The notes under the pieces were generated by a model. The model worked only from the letters and a program-made list of their open reading frames with translations, did no database searches and was not told the DNA's origin. From positions 1,054,001-1,118,000 of the forward strand of contig NZ_CP059900.1 in NCBI RefSeq assembly GCF_014126825.1: a DNA stretch of 64,000 nucleotides, given 5' to 3'. The stretch's first letter is position 1; every line of letters starts with the position of its first letter. The translations under genes and the position numbers were made by a program. Source of the stretch: Tomitella gaofuii. GTDB lineage: Bacteria; Actinomycetota; Actinomycetes; Mycobacteriales; Mycobacteriaceae. Shown one piece after another: positions 1 through 64,000 of the stretch.

Positions 1-326
1 AGGAGGGAGCGGACCGAGGCGCCGGCCACACGGTGCGCGCTGTGATCGAGGGGGAGATAGGGGAGAGGCCGGCCGGGACCCGCGCGAGGGGGATGCGGGT
101 CCGCGGCCACGGTGGCCCGGTGCGGAAGTCGGAGGGGAGGTCCGGCTCCGTACCGGGCCGCATTTCGGCGTGCTGGCGGGCCCGCTTTGACGGCGCCGAT
201 CGGCTGTCGGTATCGTTCTTCGTTGGTGTACTGCCACGCAGGTCGCCCCCGGGTCTCCACCGGCCGCCGGGGCCGTCCGGCACGCACCCAGGCCGGCATT
301 CCATTCGACAGACGAGGAACAACCTA
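1..326 (+). other. Upstream and leader region of rplM-rpsI
   Basis: No convincing gene is seen in the first 186 bases. Reading frames here lack a ribosome binding site and do not resemble a protein I know. From about 220 to 326 the sequence would be the untranslated leader of the rplM transcript, roughly 100 nt long and GC-rich, so it can fold. A leader before L13/S9 could hold an autoregulatory structure, but no specific one is recognised. Confidence 0.4.
187..216 (+). promoter_or_regulatory. Candidate promoter of rplM-rpsI
   Basis: TTGACG at 187-192 and TATCGT at 211-216 are separated by 18 nt. The pair matches the housekeeping sigma-factor pattern and lies about 110 nt before the rplM start. 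This is a pattern match only. Confidence 0.5.
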
Positions 327-770
327 GTGTCCACGTACACCCCGAAGGCCGGTGACGTCACCCACCAGTGGTACGTCATCGACGCCACCGATGTGGTGCT
401 CGGACGGCTCGCCAGCAAGGCGGCGACGCTGCTCCGCGGCAAGCACAAGCCCACGTACACCCCCCACTCGGACGGCGGGGATTTCGTCGTCGTCGTCAAT
501 GCCGAGAAGGTCGCGCTCACCGGCAAGAAGTTGACGGACAAGCGCAGCTACCGGCACTCCGGCCACCCGGGCGGGCTCAGCTCGCTGTCTGCCGGCGAAA
601 TGATCGCCAAGCACCCTGACCGCTTCGTCGAAGACGCGATCAAGGGCATGCTCCCGCACACCAAGCTGGGCCGCGCCATGGCCTCCAAGCTCAAGGTCTA
701 CGCGGGCCCCGAGCACCCCCACGCCGCGCAGAAGCCGGTGCCGTTCGAGATCAAGCAGGTGGCCCAGTGA
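327..770 (+). CDS. rplM: 50S ribosomal protein L13
   Basis: Component of the large ribosomal subunit. The protein has 147 residues, the usual actinobacterial length, and carries the L13 signature regions: [16 protein letters not shown] near the N-terminus and a central segment with [16 protein letters not shown]. The frame is open much further upstream, but homology begins at the GTG at 327, which has a GAGG motif about 10 nt before it; the longer reading is rejected. It is followed by rpsI in the conserved L13-S9 operon, whose frame opens within four bases of the rplM stop. The order matches Rv3443c-Rv3442c. Confidence 0.97.
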
Positions 771-790
771 CGGCGCCGGAGGAGCACAAC

Positions 791-1312
791 GTGACCAACC
801 CTGAGAACGAAGGCCTGCAGGCCTCCATCGCCGACAGCGTCGAGGTCGTCGACGAGGGCATCGTCGACGAGGGCTACGAGGTGGCCGAGGACGTCGTCGC
901 GGCGCCGGTTCCGCACTTGGGCGGCGACCGTCCGGTGCAGACTGTCGGCCGCCGCAAGGAAGCGGTGGCGCGGGTGCGTCTGCAGCCCGGTACCGGCGGC
1001 TTCACCCTCAACGGGCGGACCATCGAGGACTACTTCCCCAACAAGCTGCACCAGCAGCTGGTGAAGTCCCCGCTGGTGCTCGTCGAGCGCGAGGAGTCCT
1101 TCGACATCCATGCGCGTCTGCACGGAGGCGGCCCCTCGGGGCAGGCCGGTGCGCTGCGCCTGGCCATCGCACGCGCCCTGGTGGACGTGCAGCCGGAGGA
1201 CCGTTCCGCGCTCAAGTCCGCGGGCTTCCTCACCCGTGACGCGCGCGCGGTCGAGCGCAAGAAGTACGGCCTGAAGAAGGCCCGCAAGGCTTCGCAGTAC
1301 TCGAAGCGCTGA
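791..1312 (+). CDS. rpsI: 30S ribosomal protein S9
   Basis: Small-subunit protein whose basic C-terminal tail reaches the P-site tRNA. The family core begins at [15 protein letters not shown] and the protein ends in the diagnostic SKR tail after a [17 protein letters not shown] block. The acidic N-terminal extension of about 50 residues is common in actinobacteria. A GTG at 767 overlaps the rplM stop, but the GTG at 791 has a strong GGAGGAG site (778-784) at good spacing and is preferred, giving 173 residues. A clear terminator follows, so the operon ends here. Confidence 0.96.
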
Positions 1313-1357
1313 GTGGTCGACGCCGCCGGTCCCGTGCCGGCGGCGTCCCCGCGCACA

Positions 1358-1406
1358 CCGAGGGCGGGCGTCGGGAACGATCCGGCGCCCGCCCTCGGTT
1401 TTCTCG
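1358..1406 (+). terminator. Rho-independent terminator after rpsI
   Basis: A perfect 13-bp stem (1358-1370 with 1386-1398) is followed directly by TTTTCTCGTT. It separates the ribosomal operon from glmM. Confidence 0.85.
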
Positions 1407-1501
1407 TTCCGCCCTGTACACACAAGACCGCGTGGCGGATGACCCGTCCTTTGCACCATGCACCGCCGGACGGTGACGCCGCGGGAAGGACCTCGACCAA
1501 C

Positions 1502-2854
1502 ATGTCACGACTCTTCGGTACGGACGGGGTCCGCGGGGAAGCGAACTCCACCCTGACCGCCGACCTCGCCCTGGCGCTGGCGGAGGCGGCCGCCGCGGTG
1601 CTCGCATCGCCGTCGGCGGGCGCGGCCCGCCCGGTCGCGGTGCTCGGGCGGGATCCGCGCGCCAGCGGCGAGATGCTCGAGGCGGCGGTGAGCGCGGGGC
1701 TCGCCGCGTCCGGGGTCGACGTGCTCCGCGTCGGGGTCGTCCCCACACCCGCAGTCGCGTTTCTCACCGCGGCGTACGAGGCCGACATGGGTGTGATGAT
1801 CTCGGCGTCGCACAACCCGATGCCGGACAACGGCATCAAGATCTTCGGCCGCGGCGGCCACAAGCTGGACGACGCGGTGGAGGACCGGATCGAGCAGCTG
1901 CTGCGTCCGGGCAGCGAGCCGCAGCGACGCGCGTACCGGCCGACGGGTGCGGCGATCGGCCGGGTGCGTAGCGCGCACGAAGCGCTGGACCGCTATCTGC
2001 AGCACCTGGCCGCAGCGGTGGACACGCCGCTGGAGGGCGTGACGGTGGTGGTCGACTGCGCCAACGGTGCGGCCCACCGGGCAGCGCCGCTCGCATACAG
2101 GGCGGCGGGCGCGAAGGTCGTCGCCATCAACGACGAGCCCGACGGCATCAACATCAACGACCGATGCGGCTCCACGCACCTTGACGACGTGCGGCGCGCG
2201 GTGGTGGAGCAGGGGGCCGATCTGGGCCTGGCCCACGACGGCGACGCCGACCGTTGCCTGGCCGTCGACGCGGAGGGGAACGTGGTCGACGGCGACGTGA
2301 TCATGGCGATCCTGGCCGTGGCCATGCGCGAGGCGGGCGAGTTGTCGGAGGACACCCTGGTGGCGACGGTGATGAGCAACCTGGGGCTGCACCTGGGCAT
2401 GCAGGCCGCCGGGATCACCGTGCGCACCACCGCGGTAGGCGACAGGTACGTCCTGGAGGAACTGCGTCGCGGATCCTACAGCCTGGGCGGGGAGCAATCG
2501 GGGCACGTGGTGCTGCCGGATCATGGCACCACGGGCGACGGAGTTCTGACCGGGCTCCGGCTGATGGCGCGCATGGCGCAGACCGGACGCACGCTCGCCG
2601 AGCTGACCAAGGTGATGACGGTGCTGCCGCAGGTCCTCGTGAACGTGCGGGTGGACGACAAGAAGGCGGTGGCCGATTCCGCCGTCGTCGGCGAGGCGGT
2701 GCGCCGGGCCGAGGCGGAACTGGCGGGGCGCGGTAGGGTGCTGCTGCGGCCGTCTGGGACGGAGCCGCTGGTGCGGGTCATGGTCGAGGCGGAGGACATC
2801 GCCGTCGCCCGCACGCTGGCGGACGCGCTCTCCGAGGCGGTATCCGGCGTGTAG
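1502..2854 (+). CDS. glmM: Phosphoglucosamine mutase
   Basis: Interconverts glucosamine-6-phosphate and glucosamine-1-phosphate on the route to UDP-N-acetylglucosamine for peptidoglycan and arabinogalactan linkage. The protein has 450 residues. Visible motifs are the N-terminal LFGTDGVRG, the phosphoserine loop SASHNP with the active serine at about residue 103, the metal loop DGDADR at about 246-251, the sugar-binding GGEQSGH, and the C-terminal phosphate-binding [12 protein letters not shown]. The ATG at 1502 is chosen because homology starts exactly there and a GGAAGGA site precedes it. Its pathway partner glmS lies 2.5 kb downstream, as in M. tuberculosis (Rv3441c and Rv3436c). Confidence 0.96.
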
Positions 2855-2938
2855 GTGGCGGACGGGAGGGGCGCGCCGTCGGCCGACACGCGGAGCGGGG
2901 CGGCCGGCGACAGGGGATGCACGGGGGACGGGGGACGA

Positions 2939-3322
2939 ATGGACGGATCCGGGGCGGACGGACGTCGCGGGCGGCTCGATGTGGACCGCGCGGAGGTCGA
3001 TGCGGTCCTGCGCGCGCTCGGCGCGAGCGCGTCGGATGCGCGCGCGGCGGCGGGGGAGTTCACGCGGCCTGCGGCGCCGGGCATGGCGGAGACCGCCGGC
3101 GATTCTGCGCTCGGACGGATCGACGAGGCGCTGCGGCAGTGCCTCGCCGGGGTCCGGCGCGGCGAACAGGAATGGGCGGCCACGGTCGACGACTGCGCGC
3201 AGTACATCCGGCGCACGGTCGGCGCCGCGGCGGACGCCGACGCGGAGGTGGCCGAGGCTTTGCGGTCGGTGGGGGCCGCCGCGGCGGGCTCGCCGCCCGG
3301 CGGGGCGGCGGGCCCGCTGTGA
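2939..3322 (+). CDS. Small alpha-helical protein, position of Rv3440c
   Basis: Conserved-position gene of unknown function between glmM and glmS. About 127 residues from the ATG at 2939; a GTG at 2855, one base after glmM, would add 28 low-complexity residues and is less likely. The protein is Ala-rich and predicted helical, with heptad-like stretches (ALGASASDARAAAGEF, ALRQCLAGVRRGEQEWAATV). This recalls ESX/EspC-type secreted helical-hairpin proteins, but no WXG motif is visible. Its stop overlaps the next start (GTGA), so the two are translationally coupled. No signal peptide or membrane segment. Function not known. Confidence 0.7.
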   Translation: MDGSGADGRRGRLDVDRAEVDAVLRALGASASDARAAAGEFTRPAAPGMAETAGDSALGRIDEALRQCLAGVRRGEQEWAATVDDCAQYIRRTVGAAADADAEVAEALRSVGAAAAGSPPGGAAGPL

Positions 3323-3903
3323 CGCCGCGGGCGCTTCCTGCGGCGTGGGAGCATGTCGTCGACGGCGGCGGGGTCCGGGGATCTGACCCGCCGGCCACTG
3401 CGGAACCTGGTGCGGACCTGCGCGCGCTCTGGGAGCGCGCGGCGGGCGCGGACCCGATGGGGCTCCGGCTGCGTGCAGAGTGGTGCGACGCCCGGGCGGA
3501 CGACCTCGAAGGCGTCGTGCACGAAGGCCGCCTGCTCCCGGCGGGCGTGCTCAGGGCGCTGGGCAGCGCGGCGGACTCTCCGGCGCACGACCTGGAGGGC
3601 GGCCTGCGGTCGCTGGGCCACCATGCGGACGTGCTGCGGTACGTTGCCGAGGTCCTGCGTGCGGGCGCCGGGGCGGTGGAGACGGTGCGCGCGCGGCACG
3701 CGCACGCACTGGCGGCCGTGGAAGACGGTGCGCCGGGCGCGGCCCGTGATGCGTCCACTGCCGGGCCCGGCGAGCTGCGTGCGGTGTTCGCCCGTTCGTG
3801 CATGCAGACCGCGGCGTCGATGCACCGGATAGGCGAGGTTCTTACGGAGGAGCTGGGGGCGACGCCGGTAGACGGCCGCAACGTGGGGGACTCCCGTGTT
3901 TGA
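3319..3903 (+). CDS. Helical protein of unknown function, position of Rv3439c
   Basis: 194 residues from a GTG that overlaps the preceding stop by 4 nt. Strongly helical and Ala/Arg-rich, with GVLRALGSAADSPAHDLEGG and later EVLRAGAGAVETVRARHAHAL. No catalytic motif, signal peptide or membrane segment. Together with its two overlapping neighbours it forms a three-gene unit after glmM whose layout is reminiscent of small type VII secretion-associated proteins; that is inference from size and helicity only. The M. tuberculosis gene in this position is much longer, so this gene and the next may be equivalent to separate parts of it. Confidence 0.65.
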   Translation: MTPRALPAAWEHVVDGGGVRGSDPPATAEPGADLRALWERAAGADPMGLRLRAEWCDARADDLEGVVHEGRLLPAGVLRALGSAADSPAHDLEGGLRSLGHHADVLRYVAEVLRAGAGAVETVRARHAHALAAVEDGAPGAARDASTAGPGELRAVFARSCMQTAASMHRIGEVLTEELGATPVDGRNVGDSRV

Positions 3904-4270
3904 GCAGCGCTTCGACCACATCTGCGCGGATCACGCCCAGGCGATGGAGGCCATCGAGCAGCGGATCCGGGAGGTCGTGGCCCGGCGGGGCGGCGAGCCG
4001 CAACCGGCCTCGCCGTCAGGGCAGGCGCCGGCCGCGGGGGAACCGGCACCCGCGGAGGATCCCCGGCCGACAAGGGCGCCCGCGTCGGTCGGGGATCGGG
4101 GGCCCGTAGCCGTGCAGGACCCCGCCGCGGCATCCGAGCCCGTCGGGCGGGATTGCGCCGTGTCGGAGCAGGCGGTGGACAGCGCACCGTGGCCGGAGCG
4201 TGACGGGGTGCGGGCGCGTGGCGCCGTGTTCCTCGACTCGCGCTGGAACTCGGACCTGCCCTGGGGCTGA
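3896..4270 (+). CDS. Small hypothetical protein with Pro/Ala-rich middle
   Basis: 124 residues from the GTG at 3896, overlapping the previous gene by 8 nt. A short helical N-terminus (FDHICADHAQAMEAIEQRIREVV) is followed by a disordered Pro/Ala/Gly-rich stretch and a C-terminal tail with RGAVFLDSRWNSDLPWG. The aromatic tail may be a docking element. Not recognised. It ends the glmM-linked run and faces the convergent hydrolase gene. Confidence 0.6.
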   Translation: MFEQRFDHICADHAQAMEAIEQRIREVVARRGGEPQPASPSGQAPAAGEPAPAEDPRPTRAPASVGDRGPVAVQDPAAASEPVGRDCAVSEQAVDSAPWPERDGVRARGAVFLDSRWNSDLPWG

Positions 4271-4314
4271 CCCCGAACTGCGCTCTGTGCGGCCGAGGGC
4301 GGGCCGGCGCCCGC

Positions 4315-5262
4315 TCAGCGGCCGGCGAGCGTACCGAGCAGCCGCGCGCGGGTGCTCGGGGCGGCGGGCTCGTCGGGCTCGGCGGCGACCGCCGCGGTGC
4401 CGGGCAGGACGGTGGCCTCGTCCGTGAAGACGGCGTGCTCCTTGCTGTCGGTGACGGCGGCCAGCAGAAAGCCGGTCAAGCACGCGCGCGTGGTCGCCTG
4501 CAGATGCTTGTCGGAGCCGGGAAGGCCGAAGAACGAGGCGAGCCTGCGGTCCTCGGCGAGCGCGCCGTCCTCCGCGGCGGGAACGATGCGGGTGGTCACC
4601 GGGCCACCCAGGGCGGCGGCAAGGGCCGTGGACTCCGCGGACGCCACGCCGCCCGTCCCCGGCTCGGACAACACCAGCGCGGGTGCGTGCACCTGGCCGG
4701 CCGACGGCAGCGCGGAAGGGCTTGTCGGCGCCGGGAACAGTGCGGTGACCGCGGCGACGGGCCGGCGCGCCGTGGGGTCGAACGGCCGCGCGGGACGCTG
4801 GGACTTGCGGCCGGCCCGGGCGCGTCCGGACAGGGCGTCGTCGTCGGCCGCACCGTGAAGTCCCGCAGCCAGTACGGCTGCTCCCGCGCCGAATCCGTGC
4901 CCCGCCATGGCAACCTTCGCCGGGTGCACGCTGATCTGGCCGGGGCCCAGCCGCACGCTGGTGGCGATGTCCGCGGCGGTGCCGAGATCCTGCGCGAACG
5001 ACCGGGCGGACGGGAGAGCCCCGCGCTCCGTCGCCGGGGCGACCACCACGAATCCCCAGGAAGCCAGGTGGGCGAGCGTGTCGAGGTATCGGCGCGGCGG
5101 CGTGAGCCAATCGTGCCCGAACACCACGGCGGGCAGCCCGAAGCCGGATTCCGGCGTGCACACGACGCCCGGTAGCCCGGCGAACGCCAGGTCGCCGCGC
5201 AGCACGCGGTGCGGGCCGCGCCGGGACAGGGAGCGTGCCAGGGACTTCGGTTTGGGTGCCAC
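4315..5262 (-). CDS. Alpha/beta-hydrolase-fold protein (chlorophyllase/dienelactone-hydrolase-like), Rv3438-like
   Basis: 315 residues from the GTG at 5262; the frame is open further upstream but that would run into the glmS promoter. The chain follows the alpha/beta-hydrolase plan: oxyanion region PAVVFGHDW, then AMAGHGFGAGAAVLA at the nucleophile elbow. The elbow reads G-H-G-F-G, so the usual nucleophilic serine is glycine; unless another residue takes over, this may be a non-catalytic binding protein. It lies between the glmM unit and glmS on the opposite strand, as Rv3438 does. No signal peptide. Substrate unknown. Confidence 0.75.
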   Translation of the reverse strand: MAPKPKSLARSLSRRGPHRVLRGDLAFAGLPGVVCTPESGFGLPAVVFGHDWLTPPRRYLDTLAHLASWGFVVVAPATERGALPSARSFAQDLGTAADIATSVRLGPGQISVHPAKVAMAGHGFGAGAAVLAAGLHGAADDDALSGRARAGRKSQRPARPFDPTARRPVAAVTALFPAPTSPSALPSAGQVHAPALVLSEPGTGGVASAESTALAAALGGPVTTRIVPAAEDGALAEDRRLASFFGLPGSDKHLQATTRACLTGFLLAAVTDSKEHAVFTDEATVLPGTAAVAAEPDEPAAPSTRARLLGTLAGR

Positions 5263-5356
5263 GTGACGACGGTAACCGATCGCGTGCGCCCTGTCGGGAC
5301 GGCAGCCGTAATCCACCCCCGCGGGCACGCGGACGGGGCACGTATCCTTGTGCACT

Positions 5357-7225
5357 ATGTGCGGAATCGTGGGGTACGTGGGCGCCAAGCCCGCCCTCGG
5401 AGTGGTCGTGGAGGCGCTCCGGCGGATGGAGTATCGGGGTTACGACTCGGCCGGGGTGGCGATCCTCGACGGGGACGGGAGCCTGGCCGTGGAGCGGCGG
5501 GCGGGCAGGCTGGCCAACCTGGAGGACGCCCTGGCCGCGGCCGGCGACGGCGTCTTCGCCGGCCACGCCGGCATCGGGCATACGCGATGGGCCACCCACG
5601 GGCGGCCCACCGACCGCAACGCGCACCCGCACACCGACGCCACCGGGCGTTTCGCGGTGGTGCACAACGGGATCATCGAGAACTTCGCGGCGCTGCGCGC
5701 CGAGCTCGAGGACCTGGGCGTGGACCTGTGCAGCGACACCGACACCGAGGTGGCGGCGCACATGATCGCCATCGAGTACGCGGACGGACCGCACGCGGGG
5801 GACTTCGTCGGCAGCGCGCTCGCGGTGCTGCGCCGTCTGGAGGGTGCGTTCACGCTGGTGTTCACCCACGCCGGCGACCCGGACACCATCGTCGCCGCCC
5901 GCCGGTCCACGCCGCTGGTGGTGGGCGTCGGCGAGGGCGAGATGTTCATCGGCTCCGATGTGGCCGCGTTCATCGAGCACACCCGTGAGGCGGTGGAGCT
6001 GGGCCAGGACCAGGCCGTGGTCATCACCGCCGACGGCTACGAGGTCACCGATTTCCACGGCGCGGACGCGACGGACCGCACCCGGCCGTTCACCATCGAT
6101 TGGGACCTCGACGCCGCCGAGAAGGGCGGCCACGAGTACTTCATGCTCAAGGAGATCCAGGAGCAGCCGGCAGCCGTCGCGGACACTCTGCGCGGGCACT
6201 TCATCGACGGCAGGATCGTGCTCGACGAGCAGCGCCTGTCCGACCAGGAGCTCCGCGACGTCGACAAGGTCTTCGTCGTGGCCTGCGGCACCGCCTACCA
6301 TTCCGGGCTCGTCGCCAAGTACGCCATCGAGCACTGGACCCGGCTGCCCGTCGAGGTGGAGCTGGCCAGTGAGTTCCGCTACCGCGACCCGGTGCTCGAC
6401 CGGTCCACGCTCGTCGTCGCCATCTCGCAGTCGGGCGAGACGGCAGACACTCTCGAGGCCGTGCGGCATGCGAAGGACCAGAAGGCCCGCGTGCTGGCGG
6501 TGTGCAACACCAACGGCGCGCAGATCCCCCGCGAGGCGGACGCGGTGCTCTACACCCGGGCCGGGCCGGAGATCGGTGTCGCGTCCACCAAGTGCTTCCT
6601 GGCGCAGCTGGCCGCCAACTATCTGGTGGGCCTGGCGCTGGCGCAGGCGCGCGGCACCAAATACCAGGACGAGGTGGCCCGCGAGTACGAGGCGCTCGAG
6701 GCCATGCCCGCGCTGATCGAGCGCGTGCTGCAGACGGTCGAGCCGGTGCGGCGCCTGGGCCGCGACATCGCGCAGGCCCCCGCGGTGCTGTTCGTGGGCC
6801 GTCACGTGGGCTACCCGGTGGCGCTCGAGGGGGCGCTCAAGCTCAAGGAGCTCGCCTACATGCACGCCGAGGGGTTCGCCGCGGGCGAGCTCAAGCATGG
6901 CCCGATCGCGCTGCTGGAGGACGGGCTGCCGGTGTTCGTCGTCATGCCCTCGCCCAAGGGGCGGGCGGTGCTGCACTCGAAGATGCTCAGCAACATCCGC
7001 GAGATCCAGGCCCGCGGCGCGCGCACGCTCGTGATCGCGGAGGAGGGCGACGACACGGTGCGGCCGTATGCCGACCACCTCATCGAGATCCCCCCGTCGG
7101 CGACGCTGCTGCAGCCGCTGCTGTCGACGGTGCCGCTGCAGGTGTTCGCGGCGGAGGTGGCCAAGACGCGCGGCTACGACGTGGACAAGCCGCGCAACCT
7201 GGCGAAGTCGGTGACGGTGGAGTAG
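5357..7225 (+). CDS. glmS: Glutamine--fructose-6-phosphate aminotransferase (isomerizing)
   Basis: Makes glucosamine-6-phosphate from fructose-6-phosphate and glutamine, the entry to amino-sugar synthesis. 622 residues. The class II glutaminase domain starts with MCGIVGYVG, so Cys2 becomes the N-terminal nucleophile after Met removal, which fixes the start at 5357 rather than the GTG at 5348. Glutaminase motifs GHTRWATHG and HNGIIENF follow. Two SIS sugar-isomerase domains occupy roughly 290-425 and 460-600, and the C-terminus ends DKPRNLAKSVTVE as usual. TATCCT at 5343-5348 is a possible -10 box only 8 nt before the ATG, so the mRNA may have almost no leader. Confidence 0.97.
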   Translation: MCGIVGYVGAKPALGVVVEALRRMEYRGYDSAGVAILDGDGSLAVERRAGRLANLEDALAAAGDGVFAGHAGIGHTRWATHGRPTDRNAHPHTDATGRFAVVHNGIIENFAALRAELEDLGVDLCSDTDTEVAAHMIAIEYADGPHAGDFVGSALAVLRRLEGAFTLVFTHAGDPDTIVAARRSTPLVVGVGEGEMFIGSDVAAFIEHTREAVELGQDQAVVITADGYEVTDFHGADATDRTRPFTIDWDLDAAEKGGHEYFMLKEIQEQPAAVADTLRGHFIDGRIVLDEQRLSDQELRDVDKVFVVACGTAYHSGLVAKYAIEHWTRLPVEVELASEFRYRDPVLDRSTLVVAISQSGETADTLEAVRHAKDQKARVLAVCNTNGAQIPREADAVLYTRAGPEIGVASTKCFLAQLAANYLVGLALAQARGTKYQDEVAREYEALEAMPALIERVLQTVEPVRRLGRDIAQAPAVLFVGRHVGYPVALEGALKLKELAYMHAEGFAAGELKHGPIALLEDGLPVFVVMPSPKGRAVLHSKMLSNIREIQARGARTLVIAEEGDDTVRPYADHLIEIPPSATLLQPLLSTVPLQVFAAEVAKTRGYDVDKPRNLAKSVTVE

Positions 7226-7283
7226 AAGTCCGCCCGCGGCCGCTACAGGGTGTGCCGCGGCCGCCCGGAGGAGGCACAGCCGT

Positions 7284-8772
7284 ATGCGCGAGTTCCACAG
7301 CGTCGACGCGGTGCGCGCGGCGGAGGTGCCGCTGCTGGCGTCGCTGCCGGAGGGCACCCTGATGCGCCGGGCGGCCCACGGTCTGGCGGTGCTGGCGGCC
7401 GCCGAGCTGGTACGCACGCGCGGCGGAGTGGCGGGACGACGGGTGCTGGCGCTGGTCGGCTCGGGCGACAACGGCGGCGACGTGCTGTTCGCAGGGGCGC
7501 TGCTGCGCCGGCGCGGCGCGGCCGTGACCGCGGTGCTGATGAGGCCGGAACGGGCGCACCCGGCGGGACTGGCGGATCTGCGTGCGGCCGGTGGCGTCGC
7601 GGTGGCGGCCGCGGACGTGCTCGCGGGGCGGGTGCGCGGGTCCGCGGCGGCGGCCGGCACCGACCTGGTCCTCGACGGCATCGTGGGGATCTCGGGGCGG
7701 CCGGCCTGCGGCCCGATGCGGCGGAGCTCGTCGCGCGGATCGACACGGAGCCGCAGCGGCCGGTGTTCGTGGCCGCGGACCTGCCCAGTGGCGTGGACCC
7801 GCAGACGGGTGCGACGGACGGCCCGCGGTGCGTGCGGACGTCACGGTGGCGTTCGGGGCGCGCAAACCCGTGCACGTGCTCGGTGCGCGGTGGTGCGGCC
7901 GGGTGGTGGAGGTGCCCATCGGGCTCGCGCTCGGCGCGCCGGAGCTGCGACAGTGCAGCGACTCCGACGCGGGCCGCGCGTGGCCGGTGCCCGGCGCGGA
8001 CGACGACAAATACTCCGGGGGCGTGACGGGAGTGGCGGCCGGCTCGGGCACGTACCCGGGGGCTGCGGTGCTGTGCGCGGGGGCCGCGGTGGCGGCCACG
8101 TCGGCGATGGTGCGGTACGCCGGAACCGGGCGGGAGGCGGTGCTGGCGGCGTGGCCCGAGGTCATCGCCACCGACACCGTCGCCGAGGCCGGCCGCGTGC
8201 AGGCATGGGCGGTGGGGCCCGGTATGGGTCTGGACGACGAGGCCGAAGAGCGGCTGCGGACGGTGCTGGGCGCAGACGTGCCCGTGGTGGTGGACGCCGA
8301 CGCGCTGACCTTGCTCGCCCGGCATCCGGGGTGGGTGCGCGAACGTACTGCGCCGACCGTGCTCACGCCGCATGAGGGGGAGTTCGCACGTCTGACCGGC
8401 GGGCCCGTGCCGGCCGACAGGCTCGCCGCGGTGCGGGCGCTGGCGGCCGACCTGGGCGCCGCGGTGCTGCTCAAGGGGAACGTCACGCTCATCAGTGCGC
8501 CCGGCGGTGAGGCGTACGCCGAGCACTCGGGGCACGCGTGGGCGGCGACGGCCGGCTCGGGCGACCTGCTTACCGGCATCGTCGGCGCGCTGCTCGCGGC
8601 CGGGCTCGACCCGGCGTTCGCGTGCGCGGCGGCGGCGCGCGTGCACTCGACGGCGGCAGGGATCGCGGCGCGAGGTGCCGGCGCTGTGGACGGGGAGCGG
8701 GCCGGCGCGCCGGTGTCGGCCTCGGCGGTGCTGGCATGCGTCCGTGCGGCGGTGCGGGCGATGCGGGGGTAG
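7284..8772 (+). CDS. Bifunctional NAD(P)HX epimerase / ADP-dependent dehydratase, two frameshifts
   Basis: Repairs hydrated NADH and NADPH. The N-terminal epimerase domain has the phosphate loop GSGDNGGDVLFAG and PSGVDPQTG. The C-terminal ribokinase-like dehydratase has GPGMG, DADALTLL, TPHEGEFARL and the catalytic TAGSGDLLTG. The product is spread over three frames: a -1 shift near 7697 (after DGIVGISGR) and another near 7825 (in TDGP). In each case one extra base restores the reading, to GISGRGGLRPDAAEL and TDGPAVRADVTVAF. This looks like base-calling error rather than decay. Equivalent to Rv3433c. It follows glmS by 58 nt with an AGGAGG site before its ATG. Confidence 0.85.
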
Positions 8773-8779
8773 CGCCGGC

Positions 8780-9309
8780 GTGAGGCTGCTGTTCGTGTGC
8801 ACGGGCAGCATCTGCCGCAGCCCCACCGCCGAGCGCCTGATGGTCGCCTGGGCGCGCGAACAGGGCATGGAGGGGCGGGTGACGGCTGCGAGCGCGGGCG
8901 TCCGCGCGTTGGTGGGCTCGGGAATGGAGCCGCGGGCCGCGGCGGTGCTGGAGTCGCTGGGCGGCTCGGCGCTGGGATTCGAGTCACGCCGGCTCACGCC
9001 CACGCTGGGGCAGGCCGATCTGGTCATCACCATGACACAGGCGCAGCGCGAGGCGGTGATGCGGCTGTGCCGCGGCGGTTCCGCGGCACGTTCACACTGC
9101 GGGAGGCCGCGCACTTTGCGCGCCTGGGCACCCGTGGCGCCGCGAGTCTCGTCGAGGCACGGGTGCACGAGGGTAGGCCGAGAGGGCTCGACTTCGCCGA
9201 TCCGATGGGCGGCGCCGATGCAGCCTTCGTGCGGGTGGCCGAGGAGATCCGCGATGCGCTGCCCGCGCTGCTGGAGACGGTGTCGGCCCGGGCCGGTGGT
9301 CGGGCGTGA
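8780..9309 (+). CDS. Low-molecular-weight protein tyrosine phosphatase, one frameshift
   Basis: Cytoplasmic phosphotyrosine phosphatase. The P-loop CTGSICRSPTAER (C-x5-R-S) sits at residues 7-19 and the acid loop is DFADPMGG near the C-terminus. The sequence changes frame near 9067: MRLC continues as PRRFRGTFTLREAAHFARLG if one C is added, a -1 error in a GC-rich stretch. The GTG at 8780 is 8 nt after the preceding stop. Phosphatases of this type (Wzb-like) often control exopolysaccharide assembly, and the polysaccharide genes begin just downstream, so a role there is possible but unproven. Confidence 0.8.
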
Positions 9310-9373
9310 CACCGCCGTGCGCCGGGGTGAGCCCAGTCGCGGGCTCCGCTAGGAGTGTGGGTCGGTATTAGCG

Positions 9374-9407
9374 AGTCGAGCCCGGCCTCACGTGGCCGGG
9401 CTCGACT
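9374..9407. terminator. Hairpin between the phosphatase and the polysaccharide genes
   Basis: Perfect 14-bp arms (9374-9387 and 9394-9407) around a 6-nt loop. No T-run follows, so it may be a factor-assisted terminator or the scar of a rearrangement: the next gene lacks its 5' part. Confidence 0.6.
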
Positions 9408-10226
9408 GTGTGCGTCCCGGGCTTCGCGATTTCTGTGGCGGTGTGCCCGCTCTGCCATCCCGGACGTTCAACCGGTCGACGACGCCGGGCAGGCCGCCTG
9501 ACACACCGGTGCGCCACTCAGCCGGCGGCCACGCCCGCCAGGCCGGCAACGCCGACCACGCCGTGGAGTTTGCGCAGGCGTCTGGGCAAAGGGTACGCGC
9601 TGCTGGCTGGCTTCAAGGCCTGCACCAGCGACATCATCGTCATGATGGACGCCGACGGCTCGATGACGCCTAGCGAGATCCGGGCGTTCGTCTCGGCGCT
9701 CGAGGCGGGCGCCGACCTGGTCAAGGGCTCCCGGTTCCTGCAGGGCGGGGGCAGCGCCGACCTCACCCCGGTGCGCATGCTGGGCAACTCGATGCTCACC
9801 TACCTGGTGCGCGCGTCGTTCGGCGGCCGGTACTCAGACCTCTGCTACGGCTACATGGCGTTTTGGCGCGAGCTGCTGCCGCTTTTCGACGCCGACGTGG
9901 CCGGCTTCGAGGTGGAGACCTTCCTCAGCGTCCGCGCGCTCACGGCCGGGCTGCGCGTGGTGGAGGTGGCCTCGTATGAGGGGCAGCGGATCAGCGGCGA
10001 GAGCAATCTGCGCACGATGCGCGACGGCTTCCGCGTGCTCGGCGCCATTGCCCGCGAGCGGGTGCGTGTGCAGCGCTACCGCAAGAGCACCGGCCCGGGG
10101 CACCCCGAGATCGTCGTGCACGTGCCCCGTCCCGGCGAGGCCGCACTCGTCCCCGCGACTCGTGCAGCCGCCCCGCCGATGGCGGTGGGGGCGGCGGTCG
10201 CCGCAGTGGCGGACGGTGCGCGATGA
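9408..10226 (+). pseudogene. GT2 glycosyltransferase missing its N-terminal part
   Basis: Homology to the dolichyl-phosphate-mannose-synthase type of GT2 begins only at about 9573, with GKGYALLAGFKACTSDIIVMMDADGS: the DAD metal-binding motif is present, then SEIRAFVSALEAGADLVKGSRF and a typical GT2 C-terminus ending in a disordered Pro/Ala tail. The expected first strand (a VSVVIPAxNE-like motif) and about 80 residues before the DAD region are absent; instead the frame reads through Arg-rich sequence that looks non-coding. Either a deletion removed the 5' end or the assembly collapsed here. The stop overlaps the next ATG, so this was the first gene of the polysaccharide operon. It would transfer a sugar from a nucleotide donor, probably to a lipid carrier, if intact. 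Confidence 0.6.
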
Positions 10227-12326
10227 TCGTCTCGGTGGTGGTCTGCACACACGCGGACGCCCGGCTCCCGCTGCTGCGCGACGCGCTCGCCTCCTTGCGC
10301 TCGCAGACCCGCCCGCCCGACGAGGTGATCGTCGTCGTAGATCACAATCCGGCCCTTTTCGCGCGCGTGGCGGAGGAGAGTGCCGGCATCACAGTGATCG
10401 CGTCCGACGATCCGCCCGGGCTCTCGGGCGCGCGCAACGCGGGCACAGCGGCCGCGTCGGGGGCTGTGGTGGCCTACCTGGACGACGACGCAGTCGCCGA
10501 GCCCGGCTGGCTGGCCGCCCTGGCCGCGCACTACGCCGACCCGTGGGTGCTCGGCGCCGGCGGGCATGCGGTGCCGCGGTGGGCGGGGCGCGCGCCCCGC
10601 GTGGTGGCCGGACGAGTTCGACTGGGTGGTGGGCTGCAGATACCGCGGCCAGCCGCGGCGCACGGCCCCGGTGCGCAACCTCATGGGCTGCAACATGTCG
10701 TTCCGCCGCTCCGCGGTCGAGGAGGCGGGCGGGTTCGACGCGGGGCTCGGGCGCACCGCGGCCGGCGCCGCGGGCTGCGAGGAGACCGAGCTGTGCATCC
10801 GCATCGCGGCGGCCCGGCCCGGCGGGGTGTTCCTGCTCGACCCGGCCGCGCGCGTCCACCACTACGTGCCGCGCGAGCGGGCGACGGCCGCGTACTTCCG
10901 GCGCCGTTGCCTGGCGGAGGGGGCGTCGAAGGCCGGCGTCGCGCAGCGCACGGGCGCGGCGGCGGCGCTGCGCACCGAGCGCGCGTACGTGCGCCGCACG
11001 CTGCCGGTCGGGGTGGGGCGCAACCTCGCCCGGGCCGTGCGCGGCGAGGGGGCCGGGATCCTGCGCGCGGGGGCAATCGTCGCCGGCGCGGGTCTCACCG
11101 CGTACGGGTTCGCGGGCGCCCGGCTGGGCGCGCATCGCGTCCCGGCAACCGTGGCCGAGCCGATCCTGCCGTTGATCCTCGACGGTGCCGACGTGCCCGC
11201 CGTCCCCAGCGCCGACGGAGCAGGACACTACGGCCGGGCGCTGTGCCTGCTGCTCGACGACGGCATTCCCGTGGCCCGGCGAATCACCGAGCTCGACCGG
11301 GTCGACGCATCCCCGCCACGCGCAGCCCGGCCGCGCGCCGCAGGTCGGCGGCGCCCCGAGGCGACGGTGGTGATCGCCACCCATGACCGGCCCGCCGGCC
11401 TGGCCGAATGCGTGCTGTCGGTGTGGCGCGGCACCGCGGTGCCCGCGCGCATCGTCGTGGTCGACAACGCCCCGTCCGACGCCGCCGCCGAGCGCACCGT
11501 CGCCGCACTGGCCGGGGGCGGCTGCCCCGTGGACTACGTGCGTGAGGACCGCCCCGGCCTCGCGCTCGCGCACAATGCCGCGCTGCCGTTGATCGTCACG
11601 CCCGTGGCGGCGTTCACCGACGACGACGTGCTGGTACACGAGCGGTGGCTCGAGGCGCTGCTGGACGTGTTCGACGCCGATCCGTCGACGATGTGCGTCA
11701 CCGGGATGATCGCGCCGCGCGAGCTCGACACCCTGCCCCAGCAGTGGGTGGAGGCGCGGGCGGTATTCGACAAAGGCCTGCGGCGCACGGTTTTCGACCT
11801 GGACGGGCCGCGCCCCGGCGACCCGCTCTTCCCGCTCACCGCGGGCGCGTTCGGCTCGGGCGCCAGCATGGCCTTCCGCACCGGCTACCTACGCGCCGTG
11901 GGCGGCTTCGATCCGGCGCTGGGCGCCGGCACGGCAGCGATGGGCGGCGACGACCTGGCCGCCTTCTACGACGTGGTGCGCGGCGGGCATCGGCTCACCT
12001 ACGAGCCGTCCGCGATCGTGCTGCACCCGCACCACCGCGACTACGCGCAGCTGCGCCGCCAGGCCTACGGCTACGGCGTGGGCCTGGGCGCGTACCTCAC
12101 CCGGTGCGTGCTCGACGACCCGCGCACGCTGGCCGTGCTGGCGCGCAACGCCTCCGCCGCGGTGGCGCGGGTGTCCGGCGGCGACGCCGAGCCGGTGATC
12201 CCGGGGCTGCCGCCGTACCCCCGTGCGCTGGTGCGGGCGCAGCGCCGCGGCATGGCCGCGGGGCCGTACCTCTACCTGCGCAGCCGGCGGCGTACGGCGC
12301 GGGCGGCCCAGGAGGTGCGGGCATGA
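10223..12326 (+). CDS. Tandem two-domain GT2 glycosyltransferase, one frameshift
   Basis: Two GT2 catalytic modules in one chain of about 700 residues. Module 1 opens with MIVSVVVCTHADARLPLL and has GLSGARNAG and the metal motif YLDDDAVAEPGW. Module 2 opens with EATVVIATHDRPAGLAECV and has the metal motif AFTDDDVLVHERW and the acceptor-region GGDDLAAFYD. Near 10595 the frame shifts by +1: removing one C from the CCCC run gives GRAPAWWPDEFDWVVG, so the break is probably a sequencing error. Two sequential transfers by one protein are typical of polymerases or repeat-unit synthases. It is overlapped on both sides by ATGA junctions. No membrane segments. Donor and acceptor sugars are unknown. Confidence 0.8.
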
Positions 12327-13120
12327 GCGCCGTGATCCCGATCCTGCTCTACCACTCGGTGCGGCCCGTGCCGGCGGAGGGCTTTGAGCGCTTCACCATC
12401 GACCCCGGCCTGTTCGCCGAGCACCTCGACACCGTCACCGGCCTCGGCTTCACCGCATGCACTGTGGGCGCGCTCGCGGCGATGCTGCGGGCGGGCACCC
12501 CGCCGCCGCGGCGCACCGTCGTGATCACCTTCGACGACGGCTACGCCGACTTCGCCGAGTATGCGTGGCCCCGGCTGCGCGCCCGTGGCCTCACGGCCAC
12601 GATGTACGCGGTCGCGGGACACCTGGGCGGGCGCAGCGCCTGGATGGACGGGCAGGCGGGGGCGATGCGGATGCTGCCCGCCGCCGACCTGCGCGCGCTG
12701 TCCGGCGAGGGCCTGGAGATCGGCGCGCACAGCGTCAGCCACCCGCAGCTCGACTGCCTGCCGCTGGCCTGCGCTCGCGAGGAGATCCGCGACAGCCGCG
12801 CCATCCTCGAGGACGCGCTGTCCTGCGAGGTGACCACCTTTGCCTACCCGCACGGCTTTCACGACCGGAACGTGCGCCGCGCCGCCATCGACGCCGGGTA
12901 CACCTCGGCGGCTGCAGTACGCAACGCGCTGAGCCACACCGGCGACGACGTGTACCGGCTGGCGCGCATCACCATGGCCCCCGACGACGGTCCCGGCCGC
13001 ATCGCCGCGCTGCTCCGCGGCCGCGGGGCCCGCATCGCCGCCCCGCACGAGCGGATGCAGACCACCGTGTGGCGCGGCACGCGCCGCATCCGCAGCCGGC
13101 TGCGGGCGGTGCACGCATGA
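12323..13120 (+). CDS. Polysaccharide deacetylase (CE4)
   Basis: Removes acetyl groups from N- or O-acetylated sugars using a metal. 265 residues from the ATG at 12323 (ATGA overlap with the previous stop). NodB-fold motifs are complete: motif 1 TFDDGYADF with the two aspartates, motif 2 HSVSHPQL (H-x3-H metal ligands), and motif 3 FAYPHGFHD. The N-terminus PILLYHSVRP is typical of the PgaB/IcaB-like branch. No signal peptide is seen, so it would act inside the cell on a lipid-linked or nascent glycan unless exported another way. It sits between glycosyltransferase and transferase genes of the same operon. Confidence 0.88.
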   Translation: MSAVIPILLYHSVRPVPAEGFERFTIDPGLFAEHLDTVTGLGFTACTVGALAAMLRAGTPPPRRTVVITFDDGYADFAEYAWPRLRARGLTATMYAVAGHLGGRSAWMDGQAGAMRMLPAADLRALSGEGLEIGAHSVSHPQLDCLPLACAREEIRDSRAILEDALSCEVTTFAYPHGFHDRNVRRAAIDAGYTSAAAVRNALSHTGDDVYRLARITMAPDDGPGRIAALLRGRGARIAAPHERMQTTVWRGTRRIRSRLRAVHA

Positions 13121-14163
13121 CCGGCGTCGCGGTGACGATGCCGGCGCCGCGGGAACGCTGGCGCGGGATCGTCGCCGCCAGCGACACGGCCCTGCCCGAG
13201 CAGGTGCCTGAATGGGTGGACGCGGTGTGCGCCTCGAAGCGCTACACCGACCTAAGCCGGCTGTACGTGTTCGACGACGGCACCGAGGCGGTGCTGCCGC
13301 TGGTGCGCCGGCGCGGCCCGGCCGGGATCGGCGGCAGCCTGCAGTCCTTCCCGCCGGCGTGGGGGATCGGCGGGCTGCTCAGCGCGCGGGCGCTCTCGGC
13401 GCGGCAGGTGCGCGACGTGCTCGGCGACCTGCGCCGCCAGCGCGCGCAGCGGGTGTGGATTCGGCCGGACCCGGTGGCCGCGTCCGCGTGGCGGGCCGCC
13501 GCCGGTGCCGCGGGCGCGACGCTGGTGCCGCGCCGCGCGCACGTGCTCGAGCTGGCGCCGGGCCGTGACGCGGTGTGGGCGGGGCTCTCGCAGACGGGGC
13601 GGCGCAACGTGCGCCTGGCGCGTCGGTCCGGGGTGGAGGTGGTCTCGGCGCACTCGGGCGCGCTGCTCGACGAGTACTACGGGCTGTTCCTGTCCTCGGT
13701 GGACCGGTGGGCGGAGCACCAGCACGAGCCGCGCCCGCTCGCCCGCGCGCGGGCCCGCCGCCGCGACCCGCTCGCCAAGCTGGCGGCCATGGGCAAGCAT
13801 CTTGGCGAGGACTTCGTCGTCACGCTCTGCCGCGTGGACGGCGTCGCGGTGGCCGGGGTGGTCGTGCTCTACGGGCGTACGGCGCACGGCACCCGGGCGG
13901 CGATGGATCGCGAACGCCTGGGGCGTTCCCACGCCAGCGAGCTCGCCTGCTGGACCTCGATCGAGCTGGCCCTCGAGCGAGGCTGCACCGCCTTCCACAT
14001 GGGCGAGTCGGGCGGCTCGACGGAGCTGGCCCGGGCCAAGGAGAAGTTCGGCGCGCACCCTGTCGACTACGCAGAGGTGCGCCTTGAGCGGCTGCCCTGG
14101 ACGCGGGCCGACGGTGTACTGCGCGCCGGGGTCAAGCGTGTGATCGGATTCCGCGATGACTAG
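13117..14163 (+). CDS. FemAB/BioF2-like GNAT-fold transferase
   Basis: 348 residues from the ATG at 13117, overlapping the deacetylase stop. The fold and motifs resemble the FemAB-related family found in exopolysaccharide clusters: an N-terminal half with VLPLVRRRG and a C-terminal half with GLSQTGRRNVRLARRSGVEV, GVVVLYGRTAHGTRAAMDRE and the final AFHMGESGG region followed by AKEKFGAHPVDY. Such enzymes move an acyl or aminoacyl group onto a sugar or peptide. Next to a deacetylase it could re-acylate exposed amino groups; this is inference. No membrane segment. Confidence 0.75.
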   Translation: MTGVAVTMPAPRERWRGIVAASDTALPEQVPEWVDAVCASKRYTDLSRLYVFDDGTEAVLPLVRRRGPAGIGGSLQSFPPAWGIGGLLSARALSARQVRDVLGDLRRQRAQRVWIRPDPVAASAWRAAAGAAGATLVPRRAHVLELAPGRDAVWAGLSQTGRRNVRLARRSGVEVVSAHSGALLDEYYGLFLSSVDRWAEHQHEPRPLARARARRRDPLAKLAAMGKHLGEDFVVTLCRVDGVAVAGVVVLYGRTAHGTRAAMDRERLGRSHASELACWTSIELALERGCTAFHMGESGGSTELARAKEKFGAHPVDYAEVRLERLPWTRADGVLRAGVKRVIGFRDD

Positions 14164-15076
14164 CGGCCGGCGCCGGCCTGGTGGGAGCCCTCCGGCCACG
14201 CGCAAGGTCGTGGCTGCGGCGGCTGCCGCCGTGGTGCTCGCGCTGACGTCCGCGTGCACCGTCAACGTATCGCTGGGCCACGAGGGACGCGACGGCGCCG
14301 CCTCCGCCGCGTCCCCGACGGTGTCGCCGCGGCCCACCGCGCGGCCCGGGGGAGCGCACGCGTTCGACGAGCAGTTCGACGGCGCCCGCTTGGATATGTC
14401 GCGATGGAGCACCTGCTACTGGTGGCAGGAGGACGGCGGCTGCACGATCGCCTCGAACAACGAGCTGGAGTGGTACCGGCCGGAGCAGGTCTCGGTGCGC
14501 GGGGGCGCGCTGGTACTCACCGCCCAGCACCGCACCGTCAGCGGCGACGGCGACACCTTCCCGTATGTCTCGGGCGTGGTCACCACGGGTCCACCGAAGC
14601 ACGACGCCCCACCGAAATACACCTTCACCTACGGCACCGTCGAGGTCCGCTTCCAGATCCCGCGCGGTGCGGGCCTGTGGCAGGCGATCTGGCTGCTGCC
14701 GGCGAGCGAATCGTCGGTGCCCGAAATCGACATGATGGAGGCCGTGGGGCAGCTCCCGGGCGAGGCCAATATGTACTTCCACCCGGGCGACCGTGCACAG
14801 TCGGTGAGCGGGCAGACCGTGGCCCTGCCGGAAGGAGCCGACCTGTCGCAGACGTGGCACACCGTGCGGCTCGACTGGTCGCCCGGGCTGCTTGTGTACT
14901 CGCTGGACGGGGCGGAGGAGTGGCGGGTGACCGGCGATCAGGTCCCGAGCGAGCCGATGTACCTGCTGCTCAACCTTGCTGTGGGCGGCGTCTACGGCGG
15001 ACAACCCGACGCCTCGGCGTTTCCGGCCGAGTTTCTCGTCGACTCGGTACGCATCGAGCCTGCGGGGGAACAGTGA
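14156..15076 (+). CDS. Secreted GH16 glycoside hydrolase, lipoprotein
   Basis: 306 residues. The N-terminus has basic residues, a hydrophobic stretch and a lipobox ending LTSAC, so the mature protein should be tethered to the outer face of the membrane. A Ser/Pro/Thr linker precedes the jelly-roll domain. The GH16 catalytic signature E-I-D-M-M-E is intact at about residue 194 (nucleophile and acid/base glutamates). Flanking aromatics (WSTCYWW, LWQAIWLLP) line the glycan cleft. GH16 enzymes cut or transglycosylate beta-1,3/1,4-glucans and galactans; in a biosynthetic operon it probably trims or releases the polymer. Overlaps its neighbour by 8 nt. Confidence 0.88.
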   Translation: MTSGRRRPGGSPPATRKVVAAAAAAVVLALTSACTVNVSLGHEGRDGAASAASPTVSPRPTARPGGAHAFDEQFDGARLDMSRWSTCYWWQEDGGCTIASNNELEWYRPEQVSVRGGALVLTAQHRTVSGDGDTFPYVSGVVTTGPPKHDAPPKYTFTYGTVEVRFQIPRGAGLWQAIWLLPASESSVPEIDMMEAVGQLPGEANMYFHPGDRAQSVSGQTVALPEGADLSQTWHTVRLDWSPGLLVYSLDGAEEWRVTGDQVPSEPMYLLLNLAVGGVYGGQPDASAFPAEFLVDSVRIEPAGEQ

Positions 15077-17463
15077 CCCTCACGCGGCCGGAGGCCGCGG
15101 CACCGGGCCACGCGGCCGCTGGCGGTCCCCGCCGCGCCGGGCGCGCGCTGCGCGCCAACGCCGCCGCACTCATCATCAGCACCGGCGTCACCTCCGCCGC
15201 GGGTTTCGCCTTCTGGGCAATCGCTGCCCGGCTGCTGCCCACCCACGCGGTGGGAGTGGGCACAGCGCTGGTGTCGGCGATGACACTGCTCGCCAACCTC
15301 GCCACCCTGGGCCTGCGCAACGGCCTGGTGCGCTTCCTGCCCGTGGCCGGGGCCTCGTCGCGGCGGCTGATTGCGGGAGCCTACGCGGCGAGCGCGACGG
15401 CGGCGGTGCTCGCCGCGGCAGTGTTCCTCGCCGGGCAGCGCTGGTGGGCGCCGCAGCTGGCGTTCCTGCGCGACGGGGCGGCCACGGCCTGCGCCTTCAT
15501 CGCCGCAACCGCGGTGTGGGTGCTTTTCGTGCTGCAGGACCAGATCCTCATCGGTCTGCGCAGCAGCGTGTGGGTTCCGGTGGCCAACGCGCTGTACTCC
15601 GTGGCCAAGCTCGCCGCGGTGCCGCTGTTCGCGGCGTCGGCCACGTGGGCGGTGTTCGCGGCCACCACGCTGCCCGCTGCGGCGGCGGTGGCCGGGGTAT
15701 CGGTGCTGGTGCTCGCGCTCACGGCACGCCGCCGCGCCGCGGGGAGCGTCGCGGCTGGCGGTGGCGCGGAAGACGGGGAAGCCGCCCGCGGCGGCGTGGA
15801 GCCCGCGCGCTTCCCGCTGCGGCTGCTCGTGCGGTTCGCCGCCTACGACCAGGCCGCGTGGCTGGTGTGGATGGCCGTGCCCGAGGTGCTCACTCTGATC
15901 GCCCTCAACGTGCGCGGGGCCGACGCCAGCGCCTATTACTACATGGCCAACGCCATCGGGTATTCGCTGTACCTGGTCACCAGCAACATCGGCAGCGCGC
16001 TGATCGCGGAGTCGGCGCACGACCCGCTGCAGTCCGTCGCCCACGCGCGGCGGGCGCTGGGTTACTGTGTGGCGCTGGTGGTTCCGGCGGCGCTGTTCGG
16101 CACGGCAGTGGCGCCGCTGGTGCTGCGGGTGCTGGGCAACGACTACGAGGCTGGCGCCACCGGGGCGCTGCGGCTGATCCTGCTTTCGGCGATACCGCAG
16201 ATCGTCGTGGGCATCAGCGTGAGCACAGCGCGCGTGCGCGGCGACATGCGCACCGTCGTCGCCGTCTACGTCCTCATCGCCGCAATGATCTGGACAGGCA
16301 GCTGGTTCGCGCTCAGCGCCTGGGGCGTCACCGGCATCGGTGCGGCGGTGCTGGTGGCACAGTGCACGGCCGCCGCGCTGCTGCTTGCCACCGGAAAGAC
16401 CGGCCTGTTCGGCGACGCGGGCGGGCGAGCAGCGCTGGCCGGCGCGCCGCGCGCGTGGCGGCAGCGGCGTCTGGGTCGGGACGCGGCCGGCGGGCTGGGC
16501 GCCGCCCTGGCGGCGTGCGGGTTCGATGTGGGCGCCGCTGTGCGCCGCCTCGACGCGGAGTCGGACACCCTCGTGCTGGCCGTTGACGACGCCGGCGTGC
16601 CCGCGGTGCTCAAGCTCTCCACGTCCGCCGCCGCCGACCGCGGGCTGGGACGGCACGCCGAAACCGTCGCCCGCCTGCGTGCGTCGATCGACGCGGACGC
16701 GGCGGCGGTGCTGCCCACGGTCCGAACCATCGTGAGGGTGGAAGGCCGGACGGCGGTGTGCGAGACGCGGCTGCCGGGCCGGCCGTTCGACGCCGGTGCT
16801 GCCGCGTCCGCCGCGGAGGCGGCCGCCGCGTTCGCCGCGCTGGGCCGGGTGCAGCGGGGCACGGCGCGCGCGGTGCGCGTCGATGGTGAATGCCTCCGCC
16901 GGTGGGTCGACACGCCCCTAGACGTGCTGCGCGGGGCCGACGGCGCGCCGGGGGCGCTCGCGCTGGTGCGCGAGCGGCTGCGGGCGCCGCTCGACGGCGC
17001 CACCGTGGTGACCGCGCAGGCGCACGGCGATTTCTGGCCCGGCAACGTGCTGGCAGACGGCGCCGCGGTGACGGGGATCGTCGACTGGGAGAACGGCGAC
17101 CCCGACGCCCTGCCTGACTTGGACCCGGTGCACTGGTATCTGGCCACCCGGCCGGCCGAGCTGGGCGCGGCGGCGTGTGCGGCACTGAGAGATCCAGACG
17201 GGCTTCGCCGGTTCCTCGCCGATGCCGACGCACCGCGGCCCAACCCGGCCCTGCCGCTGGACGTGCTGGTGCTGCTGGCATGGTTGCAGCACGTGTCCAA
17301 CACCCGGCTGCGGGCCACCCGTAACGCCCCGGGCGCCGTGTGGCACCGGCGCAACGTGCGGCCGGTGCTGCAGCTCGTGGCCGGCGGCAGCGGTGGTGCG
17401 GTGCGGTTCGGTGCGGCGCCCGCCGGGACCGGTCGCGCGGAGACGGGGGGCGCGCGATGCTGA
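15073..17463 (+). CDS. Polysaccharide flippase fused to an APH-like kinase
   Basis: 796 residues from the GTG at 15073 (4-nt overlap). Residues 1 to about 440 are a multi-spanning PST/MATE-type flippase: repeated hydrophobic segments beginning LIISTGVTSAAGFAFWAIAARLLP, then GLRNGLVRFLP and later LRLILLSAIPQIVVGIS. After a short basic linker (about 465) comes a cytoplasmic aminoglycoside-phosphotransferase-like kinase: catalytic loop AHGDFWPGNVLAD at about 653-665 and metal motif GIVDWENGD about 10 residues later. The reading frame is unbroken across the junction. The flippase would move a lipid-linked glycan outward; the kinase could phosphorylate a sugar or the carrier. See findings. Confidence 0.85.
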   Translation: MTLTRPEAAAPGHAAAGGPRRAGRALRANAAALIISTGVTSAAGFAFWAIAARLLPTHAVGVGTALVSAMTLLANLATLGLRNGLVRFLPVAGASSRRLIAGAYAASATAAVLAAAVFLAGQRWWAPQLAFLRDGAATACAFIAATAVWVLFVLQDQILIGLRSSVWVPVANALYSVAKLAAVPLFAASATWAVFAATTLPAAAAVAGVSVLVLALTARRRAAGSVAAGGGAEDGEAARGGVEPARFPLRLLVRFAAYDQAAWLVWMAVPEVLTLIALNVRGADASAYYYMANAIGYSLYLVTSNIGSALIAESAHDPLQSVAHARRALGYCVALVVPAALFGTAVAPLVLRVLGNDYEAGATGALRLILLSAIPQIVVGISVSTARVRGDMRTVVAVYVLIAAMIWTGSWFALSAWGVTGIGAAVLVAQCTAAALLLATGKTGLFGDAGGRAALAGAPRAWRQRRLGRDAAGGLGAALAACGFDVGAAVRRLDAESDTLVLAVDDAGVPAVLKLSTSAAADRGLGRHAETVARLRASIDADAAAVLPTVRTIVRVEGRTAVCETRLPGRPFDAGAAASAAEAAAAFAALGRVQRGTARAVRVDGECLRRWVDTPLDVLRGADGAPGALALVRERLRAPLDGATVVTAQAHGDFWPGNVLADGAAVTGIVDWENGDPDALPDLDPVHWYLATRPAELGAAACAALRDPDGLRRFLADADAPRPNPALPLDVLVLLAWLQHVSNTRLRATRNAPGAVWHRRNVRPVLQLVAGGSGGAVRFGAAPAGTGRAETGGARC

Positions 17464-19289
17464 TGGCCGCCACGAGCCGGCGGGGCGCCGCACAACCCCC
17501 CGGCCCCGAGAGCACGCCCGGGCGCGCCGCCGCCGCGTTGCGCGCGCAGGCACGGCCGCTGCTGTGCCTGGCGGCTGCGGTGCTGTTGTGGTGCGTGGGC
17601 TTCGCCTGCGCGGGCGGGCCGCTGAGCATGGGCGGGCTGGGGCTGCTGAACCTGTTCGACATCGCCACCACGACGGGGCTGGCGCTCCTTCTGCTAGGCA
17701 CGCTGGCAAGTATTTTCGCGCGGCGCCCCGGCTGGGTGACGGGCACGCACATCGTGACCTATCTGGCGCTGGTGCACGGCACGCCGGCCGTGCTCTACGG
17801 CACGGTGCGCTACGCGTGGTCGTACAAGCACCTCGGCATCGTCGACTACATCCTGCGCAACGGGGCCGTCGACCCGCACATCGGCGTCAACCCGATCTAC
17901 CACAACTGGTCGGGCTTCTTCGCCGGCAGCGCATTGGTCTCGTCCGCGGGCGGCGTGCACGACGCCTTCACGCTGGCGCTGTGGGCGCCGCTGGGGTTCA
18001 ACCTGATGATCCTCGTGGTGCTGCGGTTCGTGCTGCGCGGACTCACCGACCGCGAGGACCTGGCCTGGCTGGCGGTGCTGTGGTTCTTCGTCATCACCTG
18101 GGTGGGGCAGGACTACTTCTCGCCCCAGGCCATGGCGTTCGTTCTGTACCTGGCAGTCATAGGCACGCTGCTGCGGCGCGACATGCCCGCAGCAGTGCGG
18201 CTGGGCCTGTTCACGGTGACGGTGGCGGCGCTGGCGGTGACCCACCAGATCACGCTGCTGGTGCTGGTGTCGTCGGTGACGGCGCTCGTGATGTTCCGCG
18301 TGGTGCGCGGGTGGTACCTGCCACTGATCGCGATCGTGCTGTGCGGGGGATGGGCGCTGACGTTCGCGCGCGGCTACACGGTCGCCAACGTTAGCGAGCT
18401 CATCGCGGGTTTCGGCCGGCCGGTGGCCAACGCCGATGCCACCTTCGCCAAGTCCGCGGGGGCGAGCGGAGCCGAGGCGCTGGTGTCATGGGGCGACCGG
18501 TCGACGGTGGCGCTCGCCGTGCTGATCGCACTGATCGGTGCGTGGCTGGCACGGCGGCGCGGCCACCCGCAGCGTGCCGCCCTGGTGCTCATGGCCGCTC
18601 CCGTCGCCACCATGGTGCAGACGTCCTTCGGCGGCGAGGCGCTGTTGAGGGTGTATCTGTTCGCGGCGCCGTTCATCGCCTACCTCGCGGCGATGGCCTG
18701 CCTGCCCCCGGCCCGGGCCTCCGTGGAGGCCGGGGCGGGGGGGTCCGGCGGGATCCACCGTCGGTCGGGGCCGCCCGGTTCCGCCGTCCCGGGATTCCCG
18801 TATCGCCGCTTCGTGGCGGCGGCCGCCGCGGTGGCGCTGGTGGTGCCGGGCTTCTTCCTGGGCTACTACGGCAAGGAGCGCGGCAACTACTTCACGCAGG
18901 ACGAGGTGGCGGCGTCGGCATGGGTCGACCGGACCGCGCCGCCCGGGTCGCTGCTGGTCACTGGGAGCACCAACTATCCGGGCCAGTTCCTCTACTACGA
19001 CAAGTTCGCCTACGTGGCGATCGATCGGGAGCCTGGGCCCTCGCGCGAGAACGTCGTCACGCATCCCGTGGGCGTGCTGCACGACTGGTTGACCAATCCG
19101 CAGTTCGCGAGGTCCTACCTGCTGATCACTCGGTCGCAGGAGATCGGTTCCGAGATGGGGCGCACGCTGCCGCCGGGCACGCTGGCGGATGTGGAACGGG
19201 AACTGCGGCGCTCGCCGCAGTTCACGGTGGTCTATGAGAATCCCGACGCGGTGGTGTTCGCGCCGTCCCAGGCGGGGGAGGGGTCATGA
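17457..19289 (+). CDS. Large multi-spanning membrane protein, GT-C or polymerase-like
   Basis: 610 residues from the ATG at 17457 (7-nt overlap); an ATG at 17463 in the same frame is an alternative. About 11-12 hydrophobic segments run from AQARPLLCLAAAVLLWCVGF to VAAAAAVALVVPGFFLGYYG, followed by a soluble C-terminal domain of about 130 residues (FTQDEVAASAWVDRTAPPGSLL onward). That layout, a membrane bundle followed by an external domain, fits a GT-C-type glycosyltransferase or a Wzy-like polymerase; no family motif proves it. The external loop before segment 4 has several aromatics (YKHLGIVDYILRNG, NPIYHNWSG). Probably polymerises or extends the exported glycan. Confidence 0.7.
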   Translation: MLMAATSRRGAAQPPGPESTPGRAAAALRAQARPLLCLAAAVLLWCVGFACAGGPLSMGGLGLLNLFDIATTTGLALLLLGTLASIFARRPGWVTGTHIVTYLALVHGTPAVLYGTVRYAWSYKHLGIVDYILRNGAVDPHIGVNPIYHNWSGFFAGSALVSSAGGVHDAFTLALWAPLGFNLMILVVLRFVLRGLTDREDLAWLAVLWFFVITWVGQDYFSPQAMAFVLYLAVIGTLLRRDMPAAVRLGLFTVTVAALAVTHQITLLVLVSSVTALVMFRVVRGWYLPLIAIVLCGGWALTFARGYTVANVSELIAGFGRPVANADATFAKSAGASGAEALVSWGDRSTVALAVLIALIGAWLARRRGHPQRAALVLMAAPVATMVQTSFGGEALLRVYLFAAPFIAYLAAMACLPPARASVEAGAGGSGGIHRRSGPPGSAVPGFPYRRFVAAAAAVALVVPGFFLGYYGKERGNYFTQDEVAASAWVDRTAPPGSLLVTGSTNYPGQFLYYDKFAYVAIDREPGPSRENVVTHPVGVLHDWLTNPQFARSYLLITRSQEIGSEMGRTLPPGTLADVERELRRSPQFTVVYENPDAVVFAPSQAGEGS

Positions 19290-19759
19290 ACGATCGGGGC
19301 GGGGCGCGGCCCGTCGCCACGGCGGCGTCGGCGGCGTCGGCCGCGGCGGCCGCGGCCACCGCGGTGGTGATGGTGGCGCTGGTGGTGTATCCACCGCTGC
19401 GGCTCGGCGCGGCGGCGCTGTTCTGCCTGCTGGCGCCGGGCAGCGGGTGGGCCTGGCGGCTTGCCCGCACCGGCCGTATCCGGCCGGCCGACCGACTCGC
19501 CGTGGCGCTCGTGCTCAGCGTGTGCGCGACGACCGCCGTCGCGACTGCGATGGTGGTCAGCGGGCTGTGGTCGGTGGCGGGCGGGATCGCCGCGCTCAGC
19601 GTCGTCACTGCGGGGGGCTTTGCATCGTGGCCGCAGTTTTGGCGCGGAATGCAGGGGCGGCTACTTCGGGCGAGGACGCCACGGCGGCGCCTCGTGCTGC
19701 GGCGGGCGCGATCCGGCGGCTGTCGCGGGGCCGACGTATCGACGAGTGAGCCGCGATGA
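19286..19759 (+). CDS. Small membrane protein closing the polysaccharide operon
   Basis: 157 residues from the ATG at 19286, with an ATGA overlap. An Ala-rich segment and three or four hydrophobic helices (ATAVVMVALVVYPPL, LGAAALFCLLAPGSG, LAVALVLSVCATTAVATAMVV, VAGGIAALSVVTAGG) precede an Arg-rich cytoplasmic tail. It resembles the N-terminal half of larger actinobacterial membrane proteins of unknown function, so it may be shortened. Coupling to the preceding gene suggests it works with it. Confidence 0.65.
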   Translation: MNDRGGARPVATAASAASAAAAAATAVVMVALVVYPPLRLGAAALFCLLAPGSGWAWRLARTGRIRPADRLAVALVLSVCATTAVATAMVVSGLWSVAGGIAALSVVTAGGFASWPQFWRGMQGRLLRARTPRRRLVLRRARSGGCRGADVSTSEPR

Positions 19760-19784
19760 AGCATGTACTGTCTTCACGGTGTGC

Positions 19785-19806
19785 GAATACCGGCAATTCG
19801 GTATTC
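19785..19806. promoter_or_regulatory. Palindromic candidate operator for the TetR-family gene
   Basis: GAATACCG (19785-19792) and CGGTATTC (19799-19806) are perfect 8-bp arms with a 6-nt AT-containing spacer, in otherwise GC-rich sequence. The ATACCG/CGGTAT half-sites resemble the autoregulatory elements bound by gamma-butyrolactone receptors. It lies about 190 nt before the regulator and just after the polysaccharide operon. Confidence 0.5.
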
Positions 19807-19856
19807 ATCGATGGTGCCGCTCAGTCCCTCGGTATCTGGCGGGAGCGTGTCCCAGT

Positions 19857-19885
19857 CCGCGGACCGCTGCGGCCGCGGTCCGCGG
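19857..19885. repeat. GC-rich hairpin upstream of the TetR-family gene
   Basis: Perfect 11-bp arms (19857-19867 and 19875-19885) around a 7-nt loop, in the leader of the regulator gene. Possible terminator of the upstream operon or leader structure; no T-run. Confidence 0.45.
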
Positions 19886-19994
19886 CCGCAGAGCTGACCC
19901 CCGGGCTGTTGCGCTGATTCGGGGCGCCACACGCAGCCGGGGGCGGTCATCCGCACCGCACGCGATATGGGATAGGAAGGCGGGCACGCAGCTC

Positions 19995-20681
19995 ATGGTG
20001 AGGCAGGAGCGGGCCGAGGCCACCCGACGACAGATCCTGGACGCTGCGGCGACGGTGTTTTCCAGAGATGGTTACGTGGCCGCGAATCTGGGCGAGATTG
20101 TCACGCATGCCGGCGTCACCAAGGGCGCGTTGTACTTCCACTTTGATTCCAAAGGGACTTTGGCGCGCGCGATCATCGCCGACCGCGACTTGCGCGTCGC
20201 GCACGCTCGCCGGATGATCGCCGCGTCGAACCTGCCCCCACTCGAAGACCTCATTCAGCAGTCGCTCACGGTCGCCGCACTCGTTTATACCGACGCGTAC
20301 GTGCGCGCCGGCGACAGGCTTGTCCAGGAGATCGGTGAGGCCGGCGCCGAGGCGGGCGTCACCTCGAGAGCGGTGCGCGCGCAGATCACCGCGTTGCTCG
20401 CCGCCGCCGCCGAGGGCGGCGATGCCCGGGTAGACGATCCGGCCGCGGTGGCCAGGGTGCTGTGGGCACAGTTCTGCGGCGCGCGGGTGGCCGCACGGCT
20501 GGCTCCCGACGAGTTCGACCTGATCGACGGCGTCGAGGACATGTGGGCCATGGTTATCGATTCGATCATCACCGAGGACTTGCGCGGGTACTTCCGTCAA
20601 GTGGTCACGCGTGCAGCGGGCATGTATCGCACAGCGACGGCCGTGTCCGCCGAGGCCGACGGGGGAGCCGAACCCGCATGA
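19995..20681 (+). CDS. TetR-family regulator, ScbR/gamma-butyrolactone-receptor-like
   Basis: 228 residues from the ATG at 19995. The N-terminal DNA-binding domain is clear: RQERAEATRRQILDAAATVF then the helix-turn-helix VTKGALYFHFDSKGTLARAI at about 42-61, very close in pattern to ScbR-type receptors. The ligand domain has YTDAYVRAGDRLVQEIGEAG and a C-terminal helix set. Such proteins repress until a small butanolide or similar ligand binds. No butanolide synthase is nearby. It lies downstream of the polysaccharide operon on the same strand, with a palindrome between them, so it may control itself and possibly that operon. Confidence 0.82.
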   Translation: MVRQERAEATRRQILDAAATVFSRDGYVAANLGEIVTHAGVTKGALYFHFDSKGTLARAIIADRDLRVAHARRMIAASNLPPLEDLIQQSLTVAALVYTDAYVRAGDRLVQEIGEAGAEAGVTSRAVRAQITALLAAAAEGGDARVDDPAAVARVLWAQFCGARVAARLAPDEFDLIDGVEDMWAMVIDSIITEDLRGYFRQVVTRAAGMYRTATAVSAEADGGAEPA

Positions 20682-21485
20682 GCGAGGCCTGCAGGCGACG
20701 CGGCCGGCCCCGTCCCGCCGCGGCCCCGTCCCGCAACATCGGTTCCCGCCCCGGGGCCGCCCCATGGGTGTCGGGCGGGTGACGATGCGGGTGAGTTGTT
20801 TTTGTCCTCGCGGCCGCTTCGTCCGAAACATGCAGGTGGGGGTGCGGTCATCGCGGGTGTGCCCTTTCGAGTGGGATGTGAGAGTTTCCTCGAAAGCCTC
20901 CCCCGGTGACCGCTTCTACGCCGGGACCATCACGGTCGGCGTGTCCACGCTCTCGCGGGGCTCGTACACCACCCTGCCGGACTCAACTCGGCGTGTCGTG
21001 AGCGCCGGGGAACTATCGCGTCACGCATACGGTGGCGGTGTCGCGCGTCAGCGCATACTGGACTTTCGCCGTTTCCTGCGGGCGTGCTGCCGCTGCCCGA
21101 CCAGTCGCTCGTGCTTCTGCGGTTGATGACTGCGCCCGTGCCTTGTCACCGATCCGGCCGGGCTGGGCTTCGAGGCAAACGAGGTCTTTCGCGTCGTCAC
21201 CGGTCACAGCACCGACAACCCGGACGACGGCCCGGTGGACTCGACCCTCGACGCCGTACAGTCCGCGCCCGACTGGCGTTCGTTGGCGGCGTGCGTTGCG
21301 GCGGTGAAGTTCGTATCAGGCACCCGGCTGGTGTGGACGGTGGACGACCGCACGTCAGTGCACTGGGAAAGTCCCGCGGTCTGGAGGCTGCAGTGGGGAG
21401 CGACTGCCCGGCGTCTCCCCGGCAGGTGCCGGCACCGCCGCCGCGGCGGCGCCGGTGCACCGCGCCAGTGGCAGAATCCGTGATC
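20682..21485 (+). other. 800-bp region without a recognised gene
   Basis: No gene can be supported. The stretch 21130-21483 is an open frame whose translation looks protein-like (EANEVFRVVTGHSTDNPDDG, GTRLVWTVDDRTSVHW) but has no start codon before 21235 and no clear ribosome site, and it ends against alr. A second frame from 21084 joins it if one shift is allowed. It may be a decayed gene or one broken by a base error. Its composition is somewhat less GC-rich than the flanks. Confidence 0.35.
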
Positions 21486-22656
21486 ATGACCGGCCAGTCC
21501 CAGCCCAGCCCAGCCCAGCCCCGGCCTCCGTGGCCGCAGGCGCTCGCGACCATCGACCACGACGCCCTCGCCCACAACGTCGGTGTGATCCGCGAACGCG
21601 CCGGGGACACCCCGGTCATGGCCGTCGTCAAGGCCGACGGCTACGGGCACGGCGGCGCGGAGGTGGCCCGCACGATGCTGGCGGAGGGGGTGCGCGAACT
21701 GGGCGTGTGCACACTCTCCGAGGCGCTGGGCCTGCGCGCCGCGGGCATCACCGCGCCGATCCTGTCGTGGCTGCACACCCACGACGCCGACTTCGCGCCC
21801 GCGATCGCAGCGGGGGTGGACCTGGCGGTGTCCACCCGTCGGCACCTCGCCGCCGTGGTGGACGGCGCGCGCCGTGCCGGAGCGCCGGCGGTGCTGACGG
21901 TCAAGGTGGACACCGGGCTCAACCGCAACGGCGTGAACGCGGACGACTGGCCGGGGCTGCTCGAGGCGGTCGTCGCAGCGCAGCGGGCCGGCGACGTCCG
22001 GCTGCGCGGCATCTTCACGCACTTCGCGCGCGCCGACGAGCCCGATCACCCCGTCATCGACATCCAGGCTGCGCGGCTCAAGGAGATGGTCGACCAGGCG
22101 TGCGCCGTCGGACTGGAACCGGAGGTCGTGCACGCGGCCAACTCCGCCGCCACCCTCACCCGCCCGGACCTGCGCTTCGACATGGTCCGGCCGGGGATCG
22201 CGCTCTACGGGCTCTCGCCGATGCCCGAGGTGTCCGACTTCGGGCTGCGCCCGGTGATGCGGCTCTCCGGCCGGTTCGTCAACGTCAAGGTGGGTGCGCG
22301 AGGGGGAGGGGGTGTCCTACGGGCACACCTGGACCGCCCCCCACGACACCACCGTCGGAGTACTGCCGCTGGGCTACGCCGACGGCATCCCGCGCACACT
22401 CAGCGGACGGTTCGATGTGACGGTGGACGGCGAGCGGCGGCCCGCCGTCGGACGGGTATGCATGGACCAGTTCGTGGTGGACCTGGGGCCGGGCTCGGGC
22501 GTGGAGGTCGGCGACGAGGCGGTGATCTTCGGCGACCCGCGCCGCGGCGAGCCGCACGCCCAGGAATGGGCCGACGCGCTCGGTACCATCCACTACGAGG
22601 TGGTCACCGGGGTGAAGGGACGCGTGCAGCGCCGCTACGTCGGGAGCCGGGGCTGA
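21486..22656 (+). CDS. alr: Alanine racemase, one frameshift
   Basis: PLP enzyme making D-alanine for peptidoglycan. The PLP-lysine motif [11 protein letters not shown] is at about residue 39 from the ATG at 21486, and substrate-region HTGLNRNG-like sequence ([10 protein letters not shown]), FTHFARAD and [10 protein letters not shown] are all present. After FVNVKVG the frame shifts by +1 near 22291; taking one G out of GGG gives [17 protein letters not shown], containing the catalytic tyrosine loop, then GYADGIPR and [11 protein letters not shown] to the end. Loss of a wall-essential enzyme is unlikely, so an error is favoured. The stop overlaps the tsaE start (TGATG). Equivalent to Rv3423c. 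Confidence 0.9.
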
Positions 22657-23123
22657 TGCCGCAGCGCATGCTGGCCGCGCCCGCGGACACGGAGGATTTC
22701 GGGGCGGAGCTCGCAACGGAGCTCGCCGCGGGCGACGTGGTGATCCTCGACGGGCCGCTGGGGGCCGGCAAGACCGTGCTCGCCCGCGGCATCGCCCGGG
22801 GGCTCGGCGCGCAGGGCGCTGTGACGTCGCCGACGTATGTCATCGCCCGCGTGCACCCGGCGGGCGGGCGGCGTCCGGACGGCGGGGCCGCGACGGCGAT
22901 GGTGCACGTGGACGCCTACCGCCTGGGGGACGGCCCCGGGGCGCTCGACCAGCTCGACGCCCTCGACCTCGATACCGACCTGGACGATTCCGTGGTGGTC
23001 GTCGAGTGGGGCGCGGGCCTCGCCGAACGGCTCGCCGATCACCACGTGGTGGTGCGGCTGCGGCGCGATCCGGACACGGACGTGCGCACGGCGGAATGGG
23101 AGCGCCATACCGGCAGCGCGTGA
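22656..23123 (+). CDS. tsaE: tRNA t6A biosynthesis ATPase TsaE
   Basis: ATPase partner of TsaB/TsaD in making threonylcarbamoyl-adenosine at position 37 of ANN-decoding tRNAs. 155 residues. Walker A GPLGAGKTVLARG at about 30-42, then SPTYVIARV, the HVDAYRL segment and the Walker-B-like VVVVEWG. Start at the ATG at 22656, which overlaps the alr stop. Conserved alr-tsaE-tsaB-rimI-tsaD order. Confidence 0.93.
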   Translation: MPQRMLAAPADTEDFGAELATELAAGDVVILDGPLGAGKTVLARGIARGLGAQGAVTSPTYVIARVHPAGGRRPDGGAATAMVHVDAYRLGDGPGALDQLDALDLDTDLDDSVVVVEWGAGLAERLADHHVVVRLRRDPDTDVRTAEWERHTGSA

Positions 23124-23211
23124 ACTCCGCGCGTGACGCGCGGGCGCCGGCGGTCGGTGCGGTGACGGCCCGCGCGTTCGGCGTTTGCGCAGGTCGGTAC
23201 GATGGGGGACC

Positions 23212-23898
23212 GTGCTTGTTCTCACCGCCGACACCTCCACGCCTGCCGTCACCGCCGGGCTCGTGCGCCTGGACGAAGGGGCCGCCGCGACGGTCGCCGT
23301 GCGGGTGACCCGCGATGCGCGCGCCCATGCCGAGGTGCTCACTCCGCAGATCCTGGAGTGCCTGCAGGACGCGGGCGCGGCGCCGGCCGACCTTGACGCC
23401 GTCGTCGTGGGCGCCGGGCCGGGGCCGTTCACCGGGCTGCGCGTGGGGATGGCGACGGCGGCCGCCTTCGGCGACGCGCTCGGCATCCCGGTGCAGGGGT
23501 GTGCAGCCTCGACGCCATCGCCGCGCAGGCCCGCGCCGACGCGCGGCGGCGGCCGCGGCGCTTCCGGAGGAGTACCTGGTGGTCACCGACGCGCGGCGGC
23601 GCGAGGTGTATTGGGCGCGGTACCGGGGCCGCGAGCGGGTCGAGGGTCCGGCCGTCGCCGCACCGGCCGACGTCGCCGTCGGCGCCGCGGGCGTCGCAGC
23701 AGGGTCGCCGGATCACATTGCGACGGTGGGGCTGCCGGCGTTCACCCCCGCTTCGCCCACGCCGTGGGGCTTGTGGCGGCCGCGGCGGACCTCCTCGCCG
23801 CGGGCACGGAACCCGCACCGCTCGAGCCGCTGTACCTGCGGAGGCCCGACGCCGCCGAGCCGACGCCGCGGGTGCCGGCTGCGCAGGTCCGCGCGTGA
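23212..23898 (+). CDS. tsaB: t6A biosynthesis protein TsaB, three frameshifts
   Basis: Scaffold paralogue of TsaD. The N-terminal ASKHA segment [18 protein letters not shown] and the [23 protein letters not shown] signature are intact. Three -1 shifts break the rest: near 23495 (one more G gives [15 protein letters not shown]), near 23550 in a CGG repeat (then [22 protein letters not shown]), and near 23745 (one more C gives [19 protein letters not shown]). Each is a run-length error, so the real gene is probably whole at about 228 residues. TACGAT at 23198-23203 lies 8 nt before the GTG, so the message may be leaderless. Stop overlaps the rimI start. Confidence 0.87.
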
Positions 23899-24425
23899 GC
23901 GCGCCCGGCGGCGACGAGACGGGCGGGATCACCGTCGGCCCGCTCGAGTTCGCCGACGCCCATGCGTGCGCCGCGCTGGAGCGGCTGCTGTTCGCAGGGG
24001 AGAGCCCGTGGCCCGCGGCCGCGTTCGCCGAGGAGCTGCGCGCGCCGCACACCCGGTTCTTCGCGGCGCGCCGCAGTTCCCCGCAGCATCCGCGCCCGTG
24101 GCTCGTGGGCTATGCGGGCATCGCGCTGCTCGGCGGTGCGGAGCCCGAGTCGGAGGTGCACACCATCGCCGTCGACCCGAAGGTCCAGGGCCGGGGCGTG
24201 GGGCGGCGGCTGCTGGCGCTGCTGTTGGCCGAGGCCGACGCGCACGGCGGGCCGGTGTTCCTCGACGTGCGCACCGACAACGCGCCGGCGATCGCGCTGT
24301 ATCGGAGCGAGGGCTTCGAGAACGTCGGGCTGCGCCCGCGCTACTACCAGCCCAGCGGGGCGGACGCGTACGTGATGTGCAGGCGTGCGGCGGAAGACAC
24401 GGACGGCAAGGAGAACGCGCGATGA
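23895..24425 (+). CDS. rimI: Ribosomal-protein-alanine N-acetyltransferase RimI-like
   Basis: GNAT enzyme, 176 residues. Acetyl-CoA-binding motif A is [19 protein letters not shown]; motif B region is [28 protein letters not shown], which is characteristic of RimI. It acetylates the N-terminus of S18 in enterobacteria; in actinobacteria targets are broader. The GTG start overlaps the tsaB stop (GTGA) and its own stop overlaps tsaD, so it is co-translated with the t6A genes, as Rv3420c is. Confidence 0.9.
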
Positions 24426-25468
24426 TCGTCATGGGTATCGAGAGCTCGTGCGACGAGACGGGCGTCGGCATCGTGCGCCTGGAGACGGGTGCCGACGGCG
24501 CTGCGCGCGTGGAGCTGCTGGCCGACGAGGTGGCCAGCAGCGTCGACGAGCATGTCCGCTTCGGCGGGGTGGTGCCGGAGATCGCCTCGCGGGCGCACTT
24601 GCAGGCGATCGTGCCGACGATGCGCAGGGCGCTCGCCGCCGCCGGCGTGGACCGGCCCGACGCTGTCGCCGCCACGGTGGGCCCCGGGCTCGCGGGCGCG
24701 CTGCTGGTGGGGGCGGCGGCGGCGAAGGCCTACGCCGCCGCGTGGGGCGTGCCGTTCTACGGGATCAACCACCTGGGCGGGCACGTGGCCGTCGACGCCC
24801 TCGAGCACGGGCCGCTGCCCCGGGCCGTGGCGCTGCTGGTGTCCGGCGGGCACACGCAGTTGCTGCTGGTGGACGGACTCGGCGCGCCGATCGTCGAGCT
24901 CGGCTCCACTGTGGACGACGCGGCGGGCGAGGCGTACGACAAGGTGGCGCGCCTGCTGGGGCTCGGTTATCCGGGCGGGCCCGCCATCGACCGGCTGGCC
25001 GGGGCGGGCGACCCGTCCGCCATCGCGTTCCCCCGCGGCATGACGGGGCCGCGCGACGCCCGGCACGCCTTCTCCTTCTCCGGCCTCAAGACCGCCGTGG
25101 CGCGGTACGTGGAGCGTTGCGAGCGGGACGGCCGCCCGGTGCCTGCAGCCGATGTCGCGGCCGGCTTCCAGGAGGCGGTGGCCGACGTGCTGACGATGAA
25201 GGCCGTGCGTGCGTGCGTGGACGAGGGCGTCGGCACGTTGCTCATCGGCGGCGGGGTGGCCGCCAACTCCCGGGTGCGGGCGCTGGCGGAGGAGCGTTGC
25301 GCCGCGGCGGGCATCACGCTGCGCGTGCCGCGGCCGCGCCTGTGCACGGACAACGGCGCGATGATCGCGTCGCTGGGCGCCCACCTCATCGCGGCGGGCG
25401 CCGCGCCGTCGCCGCTGGGCATCTCGACCGATCCGGGTCTGCCGGTGCAGACCAGCCAGGTCGGCTGA
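24422..25468 (+). CDS. tsaD: tRNA N6-adenosine threonylcarbamoyltransferase TsaD
   Basis: Catalytic subunit transferring threonylcarbamoyl to A37. 348 residues, starting at the ATG at 24422 (ATGA with rimI). ASKHA-fold motifs: N-terminal [15 protein letters not shown], the metal-site region [68 protein letters not shown] and the metal-binding CTDNGAMIA near the C-terminus. Complete, in contrast with its broken partner tsaB. Equivalent to Rv3419c. Confidence 0.96.
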
Positions 25469-25483
25469 GGCGGACCTGCGCCG

Positions 25484-27238
25484 TCACGCGGACGGCGACG
25501 CGAGCAGCAGCTCGACGTTGTGGTCGGCCGGGCCGCCCATGTTGTCCGGGTCCTTGTTGACGTCGTTGTAGGACAGCTCGCGGTACAGCGACGCCAGCCC
25601 CAGCGGGGAGAGGTCGTCGTAGGGCAGCTGGTAGGGGGCGTCCGATTCGATGAGGGTCGCCAGCAGCGAGAGCGTGCCGTCGGCGTTGTCCACCACCTCG
25701 ATGACGCGCGCGTACTGCGGGAAGTCGATGTGCGAGGCCGTGTTGACCTCCCAGAACCCCTGCCGCGCGGTGGGCCCCGGGTGCGGGGTGACCCTGTTGG
25801 CGTGCGTGTGGCCGTTCACCCAGGCGCACACGTTGGGGAAGCGGTGCAGCAGGTCCACCAGCTCGGCGCCGGAGTGGCGTGGTTCCGCCGGGTTCTCCGG
25901 GTCCGGGATGAGCAGTCCCGTCGTATCGCTGGTGTGGTGGCTGAACAGGATGAACAGGGTGTCGTCGGCGCCGGTGCGCACCTCGCGTCCGTCGCCGTCG
26001 AAGTACCGGCTGCTGCCGGCGGCGAGGGTCCGTTCGATCCAGCGGAACTGCGCTTCGCCGAACGAGCCGTCGACGAATCCGCCCCGGTTGGTGGAATCCA
26101 TGCTGATGCCGACGACCCCGGGGGCGATCTCGAAGCTGTAGTAGCCGATGCCGGTCTCGGGTGCGTCGGCGGCGAAGCCGTGCCCGTGCGGTCCGGGGCC
26201 CAGGTGGCGGGGGTCGAAGTGCGCGGCCAGGAACTGGCGCGGAGTGAAGGGCGCGCGGCGTGCGTCGGGGGTGACGATACGTGCGGGGTCGGTCATCCGC
26301 CCGACGATCCCGGGCACCGCGGCCGGGTCGGTGCGCAGCGCCCTCTGAAGCTGCTCGGCCTCCGCCGCCGAGCCGGGCGCGCCGAGCTTGAGGTTGCCGG
26401 TGTAGAGGTCGGTGATGGGCGGTATGCCGCTGGGGGCGGTGCCGATGACGGAATCGTCGTGGTTGCCGAACACCGCGAACCACGGCACCGACAGCCCGGG
26501 GCTGGACATCGGCGCCAGCGCCGCGTCGAAGTAGCCGTCGAGGACGGGGAACCCGGCGCGCTTGAAACTGTCGGTGTGCCGGGACTCGGGGTTCCAGTAC
26601 AGGTCGAAGCCGGAGTCCTGGGTGCCCTCGTACCGGTGCGGGTCGCCGGTGTTCGGCGTGAACCGGCCGCCGCTGAGCGCCGTGAGGTACCAGTCCAGTT
26701 CCACGTGCTCGTGGTTGTCGGTGTTGTCGCCGGTGGTGACGACCGCGTCGAACCGGCGGCCCGAGTGCGGCCCGCCGGCCAGCGCGTTGATGCGGCCCAC
26801 GAGCGAGGTGAGCCCCTGCGTGGTGAGCAGGTCCTGGGGGCGCGACGCGGAGCCGATGAGCGGGTGCACGAACTCGACGCGCACCGGTGACTGGGCGTCG
26901 AGGATGTGCATGTCCGTCATCTGGACAAGGGAGGCGAGCGCGCGGCGGCGGTCGGCCCGCGCCGCGCGTGCGGGGGCGAGCTCGGTGCGCACGACCACCG
27001 GGTACCCGGGCCCGGCGGTGAGGCGCTGGTACCCGCGCGGCCCGGCGGGCACCGCGACGGCCTCGAGCGTGGTGCCGGCCGTCGACCCGGCCAGGGCGTC
27101 GGCGCGGGCGGCGGCCGGGGCCCAGAAACCGCCGGCGGCGCGGCCGGGTGCGGCGGCGCCTAGCGCGTTGAGCGTGAGGGCCCCGCCCAGGCCTGCCCCC
27201 GCGCCGGCCAGGAACTTTCTGCGATTCACCGTGGTCAC
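25484..27238 (-). CDS. Tat-exported metallophosphoesterase (TIGR03767-type)
   Basis: 584 residues. The N-terminus has a twin-arginine signal, NRRKFLAG followed by a hydrophobic Gly/Ala/Leu segment, so it is exported folded. Calcineurin-like phosphoesterase motifs are in order: [11 protein letters not shown] (D-x-H), [15 protein letters not shown] (GNHD), then LFSHHTSD and [11 protein letters not shown] (GHxH). This is the metal-loaded phosphodiesterase layout. The family is common in actinobacteria; its substrate is not established. It lies between tsaD (convergent) and groES (divergent), an insertion relative to M. tuberculosis. Confidence 0.87.
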
Positions 27239-27349
27239 GGCGCCATCCTATGTGACCTGGACGACTATCCGGAACGGGGAGGCGGGTGCCGCGCGCCGGT
27301 CTCCGCCGGGCTGCTCGCGCGGTCGCGCCCGCGCGAGCACTGGGAAGGG

Positions 27350-27383
27350 TTGAGCGCTGGCACTCGCATGTATAGAGTGCTAG
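27350..27383 (+). promoter_or_regulatory. CIRCE operator over the groESL promoter
   Basis: CTGGCACTC (27357-27365), nine bases, GAGTGCTAG (27375-27383): the HrcA-binding CIRCE element with the standard 9-nt spacer. It overlaps a promoter with -35 TTGAGC (27350-27355), 17 nt, -10 TAGAGT (27373-27378). HrcA binding would block transcription until heat stress. Confidence 0.93.
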
Positions 27384-27514
27384 TTGGTACCGAAGCGGTT
27401 CCGGCACCCGCGACGACGGGACTGCGTGACGCACCGATCCGACTACATTCGATCCGCGCCCGGCGGGGGACGACCCCGCGGGTGTGTATGACCACTGAAA
27501 GTGGAGGGCTCATC

Positions 27515-27814
27515 GTGGCGAGCGTGAACATCAAGCCGCTCGAGGACCGGATCCTCGTCAAGACCAACGAGGCGGAGACGACGACCGCCTCCGGCCTGGT
27601 CATCCCGGACACGGCGAAGGAGAAGCCCCAGGAGGGCACCGTCATCGCCGTGGGCCCCGGCCGCTGGGACGACGAGGGCGAGAACCGCATCCCCGTCGAC
27701 GTCTCGGAGGGCGACACCGTCGTCTACAGCAAGTACGGCGGCACCGAGATCAACTACAAGGGTGAGGACTACCTGATCCTGTCGGCGCGCGACGTCCTCG
27801 CGGTCATCGGCTAG
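27515..27814 (+). CDS. groES: Co-chaperonin GroES
   Basis: Lid of the chaperonin cage. 99 residues from the GTG at 27515, preceded by GGAGGG. Family sequence throughout: [20 protein letters not shown], the mobile loop [19 protein letters not shown] and the C-terminal [16 protein letters not shown]. The leader from the CIRCE promoter is about 130 nt. First gene of the groESL operon, as Rv3418c. Confidence 0.97.
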
Positions 27815-29567
<1,753 letters not shown>

Positions 29568-29594
29568 CGCATGAGGCCGCCGACGAGTCGGAAC

Positions 29595-29639
29595 GGCCGT
29601 GGCCCGCGGGCACCGCACAGGTGCCCGCGGGCCACGGCC
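29595..29639. terminator. Long hairpin shared by groEL and whiB3
   Basis: Perfect 20-bp arms (29595-29614 and 29620-29639) with a 5-nt loop, 27 nt after groEL and 37 nt from the convergent whiB gene. It would work for either strand although no long T-run follows. Confidence 0.8.
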
Positions 29640-29676
29640 ATTTCCGGGGATTCCGGCAGCTCCCGGAGCCGACCGT

Positions 29677-30042
29677 TCAGGAGGCGGTGCTGCGGAGCGC
29701 TGCGGGTTCGTCGGCGTGCGCGGCGCGGCGCCCCGCCACGGCGGCGGGACGGCCGGAGCGGGTGCGCCCGCGTTCCTTGATGATCGACAGGCGCTCGGAC
29801 TCCGACAGCCCGCCCCAGATGCCGTACGGCTCGGCCAGTGCCAGCGCATGTTCGCGGCAGCTGATCAGAACCGGGCACTGCGCGCACAGTTGCTTGGCAC
29901 GCTCTTCCCGTGCGGTGCGGGCGTGGCCCCGTTCGCCGTCGGGATGAAAGAACACCGACGAGTCGACTCCGCGGCACAGGCCCTGCTGCTGCCAGTCCCA
30001 GTCGTCGACGAGAGGGCAGGGGATGGCGTGTGGGCGGCTCAT
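29677..30042 (-). CDS. whiB3: WhiB-family iron-sulfur regulator, WhiB3-like
   Basis: 121 residues from the ATG at 30042, preceded by GGAGGT; a longer reading to 30060 is less likely. Four cysteines hold a 4Fe-4S cluster: one in QGLCRGVDSSVFFHPDGE and three in CAQCPVLISC (C-x2-C-x5-C). The turn motif is GIWGGLSESER and the basic C-terminus RTRSGRPAAVAGRR contacts DNA. FFHPDGERGHARTAREERAK is especially close to WhiB3, which senses redox state and works with the housekeeping sigma factor. Position opposite groEL matches Rv3416. Confidence 0.92.
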   Translation of the reverse strand: MSRPHAIPCPLVDDWDWQQQGLCRGVDSSVFFHPDGERGHARTAREERAKQLCAQCPVLISCREHALALAEPYGIWGGLSESERLSIIKERGRTRSGRPAAVAGRRAAHADEPAALRSTAS

Positions 30043-30148
30043 GGCACCTCCGTCGGGCATCGGTACGGGTGGATCTGCTGCGCGCCGTTCGAGCCGAGCC
30101 CGGGGCGTCGGGTGTGACGCGCGGCACGGCCCAGGTGGGCGTGTTGCC

Positions 30149-30178
30149 ACTCTAGGCACGCGCGGAAATTCGTGTCAA
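30149..30178 (-). promoter_or_regulatory. Candidate whiB3 promoter
   Basis: On the minus strand TTGACA (30178-30173), 18 nt, TAGAGT (30154-30149). This is a near-consensus promoter giving a leader of about 100 nt before the whiB3 ATG. Confidence 0.65.
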
Positions 30179-30413
30179 ACGAGTGTGTGTCACTCAGTGC
30201 GGGGATTCGCTGCAAAGCGTGAGCGCATCGAGGGCAGGCGATCCCGGCATCTGAAACGTGCCATCGCCTGTTGGGGCGGATGCGTCCGCAGGGGTGGACG
30301 GGGACTGCGCGCCGAGGCGGCGGGAGGCTGGTGCACACTCGGCGGGAACAGTCGGGGACCCACAGTCGGACGGCGCGGATCGCGTCGTGGACACGGGGAG
30401 GAGGGCGGTGCGG

Positions 30414-31408
30414 ATGATGCCTGCACAGACAGGTGACGGCGGCGTTCCGGAAAGAGAACCGGATGCGGTGCCGGAGGGGGCCGACGCGCGTGCCCGCATC
30501 CTGCACGCGGCGGCGTTCGGCGCCGGGCCCGCGAGCGTCGCGGGGCGGGTCGGCGCCGGAGCCGAGCGGCCGGGCAGGGCACCCGCGATCGTGCTCCCCG
30601 CCGCGCGCACCCCCCGTGAGCTCTGGTGGCGGGCGGTGGCGCATTCCGGGGCCGGGTACTACTCCCGGGCGGGCGGCGATCTGGCGGCGCTGGCGGCCGC
30701 GGGCGCCGGGCCGGGGGGGACGCGCTGGCGGCGTCGACCGCGGCGTCGCTGCTCCGGCAGATGGGCGGCCACGATCGGGCGGCGGTGTACGACGGTCGCG
30801 CGCTGGCGCGGATCGCCGGCGCCGGGGGCGGCGCGCGCGAACCTGTGGCCGGGCACGCGGCCGCCGACGCGTGGACGGGACTTGCGGCGGATCGCCTGGG
30901 CCGCGGCGACTGGCGCTCGGCGCGCAGGCTCCTGGCCCGGTGCCGGGAACAGTGCGCGGAGTCCGGTCGGGAGCCGGCGCGGGGCACGGAGACGCCGGGC
31001 ACGGGTGCGCCTCCGCGCGTGGCACTGCGCCTGCACTGGGTGACGGCCGAGACCGCGATGACGGCGGGCGCCCCGGAGGCGGCGGTGGCCGCGGCGCGCG
31101 CCGGGCTGGAGATGCTCGAGGCGGGCGCGTTCCCGTCGGAACGGCACCGGGTGAAGACCCTCCTCGTCGCCGCGGCGGCGGAGGCGGTGGCCGGGAGGCC
31201 GGGGGCGGCGGCCGCGCTGGCGGACCGCGCCCACTCCGCTGCCCGGACTGCGGGGCTGGTGCCTCTCCGGTGGGCGGCCGCGATGCTGCTCGCCGGCGTG
31301 ACGGAGAACGCGGCGGCCGGTGCGGCCGCCTCCGACGTGCACGCATGCCACGGCATCCTCGTGGCGCGCGGGGGCGGGGATCCGCGCCTGATGAGGGGGT
31401 ATCTCTGA
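30414..31408 (+). CDS. Hypothetical helical-repeat protein, Rv3415c-like, one frameshift
   Basis: About 332 residues once repaired. Start at the ATG at 30414, 9 nt after an AGGAGGG site; GTG 30408 is too close to that site. A -1 shift falls in a run of seven G near 30715; one more G joins GAGPGG to DALAASTAASLLRQMGGHDRAAVYDGRAL. The rest is a succession of Ala-rich helix pairs (AADAWTGLAADRLGRGDWRSARRLL, AETAMTAGAPEAAVAAARAGLEML), suggesting TPR-like scaffolding. No signal peptide or membrane segment. It sits between whiB3 and sigD, as Rv3415c does; function unknown. Confidence 0.72.
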
Positions 31409-31426
31409 GCCCCCGGCGCGCGTTCG

Positions 31427-31450
31427 GCACGGCGCCCGGGGGCGCCGTGC
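31427..31450 (+). terminator. Hairpin between the Rv3415c-like gene and sigD
   Basis: Perfect 10-bp arms (31427-31436, 31441-31450) with a 4-nt loop, 18 nt after the stop. No T-run. Confidence 0.5.
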
Positions 31451-31613
31451 TCGGCGGCCGTGGTGTCGGCGGATCGGGCCGGCCGGCACGGCGCCGGGGT
31501 GCCAGGGTGCGCTCCGGCGTACCTGCGGCCGATATGGTGGGACGGGACAATCGACTTGAAACATGCATCGCCGCTGTTCGCCGGCGGGGCGAGGACTGGG
31601 GCTTGAAGGCACG

Positions 31614-32219
31614 ATGACGCGACCGGACGACGAGGTATCCCGAGATGTCGCGGATGCCGTGGCGGGAGATCGCGCCGCACTGCATCGGCTGCTGACCGAG
31701 ATCCGCCCCCTCGTCGTGCGCTACTGCCGTGCACGGGTGGGCTTCGCTGAACGCGGCTTCGGCTCGGCCGACGACGTGGCGCAGGAAGTGTGCATGGCGG
31801 TGGTGACGGCGCTGCCGCGGTACAAGGATCAGGGCAAGCCGTTCATGGCGTTCGTCTACGGGATCGCCTCGCATAAAGTCGCCGATGCGCACCGTTCGTC
31901 CGCGCGTAACAAATCCGAGCCCACCGCAGATATACCGGATGAGATCGGGCGCAACGGTGTCCAGGACGGGACGTACCTGGACCCGGAGCAGTCGTATCTG
32001 GATGCGGAATCCCGCGTGCGTGTGGAGCGGCTCCTCGAGGGGTTGCCGGACAAGCAACGCGAGATCATCGTTCTTCGATTGATCGTCGGGATGTCCGCGG
32101 AGGAGACGGCTGCTGCGGTGGGCAGTACCGCGGGAGCGGTACGCGTGGCCCAGCACAGGGCGCTCGCAAAACTGAGGAACACTTTTGGAGAGGCGGGTGA
32201 GCAGGGTGTCCGAGCGTGA
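31614..32219 (+). CDS. sigD: ECF sigma factor SigD
   Basis: 201 residues. Region 2 contains SADDVAQEVCMAVVTALPRYKDQGKPFMAFVYGIASHKVADAHR; region 4 contains LPDKQREIIVLRLIVGMSAEETAAAVGSTAGAVRVAQHRAL, nearly identical to mycobacterial SigD. It directs RNA polymerase to stationary-phase and starvation genes. The ATG at 31614 is used. Its 3' end overlaps the next gene, the anti-sigma factor rsdA, so the two are made together. Equivalent to Rv3414c. Confidence 0.95.
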   Translation: MTRPDDEVSRDVADAVAGDRAALHRLLTEIRPLVVRYCRARVGFAERGFGSADDVAQEVCMAVVTALPRYKDQGKPFMAFVYGIASHKVADAHRSSARNKSEPTADIPDEIGRNGVQDGTYLDPEQSYLDAESRVRVERLLEGLPDKQREIIVLRLIVGMSAEETAAAVGSTAGAVRVAQHRALAKLRNTFGEAGEQGVRA

Positions 32220-33189
32220 CAACGCGACGGGCGACGAGTCCCCCGGGGCGGACCTCGCCGCCATCCTGCACGATGACGAGTTCATCGAATCGATACTCCG
32301 CGGAGGCGAGGTGCCGGCCGAGGCCGACGCCGAGGCCGAGCTCGCAGTGCTGTTGTCGGGCGCCCGCCATCAGATCGTGAGCACCCCGATGCCCGGCATG
32401 CCGTCGGAGGACGAGCTTGCCGCGGCGCTGGCGTCGGGGATCGAGGAGGCCGGCGCGGGCACGGTGGTGCCGCTGCGCCGGAGCCGTCGGTACCGCTGGA
32501 TGACGACGGTGACCGCGGGCGCCGCCTCGGTGGCGGTGCTGCTCGGCGGCATCGCCGTGGCGGGGCACTTCCTGGGCGCGGACGAGCCCGTCGGCCAGAG
32601 TTCGGAGGACTTCGTCACCGCGGCCAGCATCCGCGACGATCTGGCCCACGCGAAGGACCTGCTGGCCAAGGGGGACCTGCGCGGTTGCCTCGCGGTCCTC
32701 GACTCGGCCACGGAGAAGATGGAGAAGATCCGCGGGGATTCGGCGTTCCCCGAGCTCGACGACACCCGCACGGAGCTGTGGGCGCAGGCGACCGGCCGGC
32801 CGAAGTCCGAGGCGCCCGCGGTGGGTGCCGACGTCGTCGTGCCGTCGCCCGCGCCGACGAGCACGGCCACTCCTCCTCCGTCTTCGCCGTCCCCGCCGTC
32901 GATCGGTATCGAAGGGGTGCCGGGCCTGCCGGACATCTCCGTGCCGCTGCCGCAGATCCAGCTGCCGCCGTTGCCGGACGTGCGGCTGCCGCAGATCCCG
33001 TTGCAGCAGGCTCCGGCGCCGAATCCGACGACGACCACCACGCCGACCCCGACGACGCCGCCGACCACCACGCCGACGGAGACCCCGGCGCCGTCATCCA
33101 GCGCGGACGAGCCGCCGCCGGGCACAGCCACACCGACACCCACCCCCGGTCCGCAGAAGCAGCAGCTGTCCGACCTCGACGGAAACTGA
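32197..33189 (+). CDS. rsdA: Membrane-bound anti-sigma-D factor
   Basis: 330 residues from the GTG at 32197, overlapping sigD by 23 nt; a GTG at 32206 is an alternative. The N-terminal cytoplasmic segment GADLAAILHDDEFIESILRG would bind SigD. One membrane span (TVTAGAASVAVLLGGIAVAG) lies at about 105-124. A helical domain follows (AASIRDDLAHAKDLLAKGDLRGCLAVLDSA), then a long Pro/Thr/Ser-rich extracellular tail. RsdA controls SigD by holding it at the membrane until proteolysis. Equivalent to Rv3413c; identity rests on position and layout. Confidence 0.88.
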   Translation: MSRVSERDNATGDESPGADLAAILHDDEFIESILRGGEVPAEADAEAELAVLLSGARHQIVSTPMPGMPSEDELAAALASGIEEAGAGTVVPLRRSRRYRWMTTVTAGAASVAVLLGGIAVAGHFLGADEPVGQSSEDFVTAASIRDDLAHAKDLLAKGDLRGCLAVLDSATEKMEKIRGDSAFPELDDTRTELWAQATGRPKSEAPAVGADVVVPSPAPTSTATPPPSSPSPPSIGIEGVPGLPDISVPLPQIQLPPLPDVRLPQIPLQQAPAPNPTTTTTPTPTTPPTTTPTETPAPSSSADEPPPGTATPTPTPGPQKQQLSDLDGN

Positions 33190-33253
33190 CCCTTCTTCGG
33201 GAATAGTTCGCTCGGAGCTTCGTGCCCCGGGCCGGTCGATACACACGCAGAAG

Positions 33254-33300
33254 ACGACGATCGCCGCCGCACCCGTTCAGGGCGCGGCGGCGATCGTCGT
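33254..33300. terminator. Bidirectional terminator hairpin between rsdA and the DUF5319 gene
   Basis: Perfect 17-bp arms (33254-33270 and 33284-33300) with a 13-nt loop between two convergent genes; about 65 nt after the rsdA stop. Confidence 0.78.
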
Positions 33301-33350
33301 TCGCGCAGGTCCGGGGCCGTGCTCGGAGAGCCTGGCCGGCCCGGAGGTGC

Positions 33351-35544
<2,194 letters not shown>

Positions 35545-35586
35545 GCCGCTGCGCCCGGCGCACACCGCGCCGGGCGCCGCAGCGGC
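35545..35586 (+). terminator. Hairpin after guaB2
   Basis: Strong GC stem with a CACACC-containing loop starting directly after the guaB2 stop; one arm has a 3-base bulge. No T-run. It may reduce read-through into guaB3. Confidence 0.5.
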
Positions 35587-35655
35587 GGCAGGACGGGCGG
35601 TCGTCGGCCGTCATGGACGGGGCCGTGCCCCTGAGAACCAGGAAAGGGGACACGC

Positions 35656-36795
35656 GTGCGTGACCTCGTGGAAATCGGCATCGGGCGCATAGCCCGGCGC
35701 ACCTACCAGCTCGAGGACATCGACATCGTCCCCTCGCGGCGCACCCGCTCGGCCAAGGACGTGTCCACCGCCTGGCAGATGGACGCCTACAGGTTCGACA
35801 TCCCGCTGCTCGCGCATCCCACGGACGCGCTCGTCTCGCCCGAGTTCGCGGTGGAGATGGGCCGCCGAGGCGGGCTGGGCGTGTTCAACGGCGAGGGGCT
35901 GTGGGCCCGGCACCGCGACGTGGAGGACAAGCTCGCGCAGGTCATCGAGGTGGCCGAGGGTGAGGACGGCCCGGCCGCGGCCACCCGCATGCTGCAGCGG
36001 CTGCACGCCGCGCCGGTGGACCCGGACCTGCTGGGGCAGGCGGTGGCGTCCATCCGCGACGCCGGGGTCACCACGGCCGTGCGGGTGAGCCCGCAGAACG
36101 CCGCCGCGCTCACCCCGCACGTCGTCGCTGCGGGCGTGGACCTGCTGTTCATCCACGGCACGATCATCTCCGCCGAGCACGTGGGAGCGGGGGCGGCGGA
36201 GCCGCTCAACCTCAAGACGTTCATCAACGACCTCGATGTCCCCGTGGTGGCGGGCGGCGTCAGCGACCACCTCACGGCGCTGCACCTGATGCGCACGGGG
36301 GCGGCCGGCGTCATCGTGGGCTACGGGGCCGCCGACGGCGTCACCACCAGCGGCGAGGTGCTGGGCATGGGCGTGCCGATGGCCACCGCCATCGCCGACG
36401 CCGCAGCGGCCCGCCGCGACTACCTGGACGAGACCGGCGGCCGGTATGTGCACGTGATCGCCGACGGCGACATCCGCACCTCCGGCGACGTCGCCAAGGC
36501 CATCGCCTGCGGCGCCGACGCCGCGGTCCTGGGCACGCCCCTCGCTCTCGCCGAGGAGGCGCCGGGCAAGGGCTGGTACTGGCCGACGGTGGCGGCGCAC
36601 CCGTCCATGCCGCGCGGCGCCATCGTGCCGGTCACCTTCGACGACCGCCCGAGCCTCGATACGGTGCTGAGCGGGCCGGCAGACGATCCGTTCGGTTCGC
36701 TCAACCTCGTCGGCGGCCTGCGACGGTCGATGGCGAAGTCCGGGTACTCCGACCTCAAGGAGTTCCAGCGCGTCGAGCTGAGCGTGCGGGGATAG
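35656..36795 (+). CDS. guaB3: IMP dehydrogenase family protein GuaB3
   Basis: 379 residues from the GTG at 35656 with AGGAAAGGGG upstream. IMPDH-like barrel (TYQLEDIDIVPSRRTRSAKDV, LAHPTDALVSPEFAVEMGRRGGLGVFN, VIADGDIRTSGDVAKAIACGADAAVLGTPLA) but with no CBS pair and no GSICTT catalytic cysteine loop. This matches the actinobacterial GuaB3 group, whose members lack IMPDH activity and may regulate guaB2. Equivalent to Rv3410c. Confidence 0.93.
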   Translation: MRDLVEIGIGRIARRTYQLEDIDIVPSRRTRSAKDVSTAWQMDAYRFDIPLLAHPTDALVSPEFAVEMGRRGGLGVFNGEGLWARHRDVEDKLAQVIEVAEGEDGPAAATRMLQRLHAAPVDPDLLGQAVASIRDAGVTTAVRVSPQNAAALTPHVVAAGVDLLFIHGTIISAEHVGAGAAEPLNLKTFINDLDVPVVAGGVSDHLTALHLMRTGAAGVIVGYGAADGVTTSGEVLGMGVPMATAIADAAAARRDYLDETGGRYVHVIADGDIRTSGDVAKAIACGADAAVLGTPLALAEEAPGKGWYWPTVAAHPSMPRGAIVPVTFDDRPSLDTVLSGPADDPFGSLNLVGGLRRSMAKSGYSDLKEFQRVELSVRG

Positions 36796-36946
36796 CCGCG
36801 CCGAGCGGTCAGGGGCGGCGGCCGCGCCGCGCGGGGGTGACCGGCCCGCCGGTCCGCGATCCAGTGCGGCCGTATACCCGGTACCCGCCGTTATAGTAAG
36901 ATCCCTCACACGGACTTCGGGCAGCGGTCGATGTGGAGGAGACGGC

Positions 36947-38665
36947 ATGGCGCCAGGCGTGGACGGGCCGGACTACGACGTGGTGGTGGTCGGATCGGGA
37001 TTCGGGGGCAGCGTCAGCGCGCTGCGTCTCACCGAGAAGGGCTACTCGGTGGGGGTCCTCGAGGCGGGGCGCCGCTACGCCGACGACGAGTTCGCCGCCA
37101 CCAGTTGGGACCTCAAGAAGTTCCTCTGGGCGCCGCGGCTGGGCTGCTACGGGGTGCAGCGCGTGCACATGCTGCGTGATTGCCTCATCCTCGCCGGTGC
37201 AGGCGTGGGCGGCGGCTCGCTGAACTACGCGAACACCCTCTACAAGCCCACAGGGCCGTTCTTCACCGACCCGCAGTGGGCGCACATCACCGACTGGGAG
37301 GACGAGCTCACCCCCTACTACGAGCAGGGCCGGCGGATGCTGGGGGTGGTGCAGAACCCGACGATGACCCCGGCCGACGAAGTCATCAAGTCGGTGGCCG
37401 ACGACATGGGCGCGGGCGACACGTTCATCCAGACCCCGGTGGGCGTGTACTTCGGCGAGGCCGGCGAGACGGTGGACGACCCGTACTTCGGCGGCGTCGG
37501 GCCCGCCCGCACCGGGTGCATCGAATGCGGCGAATGCATGACGGGATGTCGGCACGGCGCCAAGAACACGCTGGTCAAGAACTATCTGGGCCTGGCCGAG
37601 CGGGCCGGTGCGCAGGTGCACCCGATGACCACCGTCACCGCCGTGCGCCGACGGGCGGACGGGGTGTGGGAGATCTCCACCGAACGCACTGGTGCCTGGG
37701 TGCGCAAGCAGCGCCGCACCTTCACCGCGGCCAATGTGGTCCTCGCCGCCGGCACGTGGGGCACGCAGAACCTCCTGCACGCGATGCGCGACGCGGGCAC
37801 GCTGCCCGGGCTGTCTGACAAGCTCGGCGAGCTCACCCGCACCAACTCGGAGTCCATCGTCGGCGCGGGCAAGTTCGCGGTGGACCCGGAGATGGACCTG
37901 ACCAAGGGCGTCGCCATCACCTCGTCGTTCCACCCCACCGGCGACACCCACATCGAGCCGGTGCGCTACGGCAAGGGCTCCAACGCGATGGGGCTGCTGC
38001 AGACGCTCATGACCGACGGCGGCGGGCGGATTCCGCGCTGGCTCAAGCTGCTCCTGCTCATCCTGCGGCACCCGCTGATGACGCTGCGCATGCTCAACGT
38101 GCGGCGGTGGTCGGAGCGCACGATCATCGCGCTGGTCATGCAGAACCTCGACAACTCGATTACGACGTTCACCAAGCGGGGCATTCTGCGGCGGCGGCAC
38201 ATCAGCAGCCGGCAAGGCCACGGCGAACCCAACCCGTCGTGGATCCCCGCGGGCAACGAGGCCACGCGGCGCATCGCCGACAAGATCGACGGCATCGCGG
38301 GCGGCACGTGGGGCGAGATCTTCAACATCCCGCTCACGGCGCACTTCCTGGGCGGTGCGGTGATCGGCGACGGCCCCGGCTCCGGGGTGATCGACCCGTA
38401 CCACCGGGTGTACGGGTATCCGACGATGTACGTGGTGGACGGTGCGGCGGTGTCGGCCAACCTGGGCGTGAACCCGTCGCTCACCATCACCGCGCAAGCC
38501 GAACGGGCAGCGGCGATGTGGCCGAACAAGGGCGCGACCGACGCGCGGCCGCCGCAGGGCGAGGGCTACCGTCGCATCCGGCCGGTCGCGCCGCGCAGCC
38601 CGTTCGTCCCGGCGAGCGCGCCCGGCGCCCTGCGACTGCCGATCACGCCGATCCAGGCGAGCTGA
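36947..38665 (+). CDS. choD: GMC-type FAD oxidoreductase, cholesterol-oxidase-like
   Basis: 572 residues from the ATG at 36947 with TGGAGGAGA upstream. The FAD-binding dinucleotide motif is VVGSGFGGSVSALRLTEKGY at the N-terminus. GMC family features follow: LILAGAGVGGGSLNYANTLY, VVLAAGTWGTQNLL, and a C-terminal VDGAAVSANLGVNPSLTITAQ. A cysteine cluster CIECGECMTGC lies at about residue 190. The M. tuberculosis homologue (Rv3409c) was named cholesterol oxidase, but its substrate is disputed. TATAGT at 36892-36897 may be the -10 box. Confidence 0.88.
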   Translation: MAPGVDGPDYDVVVVGSGFGGSVSALRLTEKGYSVGVLEAGRRYADDEFAATSWDLKKFLWAPRLGCYGVQRVHMLRDCLILAGAGVGGGSLNYANTLYKPTGPFFTDPQWAHITDWEDELTPYYEQGRRMLGVVQNPTMTPADEVIKSVADDMGAGDTFIQTPVGVYFGEAGETVDDPYFGGVGPARTGCIECGECMTGCRHGAKNTLVKNYLGLAERAGAQVHPMTTVTAVRRRADGVWEISTERTGAWVRKQRRTFTAANVVLAAGTWGTQNLLHAMRDAGTLPGLSDKLGELTRTNSESIVGAGKFAVDPEMDLTKGVAITSSFHPTGDTHIEPVRYGKGSNAMGLLQTLMTDGGGRIPRWLKLLLLILRHPLMTLRMLNVRRWSERTIIALVMQNLDNSITTFTKRGILRRRHISSRQGHGEPNPSWIPAGNEATRRIADKIDGIAGGTWGEIFNIPLTAHFLGGAVIGDGPGSGVIDPYHRVYGYPTMYVVDGAAVSANLGVNPSLTITAQAERAAAMWPNKGATDARPPQGEGYRRIRPVAPRSPFVPASAPGALRLPITPIQAS

Positions 38666-38712
38666 GCGGGGACGGTGCCGTCGGCTTGGGGTTCCTGATG
38701 CACACTGGGCCC

Positions 38713-38934
38713 ATGGCGAAGCAGAAGAAGTGGGCGGAGATGTCGTCGGCGGCGCGCGCGGCGATCACGGTGCTGGCCGTGCTGCAGGTGGTGCTGGCGG
38801 GTGCGGCGTGGGCAGACCTGGCCCGCCGGGCCCCGGAGCAGGTGAACGGCAGCAAGCGGTCCTGGGCGTGGGGCATCGCGGTGAATTTCGTCGGCCCCGT
38901 CGCCTACTTCGCCCGCGGCCGCCGCACGCGGTAG
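38713..38934 (+). CDS. Small PLDc_N-type membrane protein
   Basis: 73 residues from the ATG at 38713; an in-frame ATG at 38698 adds five residues. Two hydrophobic segments: AAITVLAVLQVVLAGAAWADL and SWAWGIAVNFVGPVAYFARGRRTR. The second has the G-P-x-x-Y-x-x-x-G-R pattern of PLDc_N-type two-helix membrane proteins. Role unknown. Confidence 0.75.
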   Translation: MAKQKKWAEMSSAARAAITVLAVLQVVLAGAAWADLARRAPEQVNGSKRSWAWGIAVNFVGPVAYFARGRRTR

Positions 38935-38942
38935 CGCCGCGG

Positions 38943-38992
38943 CCAAGCGGATTCGGCACGTCTGCAGCCCGGAACGTGCGAAATCCGCTTGG
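38943..38992. repeat. Long imperfect inverted repeat before guaA
   Basis: Arms of 19 bp (38943-38961 and 38974-38992) match at 17 positions, around a 12-nt spacer. It starts 8 nt after the small membrane gene. It could terminate that gene, but the size and the absence of a T-run also fit a dispersed intergenic palindrome. Confidence 0.65.
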
Positions 38993-39060
38993 TGGGCGCG
39001 TGGGGGTGCCGGGCCTGGGCGTGATGAGGGCTCCCGGCGCGCGCATCGTAGACTGTGCGG

Positions 39061-40641
39061 GTGCCTGAACTCCGCCTGCAGCAGTCCGCCCGGCCCGTGC
39101 TCGTCGTCGATTTCGGCGCGCAGTACGCGCAGCTGATCGCCCGCCGGGTCCGCGAGGCCGGCGTCTACTCCGAGGTCATCGCGCACACCGCGAGCGTGTC
39201 GGAGATCTCCGCCAAGGACCCGTCCGGCATCATCCTGTCCGGCGGCCCCGCCAGCGTGTACGCGGACGGCGCCCCGGCGCTCGACCCTGCGCTGTTCGAC
39301 CTGGGCGTGCCGGTGCTCGGCATCTGCTACGGCTTCCAGGCGATGGCCCGGGCGCTCGGCGGTATCGTGGAGCACACCGGCGGCCGCGAGTACGGGCGCA
39401 CGTCGCTGGACGTCTCCGGCGGCACGCTGCACCAGGGCCTGCCGGAGCAGCAGCCGGTGTGGATGAGCCACGGGGACGCGGTGACGAAGGCGCCCGCCGG
39501 GTTCACGGTCACGGCGTCCAGCGAGGGGGCGCCCGTCGCGGCGTTCGAGTGCCTCGACCGGCGCCTGGCCGGGGTGCAGTACCACCCCGAGGTCCGGCAT
39601 TCCCCGCATGGCCAGGAGGTGCTCACCCGATTCCTGCGCGACGTCGCCGGCCTCGAGCGTTCCTGGACCACCGCGAACATCGTCGAGCAGCTCATCGAGC
39701 AGGTGCGCGCCCAGGTGGGCGACGGCCGCGCGCTGTGCGGACTGTCCGGCGGGGTCGATTCCGCGGTGGCCGCCGCGCTGGTGCAGCGCGCCATCGGCGA
39801 CAGGCTCACCTGCGTGTTCGTCGATCACGGTCTGCTGCGCGAGGGGGAACGCGGTCAGGTCGAGAACGACTTCGTCGCGGCCACCGGCGCCCGGCTGGTG
39901 ACGATCGACGCGGCGTCGACGTTCCTGGGCGAGCTGGCCGGCGTCTCCGACCCGGAGGGCAAACGCAAGATCATCGGGCGCGAGTTCATTCGCAGCTTCG
40001 AGGGTGCGGTCACCGAGGTGCTCGGGGACGCGGCCTCCACCGGCGCGACGGTCGACTTCCTCGTGCAGGGCACGCTGTATCCCGACGTGGTCGAGTCCGG
40101 CGGCGGCTCCGGCACCGCGAACATCAAGAGCCACCACAATGTGGGCGGGCTGCCGGAGGACCTGCAGTTCACCCTCGTCGAGCCGCTGCGCCTGCTGTTC
40201 AAGGACGAGGTGCGCGCCGTGGGGCGCGAGCTGGGGCTGCCGGAGGAGATCGTCGGCCGCCAGCCGTTCCCCGGTCCGGGATTGGCCATCCGCATCGTCG
40301 GCGAGGTCACCGCGGAGCGCCTGGCGCTGCTGCGCCGCGCCGACGCCATCGCCCGCGAGGAGCTCACCATCGCAGGGCTCGACCAGCAGATCTGGCAGTG
40401 CCCGGTGGTGCTGCTCGCGGACGTGCGCAGCGTCGGCGTGCAAGGCGACGGCCGGACTTACGGTCACCCCATCGTCCTGCGGCCGGTGTCGAGCGAGGAC
40501 GCGATGACGGCGGACTGGTCGCGGCTGCAGTACGAGGTGCTCGAGACGATCTCCACCCGCATCACCAACGAGGTGCCCGACGTCAACCGCGTCGTCCTGG
40601 ACGTGACGAGCAAGCCGCCGGGCACCATCGAGTGGGAGTGA
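39061..40641 (+). CDS. guaA: GMP synthase (glutamine-hydrolysing)
   Basis: Converts XMP to GMP. 526 residues from the GTG at 39061; a GTG at 39055 adds two residues. Class I amidotransferase domain: [19 protein letters not shown], the nucleophile elbow GICYGFQ and the H-x-E triad in QYHPEV. ATP pyrophosphatase P-loop: [17 protein letters not shown]. The C-terminal dimerisation domain contains [13 protein letters not shown] and ends [13 protein letters not shown]. Complete (Rv3396c). Confidence 0.97.
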
Positions 40642-40662
40642 CCCGCGCCGGCGGGCCGGGCG

Positions 40663-40968
40663 TCACCTCCCCGACCTGCACCCGTGCCGCCGTCTGCGGG
40701 GACGCAGTCGCGGGCCGGCGATGAGCAGTAGTCCTACGACGCCGGCGGCGATGACGAACGCCCACCGCAGGTCCACCGCGCCGAGGAAGGCAACCGAGAA
40801 CGGGCCGAACAGGGCCCAGACGGCCACGGCGAAGGCGGCGAGCGCGGCGCACAGCATCGGGCCGGACGGTCCGCGGCGGTCCCCATGCTCCGCCGGGGCG
40901 CCGGTGGCGGCATCAGGGTGACCGTCGGCCGGGCCGCCGGATTCCGCGTGGAATGTGTCGTCAGCCAT
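40663..40968 (-). CDS. Small two-helix membrane protein downstream of the PspC gene
   Basis: 101 residues from the ATG at 40968, overlapping the end of the PspC gene by 8 nt, so co-translated. A Pro/Gly/Asp-rich cytoplasmic start is followed by two membrane spans (MLCAALAAFAVAVWALFGPF and LRWAFVIAAGVVGLLLIAG) and a short Arg-rich tail. Probably an accessory of the PspC/LiaF-like protein. No family recognised. Confidence 0.7.
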   Translation of the reverse strand: MADDTFHAESGGPADGHPDAATGAPAEHGDRRGPSGPMLCAALAAFAVAVWALFGPFSVAFLGAVDLRWAFVIAAGVVGLLLIAGPRLRPRRRRHGCRSGR

Positions 40969-42328
40969 GGCGGACCACCACCTCTCCGATAGCACTGTCG
41001 GCGTTGACGGTGAGGACGGGGCTGTCGGCGGGCTGCCCCGGTCGGGGCGCGGCCGCCGCCTCCGGCAGGCATGTGCTGTCGCCCACGGTCGTGTGGCAGG
41101 TGGCGTCGACGCGCATGGTGTCGGGGACGATGACCTCCACGCGGCCGACGTTGTTGCGCACGTCCACCGTCGTGTCCGCGGTGAGGTCGAGGGACCGCAG
41201 ATCCAGGAGGATCTCGCCCGCGCCCACCTGGTATTCGGGCTGCAGTTGGGCGAGCGTCGTCGGACGGAACTCGCGCTGCCCCACCCCGCCGTCCGTGTCG
41301 AGCGAGCCTGCCAGCGAGCCGAGTATGACGAACCCGGCCAGCGGCGCGGCGACGATGAGCAGGCCGTACCCGGTGCGCAGGAACGCCCCGACGGCGAGGC
41401 CCGCGCCGACGACGGCGAGCGCGACGGCCGCAATCCGCGGAGCGGTGAGCCAGTCCGCCCCGGCGGCCGACACTCCCGAGGCCACTGCGGCGGCGATGAG
41501 CGCCAAACCGATGGTGAACACCGTGAGCCGTGAGCGGCGCCGCTGCGACGGTGCGGGCTCGGGCTCCGGCGGCGGGGTCGGCAGGTCCCATGCGAACGGT
41601 GCGGCGCCCAGTGGATCCCACTCGGGCGGGGTGGTGGCACCGGAGCCGGCGGTCGCCGTATCGGCGCTGCCGGCGTTTCCGCCGTCGGAGTTGTCGGCGG
41701 CCCGGCCCCGGGCGCCGGTGGTTCCGGCGTCCGCCGACGGTCCGGAGCCGGGCGCGGCCGGCTGCGCGGGGCCGGCGGAGGGCGGTGCGGGAAAGGCGTA
41801 GGCAGGGCGCGGGCGCCTGCGGTACAGCAGGTACAGCGCGCCGAGCATGAGCACCGCGCCGAGCAGCCCCGCGCTACCCCTGCCGGTGGTGGCCGGCAGC
41901 GTGGACACCGCGACGATCCCGAGTATGCCGAGCAGTGCGATGTTCCTGGCGCGGAACCGGTTGCGGGGCTTGTCCGGCCGGCTCCACGCGGCGGCGTACG
42001 GGTGTTGCGGGTGCGGGTAGGGCGGGTACCCGTGGACGCCGTACGGATATCCGAACACGGCCGGGTCCTGGTACGGCTGCCGCGGCGACGGGAACGTGAG
42101 CCAGCATGCGACGTACAGCCACACGCCGGCCCCGCCGAAGAGTGCGGACACGACGAAAGCGATCCGCACCAGCAGCGGGTCCACGTCGTAGCGCCTGCCG
42201 ATCCCTTCCGCGACGCCGGCGATCTTGCCCTGCTCGCGCAGCCGCTCCGGCCGGGTGCGCCACAGGTCTCGCAGTTCGTCGGCGATCCCATCGAGCTGGG
42301 GCGGCCCCGTGGGTCTCGTAGTGGTCAT
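40961..42328 (-). CDS. PspC-domain membrane protein with LiaF-like C-terminus
   Basis: 455 residues from the ATG at 42328. An N-terminal PspC domain (KIAGVAEGIGRRYDVDPLLVRIAFVVSALFGGAGVWLYVACWLTF) is followed by a Pro/Tyr/His-rich loop, several more membrane spans, a disordered Ser/Thr/Gly-rich linker and a C-terminal beta-rich domain (GAGEILLDLRSLDLTADTTVDVRNNVGRVEVIVPDTMRVD) like those of LiaF and related envelope-stress proteins. It is divergent from the histidine kinase and shares its control region, a MacS/LiaRS-like envelope-sensing arrangement. Confidence 0.85.
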   Translation of the reverse strand: MTTTRPTGPPQLDGIADELRDLWRTRPERLREQGKIAGVAEGIGRRYDVDPLLVRIAFVVSALFGGAGVWLYVACWLTFPSPRQPYQDPAVFGYPYGVHGYPPYPHPQHPYAAAWSRPDKPRNRFRARNIALLGILGIVAVSTLPATTGRGSAGLLGAVLMLGALYLLYRRRPRPAYAFPAPPSAGPAQPAAPGSGPSADAGTTGARGRAADNSDGGNAGSADTATAGSGATTPPEWDPLGAAPFAWDLPTPPPEPEPAPSQRRRSRLTVFTIGLALIAAAVASGVSAAGADWLTAPRIAAVALAVVGAGLAVGAFLRTGYGLLIVAAPLAGFVILGSLAGSLDTDGGVGQREFRPTTLAQLQPEYQVGAGEILLDLRSLDLTADTTVDVRNNVGRVEVIVPDTMRVDATCHTTVGDSTCLPEAAAAPRPGQPADSPVLTVNADSAIGEVVVRHG

Positions 42329-42364
42329 GTGCTCAATCGTGGCCGCGCGGCGGTGCCGGCACCA

Positions 42365-42422
42365 TCGGGGATCGCCCTGAATCATGCCGGGGCCGCCGCC
42401 GGAACGTCAGGGCAAGCCCTGA
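42365..42422. promoter_or_regulatory. Two 7-2-7 palindromes between the divergent PspC genes
   Basis: Site 2 at 42407-42422 is perfect: TCAGGGC-AA-GCCCTGA. Site 1 at 42365-42380 is TCGGGGA-TC-GCCCTGA, with 5 of 7 arm positions paired. Their centres are 42 bp apart, about four helical turns. The 7-2-7 spacing is that of NarL-family regulators, and the regulator encoded next to the kinase belongs to that family. Confidence 0.6.
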
Positions 42423-42456
42423 TGCCGCGCACGGCCGCGCGTGCCAGGATCGGGGT

Positions 42457-43767
42457 GTGACCACCGAGCGCCCGCCGACGCCGATACCGCAGCCGGCGCC
42501 GTACCCGGCCGTCCGGCCGCTGCGGCGCCGCCAGCGCAGCGTGCTGGGCGGGGTCGCGGGCGGGGTGGCCGACCATCTCGGTGTCGACGCGACCAAGGTG
42601 CGCGTGGTGTTCGCTCTCCTCGCGGTGCTCGGCGGTGCGGGCATCGTCGCCTATGCGCTGCTGTGGATCTTCATGCGCCCCAGCGCCCAGGGCGGCAGCA
42701 CCTCGCCGGTGGAGCGCCGCCGCGCCATGGGCCTCATCGTGCTCGGCGTGGCAGGCGCGTTCGCGTCCAGCTGGCTGCTGAGCGGCACCGCGGCGTCGGT
42801 GATCGTGCCGATCGTCGTCGTGGGCATCGGCGCGGCGCTGGTGTGGCGGGAGTTCGACGCGGACGGTCCCCGGTCGATCATCGGCATGCCGCGGCACCCC
42901 ACCGCGCTCACCTGGGCGCGGGTGGTCGCCGGGGTGAGCCTGGTCGTCGTGGGCCTCGGCGTGGTGGTGCTCGCCCAGGTGGACCTCGCCTCGCTGCGCT
43001 CGTCGCTGCTGGCGGTCGTCGTCACCCTCGTGGGGGTGGGCCTGCTGTCCGTGCCCATCTGGCTGCGGATGGTGCGCACCCTCAACGAGGAGCGCGCCGC
43101 CCGCATCCGCGACGCCGAACGCGAGGAGATCGCCTCGCACCTGCATGATTCGGTGCTGCAGACGCTCGCGCTGATCCAGAAGCAGCCCGGCGACCCACAG
43201 CAGGTGCTGCGCCTGGCACGGTCGCAGGAGCGCGAGCTGCGGCAGTGGCTCTTCGGCGGCTCGCGCACCGCGCAGGACAGCCTCACCGAGGCGCTGCGCG
43301 CGGCGTGCGGCGAGGTGGAGGACCACTACGGGGTGACGATCGACCCGGTGTTCGTCGGCGAGATCGACGCGGCGTCGCGGTCCTCGGAGGACGGTGCCCG
43401 GCCCTCGGGTCAAGCGTTGGTGGCCGCCGCGCGGGAGGCGCTGGTGAACGCGGCCAAGCATTCCGGGGCGCAGCGGGTGGATCTGTACGCGGAGGCGCAG
43501 GCTCCGCCGGAGGCCGCCACGGACGGCGAGCGGATGCGGGTGAGCGTGTTCGTGCGCGACCGCGGCGTCGGCTTCGACCCGGACGCGATTCCCGCCGACC
43601 GCAAGGGGGTCACCGGCTCGATCCGTGCGAGAATCGCCCGGCACGGCGGCGCGACGGAGATCCGCTCCGGGAGCGAGCGGGGCACCGAGGTGCGCTTGAC
43701 GATGCCGTTCGCGGTGCCGCGGGCCGCGGGGGACCGGATCGGAGACGAAGGAGCAGTCAGTGGGTGA
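42457..43767 (+). CDS. PspC-domain sensor histidine kinase, MacS-like
   Basis: 436 residues from the GTG at 42457. N-terminal PspC domain (SVLGGVAGGVADHLGVDATKVRVVFALLAVLGGAGIVAYALLWIF), further membrane segments to about residue 205, then a HisKA_3-type kinase core. The phosphorylated histidine lies in EEIASHLHDSVLQTLALIQ; the ATPase has ALVNAAKHSG (N box), RDRGVGFDPDAIP (G1) and TGSIRARIARHGG. It phosphorylates the response regulator that overlaps it by 8 nt. This PspC-kinase type senses envelope stress in actinobacteria. Confidence 0.92.
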   Translation: MTTERPPTPIPQPAPYPAVRPLRRRQRSVLGGVAGGVADHLGVDATKVRVVFALLAVLGGAGIVAYALLWIFMRPSAQGGSTSPVERRRAMGLIVLGVAGAFASSWLLSGTAASVIVPIVVVGIGAALVWREFDADGPRSIIGMPRHPTALTWARVVAGVSLVVVGLGVVVLAQVDLASLRSSLLAVVVTLVGVGLLSVPIWLRMVRTLNEERAARIRDAEREEIASHLHDSVLQTLALIQKQPGDPQQVLRLARSQERELRQWLFGGSRTAQDSLTEALRAACGEVEDHYGVTIDPVFVGEIDAASRSSEDGARPSGQALVAAAREALVNAAKHSGAQRVDLYAEAQAPPEAATDGERMRVSVFVRDRGVGFDPDAIPADRKGVTGSIRARIARHGGATEIRSGSERGTEVRLTMPFAVPRAAGDRIGDEGAVSG

Positions 43768-44455
43768 GGTTCTGCGCGTGTACCTGGTGGACGACCACGC
43801 GGTGTTCCGCTCGGGGGTGCGCGCCGAGCTGAGCCGCGAACCGGACATCGAGCTGGTCGGCGAGGCAGGCGACGTGGCCGGGGCCGTCGAGGGCATCGGC
43901 GCCGCGCACCCGCACGTCGTGCTGCTCGACGTGCACATGCCCGGGGGCGGCGGCGTCGCCGTGCTACGCGGGGTGGACCGCCCGGGCAACGGGGCGGCGG
44001 CCGGTGCGGCCGGCGGTGAAGCCCACCCGGACCCGGTGTTCCTGGCGCTGAGCGTCTCCGACGCCGCCGAGGACGTCATCGCCGTGATCCGGGCGGGCGC
44101 GCGCGGGTACGTCACCAAGACGATCTCCGGCTCCGAGCTCGCCGATGCGGTCCGCAGAGTGGCGGGCGGGGACGCGGTGTTCAGCCCGCGCCTGGCCGGA
44201 TTCGTGCTCGACTCGTTCACCGGCCGCTCGCCGCTGCCCGAGCCGGCGCTGGACCCGGAACTCGACTCGCTGACCCCGCGCGAGCTGGAGGTGCTGCGTC
44301 TGCTGGCCCGCGGCTACACCTACCGCGAGATCGGCGGGGAACTCTTCATCTCGGTCAAGACGGTCGAAACGCACGCATCGAACGTGCTGCGCAAGACCCA
44401 GCAGTCCAATCGCAATGCGCTCACCCGGTGGGCGAGCCGCCGGCGGCTCGACTGA
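43760..44455 (+). CDS. NarL/LuxR-family response regulator, MacR-like
   Basis: 231 residues from the GTG at 43760. The receiver has VYLVDDHAVFRSGVRAEL (acidic pocket), LLDVHMPGGGG with the phosphorylated aspartate, and YVTKTISGSEL. An unusual Gly/Ala-rich insert (NGAAAGAAGGEAHPD) lies between the aspartate and the lysine. The HTH is LTPRELEVLRLLARGYTYREIGGELFISVKTVETHASNVLRK. It is the partner of the upstream kinase and the likely ligand of the two 7-2-7 palindromes. Confidence 0.92.
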   Translation: MGEVLRVYLVDDHAVFRSGVRAELSREPDIELVGEAGDVAGAVEGIGAAHPHVVLLDVHMPGGGGVAVLRGVDRPGNGAAAGAAGGEAHPDPVFLALSVSDAAEDVIAVIRAGARGYVTKTISGSELADAVRRVAGGDAVFSPRLAGFVLDSFTGRSPLPEPALDPELDSLTPRELEVLRLLARGYTYREIGGELFISVKTVETHASNVLRKTQQSNRNALTRWASRRRLD

Positions 44456-44485
44456 GCGCCGATTTCATCTGGATTCATTCGAACC

Positions 44486-44514
44486 GGTCACGCAGAGGTC
44501 ACGGGGAGGTTACC
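44486..44514. promoter_or_regulatory. Three direct repeats with 11-bp period before the GH43 gene
   Basis: GGTCACG at 44486, GGTCACG at 44497 and GGTTACC at 44508, exactly 11 bp apart, so all lie on one face of the helix. They are 140-165 nt upstream of the GH43 ATG. The pattern resembles tandem sites of OmpR-type regulators such as MtrA. Confidence 0.5.
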
Positions 44515-44650
44515 GTCTAGGCGTCCGGAAGGGGGACGCCGACGGCTGCGGGGCGCTGGAGGGTGCACCTGCGCTGCGGGGAATAGAGCCTTCGGCGCGG
44601 CCGCCTTCGTACACCGCAGCGAGGATCCCGCGTACTGATTCGAGGAACCC

Positions 44651-45976
44651 ATGGCCACTGCCGTGCCGCCATCCGCCGCCGTGCAACCATCCGCCGCAGT
44701 GCCGTCGGATGACCCGCCGAACACCTGCCCGCCGCCTGCCGGTCTGCGCTCTGCACGATTGCGTACTGCCGCATGGCGGGGCGACCGCTCCGGGGCGCGT
44801 CCCCGGCCACGGCGGCGCCGCTACGTCCGCGGCCTGCTCGTGGCGCTCATGGCGGCCGCGCTCACCATCGGTGGGACGGCGGTGGCCGGTGCCGCGCCCG
44901 GGTCGCTGGACCCGGGCGGCCTGTCGGGTTCGGCGGGCTCGGTTCCGCAGTCCGGCGACCCCACCGGACCCACCGGGTCGCTGGGGTCGCTCGCACCCGG
45001 CTCGGGGCGCGTCGACTTCGGCACCGGGGTCAACCCGGTGGTGCTGCCCATTGCGGCCGACCCGTCGGTGGTGCGCGCTCCCGACGGCACCTTCTACCTC
45101 TACGCCACCTCCGACGACTGGCAGGACGGTGGCGGCATGCACCACCTGCCTATCTTCCGCTCCACCAACCTCGTCGACTGGACGGTGGCGGGCAACGTGT
45201 TCCCCGGCAAGCCTGCGTGGGTGGACCCCGCGGGCGGGCTGTGGGCGCCGGACGTGCACCTGGTCGGCGACACCTACGTCGTCTACTACTCGGTGGGCGG
45301 GACGGCGGATCCGTGCATCGGCATGGCCACCTCGGAGTCGCCCACCGGGCCGTTCACCGACCTGGCCCGGCCGGTGTTCTGTTCGTCCGACGTGGGCGTG
45401 CCCGGCACCATCGACCCCTCCGTGTATTACGACGGCGCCACGCCCTACGTGTTCGTCGGCAACTTCGGCGGCATCTACGCGATTCCGCTGACCCACGATG
45501 GCACGGCGGTGGCGGGCGACGATCCGAAGGCCGCACCCGTCCGCGTGGCGGGCAACGGGTACGAGGCGCCGTACATCCAGCACAAGAACGGCTACTACTA
45601 CCTGTACGTCTCGGCCGGAAACTGCTGCAACGGCGCCGCGAGCGACTACCGGGTGTACGTGGGCCGGTCGCAGAACCTGCTGGGCCCCTACGTGGACTCC
45701 TCAGGACGGCCGATGCTCGACGAGGGCGGCGACCTGATCCTGTCCGGCAACGTCACCTGGCTGGGCCCGGGGCACATCACCGTGGTCACCGACGACGCCG
45801 GCGCCGACTGGGCGATGTACCACGCGGCGCCGCGGGCGGCCCCGCGATTGGGCGCGGGCCCGCAGAACCGGGAGGGGATGATCGACAGGATCAGCTGGGT
45901 CGGTGGCTGGCCGCGGATCGGCGACGGCACCCCGTCGTCCACGGCGCCCGCCGTGCCCTACATCGGCGGCGTGTAG
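44651..45976 (+). CDS. Secreted GH43-family glycoside hydrolase
   Basis: 441 residues. A long N-terminal region leads to an Arg-rich stretch and a signal segment (RGLLVALMAAALTIGGTAVAGAAPG), after which a Pro/Gly/Ser linker precedes the five-bladed propeller. Active-site features: the catalytic base in IAADPSVVRAPDGTFYLYAT, LWAPDVHLVGDTYVVYYSV, and the general acid in GNGYEAPYIQHKNGYYYLYVSAGNCC. GH43 enzymes of this type cut alpha-1,5-arabinan or similar; in a mycolata cell the arabinogalactan of its own wall is a plausible substrate. An earlier ATG may not be the true start, since 50 residues before the signal are unusual; a later start is possible. Confidence 0.83.
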   Translation: MATAVPPSAAVQPSAAVPSDDPPNTCPPPAGLRSARLRTAAWRGDRSGARPRPRRRRYVRGLLVALMAAALTIGGTAVAGAAPGSLDPGGLSGSAGSVPQSGDPTGPTGSLGSLAPGSGRVDFGTGVNPVVLPIAADPSVVRAPDGTFYLYATSDDWQDGGGMHHLPIFRSTNLVDWTVAGNVFPGKPAWVDPAGGLWAPDVHLVGDTYVVYYSVGGTADPCIGMATSESPTGPFTDLARPVFCSSDVGVPGTIDPSVYYDGATPYVFVGNFGGIYAIPLTHDGTAVAGDDPKAAPVRVAGNGYEAPYIQHKNGYYYLYVSAGNCCNGAASDYRVYVGRSQNLLGPYVDSSGRPMLDEGGDLILSGNVTWLGPGHITVVTDDAGADWAMYHAAPRAAPRLGAGPQNREGMIDRISWVGGWPRIGDGTPSSTAPAVPYIGGV

Positions 45977-46016
45977 GAGGCGGCGCTCTGCGGCCCGTCA
46001 GGCGCGGCGCCGCCGC

Positions 46017-47330
46017 TCAGAAGATGCTGGTGACCAGCAGGACGAGTATCAGTGCCAGCACCACGGCGATCCCCGCCACGATGGCGGCGCGCAGGAACCA
46101 CGCGTAGCCGGGTGCAGGGGCGGGCGTGGAGTGCCGGGGCACCCGCGACGACGCGTCCGCGTGGATGCGCGCCGGCTCGGCGTGGGTCTCCGCGCCCCAC
46201 GGGAGCGTCGCCAGCGCGGGATTGTCCGGCTTGCGCACCTGGTCCAGGGGCGTGGCGTGCTGCACGGCGAGGAGCCCGCCGACGGTGCTGCCCGGCACCG
46301 CCTTGCTGCGTTGCCGTATGCCGCCCGCCCGGCGCACCCACACGGGGATGCGGCCGTCGGGGGCGAGCAGCGGCGAGGTGAGCATCAGACCCGGATCCAG
46401 TTCGTCGCCGGCGGCGACGTGCGCGAGCCGGTCGCGCGCCTCCGCCATGGTGGGGCGCCGGGCGGGGTCCGGCTCGAGCATCGCGAGCACCACGCCCATC
46501 GCCGGGTGCTCGGACAGCGGCGCGGTGACCTCGCCGCGGGCCACGTTGTGCAGCACCACCGCATGGTCCTCGTCCACCCCGAACGGCGGCAGCCCCTCGA
46601 TCGCGGTATAGACGGCGGCGCCCAGGGAGAACACGTCGCTGGACGTCGTCGGCGTGTGGCCGCGGGCGATCTCGGGGGCGAAGTAGGCGGGGGTGCCCAC
46701 GATGACGTCCTCGCCCACGCCCGCCGGGTCCGGGGACCCGGCCGGCGCGATCTCGTCCGCGGCAGCATCCTCCGCCGGAACATCCTGCGCCACCGCGGGG
46801 ACGGCCCGGGCGATGCCGAAGTCGCTGATCTTCACGACGCCCGCCGTGGTGCCCCGGTCCGCGATGAGGATGTTGCCCGGCTTGATGTCGCGGTGCAGGA
46901 TTCCCGCACTGTGCGCCTCCGTCATCGCGTCCGCAACCTGGGCGCCGATCTGCGCGGCCTGCTGCGGCGGCAGCGTGCCCGTCATGTGCAGAACCTGCGC
47001 CAGGCTGCACGACGGCAGGTACTCGAGGACGATCCACGGCGCGCCCTGGTCGAGCGTCACGTCGAAGACGCGGGTGATGTGCGGGCCGGCGAGCTGGGAC
47101 AGAACGCGGCCCTCGTGCAGGGCGCGGGTGCGGAGCGACTCGGCGCGGTCCGATTCCAGCCCGGCGGTGTCCGCGATCTGTTTGAGCGCCACCTCGCGGT
47201 CCAGCAGCACGTCGCGCGCCAACCACACCGTCCCCATGCCTCCGCCGCCCAGGCGCGATTGCAGGCGGTACCGCCCGGCGACGAGATAGTCCGGTCCGGC
47301 GACGTGCGGGGAGGGGGAGGATCCGGTCAC
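46017..47330 (-). CDS. Membrane Ser/Thr protein kinase
   Basis: 437 residues from the GTG at 47330. N-terminal kinase domain: glycine loop LGGGGMGTVW, VALKQI lysine, HRDIKPGNIL catalytic loop, ISDFGIAR metal loop and GTPAYFAPE. A 35-residue acidic/Ala insert lies in the activation segment, between DFG and GTPAYFAPE. The C-terminal third is a linker with one membrane span at the very end (FLRAAIVAGIAVVLALILVLLV) and almost no external part, so it cannot carry a sensor domain outside. Similar to the PknF/PknH group in its kinase core. Targets unknown. Confidence 0.88.
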   Translation of the reverse strand: MTGSSPSPHVAGPDYLVAGRYRLQSRLGGGGMGTVWLARDVLLDREVALKQIADTAGLESDRAESLRTRALHEGRVLSQLAGPHITRVFDVTLDQGAPWIVLEYLPSCSLAQVLHMTGTLPPQQAAQIGAQVADAMTEAHSAGILHRDIKPGNILIADRGTTAGVVKISDFGIARAVPAVAQDVPAEDAAADEIAPAGSPDPAGVGEDVIVGTPAYFAPEIARGHTPTTSSDVFSLGAAVYTAIEGLPPFGVDEDHAVVLHNVARGEVTAPLSEHPAMGVVLAMLEPDPARRPTMAEARDRLAHVAAGDELDPGLMLTSPLLAPDGRIPVWVRRAGGIRQRSKAVPGSTVGGLLAVQHATPLDQVRKPDNPALATLPWGAETHAEPARIHADASSRVPRHSTPAPAPGYAWFLRAAIVAGIAVVLALILVLLVTSIF

Positions 47331-47339
47331 TTCATGAGG

Positions 47340-48269
47340 TTACCGGAGCCGCCCGTCCGCGGCCCACGCCGCGAGCACGGACCGGACGGCGGCGACGAGC
47401 AGCAGCGGCTGGTCGGCCATCGGGTGGTGGCCGGTGTGCGGCAGCTCGAACACCAGCGCCCCGGGACCGAAGCGCGCGCGCATCTCCGCGAACACGTCGT
47501 CGGCGATGATCCCGTCCTGTGCGCGGAAGTAGGCCATCGGGCACGGCGGCGGCCCGGCGCCCAGCAGGTCGCTGCCGTCGCGGCCGGTCATCGAGGGATC
47601 GAACTTCCACGACCAGCCGCCCGGCACCGGCCCCATCGACGTCCGGGCCACGTGGTCGATCACATACGGCAGCGTCACCGTCTGGGCGGGGATCAGGCGG
47701 AAGTGTGCGAGCGCCGTGTCGACGTCCGGGTAGACCTTCTTGGGGCGGCGCAGCGCGGAGCCGCGCGTCTCCTCCTCGGCGGGCGTGCGCAGGCGGATGG
47801 GGGAGTCGATCACCTGGATTCCGCCGAGCCGATCGCCATGGCGGTGCGCTGCCACGTAGGTGACCATGCCGCCCATGCTGTGCCCCACGACGACGGGCCG
47901 CGCACCGAGCCCGGCCGCCTCGGCGACGGCGACGAGCTCGTCCGCCCACTGGGCCAGCGCGTAGTGGTCTCGGGTCTCGCTGTCGCCGTGGCCGGTCAGG
48001 TCGAGGGCCGCGACCCGGTGCCGGTCGGCGAGCTGCGGGGCGATGTGGTCCCACCAGTGCGAGTGCGCGGCGCCGCCGTGGACCAGCAGGATCCCCGGCG
48101 TGGCGGCGTCCTGCGGCCCGGCGTCCCGGGGTGCGGCGTGCCGGGGTGCGGCGTGCCGTTCCCACACCCGGTACCGCACCTGCGCGCCGCCCACCGTGAC
48201 CTCGCCGTGGGACGGCCGGGCCGCCAGCGCGTCGGTGAACCATTGCGGGGCGCTCGTCACGGGGTCCAT
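47340..48269 (-). CDS. Alpha/beta hydrolase
   Basis: 309 residues from the ATG at 48269. Classic fold: oxyanion LLVHGGAAHSHWW, nucleophile elbow VVGHSMGGMV with serine, and the C-terminal histidine in LPHTGHHPMADQP. A short tandem repeat (HAAPRHAAPRDAGPQDAA) sits before the first core strand, from duplicated bases near 48130-48160. No signal peptide. Substrate not predictable; 10 nt from the kinase gene on the same strand. Confidence 0.83.
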   Translation of the reverse strand: MDPVTSAPQWFTDALAARPSHGEVTVGGAQVRYRVWERHAAPRHAAPRDAGPQDAATPGILLVHGGAAHSHWWDHIAPQLADRHRVAALDLTGHGDSETRDHYALAQWADELVAVAEAAGLGARPVVVGHSMGGMVTYVAAHRHGDRLGGIQVIDSPIRLRTPAEEETRGSALRRPKKVYPDVDTALAHFRLIPAQTVTLPYVIDHVARTSMGPVPGGWSWKFDPSMTGRDGSDLLGAGPPPCPMAYFRAQDGIIADDVFAEMRARFGPGALVFELPHTGHHPMADQPLLLVAAVRSVLAAWAADGRLR

Positions 48270-48291
48270 GGACCGAACCTACGGGATGGCG

Positions 48292-48843
48292 TCAGCCCTG
48301 CCGGGCGAAGGTGATCACCGTGCCGTCGAAGGGGGTCCCCGCTGCGCCGGCCAGCGTCAGCGTGTCGCCGTCGAGGCCGATCGTCGCCCCGGCGGCGAGC
48401 AGCTGTGTGAGCCACTGGTCCTGCTCCATCAGCGCGGGTTCGCAGGCCATCATCGTGCTCGCGGCCTGCGGCACGGTCAGCGTGCCGTCGGCGATCGTGT
48501 AACCGCCGAAGAGCCGGTTGCACCCGGCGTGCAGCGAAGCCATGTCGCCCTGGAAGGTCGCCTCGATCGTGGAGCCGGGCACCAGCTCGTGGCCGGTGAC
48601 GGCGGTGCTGGTGAACACGGCGCCGTCCAGCTCGGCCGGGGTGGGGGCGTCGGCCATCGCGGGTCCGCCTTCCTGCTCGGTGGTCGTCGCCGCGGGCGCG
48701 GGGGTGCCCGGGCCGGCCGGCTCCTGGCTGTTGCTGCAGGCACCGAGGGCCGTCGCCGACGCCGCCAGCGCGGCGGCGGCCGCCACGGTGCGCGCGGTGC
48801 GGTGTGCGCGGCCGTCGGTGCGGCGCAAGGGGGTCCATCGCAT
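48292..48843 (-). CDS. META-domain lipoprotein
   Basis: 183 residues. Lipoprotein signal with lipobox LGAC at about residue 35, then a Pro/Thr-rich linker and a single META domain: LDGAVFTSTAVTGHELVPGS, SLHAGCNRLFGGYTIADGTL, ASTMMACEPALMEQDQWLTQLL, ending TPFDGTVITFARQ. The HslJ-like META fold is found in secreted proteins linked to motility and antibiotic tolerance, with unknown mechanism. Two cysteines (GCNR and MACE) could form a disulfide. Confidence 0.85.
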   Translation of the reverse strand: MRWTPLRRTDGRAHRTARTVAAAAALAASATALGACSNSQEPAGPGTPAPAATTTEQEGGPAMADAPTPAELDGAVFTSTAVTGHELVPGSTIEATFQGDMASLHAGCNRLFGGYTIADGTLTVPQAASTMMACEPALMEQDQWLTQLLAAGATIGLDGDTLTLAGAAGTPFDGTVITFARQG

Positions 48844-48876
48844 GCGTCGAGCGTAGTGCGCGGCGCGCGACCGCCG

Positions 48877-50109
48877 TCAGCGCCCGGGCGGCCGGGCTCC
48901 GGCGAGGCCGGCCCCGGCGATCCCGGCGGCGGCCACGGCCGCGAGCACCAGTCCGAGGATCAACACCGACGGGACGGTGCCGATGAGGCCGCCCAGCGCG
49001 GCGAGCCCGATCACCGGCAGCGCCATGCCGATATAGGAGATGAGGAAGAAGCCGGAGTGGGCGCCCGCCCGTCGCTGCGGGTCGGCGATGCGGTCGACGG
49101 TGACGCTGCCCGCCTTGAACAGCAGGCCCGCGGCAGTGCCGGCCACGACGGCGGAAACAACGAACAGTGCCAGCGACGAGGAGTGGACGGCGAGCGCGGT
49201 GAGCAGCCAGCCGGCCGGGTACAGCACCGCGCCGGCGGCCGCGAGCGTGCGGGCGCGGGCGTTGCGCAGGAGTAGCTGCGCGCCCGCCGCGGTGCCCATC
49301 ACCAGCATCACCAGGACACCGGAGAGCACGCGGCCCGGCGCGGTGAGCACGTCGGCCAGGATCACCGGGACCAGCGCGGTGAACGTGCCGAACACGGCGA
49401 ACGCCGTCAGCCCCATCGCGCCCGAGCAGAAGTACACCCGGGCCCGGCCGTGCGGCACCGCGATCAGGGCGCCGGTGGCGTGCGCGCGCGGCGCGGTCTC
49501 CGGGACCAGCGTCAGCGCGAGCCCCGCCACGGCGAGGGCGGCGCCGAAGAACAGGAACGGGGCGGTGAGCGGCCCCGGGATCCACTCGCTGATCATCCCG
49601 CCGAGGAGGGCCCCGGCGCCCAGTCCGCCCAGATTGGCGAGCGTGGTGGCCGTCGTGGCGCTCGTTGCGGGCCTGCGGACTGCGCCGCGGTGGCCCAGCT
49701 CGACCATCGCCGCGGTCGCCGTCGACGTCGTCAGACCCACGCCCATGCCCTGGACGAGCCGCGCGGCGAGCAGGCCCGGCACGGACTGCCACAGCAGGAA
49801 CACCAGCACCGACGCGACGCCCAGCGCCGCGGCCGCCGCCAGGATCCGGGTGCGGCCGAAGCGGTCCGACAGGCTGCCCGCGAACACCAGCGTGGCCACC
49901 GTCCCCGCCGCGTACATGGAGAAGACGACGGTGACCATGGTGGGGCCGAAGCCGTCGCGCTCCTGGTACAACGGCCACAGGGGCGTGGTGACGGTGCCGT
50001 AGCCCATCGTCGCGAAGAACAGCAGGCCCACCACGGCGAAGCCTGTGCGTAGGCGGGTGTCCGCGTTCTCCGGCCGTCCTGGCGGTGCCGGCGCGGGCGG
50101 TGATCCCAC
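48877..50109 (-). CDS. MFS transporter
   Basis: 410 residues from the GTG at 50109, with about 12 membrane helices. The MFS loop 2-3 signature is GSLSDRFGRTRIL, and helix 5 has a GVGLTTSTATAAMVELGHRG stretch. Drug-efflux-like, but substrate not predictable. Start is 7 nt from the stop of the LtrA-GNAT gene, so they are probably one transcript. Confidence 0.85.
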   Translation of the reverse strand: MGSPPAPAPPGRPENADTRLRTGFAVVGLLFFATMGYGTVTTPLWPLYQERDGFGPTMVTVVFSMYAAGTVATLVFAGSLSDRFGRTRILAAAAALGVASVLVFLLWQSVPGLLAARLVQGMGVGLTTSTATAAMVELGHRGAVRRPATSATTATTLANLGGLGAGALLGGMISEWIPGPLTAPFLFFGAALAVAGLALTLVPETAPRAHATGALIAVPHGRARVYFCSGAMGLTAFAVFGTFTALVPVILADVLTAPGRVLSGVLVMLVMGTAAGAQLLLRNARARTLAAAGAVLYPAGWLLTALAVHSSSLALFVVSAVVAGTAAGLLFKAGSVTVDRIADPQRRAGAHSGFFLISYIGMALPVIGLAALGGLIGTVPSVLILGLVLAAVAAAGIAGAGLAGARPPGR

Positions 50110-50116
50110 GCGGGCG

Positions 50117-51730
50117 CTATCGCCGTGCGGCGGCCTGGGCGGCCACGATCGCGTCCGGCGTCACCGCGTCGAGCGCGTCGTCGAACGCGTGGTGGGTCTT
50201 GACGTACTTCGCCACGTACGGGCACACCGGGACGATGCGTATGCCCGCCGTGCGGGCGTCGGTGAGAGCGTGCTCGACGAGGACCCCGGCGAGCCCACGT
50301 CCGCCGAAGCGCTCGTCGATCTCCGTGTGGTAGAAGATGCGCCGGCCGTCGGCGTCGGTGTAGGCGGCGAAGCCGGCGGCCTCGCCGTCCAGTGCGATCT
50401 CGTAGCGCAGCCTCTCCGGCGCGTGCCGCACCGTCGGCTCCGCGCTGTCCGGATGCGTACTGTCCGAATGCGTTCCCATCTCCTCAGCCTGCCCGATGCG
50501 TCCGTCTCGTGCCCGGGGTTCCGCTGCGCGCTTCGCGGCCTCGCAGGCCGCGTCGACCCGGCGCGCCCGGCGCGTGGCGGCGGCGGTGACCACGCAGGTG
50601 AGGGCGGCGGCGACGGGCAACGCGTGCGGCAGCAGCGCCGAGAACCCGACGGCGGCCGCCCCCGCGAGCAGCACCGCGTCCAACAGGCGGTCGCGGCGGT
50701 GCCGCAGCGACAGCAGCCAGAACATGATCATGAACAGCGCGATCGGGACGGTGACGAGTGCCGACGACGCGGTGCGCGACAGGGCCGTCGCACCCACGTC
50801 GTAGTCGAGCACCGCCCCGATGCCCACGGAGAGGGTGGCCACCGCACCGAACACGAAATAGTGCCCGTACCCCCAGCGCAGCGCCATCGACAGCCGGTTC
50901 AGCAGGTGGTGCTGCGGGCGGTCGAAGTACAGCCACCACACCGAGCCCGCCAGCACGAGTGCGCTCGCGCTCACGACGATCAGGGTGCCCGGGCCCGACA
51001 CGTGATCGCGGGCGACGATGATCGCATTCGTCGAGGCCAGGATCGTCTCGCCCAGCACGATCAGCGTGAATGAACCGTAGCGGTCGGCGATGTGCTCCGG
51101 GTTCCACGGCGTGGGGTCGCGGCGCTCGGCCAGTGCGGGCACCGCGAGCTCGCACGCGGCGAACACCACGAACAGCGGGGCCTGCCAGGCGTCGGGGACG
51201 AACAGCCACGCGACCCACAGCGACTGCACGGCGGTGATGCCGCAGGCGTAGGTGAGGGCGACGCGGCGGCGCCGCGGGTCCGCGCGGGACGCCCGCAGCC
51301 ACTGCATGACCATCGCGATCCGCATGACCACGTAGCCGATGACGACGAGCGTGAAGTCGCGTTCCGTCATGGCGTCCGGCATGCCCGCGGCGAGGATCAG
51401 CACGCCCGCCATCTGCACCAGCGTCATCAGCCGGTACCGGGCGTCGTCGCAGTCGTAGGCGCTGGCGAACCACGTGAAGTTCATCCACGCCCACCAGATG
51501 GCGAAGAACACCATCGCGTAGCCGGTCAGGGCGGAACCCACCCGGCCGTCGGTGACGCCCGAGTGGAATGCCGCCGACGCCAGGCTCACCGCCACCACGA
51601 ACACCAGGTCGAACAGCAGCTCCAGCGGCGAGGACCCGCGGCCCTCCTCGGCGGGGTCGCGGGGGGTCATGCCGCCGGGCGCGGGCAGGCGCAGGGCGTG
51701 CGGGGGCGTGGGCGGGGACGTGTCCGTCAC
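50117..51730 (-). CDS. LtrA-family membrane protein fused to an NATD1-type GNAT domain
   Basis: 537 residues in one unbroken frame from the GTG at 51730. Residues 1 to about 400 are a low-temperature-requirement A protein: LELLFDLVFVVAVSLASAAFH, YAMVFFAIWWAWMNFTWFASAYDCDD, DRYGSFTLIVLGETILAS and more spans. After an Arg/Ala linker a small GNAT begins at about residue 430 (LRYEIALDGEAAGFAAYTDADGRRIFYHTEID then GRGLAGVLVEHALTDARTAG and CPYVAKYVKTH), the YjdJ/NATD1 type normally encoded alone. An ATG inside at 50479 follows GAGGAG too closely to be a good start. Real fusion or a lost stop codon are both possible. Confidence 0.78.
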   Translation of the reverse strand: MTDTSPPTPPHALRLPAPGGMTPRDPAEEGRGSSPLELLFDLVFVVAVSLASAAFHSGVTDGRVGSALTGYAMVFFAIWWAWMNFTWFASAYDCDDARYRLMTLVQMAGVLILAAGMPDAMTERDFTLVVIGYVVMRIAMVMQWLRASRADPRRRRVALTYACGITAVQSLWVAWLFVPDAWQAPLFVVFAACELAVPALAERRDPTPWNPEHIADRYGSFTLIVLGETILASTNAIIVARDHVSGPGTLIVVSASALVLAGSVWWLYFDRPQHHLLNRLSMALRWGYGHYFVFGAVATLSVGIGAVLDYDVGATALSRTASSALVTVPIALFMIMFWLLSLRHRRDRLLDAVLLAGAAAVGFSALLPHALPVAAALTCVVTAAATRRARRVDAACEAAKRAAEPRARDGRIGQAEEMGTHSDSTHPDSAEPTVRHAPERLRYEIALDGEAAGFAAYTDADGRRIFYHTEIDERFGGRGLAGVLVEHALTDARTAGIRIVPVCPYVAKYVKTHHAFDDALDAVTPDAIVAAQAAARR

Positions 51731-51787
51731 GGGTCGACGATAAGCGCGCGCGGGTCTGTTCGCCGGGTGGTTGGGTGCCGGGCCCAC

Positions 51788-51849
51788 GCCGAGTGGGGCC
51801 GTGTCGGGTGCTTTTCCGCAGAAGAGCGCCGCGGACGGCCCCACTCGGC
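51788..51849. repeat. 62-bp inverted repeat between the LtrA and Clp-N genes
   Basis: Perfect 15-bp outer arms (51788-51802 and 51835-51849) with an inner near-palindrome (GCTTTTCCGCAGAAGAGC). It lies about 50 nt after the Clp-N gene stop and could end that transcript; no T-run follows. Confidence 0.65.
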
Positions 51850-51895
51850 AATCGTCGCGCGGACGGGCACCCCCGGGGGCGGCGGTGATCCGGGC

Positions 51896-52660
51896 CTACG
51901 CGCCGTCCCCGCCCCCGCCGTCCCCGCCCCCGCCGTCCTCGCGCTGCGCGACGATGCGCTGCAGCGTGTCGGCGACGTACTGCTGCACCGCCGCGCGGTC
52001 CAGGCCGAGTGCGCCGAGCGGCCCGTCCGGTTCGTGCTCGAGCAGCGCCAGCAGCAGGTGCTCGGTGCCGATGTAGTCGTGCCCCATGCGCTGGGCGGTG
52101 TGGAAGGTGAGCTCCAGTGCCGTCTTCGCGTCGGCGTTGTAGGGGATGAGCGCGGGCACCTCGTCGGAGGCGGGCGGCAGGGCGCGGGTGGCGGCCTCGC
52201 GGATCTTCTCCGGGGTGACGTCCTGCTCGGCGAGCGCGTGGAGGGCCAGCGAACCGGGCTCCGTGAGCAGACCCAGGGTCAGGTGGGCGGGGGTGATCCG
52301 GTCGTGGGAGCCGGCGCGGGCCTCGTTCTGGGCGGCCACCACCACGTTGCGGGCGCGTGGGGTGAACTTGCTGAAGCCCGCGCTCGCGTCCATCCCGGCG
52401 GCCGGCTTGGCGACGAACCGCTTCTGCGCGGCCTGCTTGGTCACCCCCATGCTGGCGCCGATCTCGGTCCACGAGGCGCCCGAACGGCGGGCCTGGTCGA
52501 CGAAATGCGCGATCAGGTGGTCCGCGATCTCGCTGAGGTGGTCCGCGGCCAGCACCGCGTCGGTGAGCTGCTCGAGGGGGTCGGTATGCGACTGGGCGAT
52601 GGCCGCGATGAGGTCGTCGAGGCGCACGGTGCCGGCGATGGGGGTTTTGTCGGTGCTCAT
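51896..52660 (-). CDS. Clp N-domain protein with N-terminal helix-turn-helix
   Basis: 254 residues. Residues 1-85 hold a DNA-binding-like segment (HFVDQARRSGASWTEIGASMGVTKQAAQKRF). From about 90 come two Clp N repeats (FTPRARNVVVAAQNEARAGSHDRITPAHLTLGLL and AKTALELTFHTAQRMGHDYIGTEHLLLALLEHE) without any ATPase module. The tail is a GGGGD repeat. So it can recognise Clp substrates or partners but not unfold them, and probably regulates transcription. Its ATG lies 7 nt after a -10 box, so the message should be leaderless, and a double operator covers the promoter. Confidence 0.85.
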   Translation of the reverse strand: MSTDKTPIAGTVRLDDLIAAIAQSHTDPLEQLTDAVLAADHLSEIADHLIAHFVDQARRSGASWTEIGASMGVTKQAAQKRFVAKPAAGMDASAGFSKFTPRARNVVVAAQNEARAGSHDRITPAHLTLGLLTEPGSLALHALAEQDVTPEKIREAATRALPPASDEVPALIPYNADAKTALELTFHTAQRMGHDYIGTEHLLLALLEHEPDGPLGALGLDRAAVQQYVADTLQRIVAQREDGGGGDGGGGDGA

Positions 52661-52662
52661 GC

Positions 52663-52707
52663 GTCAACAATAGGTTGACGATGTTAGATCGTCAACTGTT
52701 GGTTGAC
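52663..52707 (-). promoter_or_regulatory. Leaderless promoter with two identical operators for the Clp-N/HTH gene
   Basis: Minus strand: -35 TTGACG (52695-52690), 17 nt, -10 TATTGT (52672-52667), then the ATG at 52660. Two inverted repeats GTCAAC-N5-GTTGAC (52663-52679 and 52691-52707), centres 28 bp apart, cover the -10 and -35 boxes. The arrangement implies autorepression. Confidence 0.72.
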
Positions 52708-52814
52708 GGTGAGGGTGGGGTGGCTCGCGTGTGCCGTGCTCGTGCGGGCGGGGTAGCTCGGGCGGTGTCCATCGCTCGGTATGGATTTCGGTGATTTTCC
52801 GCCGGCGGGCACCG

Positions 52815-52855
52815 AAAAAAGCCCCGCGCGGCGAGGGGTGCGGGCCGGGCGGGGC
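52815..52855 (-). terminator. Rho-independent terminator on the minus strand
   Basis: Stem of GCCCCGC and GCGGGGC (52821-52827, 52849-52855), extended inward by CGGC/GCCG after one mismatch, and followed on the minus strand by six T (plus-strand A at 52815-52820). No minus-strand gene ends just before it, so it would stop antisense transcription coming through imuA'. Confidence 0.65.
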
Positions 52856-52898
52856 GTGGGTGACCGCGCCGCCTCTCCGGTGCTTCCGACCTGGGGGT

Positions 52899-52953
52899 TT
52901 GACGGTGCGGGCGTGTCGCGCTTTACTGGAATAGATGTCGAACTGGTGTTCGC
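52899..52953 (+). promoter_or_regulatory. SOS promoter of imuA'
   Basis: -35 TTGACG (52899-52904), 17 nt, -10 TTTACT (52922-52927), then a LexA box TCGAAC-N4-GTTCGC at 52938-52953, one base from the mycobacterial consensus palindrome. The same arrangement precedes imuB. Confidence 0.82.
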
Positions 52954-53080
52954 ATGCGGTGCCTGTGGGCGACGGGTGCGGGTGGTCCGGTTCACCGTCG
53001 AAATGACTTGAGTGCGAGATCGCGTCTTCCCCGCGATCCCCGGCCGGGCATGGCCGTGCGGAACGTGGGAGGAGTGTGCG

Positions 53081-53953
53081 ATGACGGGGTTGTCGCCGGC
53101 GCAGAGAACGCTAGACGGGGGGTCCGACAAAACCCGGGCCGAGACGATCGCGCATCTGCGCCGTCGCATGGCAGCGGTCCCGTCGCTGGTCGACCGGAGC
53201 CGGGACTCTGCCCCGGTCGCGACCCCGCAGCCGGCCCCCGTTCCTGTTTCGGCCCCGGCCCCGGCCCCGAACTCGGACCCGGTGCGCACGACGGTTCCGC
53301 GGAACCGCACTCCCGGCCCGGGGCGCTCCGCCGCCCGCGAGCTCCTCGTCGCGCTGCCGGGCCTGGCGGAGGTGCTGCCGGCGGGCGGCGTCACCCGCGG
53401 CTCTGTCACCGCGCTCACCGGCTCCCGGTCACTGCTCATCGGGCTGCTGGCCCGGGTCACCGCGGAGGGCGGGTACGCGGCCGTGGTGGGGCACCGGGGA
53501 CTGGGACTGCTCGCGGCGGTGGAGATGGGCGCGGACCTGGGCCGCATCGCGCTGGTGCCGGATCCGGGGGCCGACCGCGTCGGGGTGGCGGCGGTGCTGC
53601 TCGACGGCATGGACCTGGTGGTCCTCGACCTCGGCGGGGCGCGGGTGCCGCCGAGCCGCTCGCGCGCGGTGGTGGCCCGCGCCCGCAGCAAGGGCGCCGC
53701 GCTGGTGGTGACCGGCGGCGAGTGGGAGGGCGCCGAGGTGCGCGTCGACGCGCAGGTGAGCGGCTACGAGGGGCTGGGCCGGGGGCACGGCCGGGTGCGG
53801 GGGATGGGCCTGACGGTGCGCGCCCGCGGCAGGGCCTTCCCCGCGCGCGGTACCCGGCTGGTGTTGCGCCACCAGCACGGGCTCATGGGCTGGGAGGCGG
53901 ACGTGGAACCCGTGCGCGCGGCGAGCGCGGGAGCGGGGCGCCGGGGGGCGTGA
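53081..53953 (+). CDS. imuA': ImuA' (RecA-like mutasome protein)
   Basis: 290 residues from the ATG at 53081, preceded by GGGAGGAG. Accessory of damage-induced mutagenesis, acting with ImuB and the DnaE2 polymerase. Residues 35-85 are Pro/Ala-rich and disordered; the RecA-like core follows (ARELLVALPGLAEVLPAGGVTRGSVTALTGSRSLLIGLLARVT), where the P-loop region lacks the GKT signature, as in this family. VVLDLGGARVPPSRSR and MGWEADVEPVR complete it. A LexA box lies upstream. Equivalent to Rv3395c, but imuB is not adjacent here. Confidence 0.85.
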   Translation: MTGLSPAQRTLDGGSDKTRAETIAHLRRRMAAVPSLVDRSRDSAPVATPQPAPVPVSAPAPAPNSDPVRTTVPRNRTPGPGRSAARELLVALPGLAEVLPAGGVTRGSVTALTGSRSLLIGLLARVTAEGGYAAVVGHRGLGLLAAVEMGADLGRIALVPDPGADRVGVAAVLLDGMDLVVLDLGGARVPPSRSRAVVARARSKGAALVVTGGEWEGAEVRVDAQVSGYEGLGRGHGRVRGMGLTVRARGRAFPARGTRLVLRHQHGLMGWEADVEPVRAASAGAGRRGA

Positions 53954-53964
53954 CGCCGGCGGGG

Positions 53965-54597
53965 TTACGCGAGCGTCAGCGAGCGCACCGGGGTGTCCGC
54001 TGTGCAGGTCGGCTCGATGCGTGCCATGAGCTCACGCATAGTCGCATCGTTGGAGATGCCGAGATCGCGGAGCGGGCGTGCTTCCGGTGCTCGCTCGTCG
54101 GTATCAGGGCCGGAGATCGCCAGCCAGCACAGGTTGTCGGCAGTGGGCATCGCGAAGTGGACGGTGCCGTGGGTCGGAGTCTGCGCCAATGCCTGGGAGA
54201 TCGGATCGTCGGGCAGGATCGCACATGCGACGATATCGCCGGTGCTGGAGAGTTGATTGGCGAACGACGTGCACCTGCCGGGCTGTTCGGCGATGCGTTC
54301 CCTGAGCCACTGCGCGAAATCGGAGCGGGGCGGCCACTGGGCATCCGGCGTTTTCAGCGTGCGGACATACACGGCCGGTGCCTCGTCGGATGCGGGCACG
54401 GCCTGCCACTCGAGAACGGGGATCATCTCGATCGATGCTCCGAGTACGAACTCCGCGGCATCCACGGCCAAGGACTGGGCCTGTGCAAGGGTGTCTGCGC
54501 CGCCGACGACGGGCAGATCCAGGCCGTAGTATTGCCAGGTCGGCTCGGCGTCGGTGACGTGGCGGAATGCGACGTGCACCGGGCGAATCTCGCTCAC
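53965..54597 (-). CDS. Hypothetical protein paired with HicA, HicB-like N-terminus
   Basis: 210 residues from the ATG at 54597, overlapping the hicA stop by 4 nt. The first 50 residues look like a HicB fold: TWQYYGLDLPVVGGADTLAQAQSLAVDAAEFVLG (strand, turn and helix of a partial RNase-H fold). The rest (WLRERIAEQPGRCTSFANQL, HGTVHFAMPTADNLCWLAI) is not recognised and lacks the usual HTH or ribbon-helix-helix DNA-binding part. Likely antitoxin or modified antitoxin of the module. Lower GC than neighbours suggests acquisition. Confidence 0.65.
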   Translation of the reverse strand: MSEIRPVHVAFRHVTDAEPTWQYYGLDLPVVGGADTLAQAQSLAVDAAEFVLGASIEMIPVLEWQAVPASDEAPAVYVRTLKTPDAQWPPRSDFAQWLRERIAEQPGRCTSFANQLSSTGDIVACAILPDDPISQALAQTPTHGTVHFAMPTADNLCWLAISGPDTDERAPEARPLRDLGISNDATMRELMARIEPTCTADTPVRSLTLA

Positions 54598-54848
54598 TTC
54601 TTCTTCACCGCTTTTCTGGCTTGCTCCCGCGTCAACCCTAGATCGTTGCGGAGGATCTGGCGGACGATGCCACCGGTAACGGTTGCGCCGTCGTGGTAAC
54701 TGAAGAGGACCTGGTAAGTCCTACCGTCCTGTGTGCGCTCATAGAACTTGTGCGAACCCCGCTGTCTGACTGGTTCTCCGCAAAGTCTACGCAGTATCCG
54801 CGTCATCTCCCGGCCTGTGAGGTTCGGAAACCTGTCGTCTTTGCCCAC
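54594..54848 (-). CDS. HicA-family toxin (mRNA interferase)
   Basis: 84 residues from the ATG at 54848. Double-stranded-RNA-binding-like fold: LTGREMTRILRRLCGEPVRQRGSHKFYERTQDG with the conserved RGSHKFY containing the catalytic histidine, then VLFSYHDGATVTGGIVRQILRNDLGLTREQ. It cleaves mRNA or tmRNA when free of its antitoxin. Longer than most HicA proteins by a few N-terminal residues. The module is on the opposite strand to imuA' and imuB and lies between them. Confidence 0.85.
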   Translation of the reverse strand: MGKDDRFPNLTGREMTRILRRLCGEPVRQRGSHKFYERTQDGRTYQVLFSYHDGATVTGGIVRQILRNDLGLTREQARKAVKKK

Positions 54849-54926
54849 CCCGTACCGCAGCCTCCCCCCTCAAGCGACATTGCAATACTACCCGAGCCGA
54901 GCGCGGGACGGTGCCGGTCTGCGCGC

Positions 54927-55412
54927 CTATGCGAGCCCGCCGGGGTCGGCCGTGGTGGCGGGGCCGGCTGCGTCGTCGTTGAGGTGGCGGAACAGCCGTA
55001 CCAGACGGCCCTCGAACCGGGCGCGCTCGTCGTCGTCGAAGCACGCGAAGATCGACGCTTCCGCAACGTCCAGTGCCGCGTCGGCGCGCGCGAGCAGCCG
55101 GCGCCCCGCCGCGGTGAGCGTGACGATCTGCCGGCGGCGGTCCTTCGGGTCGCGGGCACGCTCGACGGCTCCCGCCCGGTCGAGGTTGTCGAGGTAGGCG
55201 ATGATGTCGCCCGGATCGAGCACCACGCGGGCCGCCAGCTCCTTCTGGTGGCATGCCCCCCGGCCCTTCAAGGTGCTGAGCAGCGCGTGCTCGTTGGGTA
55301 GCAGACCCACCTCCGACAGGCTCTGCACGTACTGCTGCCGCACCCGCAGGGCGGTCTTGACCAGGGTGTATCCGAGGCGGTCGGTCAGTGCGGCGGGGTC
55401 GTCTGCGCTCAT
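54927..55412 (-). CDS. MarR-family regulator
   Basis: 161 residues from the ATG at 55412. Winged-helix core: EVGLLPNEHALLSTLKGRGACHQKELAARVVLDPGDIIAYLDNLDRAGAVERARDPKDRRRQIVTLTAAGRRLL, with the wing signature DPKDRRRQIVTLT. It is divergent from an extradiol dioxygenase gene with a 190-bp shared region, the usual layout in which the MarR protein represses its aromatic-degradation neighbour until a phenolic ligand binds. Confidence 0.9.
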   Translation of the reverse strand: MSADDPAALTDRLGYTLVKTALRVRQQYVQSLSEVGLLPNEHALLSTLKGRGACHQKELAARVVLDPGDIIAYLDNLDRAGAVERARDPKDRRRQIVTLTAAGRRLLARADAALDVAEASIFACFDDDERARFEGRLVRLFRHLNDDAAGPATTADPGGLA

Positions 55413-55521
55413 GGCCTGTTCATTGCGGTGGCGGGAGATCGGTGGCGGGGGTGGTGCGGTCGTGCCGATCGTATCGCCCGCCGGGTGCGGGCGATGAGTG
55501 CGGGACCGATGCCGATAAATA

Positions 55522-55546
55522 GATTAGTTTGCCAATGATTAGGAAA
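55522..55546. promoter_or_regulatory. AT-rich candidate MarR operator
   Basis: GATTAG occurs twice (55522-55527, 55537-55542), 15 bp apart, and GTTTGCC with GGAAAC forms an imperfect inverted repeat. This AT-rich patch stands out in a 72% GC region between the divergent marR and dioxygenase genes. Confidence 0.45.
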
Positions 55547-55600
55547 CATGCTTATTGTGACGAGGCGCCCGGAGGGGGTGCATCGAGCGGAGGAGTGGGG

Positions 55601-56503
55601 ATGATCCAGGAGCTGTCATACGCGGGGTTCGGTTCGCCGCGGGCCGAGCAGTGGCGCACGTACGGGCCGGGGGTGCTGGGCGCCATGCTCAAGGAGGACG
55701 GGCCCGACGGCGCGGTCCGGCTGGCGGTGGACGACGTTGACTACCGGCTGGCGATCCATCCGGCCGGCGCCGACGAGTTCCGCTACGCGGGGTGGGGGAT
55801 GGCCAACGAGACCGACCTGCGCGCCTATGCCGAACGGCTCGAGGCCCACGGGGTGCGCGTGCAGTGGGGCGATGCCGCGCTGTGCGTCGAGCGGCAGGTG
55901 GCCGAGCTCGCGTGGTTCGAGGACCCGTGGGGCCTGCGGCACGAGCTGAGCTGGGGCAAGTGGGCGACGCCGCTGTCGTTCCGGCCGGGGCGGGTGATGC
56001 GCGGCGGGTTCGTCACGGGCGGGCAGGGGCTGGGGCATGTGGTGTTCCAGGTGCCCGACCTCGCCGAGGCCGACCGCTTCTACGGCGATGTGCTGGGCTT
56101 CCGGCTCTCCGACGTGGTGCGCACCGGGTATGCGACGGTGCGCTTCTACCACGTCAACGGGCGCCATCACTCGCTGGCGCTGGCCGAGTACCCGGGTCAT
56201 GTGGGTGTGAACCACCTGATGTTGGAGCTGGAGCACATGGACGACCTGGGCCGTGCCGTGGACCTGGTGGAGGCGGGCGGCGCGGAGATCATGCAGACGC
56301 TGGGGCGGCACACCAACGACCTGATGACCTCGGCGTACATCAGCACCCCGTCGTCGCTGCAGGTGGAGCTGGGCTACGGCGGCCTGGTGGTGGACGAGCC
56401 GGGCTGGGTGGCGCGCACCTACCGGCAGCCGAGCTTCTGGGGGCACCGGTTCTCCGAGGCGGCGCGGCGCCGGCCGCCGGGGATCCTCCGGCCTGTGGCC
56501 TGA
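55601..56503 (+). CDS. Type I extradiol ring-cleavage dioxygenase
   Basis: 300 residues from the ATG at 55601, preceded by GGAGGAG (55589-55595). Two vicinal-oxygen-chelate repeats. Iron ligands: the first histidine in GLGHVVFQVPDL, the second in GVNHLMLELE and the glutamate in LQVELGYGG; RHHSLALAE supplies an active-site histidine. It opens a catechol-type ring next to the hydroxyls using O2, like BphC or HsaC. No degradation pathway is adjacent, so it may be an isolated detoxification enzyme controlled by the divergent MarR. Confidence 0.88.
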   Translation: MIQELSYAGFGSPRAEQWRTYGPGVLGAMLKEDGPDGAVRLAVDDVDYRLAIHPAGADEFRYAGWGMANETDLRAYAERLEAHGVRVQWGDAALCVERQVAELAWFEDPWGLRHELSWGKWATPLSFRPGRVMRGGFVTGGQGLGHVVFQVPDLAEADRFYGDVLGFRLSDVVRTGYATVRFYHVNGRHHSLALAEYPGHVGVNHLMLELEHMDDLGRAVDLVEAGGAEIMQTLGRHTNDLMTSAYISTPSSLQVELGYGGLVVDEPGWVARTYRQPSFWGHRFSEAARRRPPGILRPVA

Positions 56504-56534
56504 CGGTGGCGGGGCCGGGCGTGCCGCCGGCGGT

Positions 56535-56589
56535 TTGACGGTTCCGCGGGTGCGCGGTTTACTGGAGCGGGAATCGAATGTGTGTTCGC
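56535..56589 (+). promoter_or_regulatory. SOS promoter of imuB
   Basis: -35 TTGACG (56535-56540), 17 nt, -10 TTTACT (56558-56563), then a LexA box TCGAAT-N4-GTTCGC at 56574-56589. Hexamers and all spacings are identical to those of the imuA' promoter. Confidence 0.82.
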
Positions 56590-56732
56590 AACCCTGTCTG
56601 CTGTCCTGTCTGTAGTTCTGTTCATGGCTTTGTTCGCGGTGTCGTGTCTTCCCCACGGCCGCCGGCGGCCCGGTGATCGGCGGCGTACGCGCCCGCAGGT
56701 CCGGCCGCCCGGAGTGTGGGAGGAGGGTCGCC

Positions 56733-58313
56733 GTGGCGCGTGCTGCCGGCGGGGCGCGTGGTTCCGGCTCCACGAGGATCCTCGCCCTGTTGTGTCCGGA
56801 CTGGCCGGCGGCTGCTGCGGCGGCGGACGCGGACCTGCCGCCGTCGGACCCGGTGGCGGTGCTGCACGCGGGCCGCGTGGTGGCGTGCACTGCGGTGGCC
56901 CGGTCGCGGGGCGTGCGGCGGGGGCTGCGCAAGCGTGAGGCGCAGGCGCGGTGCCCGGAGCTGCATGTCGCCGACCTGGACGTGGACAAGGATGCCCGGC
57001 TGTTCGAGCCGGTGGTGGCCGCGGTGTCGGCGCTGGTGCCGGGGGTGGAGATCCTGCGCCCGGGGCTGATGGTGGTGTCGGCGCACCGGGCCGCCCGGTA
57101 CTTCGGCGGCGAGCACGCGGTGGCCGAGCCGCTGATTGACGCGGTCGCGGCGGCGGGCGTCGAATGCCAGGTGGGGATCGCCGACGCCTTGGCCACCGCG
57201 GTGGTCGCCGCCAAGCGTGGGCGGCATGTGGCGGCAGGGGAGGACCGCCGGTTCCTGGCGCCGCTGCCGGTGTCGGCGCTCACCGACGAGCCGAGCCTGT
57301 CCGCACCCGAGCGTGCCGAACTGGTGGACCTGCTGCGGCGCATGGGGATCCGGACGTTGGGCGCCTTCGGGGAGTTGCCGCGGGCGGACGTCGCCTCCCG
57401 GTTCGGCGCCGACGCGGTGGTGGCGCACCGGATGGCGTGCGCGGAGTCCGGCCGGCTTCCCGCGCCGCGCGCGGTGCCCGCGGAACTGACGGTGCAGACG
57501 CGGTGCGACCCGCCGATCGACCGGGTGGACATGGCCGCGTTCGCGGGGCGGCGCCTGGCGGAGCGGCTGCACACCGCGCTCGCCGCAGCCGGGGTGGCCT
57601 GCACGCGCCTCGTGATCCACGCGGCCACCGCGGAGGGCGAGGAGCACGACCGCACGTGGCGCTGCGCCGAGCCGCTCACGCCCGACGCGACGGCCGACCG
57701 GGTGCGCTGGCAGATGGACGGCTGGCTCAGCGGCCGGAACGCGGCCCGCCCGTCCGGCCCGATCACGCTGCTGCGCCTGGAGCCGGTGGAGGTGGCCGGG
57801 GGGGAGCTGCAGCGGGGGCTGTTCGGCGGCGCGGGCGAGGCGCGGGATCGGGCCCGGCGCGCGGTCTCGCGGGTGCAGGGCCTGCTGGGCGGAGAGGCCG
57901 TGCTCTCCGGGGTGCTCTCCGGCGGGCGGGGGCCGGGCGAGCGGGTGGCGCTGCTGACCTGGGGCGAGCAGCCGCTCCCGGCCCGCGACCCGTCCGCGCC
58001 GTGGCCGGGGCGGCTGCCGGCGCCGTCGCCGTCGACGCTGCTCGCGGAAGAGGCCGGGCTGCTCGACGCCGCGGGCGATCCCGTGGGGGTGACGGGCCGG
58101 GGGCTGTTCACCGCGGCGCCGGCCGTGCTGGTGTGGCGGGGGCGCTCCCGGGAGGTCACCGGCTGGGCGGGGCCGTGGCCGGTGGACGAGCTGTGGTGGG
58201 ATCCGGGGGCAGGGCTGCGCGCGGCCCGGGCGCAGGTGCTGGCCTCCGGCGCCCCGGCGGTGCTGCTGCTGTGCCGTGGCGGGGAGTGGACGGTGGAGGG
58301 GGTGTACGGGTGA
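56733..58313 (+). CDS. imuB: ImuB (Y-family-like mutasome hub)
   Basis: 526 residues from the GTG at 56733, with GGGAGGAGGG before it. Y-family fold: TRILALLCPDWPAAAAAAD, ACTAVARSRGVRRGLRKREAQARCPEL, GIADALATAVVAAKRG and a helix-hairpin-helix (LLRRMGIRTLGAFGELPRADVASRFG). The polymerase-site acidic residues are not in their usual places (CPDWPAAAA for the D-x-D/N start), fitting the catalytically dead hub that recruits DnaE2 and the beta clamp. Linear Pro/Ala tail. Equivalent to Rv3394c, but 2.8 kb from imuA'. Confidence 0.88.
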   Translation: MARAAGGARGSGSTRILALLCPDWPAAAAAADADLPPSDPVAVLHAGRVVACTAVARSRGVRRGLRKREAQARCPELHVADLDVDKDARLFEPVVAAVSALVPGVEILRPGLMVVSAHRAARYFGGEHAVAEPLIDAVAAAGVECQVGIADALATAVVAAKRGRHVAAGEDRRFLAPLPVSALTDEPSLSAPERAELVDLLRRMGIRTLGAFGELPRADVASRFGADAVVAHRMACAESGRLPAPRAVPAELTVQTRCDPPIDRVDMAAFAGRRLAERLHTALAAAGVACTRLVIHAATAEGEEHDRTWRCAEPLTPDATADRVRWQMDGWLSGRNAARPSGPITLLRLEPVEVAGGELQRGLFGGAGEARDRARRAVSRVQGLLGGEAVLSGVLSGGRGPGERVALLTWGEQPLPARDPSAPWPGRLPAPSPSTLLAEEAGLLDAAGDPVGVTGRGLFTAAPAVLVWRGRSREVTGWAGPWPVDELWWDPGAGLRAARAQVLASGAPAVLLLCRGGEWTVEGVYG

Positions 58314-58408
58314 GCGGTCAGGCGGGACGACTACCGGTGCGGAGAGTTCGGGCTCCCCTCGCCCCCGGCACGAGCCGGGTCGGAATCCTCACCCGTGACG
58401 CTCACCTC

Positions 58409-58867
58409 TCAGCCGCGCGCCGCCCGCAACGCCCACAGCACCAGCGGCACCTGCAACGGCAACCGCCCGTAGGCCACGGCCTGCTGCCACGCGGGCCGGT
58501 TGCGCCGGCGGTAGTCCAGCGCCATCTGGATGTTGCCGGGGAACACCCCGACCAGCAGCGCCGCGGACGCCAGCCCACCGGTCCGGCGCGTGCGCGGGAT
58601 GGCGACGGCCGCCGCGCACGCCAGCTCGCCCACTCCCGACGCGTACACCCAGTCGCGCCGCGAGGCGACGCCGGTGAGCTGCGGCGGGATCAGCGGCTCG
58701 AAGAACCGGGGCCGCGCGAAGTGCAGGGCACCGGCCCCGCCCAGCAGTGCGGCGAGGGCGGGCGCGGCGGCGCGGTCGAGACGGGAGCGGTCGGCCCGGG
58801 GGCGGCCCGGCCGGGAGAGGTCCTTGCGGGCACGGGACGGGCGGCGCAGGCGCGGTGCGGAAGGCAT
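58409..58867 (-). CDS. DoxX-like membrane protein
   Basis: 152 residues from the ATG at 58867. After an Arg/Pro-rich start come four membrane segments (APALAALLGGAGALHFARP, WVYASGVGELACAAAVAI, GGLASAALLVGVFPGNIQMAL, LPLQVPLVLWALRAA) with the ALHF and PGNIQMAL patterns of DoxX-related proteins. Function in this family is poorly defined; some members take part in redox processes with thioredoxin-like partners. Confidence 0.75.
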   Translation of the reverse strand: MPSAPRLRRPSRARKDLSRPGRPRADRSRLDRAAAPALAALLGGAGALHFARPRFFEPLIPPQLTGVASRRDWVYASGVGELACAAAVAIPRTRRTGGLASAALLVGVFPGNIQMALDYRRRNRPAWQQAVAYGRLPLQVPLVLWALRAARG

Positions 58868-59046
58868 GCGGCGATTGTGGCGCAGCGCGCGCCGCGGTGC
58901 GAGCCGGCGGCCCGGTCGAGGAGCGGATGTGCGGACGATGTGTGTACATCAGGCGTACAGTCGGGGGTGACTGAGCCGGGGTGGCCTGGAACGGCCGGGA
59001 AGAATTATGGAAAGGCGGGGGAGAATTGCAGGGGGGAGAGACGACG

Positions 59047-59373
59047 GTGCAGGCGATGCAGCACGAGGACAAGAGCGGAGAGGCGGCGGGGCCCGTCGAG
59101 GGAAAGCGGGACCGGCGCCTGAGCCTGCGCACCACCGCGCGGCAGTCCGCGCTGATTCAGCAGGCGGCGGCGTCCGCGCACAAGACCGTGAGCGAGTTCG
59201 TCCTGGACAGCGCCACCGATCGTGCCGAGGATGTCCTCGCAGGCCGCCGTCATTTCGCGATCGGTGACATCGCATGGCAGGCATTCCACGTGGAGCTCGA
59301 TCGGCCGGCGGTGCTCAAGCCGCGCCTGCGCGCGTTGCTGCACGAGGATCCGCCGTTCGAGCCGCAGGCGTGA
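59047..59373 (+). CDS. DUF1778 antitoxin (TacA-like)
   Basis: 108 residues from the GTG at 59047, with GGGGGGAGAG before it; ATG 59056 is an alternative. The ribbon-helix-helix segment RRLSLRTTARQSALIQQAAASAHKTVSEFVLDSATDRAEDVL is a clear DUF1778 domain. The C-terminal tail (FAIGDIAWQAFHVELDRPAVLKPRLRALL) wraps the toxin. Antitoxin and DNA-binding autorepressor. Its stop overlaps the GNAT toxin start (GTGA). Confidence 0.9.
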   Translation: MQAMQHEDKSGEAAGPVEGKRDRRLSLRTTARQSALIQQAAASAHKTVSEFVLDSATDRAEDVLAGRRHFAIGDIAWQAFHVELDRPAVLKPRLRALLHEDPPFEPQA

Positions 59374-59885
59374 CGCGGTATCGCGCACCGCGGCGACTCA
59401 CCGCCGCAGCGGACATGTCCGGGTTCCGGTCCGGCAGCGGAAGCCTTGATCGGTGGCTGCAGCGCTACGCGCTGGCGAATCAGCAGTCCGGCATGGCGAC
59501 GACCTTCGTGACCACGCCGGAAGGGTCTCCAGAAGTCGTCGGTTTCTACTCGCTCGTCACCGGCGGCGTGGAGCATGATGCCGCTCCGGCACGCGTGCGC
59601 AGGGGCGTTCCGCGCCACCCCGTTCCGGTGATCATTCTGGCCCGGCTGGCCGTGCACACCGAACATCAGGGAACTGGGCTAGGGCGTGGGCTGCTGCGCG
59701 ATGCCCTCATACGTGTGTCGAATGCCGCCGGCGAGATCGGCGTACGGACCCTGCTGATCCACGCTAAAGACGACGCGGCGCGCAAGTTCTACTGCGCTCA
59801 GGCGGAGTTCGATCCCTCCCCGGTCGATCCGCTGCAGCTGTTCCTGCTGATGAGGGACCTTCGCAAGGCCGTGCGGGAAAGATAG
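59370..59885 (+). CDS. GNAT toxin (TacT-like)
   Basis: 171 residues from the GTG at 59370. Starts with the DUF1778-partner pattern (FRSGSGSLDRWLQRYALANQQSGMATTFV) and has the acetyl-CoA loop LARLAVHTEHQGTGLGRGLLRDAL, where Q-x-x-G-x-G binds the cofactor. Ends KDDAARKFYCAQAEFDPSPVDPLQLFLLMRDL, containing the catalytic tyrosine. These toxins acetylate the amino acid on charged tRNA and stop translation. Complete module with the upstream antitoxin. Confidence 0.9.
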   Translation: MTRYRAPRRLTAAADMSGFRSGSGSLDRWLQRYALANQQSGMATTFVTTPEGSPEVVGFYSLVTGGVEHDAAPARVRRGVPRHPVPVIILARLAVHTEHQGTGLGRGLLRDALIRVSNAAGEIGVRTLLIHAKDDAARKFYCAQAEFDPSPVDPLQLFLLMRDLRKAVRER

Positions 59886-59919
59886 GCGCGCACCGGCCCG
59901 CGGGTCGTAGGATCGACGG

Positions 59920-60462
59920 ATGGCTGACGGGAATGCTGTGGCGGGTCGTGCTGGCGCCGACGCGAGGAGGCGCACCGGGCGCGCGTTTCTCGGCTGGGCG
60001 GCGGTGTACGCGGTGTCGCAGGCCAACATCGCCCGCACGCTCGGCCCGGCCGCGCCCAAGCTGCTGAAGATCCAGACGGCCACCTCCGCCGCCGGGTACC
60101 GCGAGGTGCTCGAGTCGATGACGCCGCGCGAGCTGGCCGGCTACCGCGCCCACTACCCGCTCGACATGGTGCACCCCTTCCTCTACGCGATGGCCCTGCG
60201 GGCGGGGGCCCGGGCGCTGCACGCGCGACGGCCGCAGCCGGAGCCGATGCGCCGGTTCCTCATGGCGGCGCCGGTGGTGTCGGCGGGGTGCGACTACGTC
60301 GAGAACGTCGCCGGCTGGTACCTCATCGACCACGGCGAGCACGTCACCGACGCGGGCACGCGTGCGGTGACGGCGGTGAGCACGCTCAAGTGGGTGCTGG
60401 CGCTGGGGGAGCTGGGGCACGTGCTCTCGGGCCTGGCGGTGGCCCGGCTGCGGCGGCACTGA
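59920..60462 (+). CDS. Membrane protein of unknown function
   Basis: 180 residues from the ATG at 59920. About four hydrophobic segments: FLGWAAVYAVSQANIAR, VHPFLYAMALRAGARAL, FLMAAPVVSAGCDYVENVAGWYLI and STLKWVLALGELGHVLSGLAVA. An amphipathic stretch with SMTPRELAGYRAHYPLD separates the first two. Not recognised. It precedes the ECF sigma gene by 27 nt and could be co-transcribed with it. Confidence 0.65.
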   Translation: MADGNAVAGRAGADARRRTGRAFLGWAAVYAVSQANIARTLGPAAPKLLKIQTATSAAGYREVLESMTPRELAGYRAHYPLDMVHPFLYAMALRAGARALHARRPQPEPMRRFLMAAPVVSAGCDYVENVAGWYLIDHGEHVTDAGTRAVTAVSTLKWVLALGELGHVLSGLAVARLRRH

Positions 60463-60489
60463 CCGTCCGCAACCCCCTAGCCTCGGTTC

Positions 60490-61351
60490 ATGGGTTCCGA
60501 CGCGCTGGCCGCGGAGTTCGAGGCGCACCGCGCCCATCTGCTCTCGGCCGCCTACCGGCTCACCGGCAGCGTCGCCGACGCCGAGGACGCGGTGCAGGAG
60601 GCGTGGCTGCGCCTCGACCGCGCCGGGCCGGCCGACATCGACGACCTGCGCGCCTGGCTGACGACGGTGGTGGGCCGCATCTGCCTCGACCGGCTGCGCT
60701 CGGCGGTGGCGCGGCGCGAAACGTACACCGGCCAGTGGTTGCCGGAGCCGATCGTCACGCCCCTGTCCGGCGCGCGCGCCGAGGATCCGCTCGATCAGGT
60801 GGTGCGCGACGAGGACAACCGGCTGGCCGCGCTGATCGTGCTCGACACCCTCACCCCCGAGCAGCGGGTGGCGTTCGTGCTGCACGACGGGTTCGGCGTC
60901 CCCTTCGGTGAGATCGCGGCGATGCTGGCGGTGACGCCCGCGGCGGCGCGGCAGGCGGCCTCGCGGGCGCGGCGCACGGTGGCCTCGGCGCCGCCCCCGG
61001 CGCCGGTCGGCGAGCATGCGGCGGCCGTGCAGGCGCTGGCCGCGGCGGTCGCCTCGGGCGAGGTGGACGCGGTGGTGCGGGTGCTGCATCCGCAGGCGAC
61101 GTTCGTCGGCGACGCGGGCGGCACGGTTCCTGCTGGGACTGGCGCGGATGTACGGGCCGCACAGGCTGCTGGAGCTCGAGCCGGTGCTGGTGAACGGGCG
61201 GCCGGGGCTGCTGCACCGCGGGGCCCCGGCGGATGCGGAGACGGGGCGGCCCGCGATCGCCCGCCGCGTCATCGCCGTCGTCGTCCGCGAGGGGGCCGTG
61301 TGGGCCGGCTACGACATGGCGAACCCGGCGAAGCTGCGGGGCGTGCGCTGA
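60490..61351 (+). CDS. ECF41-like (SigJ-type) sigma factor, frameshift in the C-terminal domain
   Basis: Regions 2 and 4 are intact: SAAYRLTGSVADAEDAVQEAWLRL and LDTLTPEQRVAFVLHDGFGVPFGEIAAMLAVTPAAARQAASRARR. The C-terminal SnoaL-like domain that regulates ECF41 factors begins (VRVLHPQATFVGDAGG) and then jumps frame near 61120, where about a dozen residues usual in the family also seem missing, so a small deletion rather than a single-base error. The end reads normally in the other frame (ARFLLGLARMYGPHRLLELEPV, WAGYDMANPAKLRGVR). As written the product is fused to a wrong tail. ECF41 genes lie by carboxymuconolactone-decarboxylase genes, and one is found 0.9 kb away. Confidence 0.8.
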
Positions 61352-61403
61352 GCCTGTGCGCCGCGATCCTGCGACAGAACGTGATCCGCAGGTTTCCTCC
61401 CGG

Positions 61404-61460
61404 TCCGAGCACGGCTTGTGCGGCCCGCCGGCGTGTCAGGGGAACCGGCGCTCGGCTCGG
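61404..61460. repeat. Palindromic repeat, copy A, beside the HepT/MntA module
   Basis: 57 bp beginning TCCGAGCACGGC and ending GCTCGGCTCGG, with CCGGCGTGTC inside. It shares these blocks, at the same spacing for the first two, with a repeat on the other side of the module. Confidence 0.6.
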
Positions 61461-61468
61461 AGATGTGT

Positions 61469-61804
61469 TCAGTCGTCCAGCAGCCGGCGCAGGCCGATGG
61501 CCAGCGAGCGGAGGTCGTTATCGACGATGTCGGCGATCAAGTCCGGACGGACTCGGAAGTACTCATGAGCAACGATATTGCGCAGTCCGATGATGCTGTG
61601 CCAGGGCGTCCCGGGAAGTGCCGTACTGAGGTCCTCACGGATGGAATTGGCCGCCTCACCTATGAGCATGAGGTTATGGAGCACTGCGTCGTATGCCATG
61701 CGTCCCACTGGGCCCGAGGTCGCGTCCATCGCATCCCTGTAGTCCGAGCACCGCTCGACGGCATCGAGGATGTCTGAGATCCGCTCTCTGCGTGACCGGG
61801 TCAC
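61469..61804 (-). CDS. hepT: HepT-like RNase toxin (DUF86)
   Basis: 111 residues from the GTG at 61804, overlapping the mntA stop by 4 nt. HEPN-fold helices with the RNase motif R-x4-H in GLRNIVAHEYF (R-N-I-V-A-H-E-Y). MRMAYDAVLHNL-like sequence (GRMAYDAVLHNLMLIGEAANSIRE) is typical of HepT. Toxin of an MntA/HepT module, in which MntA AMPylates the tyrosine in the H-x-Y region and so neutralises it. Confidence 0.92.
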   Translation of the reverse strand: MTRSRRERISDILDAVERCSDYRDAMDATSGPVGRMAYDAVLHNLMLIGEAANSIREDLSTALPGTPWHSIIGLRNIVAHEYFRVRPDLIADIVDNDLRSLAIGLRRLLDD

Positions 61805-62118
61805 AGCGCGACGGACTCGGCCTGCGCGCGAACGGACACCCCGTCGAGCAGCAGTTCGGCCGCAACGACGTCGACACGGGTGCCCAGCAGCAGAGAGAGC
61901 TCATCGGCCAGCCCCGCCACCCGCAGCAGTGGGTTTCCTCCGCCGACATCCAGGTCGACGAGCAGGTCGATATCGCTGCCGGGGTGGTCATCACCGCGCG
62001 CAACCGACCCGAAGATGCGCGGATTGGTGGCCCGGTACCGCTCCAGCACCGCGAGAATATCGGCCCGGCGACCCTCGAGGATGGTGCGTCGCGCCGACGC
62101 ATCGCTGACCGTGCTCAT
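61801..62118 (-). CDS. mntA: MntA-like minimal nucleotidyltransferase antitoxin
   Basis: 105 residues from the ATG at 62118. The nucleotidyltransferase signature is complete: FGSVARGDDHPGSDIDLLVDL (G-S-x10-D-x-D). VDVVAAELLLDG supplies the third acidic residue region. It transfers AMP groups to the HepT toxin. Encoded first in the module, the usual order. The ATG is taken because an earlier start is not available. Confidence 0.92.
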   Translation of the reverse strand: MSTVSDASARRTILEGRRADILAVLERYRATNPRIFGSVARGDDHPGSDIDLLVDLDVGGGNPLLRVAGLADELSLLLGTRVDVVAAELLLDGVSVRAQAESVAL

Positions 62119-62151
62119 ACGTCCACGCTACCGACTTTCGCGGGGGCCGGG

Positions 62152-62227
62152 CCCGATCCGAGCACGGCGTGCGTTGCCGACCGGCGTGTCGGCCCGGCGT
62201 GTCGCGGGAGGCGGTGCTCGGATCGGG
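62152..62227. repeat. Palindromic repeat, copy B, on the other side of the HepT/MntA module
   Basis: Perfect 14-bp outer arms (62152-62165 and 62214-62227). Inside, TCCGAGCACGGC, 12 nt, CCGGCGTGTC repeats copy A (61404-61460); a GGCGTGTC duplicate adds length. It could also terminate the convergent gene on its right. Confidence 0.62.
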
Positions 62228-62239
62228 GGGGGCGGGCGG

Positions 62240-62815
62240 TCAGGCGTCGTCGGCCCAGGGAACCCGGCATGCGTCGGTGCTGAATCCCTGCTCGTGGATG
62301 CCGAGCGCCGAGTTCATGCGGGCCCGCGAGTTCTCCAGTGCGATCTGGTAGGTGAGCTCCACCAGGCCGTCGCGGCCGAAGCGGGTCTCAAGGTCGGCCA
62401 CCTGCTCGTCGGTGACGGCGGTGGCGACGTCGCCGGTCATAGCGTCGGCGTAGGCGATGGCGGCGCGCTCGTCGTCGGAGTAGAGCGGCGAGGTGGCGTA
62501 GTCGGCGATGTGGGCCAGGCGTTCGGTGTCGAGGCCGGCCAGGCGCTGTTCCATGGTGCCGAAGTCGACGCACCAGCTGCAGCCGATGGTCCAGGCGGTG
62601 CGGTAGACGGCGATGTCGCGGATGTTCGCGGGCAGCCGCTTGGACGCCTGCTGGGCCAGCATCTCGTGCACGGTGCTGGTGCGAGCGATGCCCGGGTGGT
62701 GCAGGGAGACGGAGAGCGGTTCGGGTACCTCCCCGTACATGCGGGCCGCGATGCGGTAGGCGAGCTTGGCGACGGGGCCGGCCTGGGCGGGGGTGACGGC
62801 GGGGATGCGTGGCAT
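62240..62815 (-). CDS. Carboxymuconolactone decarboxylase / AhpD-family protein
   Basis: 191 residues from the ATG at 62815. AhpD-like helical fold: RLPANIRDIAVYRTAWTIGCSWCVDFGTMEQRLAGLD, where the C-x2-C pair (CSWC) and the following histidine-replacing D give a redox site, then LVELTYQIALENSRARMNSALGI. Peroxidase-like reduction or decarboxylation; substrate unknown. This is the COE gene class controlled by ECF41 sigma factors; a matching promoter lies upstream. Confidence 0.85.
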   Translation of the reverse strand: MPRIPAVTPAQAGPVAKLAYRIAARMYGEVPEPLSVSLHHPGIARTSTVHEMLAQQASKRLPANIRDIAVYRTAWTIGCSWCVDFGTMEQRLAGLDTERLAHIADYATSPLYSDDERAAIAYADAMTGDVATAVTDEQVADLETRFGRDGLVELTYQIALENSRARMNSALGIHEQGFSTDACRVPWADDA

Positions 62816-62864
62816 GCTCGTGCTCCTTGGCGTGGGGCCCTTGTTGTGGGCCGTCTACCTGTGA

Positions 62865-62891
62865 GACGAGGCGGCGGGACGGAATGTGACC
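62865..62891 (-). promoter_or_regulatory. Candidate ECF41 promoter of the CMD gene
   Basis: On the minus strand GGTCACA (62891-62885), 16 nt, CGTC (62868-62865). This is one base from the TGTCACA-N16-CGTC motif reported for ECF41 targets. Leader to the ATG about 45 nt. Confidence 0.6.
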
Positions 62892-63181
62892 GTCGGGCCT
62901 GTGGCACTCCGTGCTCGTGGCGATCCGGGGCCGGCGGGGTCTGCGGACCAGCGAGCCGGCGCGGCTGTACTTCCTGTCGCAGGCACTTCGGCGAGGACGG
63001 CAGTATTCTGTTGGATGTGCCGTGCGAAGAGCCGCCGTTGTCGGTGCGGCAGTGCGGAAGCAGGCGCGACACCGTGTGCGGCCGATGATGGTCGCACACG
63101 GCGGTCGTCAGGGGCCTGCGCCCCGCCCCCCGGTGGCTGCCAGTATCAGTGGCAGCCACTGGGCGGGTAAGTAGGCGATGG
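62892..63181. other. Intergenic region between the CMD gene and the secreted protein gene
   Basis: No gene is supported. Reading frames here are Arg/Cys-rich and lack ribosome sites. A hairpin with 10-bp arms (63133-63142, 63150-63159), extendable by flanking C/G runs, lies just after the stop of the minus-strand secreted gene and probably terminates it. Confidence 0.5.
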
Positions 63182-63772
63182 TTATGCGCCCACCTGGGGA
63201 TGTGAGCCGTCATCCAGGTCGAGTTGCAGGGTCGTGGTCGCCAGTGCAGTGTCGGAATCTGGGCACGACAGTGACCCGCTCTTCGTGGACGTGAACTCCA
63301 CGCCGGAAGCGTTGACCGCAGCGGCCTTGCCAGTCGCATTGTCGTAGGCGACGGGGCCCACATCGCTCTGGTGAACGGCCAGGGTGCAGGTGCCCGTCGC
63401 GTCAGATGCCACCGCGGTGATTCCGCCATCGGGAATCGACAGAGTCCCCTGCGGGCTACCGCCGTTGTAGTCGACGCTGAGTGTGGCGTCATCGTTGACC
63501 GTCACCGTGGTGGGCACGGTCCCGTCCAGGTAGCAGTACGAGATGTTGATCGCGTTCTGCTGCAGGGTGATGGTGTCGTCGCCGGCGGCGGTTGGCGTGT
63601 TGCCCTCGGCCTCGAACGTGTAGCAGTCGAGGGTGTGCCCGTTGGTGGCGAGATGCAGCGCCGGTGTTGACGTGCCCGTCGCGGTGACGTGTTCCCCTCC
63701 GTGCGGTGTGATCGTCGTCGCGGATGCGACGCCCTGCCCTGCGATCGCCAGCCCTGCGGCGGCGGCGATCAC
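63182..63772 (-). CDS. Secreted hypothetical protein, 5' end cut by an ISL3 element
   Basis: The open frame begins at a GTG at 63772 within what looks like a signal peptide (IAAAAGLAIAGQGVASA). In the same frame, upstream of the GTG, the sequence reads RFRARSAI, a plausible basic n-region, but the IS end at 63797 removes the start codon. The mature part is Thr/Asp/Gly-rich and beta-like (ALHLATNGHTLDCYTFEAEG, ATTTLQLDLDDGSHPQVGA) with several cysteines. Composition is less GC-rich than neighbours. Unknown function; probably no longer expressed normally. Confidence 0.6.
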   Translation of the reverse strand: MIAAAAGLAIAGQGVASATTITPHGGEHVTATGTSTPALHLATNGHTLDCYTFEAEGNTPTAAGDDTITLQQNAINISYCYLDGTVPTTVTVNDDATLSVDYNGGSPQGTLSIPDGGITAVASDATGTCTLAVHQSDVGPVAYDNATGKAAAVNASGVEFTSTKSGSLSCPDSDTALATTTLQLDLDDGSHPQVGA

Positions 63773-63796
63773 GATTGCGCTGCGAGCGCGGAATCT

Positions 63797-64000
63797 GGCT
63801 CTTCGAGGTTGAGCGGGCTGTCAGCATGAGAACTGGTGTGCGGCAGCCCGCTGTCGACGGGTGCAGTGGAATCGTATCCGGCGGCGGGAGTTCTCCGTGT
63901 TCCGGAATCCGCACGCAGACCGCTTGACGGCCTTGACCAGCCTGTTGTAGCCCTCGGTGCCGGCGTTGGTGATGCCCGTTTCCAGGAACGCGTTGATCTG
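63797..64000 (-). mobile_element. ISL3-family insertion sequence, left end
   Basis: The element starts at 63797 with GGCTCTTCGAGG, matching the GGCTCTTC start of ISL3-family terminal repeats such as IS31831, and continues past the window edge. It carries the transposase C-terminus. The other end and any 8-bp target duplication are outside the window. Confidence 0.75.
63821..64000 (-). CDS. ISL3-family transposase, C-terminal 59 residues
   Basis: Open to the window edge, so 5' truncated here. The translation contains ETGITNAGTEGYNRLVKAVK and RSACGFRNTENSRRRIRFHC before the stop at 63821. The T-N-A-x-T-E-G-x-N-x-L-V-K-x-x-K-R motif and the C-G-F-R-N block are characteristic of the ISL3 DDE transposase C-terminus. 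It moves the element that truncates the neighbouring secreted gene. Confidence 0.88.
   Translation of the reverse strand, partial: QINAFLETGITNAGTEGYNRLVKAVKRSACGFRNTENSRRRIRFHCTRRQRAAAHQFSC

Follow-up and report, generated by a model that had tools for sequence, protein, structure and literature searches.

A flippase joined to an APH-type kinase in a predicted polysaccharide operon of Tomitella gaofuii

The locus and its fusion gene

The window analysed here is a 64,000-nucleotide stretch of DNA from Tomitella gaofuii (contig NZ_CP059900.1, positions 1,054,001 to 1,118,000). One of its genes joins a flippase-like membrane domain to a kinase domain, and lies among genes for glycan synthesis and modification. 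L033 and L034 denote related loci used for comparison:

9408..10226, plus strand: DPM/AglJ-like GT2 glycosyltransferase, likely a polyprenyl-phosphate-sugar synthase
10223..12326, plus strand: tandem GT2 glycosyltransferase (AglG/MftF-like), whose frame changes near 10593-10600 in comparison with L033 and L034
12323..13120, plus strand: polysaccharide deacetylase, NodB type (motifs TFDDG and HSVSH; signal peptide not evident by eye)
13117..14163, plus strand: FemAB-like/Acetyltransf_6 acyltransferase, by Pfam and homology
14156..15076, plus strand: GH16 endo-glycanase (ExDxxE motif EIDMME; N-terminus hydrophobic by eye, likely exported)
15073..17463, plus strand: fused flippase-kinase gene (796 aa, GTG start), by open frame, GC3 and fused homologues
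15145..16425, plus strand: flippase domain, MOP/Wzx-PST type (residues about 25-451), by a weak PF01943 match that is better in relatives and 11 hydrophobic segments
16426..16512, plus strand: variable linker (29 codons; 34.5% identity to L033 and to L034)
16513..17385, plus strand: APH-type kinase domain (residues about 481-771; catalytic K514, H651, D653, N658 and D671)
17457..19289, plus strand: polytopic membrane protein of 610 aa; only its position and anatomy suggest a GT-C/polymerase-like protein
19286..19759, plus strand: 157-aa small protein (no Pfam match; weak likeness, 45 bits, to a small gene at L034:14670-15071)

From 10223 to 19759, successive genes overlap by 4-8 bases. Judged by its neighbours, the fusion gene belongs to a predicted operon for a lipid-linked polysaccharide. 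A Pfam search of nine window proteins found no initiating phosphoglycosyl transferase; the DPM/AglJ-like glycosyltransferase is there instead. The family of the 610-residue protein matches neither Pfam (0 of 10 members) nor any PDB sequence.

A preliminary description had placed a flippase and an APH-like kinase in one frame at 15073..17463, with the motifs HGDFWPGN and IVDWENGD. Its coordinates are exact, its two-domain reading is right and both motifs are present. It also raised the possibility of a frame error at the junction, a fair worry because at least two neighbouring genes are frame-broken in this assembly: the DPM-like gene, whose beginning looks broken because homology to L033 starts only at 9573, and the tandem GT2 gene, at about 10593. 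The fusion gene itself, however, runs for 796 codons without an internal stop (the stop ends at 17463). GC3 stays between 0.82 and 0.95 along its whole length, including the junction at 16333-16602 (25 windows of 60 codons, step 30 codons); tblastn aligns L033 in a single frame from 15169 to 17391; and an open reading frame spanning the junction, with both parts in the same order, occurs in eight other loci (Actinomycetota, Chloroflexota, Devosia). Four in-frame GTG codons at 16528-16597 lack an evident Shine-Dalgarno sequence upstream, by eye. That an assembly error joins two genes here is vanishingly improbable, and is ruled out by the independent genomes that carry the fusion.

Two domains, both conserved

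The Pfam search suggested in the preliminary description gave a mixed answer, identifying the flippase weakly and the kinase only through its relatives. The flippase part matches PF01943 with an E-value of 0.003 (17.5 bits, below the cut-off of 28.2); among aligned flippases, 7 of 18 match at E<=0.01, the best at 2.5e-9. A Kyte-Doolittle window, used in place of a dedicated predictor, gives 11 hydrophobic segments, where the MOP type has about 12 transmembrane helices. A PDB profile search returned no solved-structure relatives, and five records in a plasmid collection match, all inside query residues 34-422 and none covering more than 80% of the query. The domain is probably a divergent MOP/Wzx-type flippase, predicted to flip a lipid-linked saccharide. 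PF01943 was the sole match in a Pfam scan of all 796 residues (E<=0.05), with no match to the MurJ family; this, and kinase residues that are not degenerate, led us to reject MurJ/MviN membership.

The window's own kinase part does not match PF01636 even at E<=1, whereas the other 24 of 25 aligned kinases do (best 7.4e-22). The alignment (A3) covers 25 of the 29 loci with strong kinase matches; L156, L157, L169 and L170 were found later and lie outside it. Loss of catalytic residues across homologues, which the preliminary description named as a result that would count against its reading, was not found: H651, N658 and D671 are each kept in 25/25, D653 in 24/25 and K514 in 22/25, with R in the other three. 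Among the nine fusions, H651, D653, N658 and D671 are invariant, and one fused member, L052, has Arg in place of the ATP lysine. Against solved structures, the kinase profile matches APH VIII and capreomycin phosphotransferase, among others; most of these relatives phosphorylate free small molecules. By its relatives' profile matches and its catalytic residues, the domain is a member of the APH phosphotransferase family, with predicted phosphotransfer activity. Because those residues are kept, a pseudokinase is not the default reading. PF19974 (TCAD9) was set aside as the kinase family, being matched by 11 of 25 members and more weakly than APH. A resistance kinase was judged unlikely from the cluster context.

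Both domains are under constraint, with L033/L034 dN/dS of about 0.16 for the flippase and 0.34 for the kinase. The kinase evolves faster, in the comparison of the window with L033 as well (about 0.33 and 0.58, respectively). Tree distances for the two domains are correlated (Mantel r 0.63, a value reached in 0 of 5000 permutations), a correlation also expected from plain co-inheritance of one cluster.

Fused, split and kinase-free clusters

Fused genes were found at nine loci in three phyla. A search for this architecture, as proposed in the preliminary description, gave 5 genomes, one of them the window's own, out of 151 from the same family, and four further loci. Thirteen other loci have the kinase and flippase as separate genes of one stretch, so a related flippase accompanies the kinase at 22 of the 29 strong-kinase loci. 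These 22 clusters also include a deacetylase (18), FemAB (16), GH16 (14) and GT-C-like (17) gene. Of 117 loci reached by the genome-contig scan, the best 80 were kept. In the family searches for the kinase, no more than 5 or 9 first-look candidates per genome were scored, so their tallies are lower bounds; weak matches made up 4 of 11 in one such search and 2 of 9 in the other. L155 and L064 share a layout, apparently represent one Streptomyces aureus region and were counted once.

Loci with weak kinase matches served as controls (L068 and L071-L131, n=62). None has a flippase, deacetylase, FemAB, GH16 or GT-C-like gene; a DPM-like glycosyltransferase was matched in 1, GT2 in 1, epimerase-like genes in 2 and NRPS-like genes in 7. 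This comparison is rough, because the controls come mostly from other bacterial groups than the clusters and only 37 of 62 reach the kinase profile at E 1e-8. Further weaker kinases (L061, L062, L069, L070 and L137-L140; L061 and L137 appear to be the same record) lie without any of the cluster genes, except for an epimerase-like match in three. Seven of the 29 strong-kinase loci show no flippase in the stretch examined; at two of these, L037 and L132, the kinase gene directly adjoins a DPM-like glycosyltransferase gene.

Across these genomes the flippase tail serves as a modular docking place, to which kinase, GT2, nucleotidyltransferase/P-loop or GT-C-like parts are fused, depending on the genome. 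L031 encodes 1740 residues in one frame, with the kinase between the flippase and a GT2 plus GT-C-like part; L055 has the kinase flanked by the flippase and a GT-C-like part; and L169 joins flippase, NTase/P-loop part and kinase. An NTP_transf_5/P-loop-like gene is present in the stretch in 8 of 22 clusters; in L060 and L134 it immediately precedes the kinase gene, and in L169 the two are fused. There has been more than one switch between the fused and split states.

Other clusters manage without the kinase. Twenty flippase-selected clusters (L202-L221), picked from 30 flippase-search loci, have no APH kinase within 13-20 kb each; of the other ten, three (G000, G594, G721) were already known to have the kinase, and seven show none in flanks of only about 1.5 kb. 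In 10 of the 20, flippase and GT-C-like part form one open reading frame, and where the kinase would lie there is a linker of about 80-270 residues, except in L202, which has a GT2 there. The kinase is thus accessory; flipping in general does not need it.

A proposed role before export, and known systems

Starting from what is observed (the fusion, the catalytic residues and the recurrent gene set), we infer the kinase's substrate, timing, topology and catalytic activity alike. Our preferred reading, tentative and given somewhat less than an even chance, is that the fusion is the export-and-decoration part of the operon, and that the lipid-linked saccharide receives a phosphate from the kinase on the cytosolic side, before it is flipped. 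The DPM/AglJ-like GT2 would load the first sugar onto polyprenyl phosphate; the tandem GT2s would lengthen the saccharide; and its modification in the cytosol would fall to the deacetylase and FemAB-like acyltransferase. From its tether at the flippase's cytosolic C-terminus, the APH-type kinase would then phosphorylate a hydroxyl of this lipid-linked product. The flippase would turn the phosphorylated saccharide to the outer face, where the GT-C-like protein of the next gene may polymerise or transfer it, and GH16 may trim it. GT2 enzymes need nucleotide sugars; in L031 one shares a segment with the kinase, which would place that segment, and the kinase with it, in the cytosol. Fusion would hold the kinase to the flippase, together with the GT-C-like protein in some genomes, as a single complex, and thereby couple decoration to export. 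Where one chain has a flippase, a kinase, a GT2 and a GT-C-like part, this argues for a complex that exports, decorates and polymerises. The little-known family of extracellular glycans concerned is predicted to carry phosphate. Coupling of export to phosphorylation, as the preliminary description put forward, is still the best reading of the fusions and clusters; it stays a proposal, and close flippases act in kinase-free clusters.

A soluble precursor is the foremost alternative, unlikely but to be reckoned with: the kinase would make a sugar phosphate or phospho-alcohol that other enzymes activate and add, and fusion would merely anchor it to the membrane. APH-fold sugar and choline kinases (NahK, AmgK, LicA) use free small molecules, the profile matches are to small-molecule kinases, and the NTP_transf_5/P-loop-like genes of 8 of 22 clusters recall kinase and nucleotidyltransferase pairs. 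However, Pfam identifies no nucleotidyltransferase family among the nine window proteins, no NTP_transf_5-like gene was matched in the window, L033 or L034 stretches, and there is no clear reason to fuse such an enzyme to a flippase. The layout of L037 and L132 fits precursor or carrier phosphorylation equally well.

Phosphorylation before export may also go further, although we consider this extension unlikely: the phosphate would be a licence, the flippase accepting only saccharide phosphorylated by its own kinase, in a path of which nearly the whole can be one polypeptide (L031). Phosphate would then mark finished units before flipping. The matter bears on how polysaccharide flippases recognise a finished unit: with a kinase held on the flippase itself, as seen in three phyla, one could ask directly whether a cytosolic chemical mark gates flipping.

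Rather less likely is a regulatory role, in which the domain senses or phosphorylates proteins, or docks to gate the flippase. Such a case has been described for MviN (Rv3910), the mycobacterial lipid II flippase, whose pseudokinase domain, with a proposed regulatory role, is bound by FhaA when phosphorylated (PMC11898655). The Arg at the ATP lysine of L052, and close flippases that manage without a kinase, are consistent with regulation. Against it, nearly all members keep the catalytic residues, the family is APH (24/25), and the partners form a biosynthetic cluster recurring in three phyla. More improbable again, the domain would be a polyprenol kinase, re-phosphorylating the lipid carrier for the DPM-like glycosyltransferase. 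The kinase genes of L037 and L132, directly beside that enzyme's gene and with no flippase in the stretch examined, would suit this role. But known polyprenol kinases have other folds and are integral to the membrane, and polyprenyl-phosphate-sugar transfer gives back polyprenyl phosphate, so no carrier kinase is needed.

A literature search, with most subscription journals outside its reach, turned up no account of an APH-type kinase joined to a flippase. The preliminary description knew of no characterised protein with this pairing, which holds for flippase and APH kinase but overlooks MviN. MviN likewise unites a lipid-linked-saccharide flippase and a kinase-like domain in one protein (PMC11898655). 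The present fusion differs in having PF01943 rather than MurJ, an APH-type domain with catalytic residues present, and a polysaccharide operon around it.

Other systems invite comparison. The Streptomyces coelicolor teichoic-acid/polydiglycosylphosphate locus (SCO2578, SCO2589-2592) was considered as the same cluster and dropped on published gene descriptions, in which SCO2589/2590 are genes for teichoic acid (CDP-glycerol) and SCO2591 encodes an amidase (PMC3937824, PMC6629963). Streptomyces-type flippase/GT-C-like clusters share the flippase and GT-C-like families, DPM-like glycosyltransferase, GT2 and deacetylase, but are without the APH kinase (0/20). The wps-1 locus of Actinoplanes missouriensis is a Wzx/Wzy-type exopolysaccharide cluster that also contains a kinase-like gene, for the protein-kinase-like WpsI (IPR011009); single deletion of wpsI gave squashed sporangia like those of the cluster deletion, complementation not being possible for the authors (PMC13390465). 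Compared by description, WpsI is a separate protein, and wps-1 has sulfotransferases, GT26, Wzz and an O-antigen ligase-like Wzy. WbdD, the chain-terminating kinase/methyltransferase of Escherichia coli O9a, phosphorylates the end of a polyprenol-linked glycan (PMC3482155). By analogy, the kinase proposed here would likewise act on a polyprenol-linked glycan for export; however, WbdD combines a eukaryotic-type kinase with a methyltransferase (no match in the 796 residues; Pfam, E<=0.05) and serves an ABC-transporter pathway, whereas here an APH kinase sits on a MOP-type flippase. Within the APH family (PF01636), finally, these kinases are set apart by their partner, a polysaccharide flippase that is fused to the kinase or encoded in the same cluster at 22 of the 29 strong loci, a warning that APH-family genes in such clusters are not necessarily resistance genes.

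A flippase and an APH-type kinase in one reading frame

Positions 15073-17463 encode 796 residues, from a GTG start, in a frame that stays open through to the stop. Third-position GC stays between 0.82 and 0.95 along the whole gene (25 sliding windows of 60 codons), including the junction; and an evident ribosome site is absent, as judged by eye, at the in-frame GTG codons of 16528-16597. A junction artefact was rejected, since the same two parts share one frame in independent genomes. The open frame, the even GC at the junction, and the fused homologues bear out the single-frame flippase and kinase of the preliminary description.

The window's flippase domain is divergent (PF01943, E 0.003, below cut-off), and its kinase domain fails to match the APH family at a threshold as loose as E<=1. 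Both identities are settled by relatives: PF01943 is matched by 7 of 18 related flippases (best 2.5e-9), and PF01636 by 24 of 25 related kinases (best 7.4e-22), the exception being the window's own. Solved structures matched by the kinase profile include APH VIII (4.2e-10), capreomycin phosphotransferase, and macrolide kinases.

Loss of catalytic residues across homologues, envisaged in the preliminary description, did not occur; each is kept in 22-25 of the 25 kinases. H651, N658, and D671 are invariant; D653 is kept in 24 (Ser in locus L067); and at K514, 22 have Lys and three (loci L052, L133, and L136) have Arg. Both parts are under constraint, weaker on the kinase. Simple Nei-Gojobori estimates of dN/dS, made at a partly saturated dS of 0.77-0.94, are about 0.16 (flippase) and 0.34 (kinase) between the same-family loci L033 and L034, and about 0.33-0.34 and 0.58-0.60 between the window and these two.

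Distribution of the fusion and of the kinase

Some part of the fused protein is matched in 38 of the 151 same-family genomes searched, and both parts occur in one frame in five: the window's own (G000), G138, G101, G047, and G084. The other four same-genus genomes in this draw (G013, G041, G060, and G077) gave no match. Further fusions come from an uncultured Chloroflexi (L052), a Nocardiopsaceae MAG (L053), a Devosia MAG (L055), and an ORF that runs off its contig start (L169), which turned up when the phylum of L052 was searched. The architecture thus recurs in eight loci besides the window's, nine in all; the pairing is real and repeated.

Strong members of the kinase family number at least 29 loci. 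In 22 of these the stretch also contains a related flippase, fused to the kinase in nine and encoded separately in 13 (Streptomyces, Micromonospora, Pseudonocardia, and others). Among the 22, tallies depressed by short contigs are: DPM-like GT, 15; GT2, 18; deacetylase, 18; FemAB-like, 16; GH16, 14; and GT-C-like, 17. A rough control comprised 62 loci of weak kinase similarity (mean length 16.3 kb) from the same scan, itself the best 80 of 117 loci; most of these belong to other groups of bacteria, and the kinase profile is reached by 37. None has a flippase, deacetylase, FemAB, GH16, or GT-C-like gene, and DPM-like GT and GT2 matches occur in one of 62 each.

For the remaining seven strong loci, no flippase was found in the available DNA. 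The kinase directly adjoins a DPM-like GT in two (L037 and L132); L133 has GT2 and an NTP_transf_5-like match, L065 an epimerase-like match, and L057 a weak GT2 match; L066 and L067 have none of the cluster genes.

The kinase is rare. It was found in 11 of 397 genomes in an order-level draw (E 1e-10; seven strong) and 9 of 394 in an overlapping class-level draw (E 1e-15; seven strong); in 12 of 251 in the phylum of L052 (three strong); and in 1 of 249 in the order of the Devosia MAG, namely that MAG itself. These counts are lower bounds, because few candidates per genome were scored.

Flippase and kinase tree distances correlate across 22 loci (r = 0.63; 0 of 5000 permutations as high), which could arise from cluster co-inheritance alone. 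Three changes between fused and split states are needed on each tree. Well-supported branches force only at least two (flippase) and at least one (kinase), so the fusion may have had one origin with later losses. Long branches lead to L055 on both trees and to L156 on the flippase tree.

A modular flippase tail

Searching with the flippase alone gave 30 loci, of which three (the window, G594, and G721) have the kinase in the cluster. Twenty of the remaining 27, inspected as 13-20 kb stretches (L202-L221), have no APH kinase. Ten of these 20 hold flippase and GT-C-like part in one ORF (~1240-1430 aa), separated by a linker or, in L202, by GT2; eight of the ten belong to group g122, taken as Streptomyces. 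These ORFs are Wzx-Wzy-like fusions, mostly of Streptomyces-type genomes. Because close flippases commonly lack the kinase and are often joined to a GT-C-like part, the kinase is an extra module at the flippase's C-terminal end, added to a base machine of flippase and GT-C-like protein.

Other combinations occur. L031, from a same-family relative, encodes flippase, kinase, GT2, and GT-C-like membrane protein in one 1740-aa chain; one called ORF of L055 (1346 aa) holds flippase, kinase, and GT-C-like part; and L169 joins flippase, a nucleotidyltransferase/P-loop part, and kinase. An NTP_transf_5 plus P-loop kinase gene directly precedes the APH kinase gene at L060:8577-9785 and L134:8927-10255. 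GT2 enzymes use nucleotide sugar, and GT2 sits in the same segment of L031 as the kinase; this segment is therefore most likely cytosolic.

By eye, a related flippase also runs into an NRPS-like adenylation/carrier/thioesterase protein (L039:4855-8736, one 1293-aa ORF), and L035 has a separate 836-aa gene near a flippase. Related proteins of ~890-925 aa directly follow the fused gene (L032:10919-13591 and L053:4680-7361) or just precede the flippase gene (L056:12276-15053). Those of L053 and L056 match HAD-type phosphatases (Hydrolase_3). This group may supply a phosphatase that partners the kinase.

A proposed pathway and known systems

Between 10223 and 19759 each window gene shares 4-8 bases with the next. 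TFDDG and HSVSH motifs are both present in the deacetylase, in which inspection by eye showed no signal peptide. The GH16 protein carries EIDMME, and its N-terminus is hydrophobic. Initiating phosphoglycosyl transferase and nucleotidyltransferase families are absent among the nine window proteins scanned. The pathway is of a recognisable kind. A plausible mechanism is that a polyprenyl-phosphate-linked saccharide would be deacetylated, acylated, and phosphorylated in the cytosol, and then flipped. It is doubtful that the kinase acts instead on a precursor; a regulatory role for its domain is rather less probable, and action on the carrier is improbable.

By eye, FHA-domain and PP2C phosphatase genes are found in the vicinity of the whole cluster in L033 and L034 (genus g4); in the window, also by eye, the cluster sits upstream of alr and tsaE. 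These differing surroundings suggest that it moves as a cassette. In the window's 9408-12326 region, similarity of the DPM-like GT to L033 is seen only from 9573 onwards, and, compared with L033 and L034, the tandem GT2 shifts to another frame near 10593-10600. Apparent breaks were also seen by eye in a low-molecular-weight tyrosine phosphatase (near 8797-9309) and in alr (near 22330). All could be either assembly indels or real lesions.

NahK, AmgK, and LicA are sugar and choline kinases of the APH fold whose substrates are free small molecules; the known polyprenol kinases are integral membrane proteins with different folds. The flippase-APH kinase pairing is apparently undescribed: a literature search, covering part of the matching titles, found no paper on such a protein or on this gene set. 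In Actinoplanes missouriensis, normal sporangia are reported to require wpsI, a kinase-like gene in an exopolysaccharide cluster, a result obtained without complementation (PMC13390465); the likeness of wpsI to the window kinase is one of description. The preliminary description knew of no characterised protein with this pairing, which agrees with this search for APH-type kinases but must be qualified for kinase-like domains more broadly, as the mycobacterial flippase MviN has a pseudokinase domain (PMC11898655). MviN, with this pseudokinase, and WbdD (PMC3482155) are the two nearest precedents.
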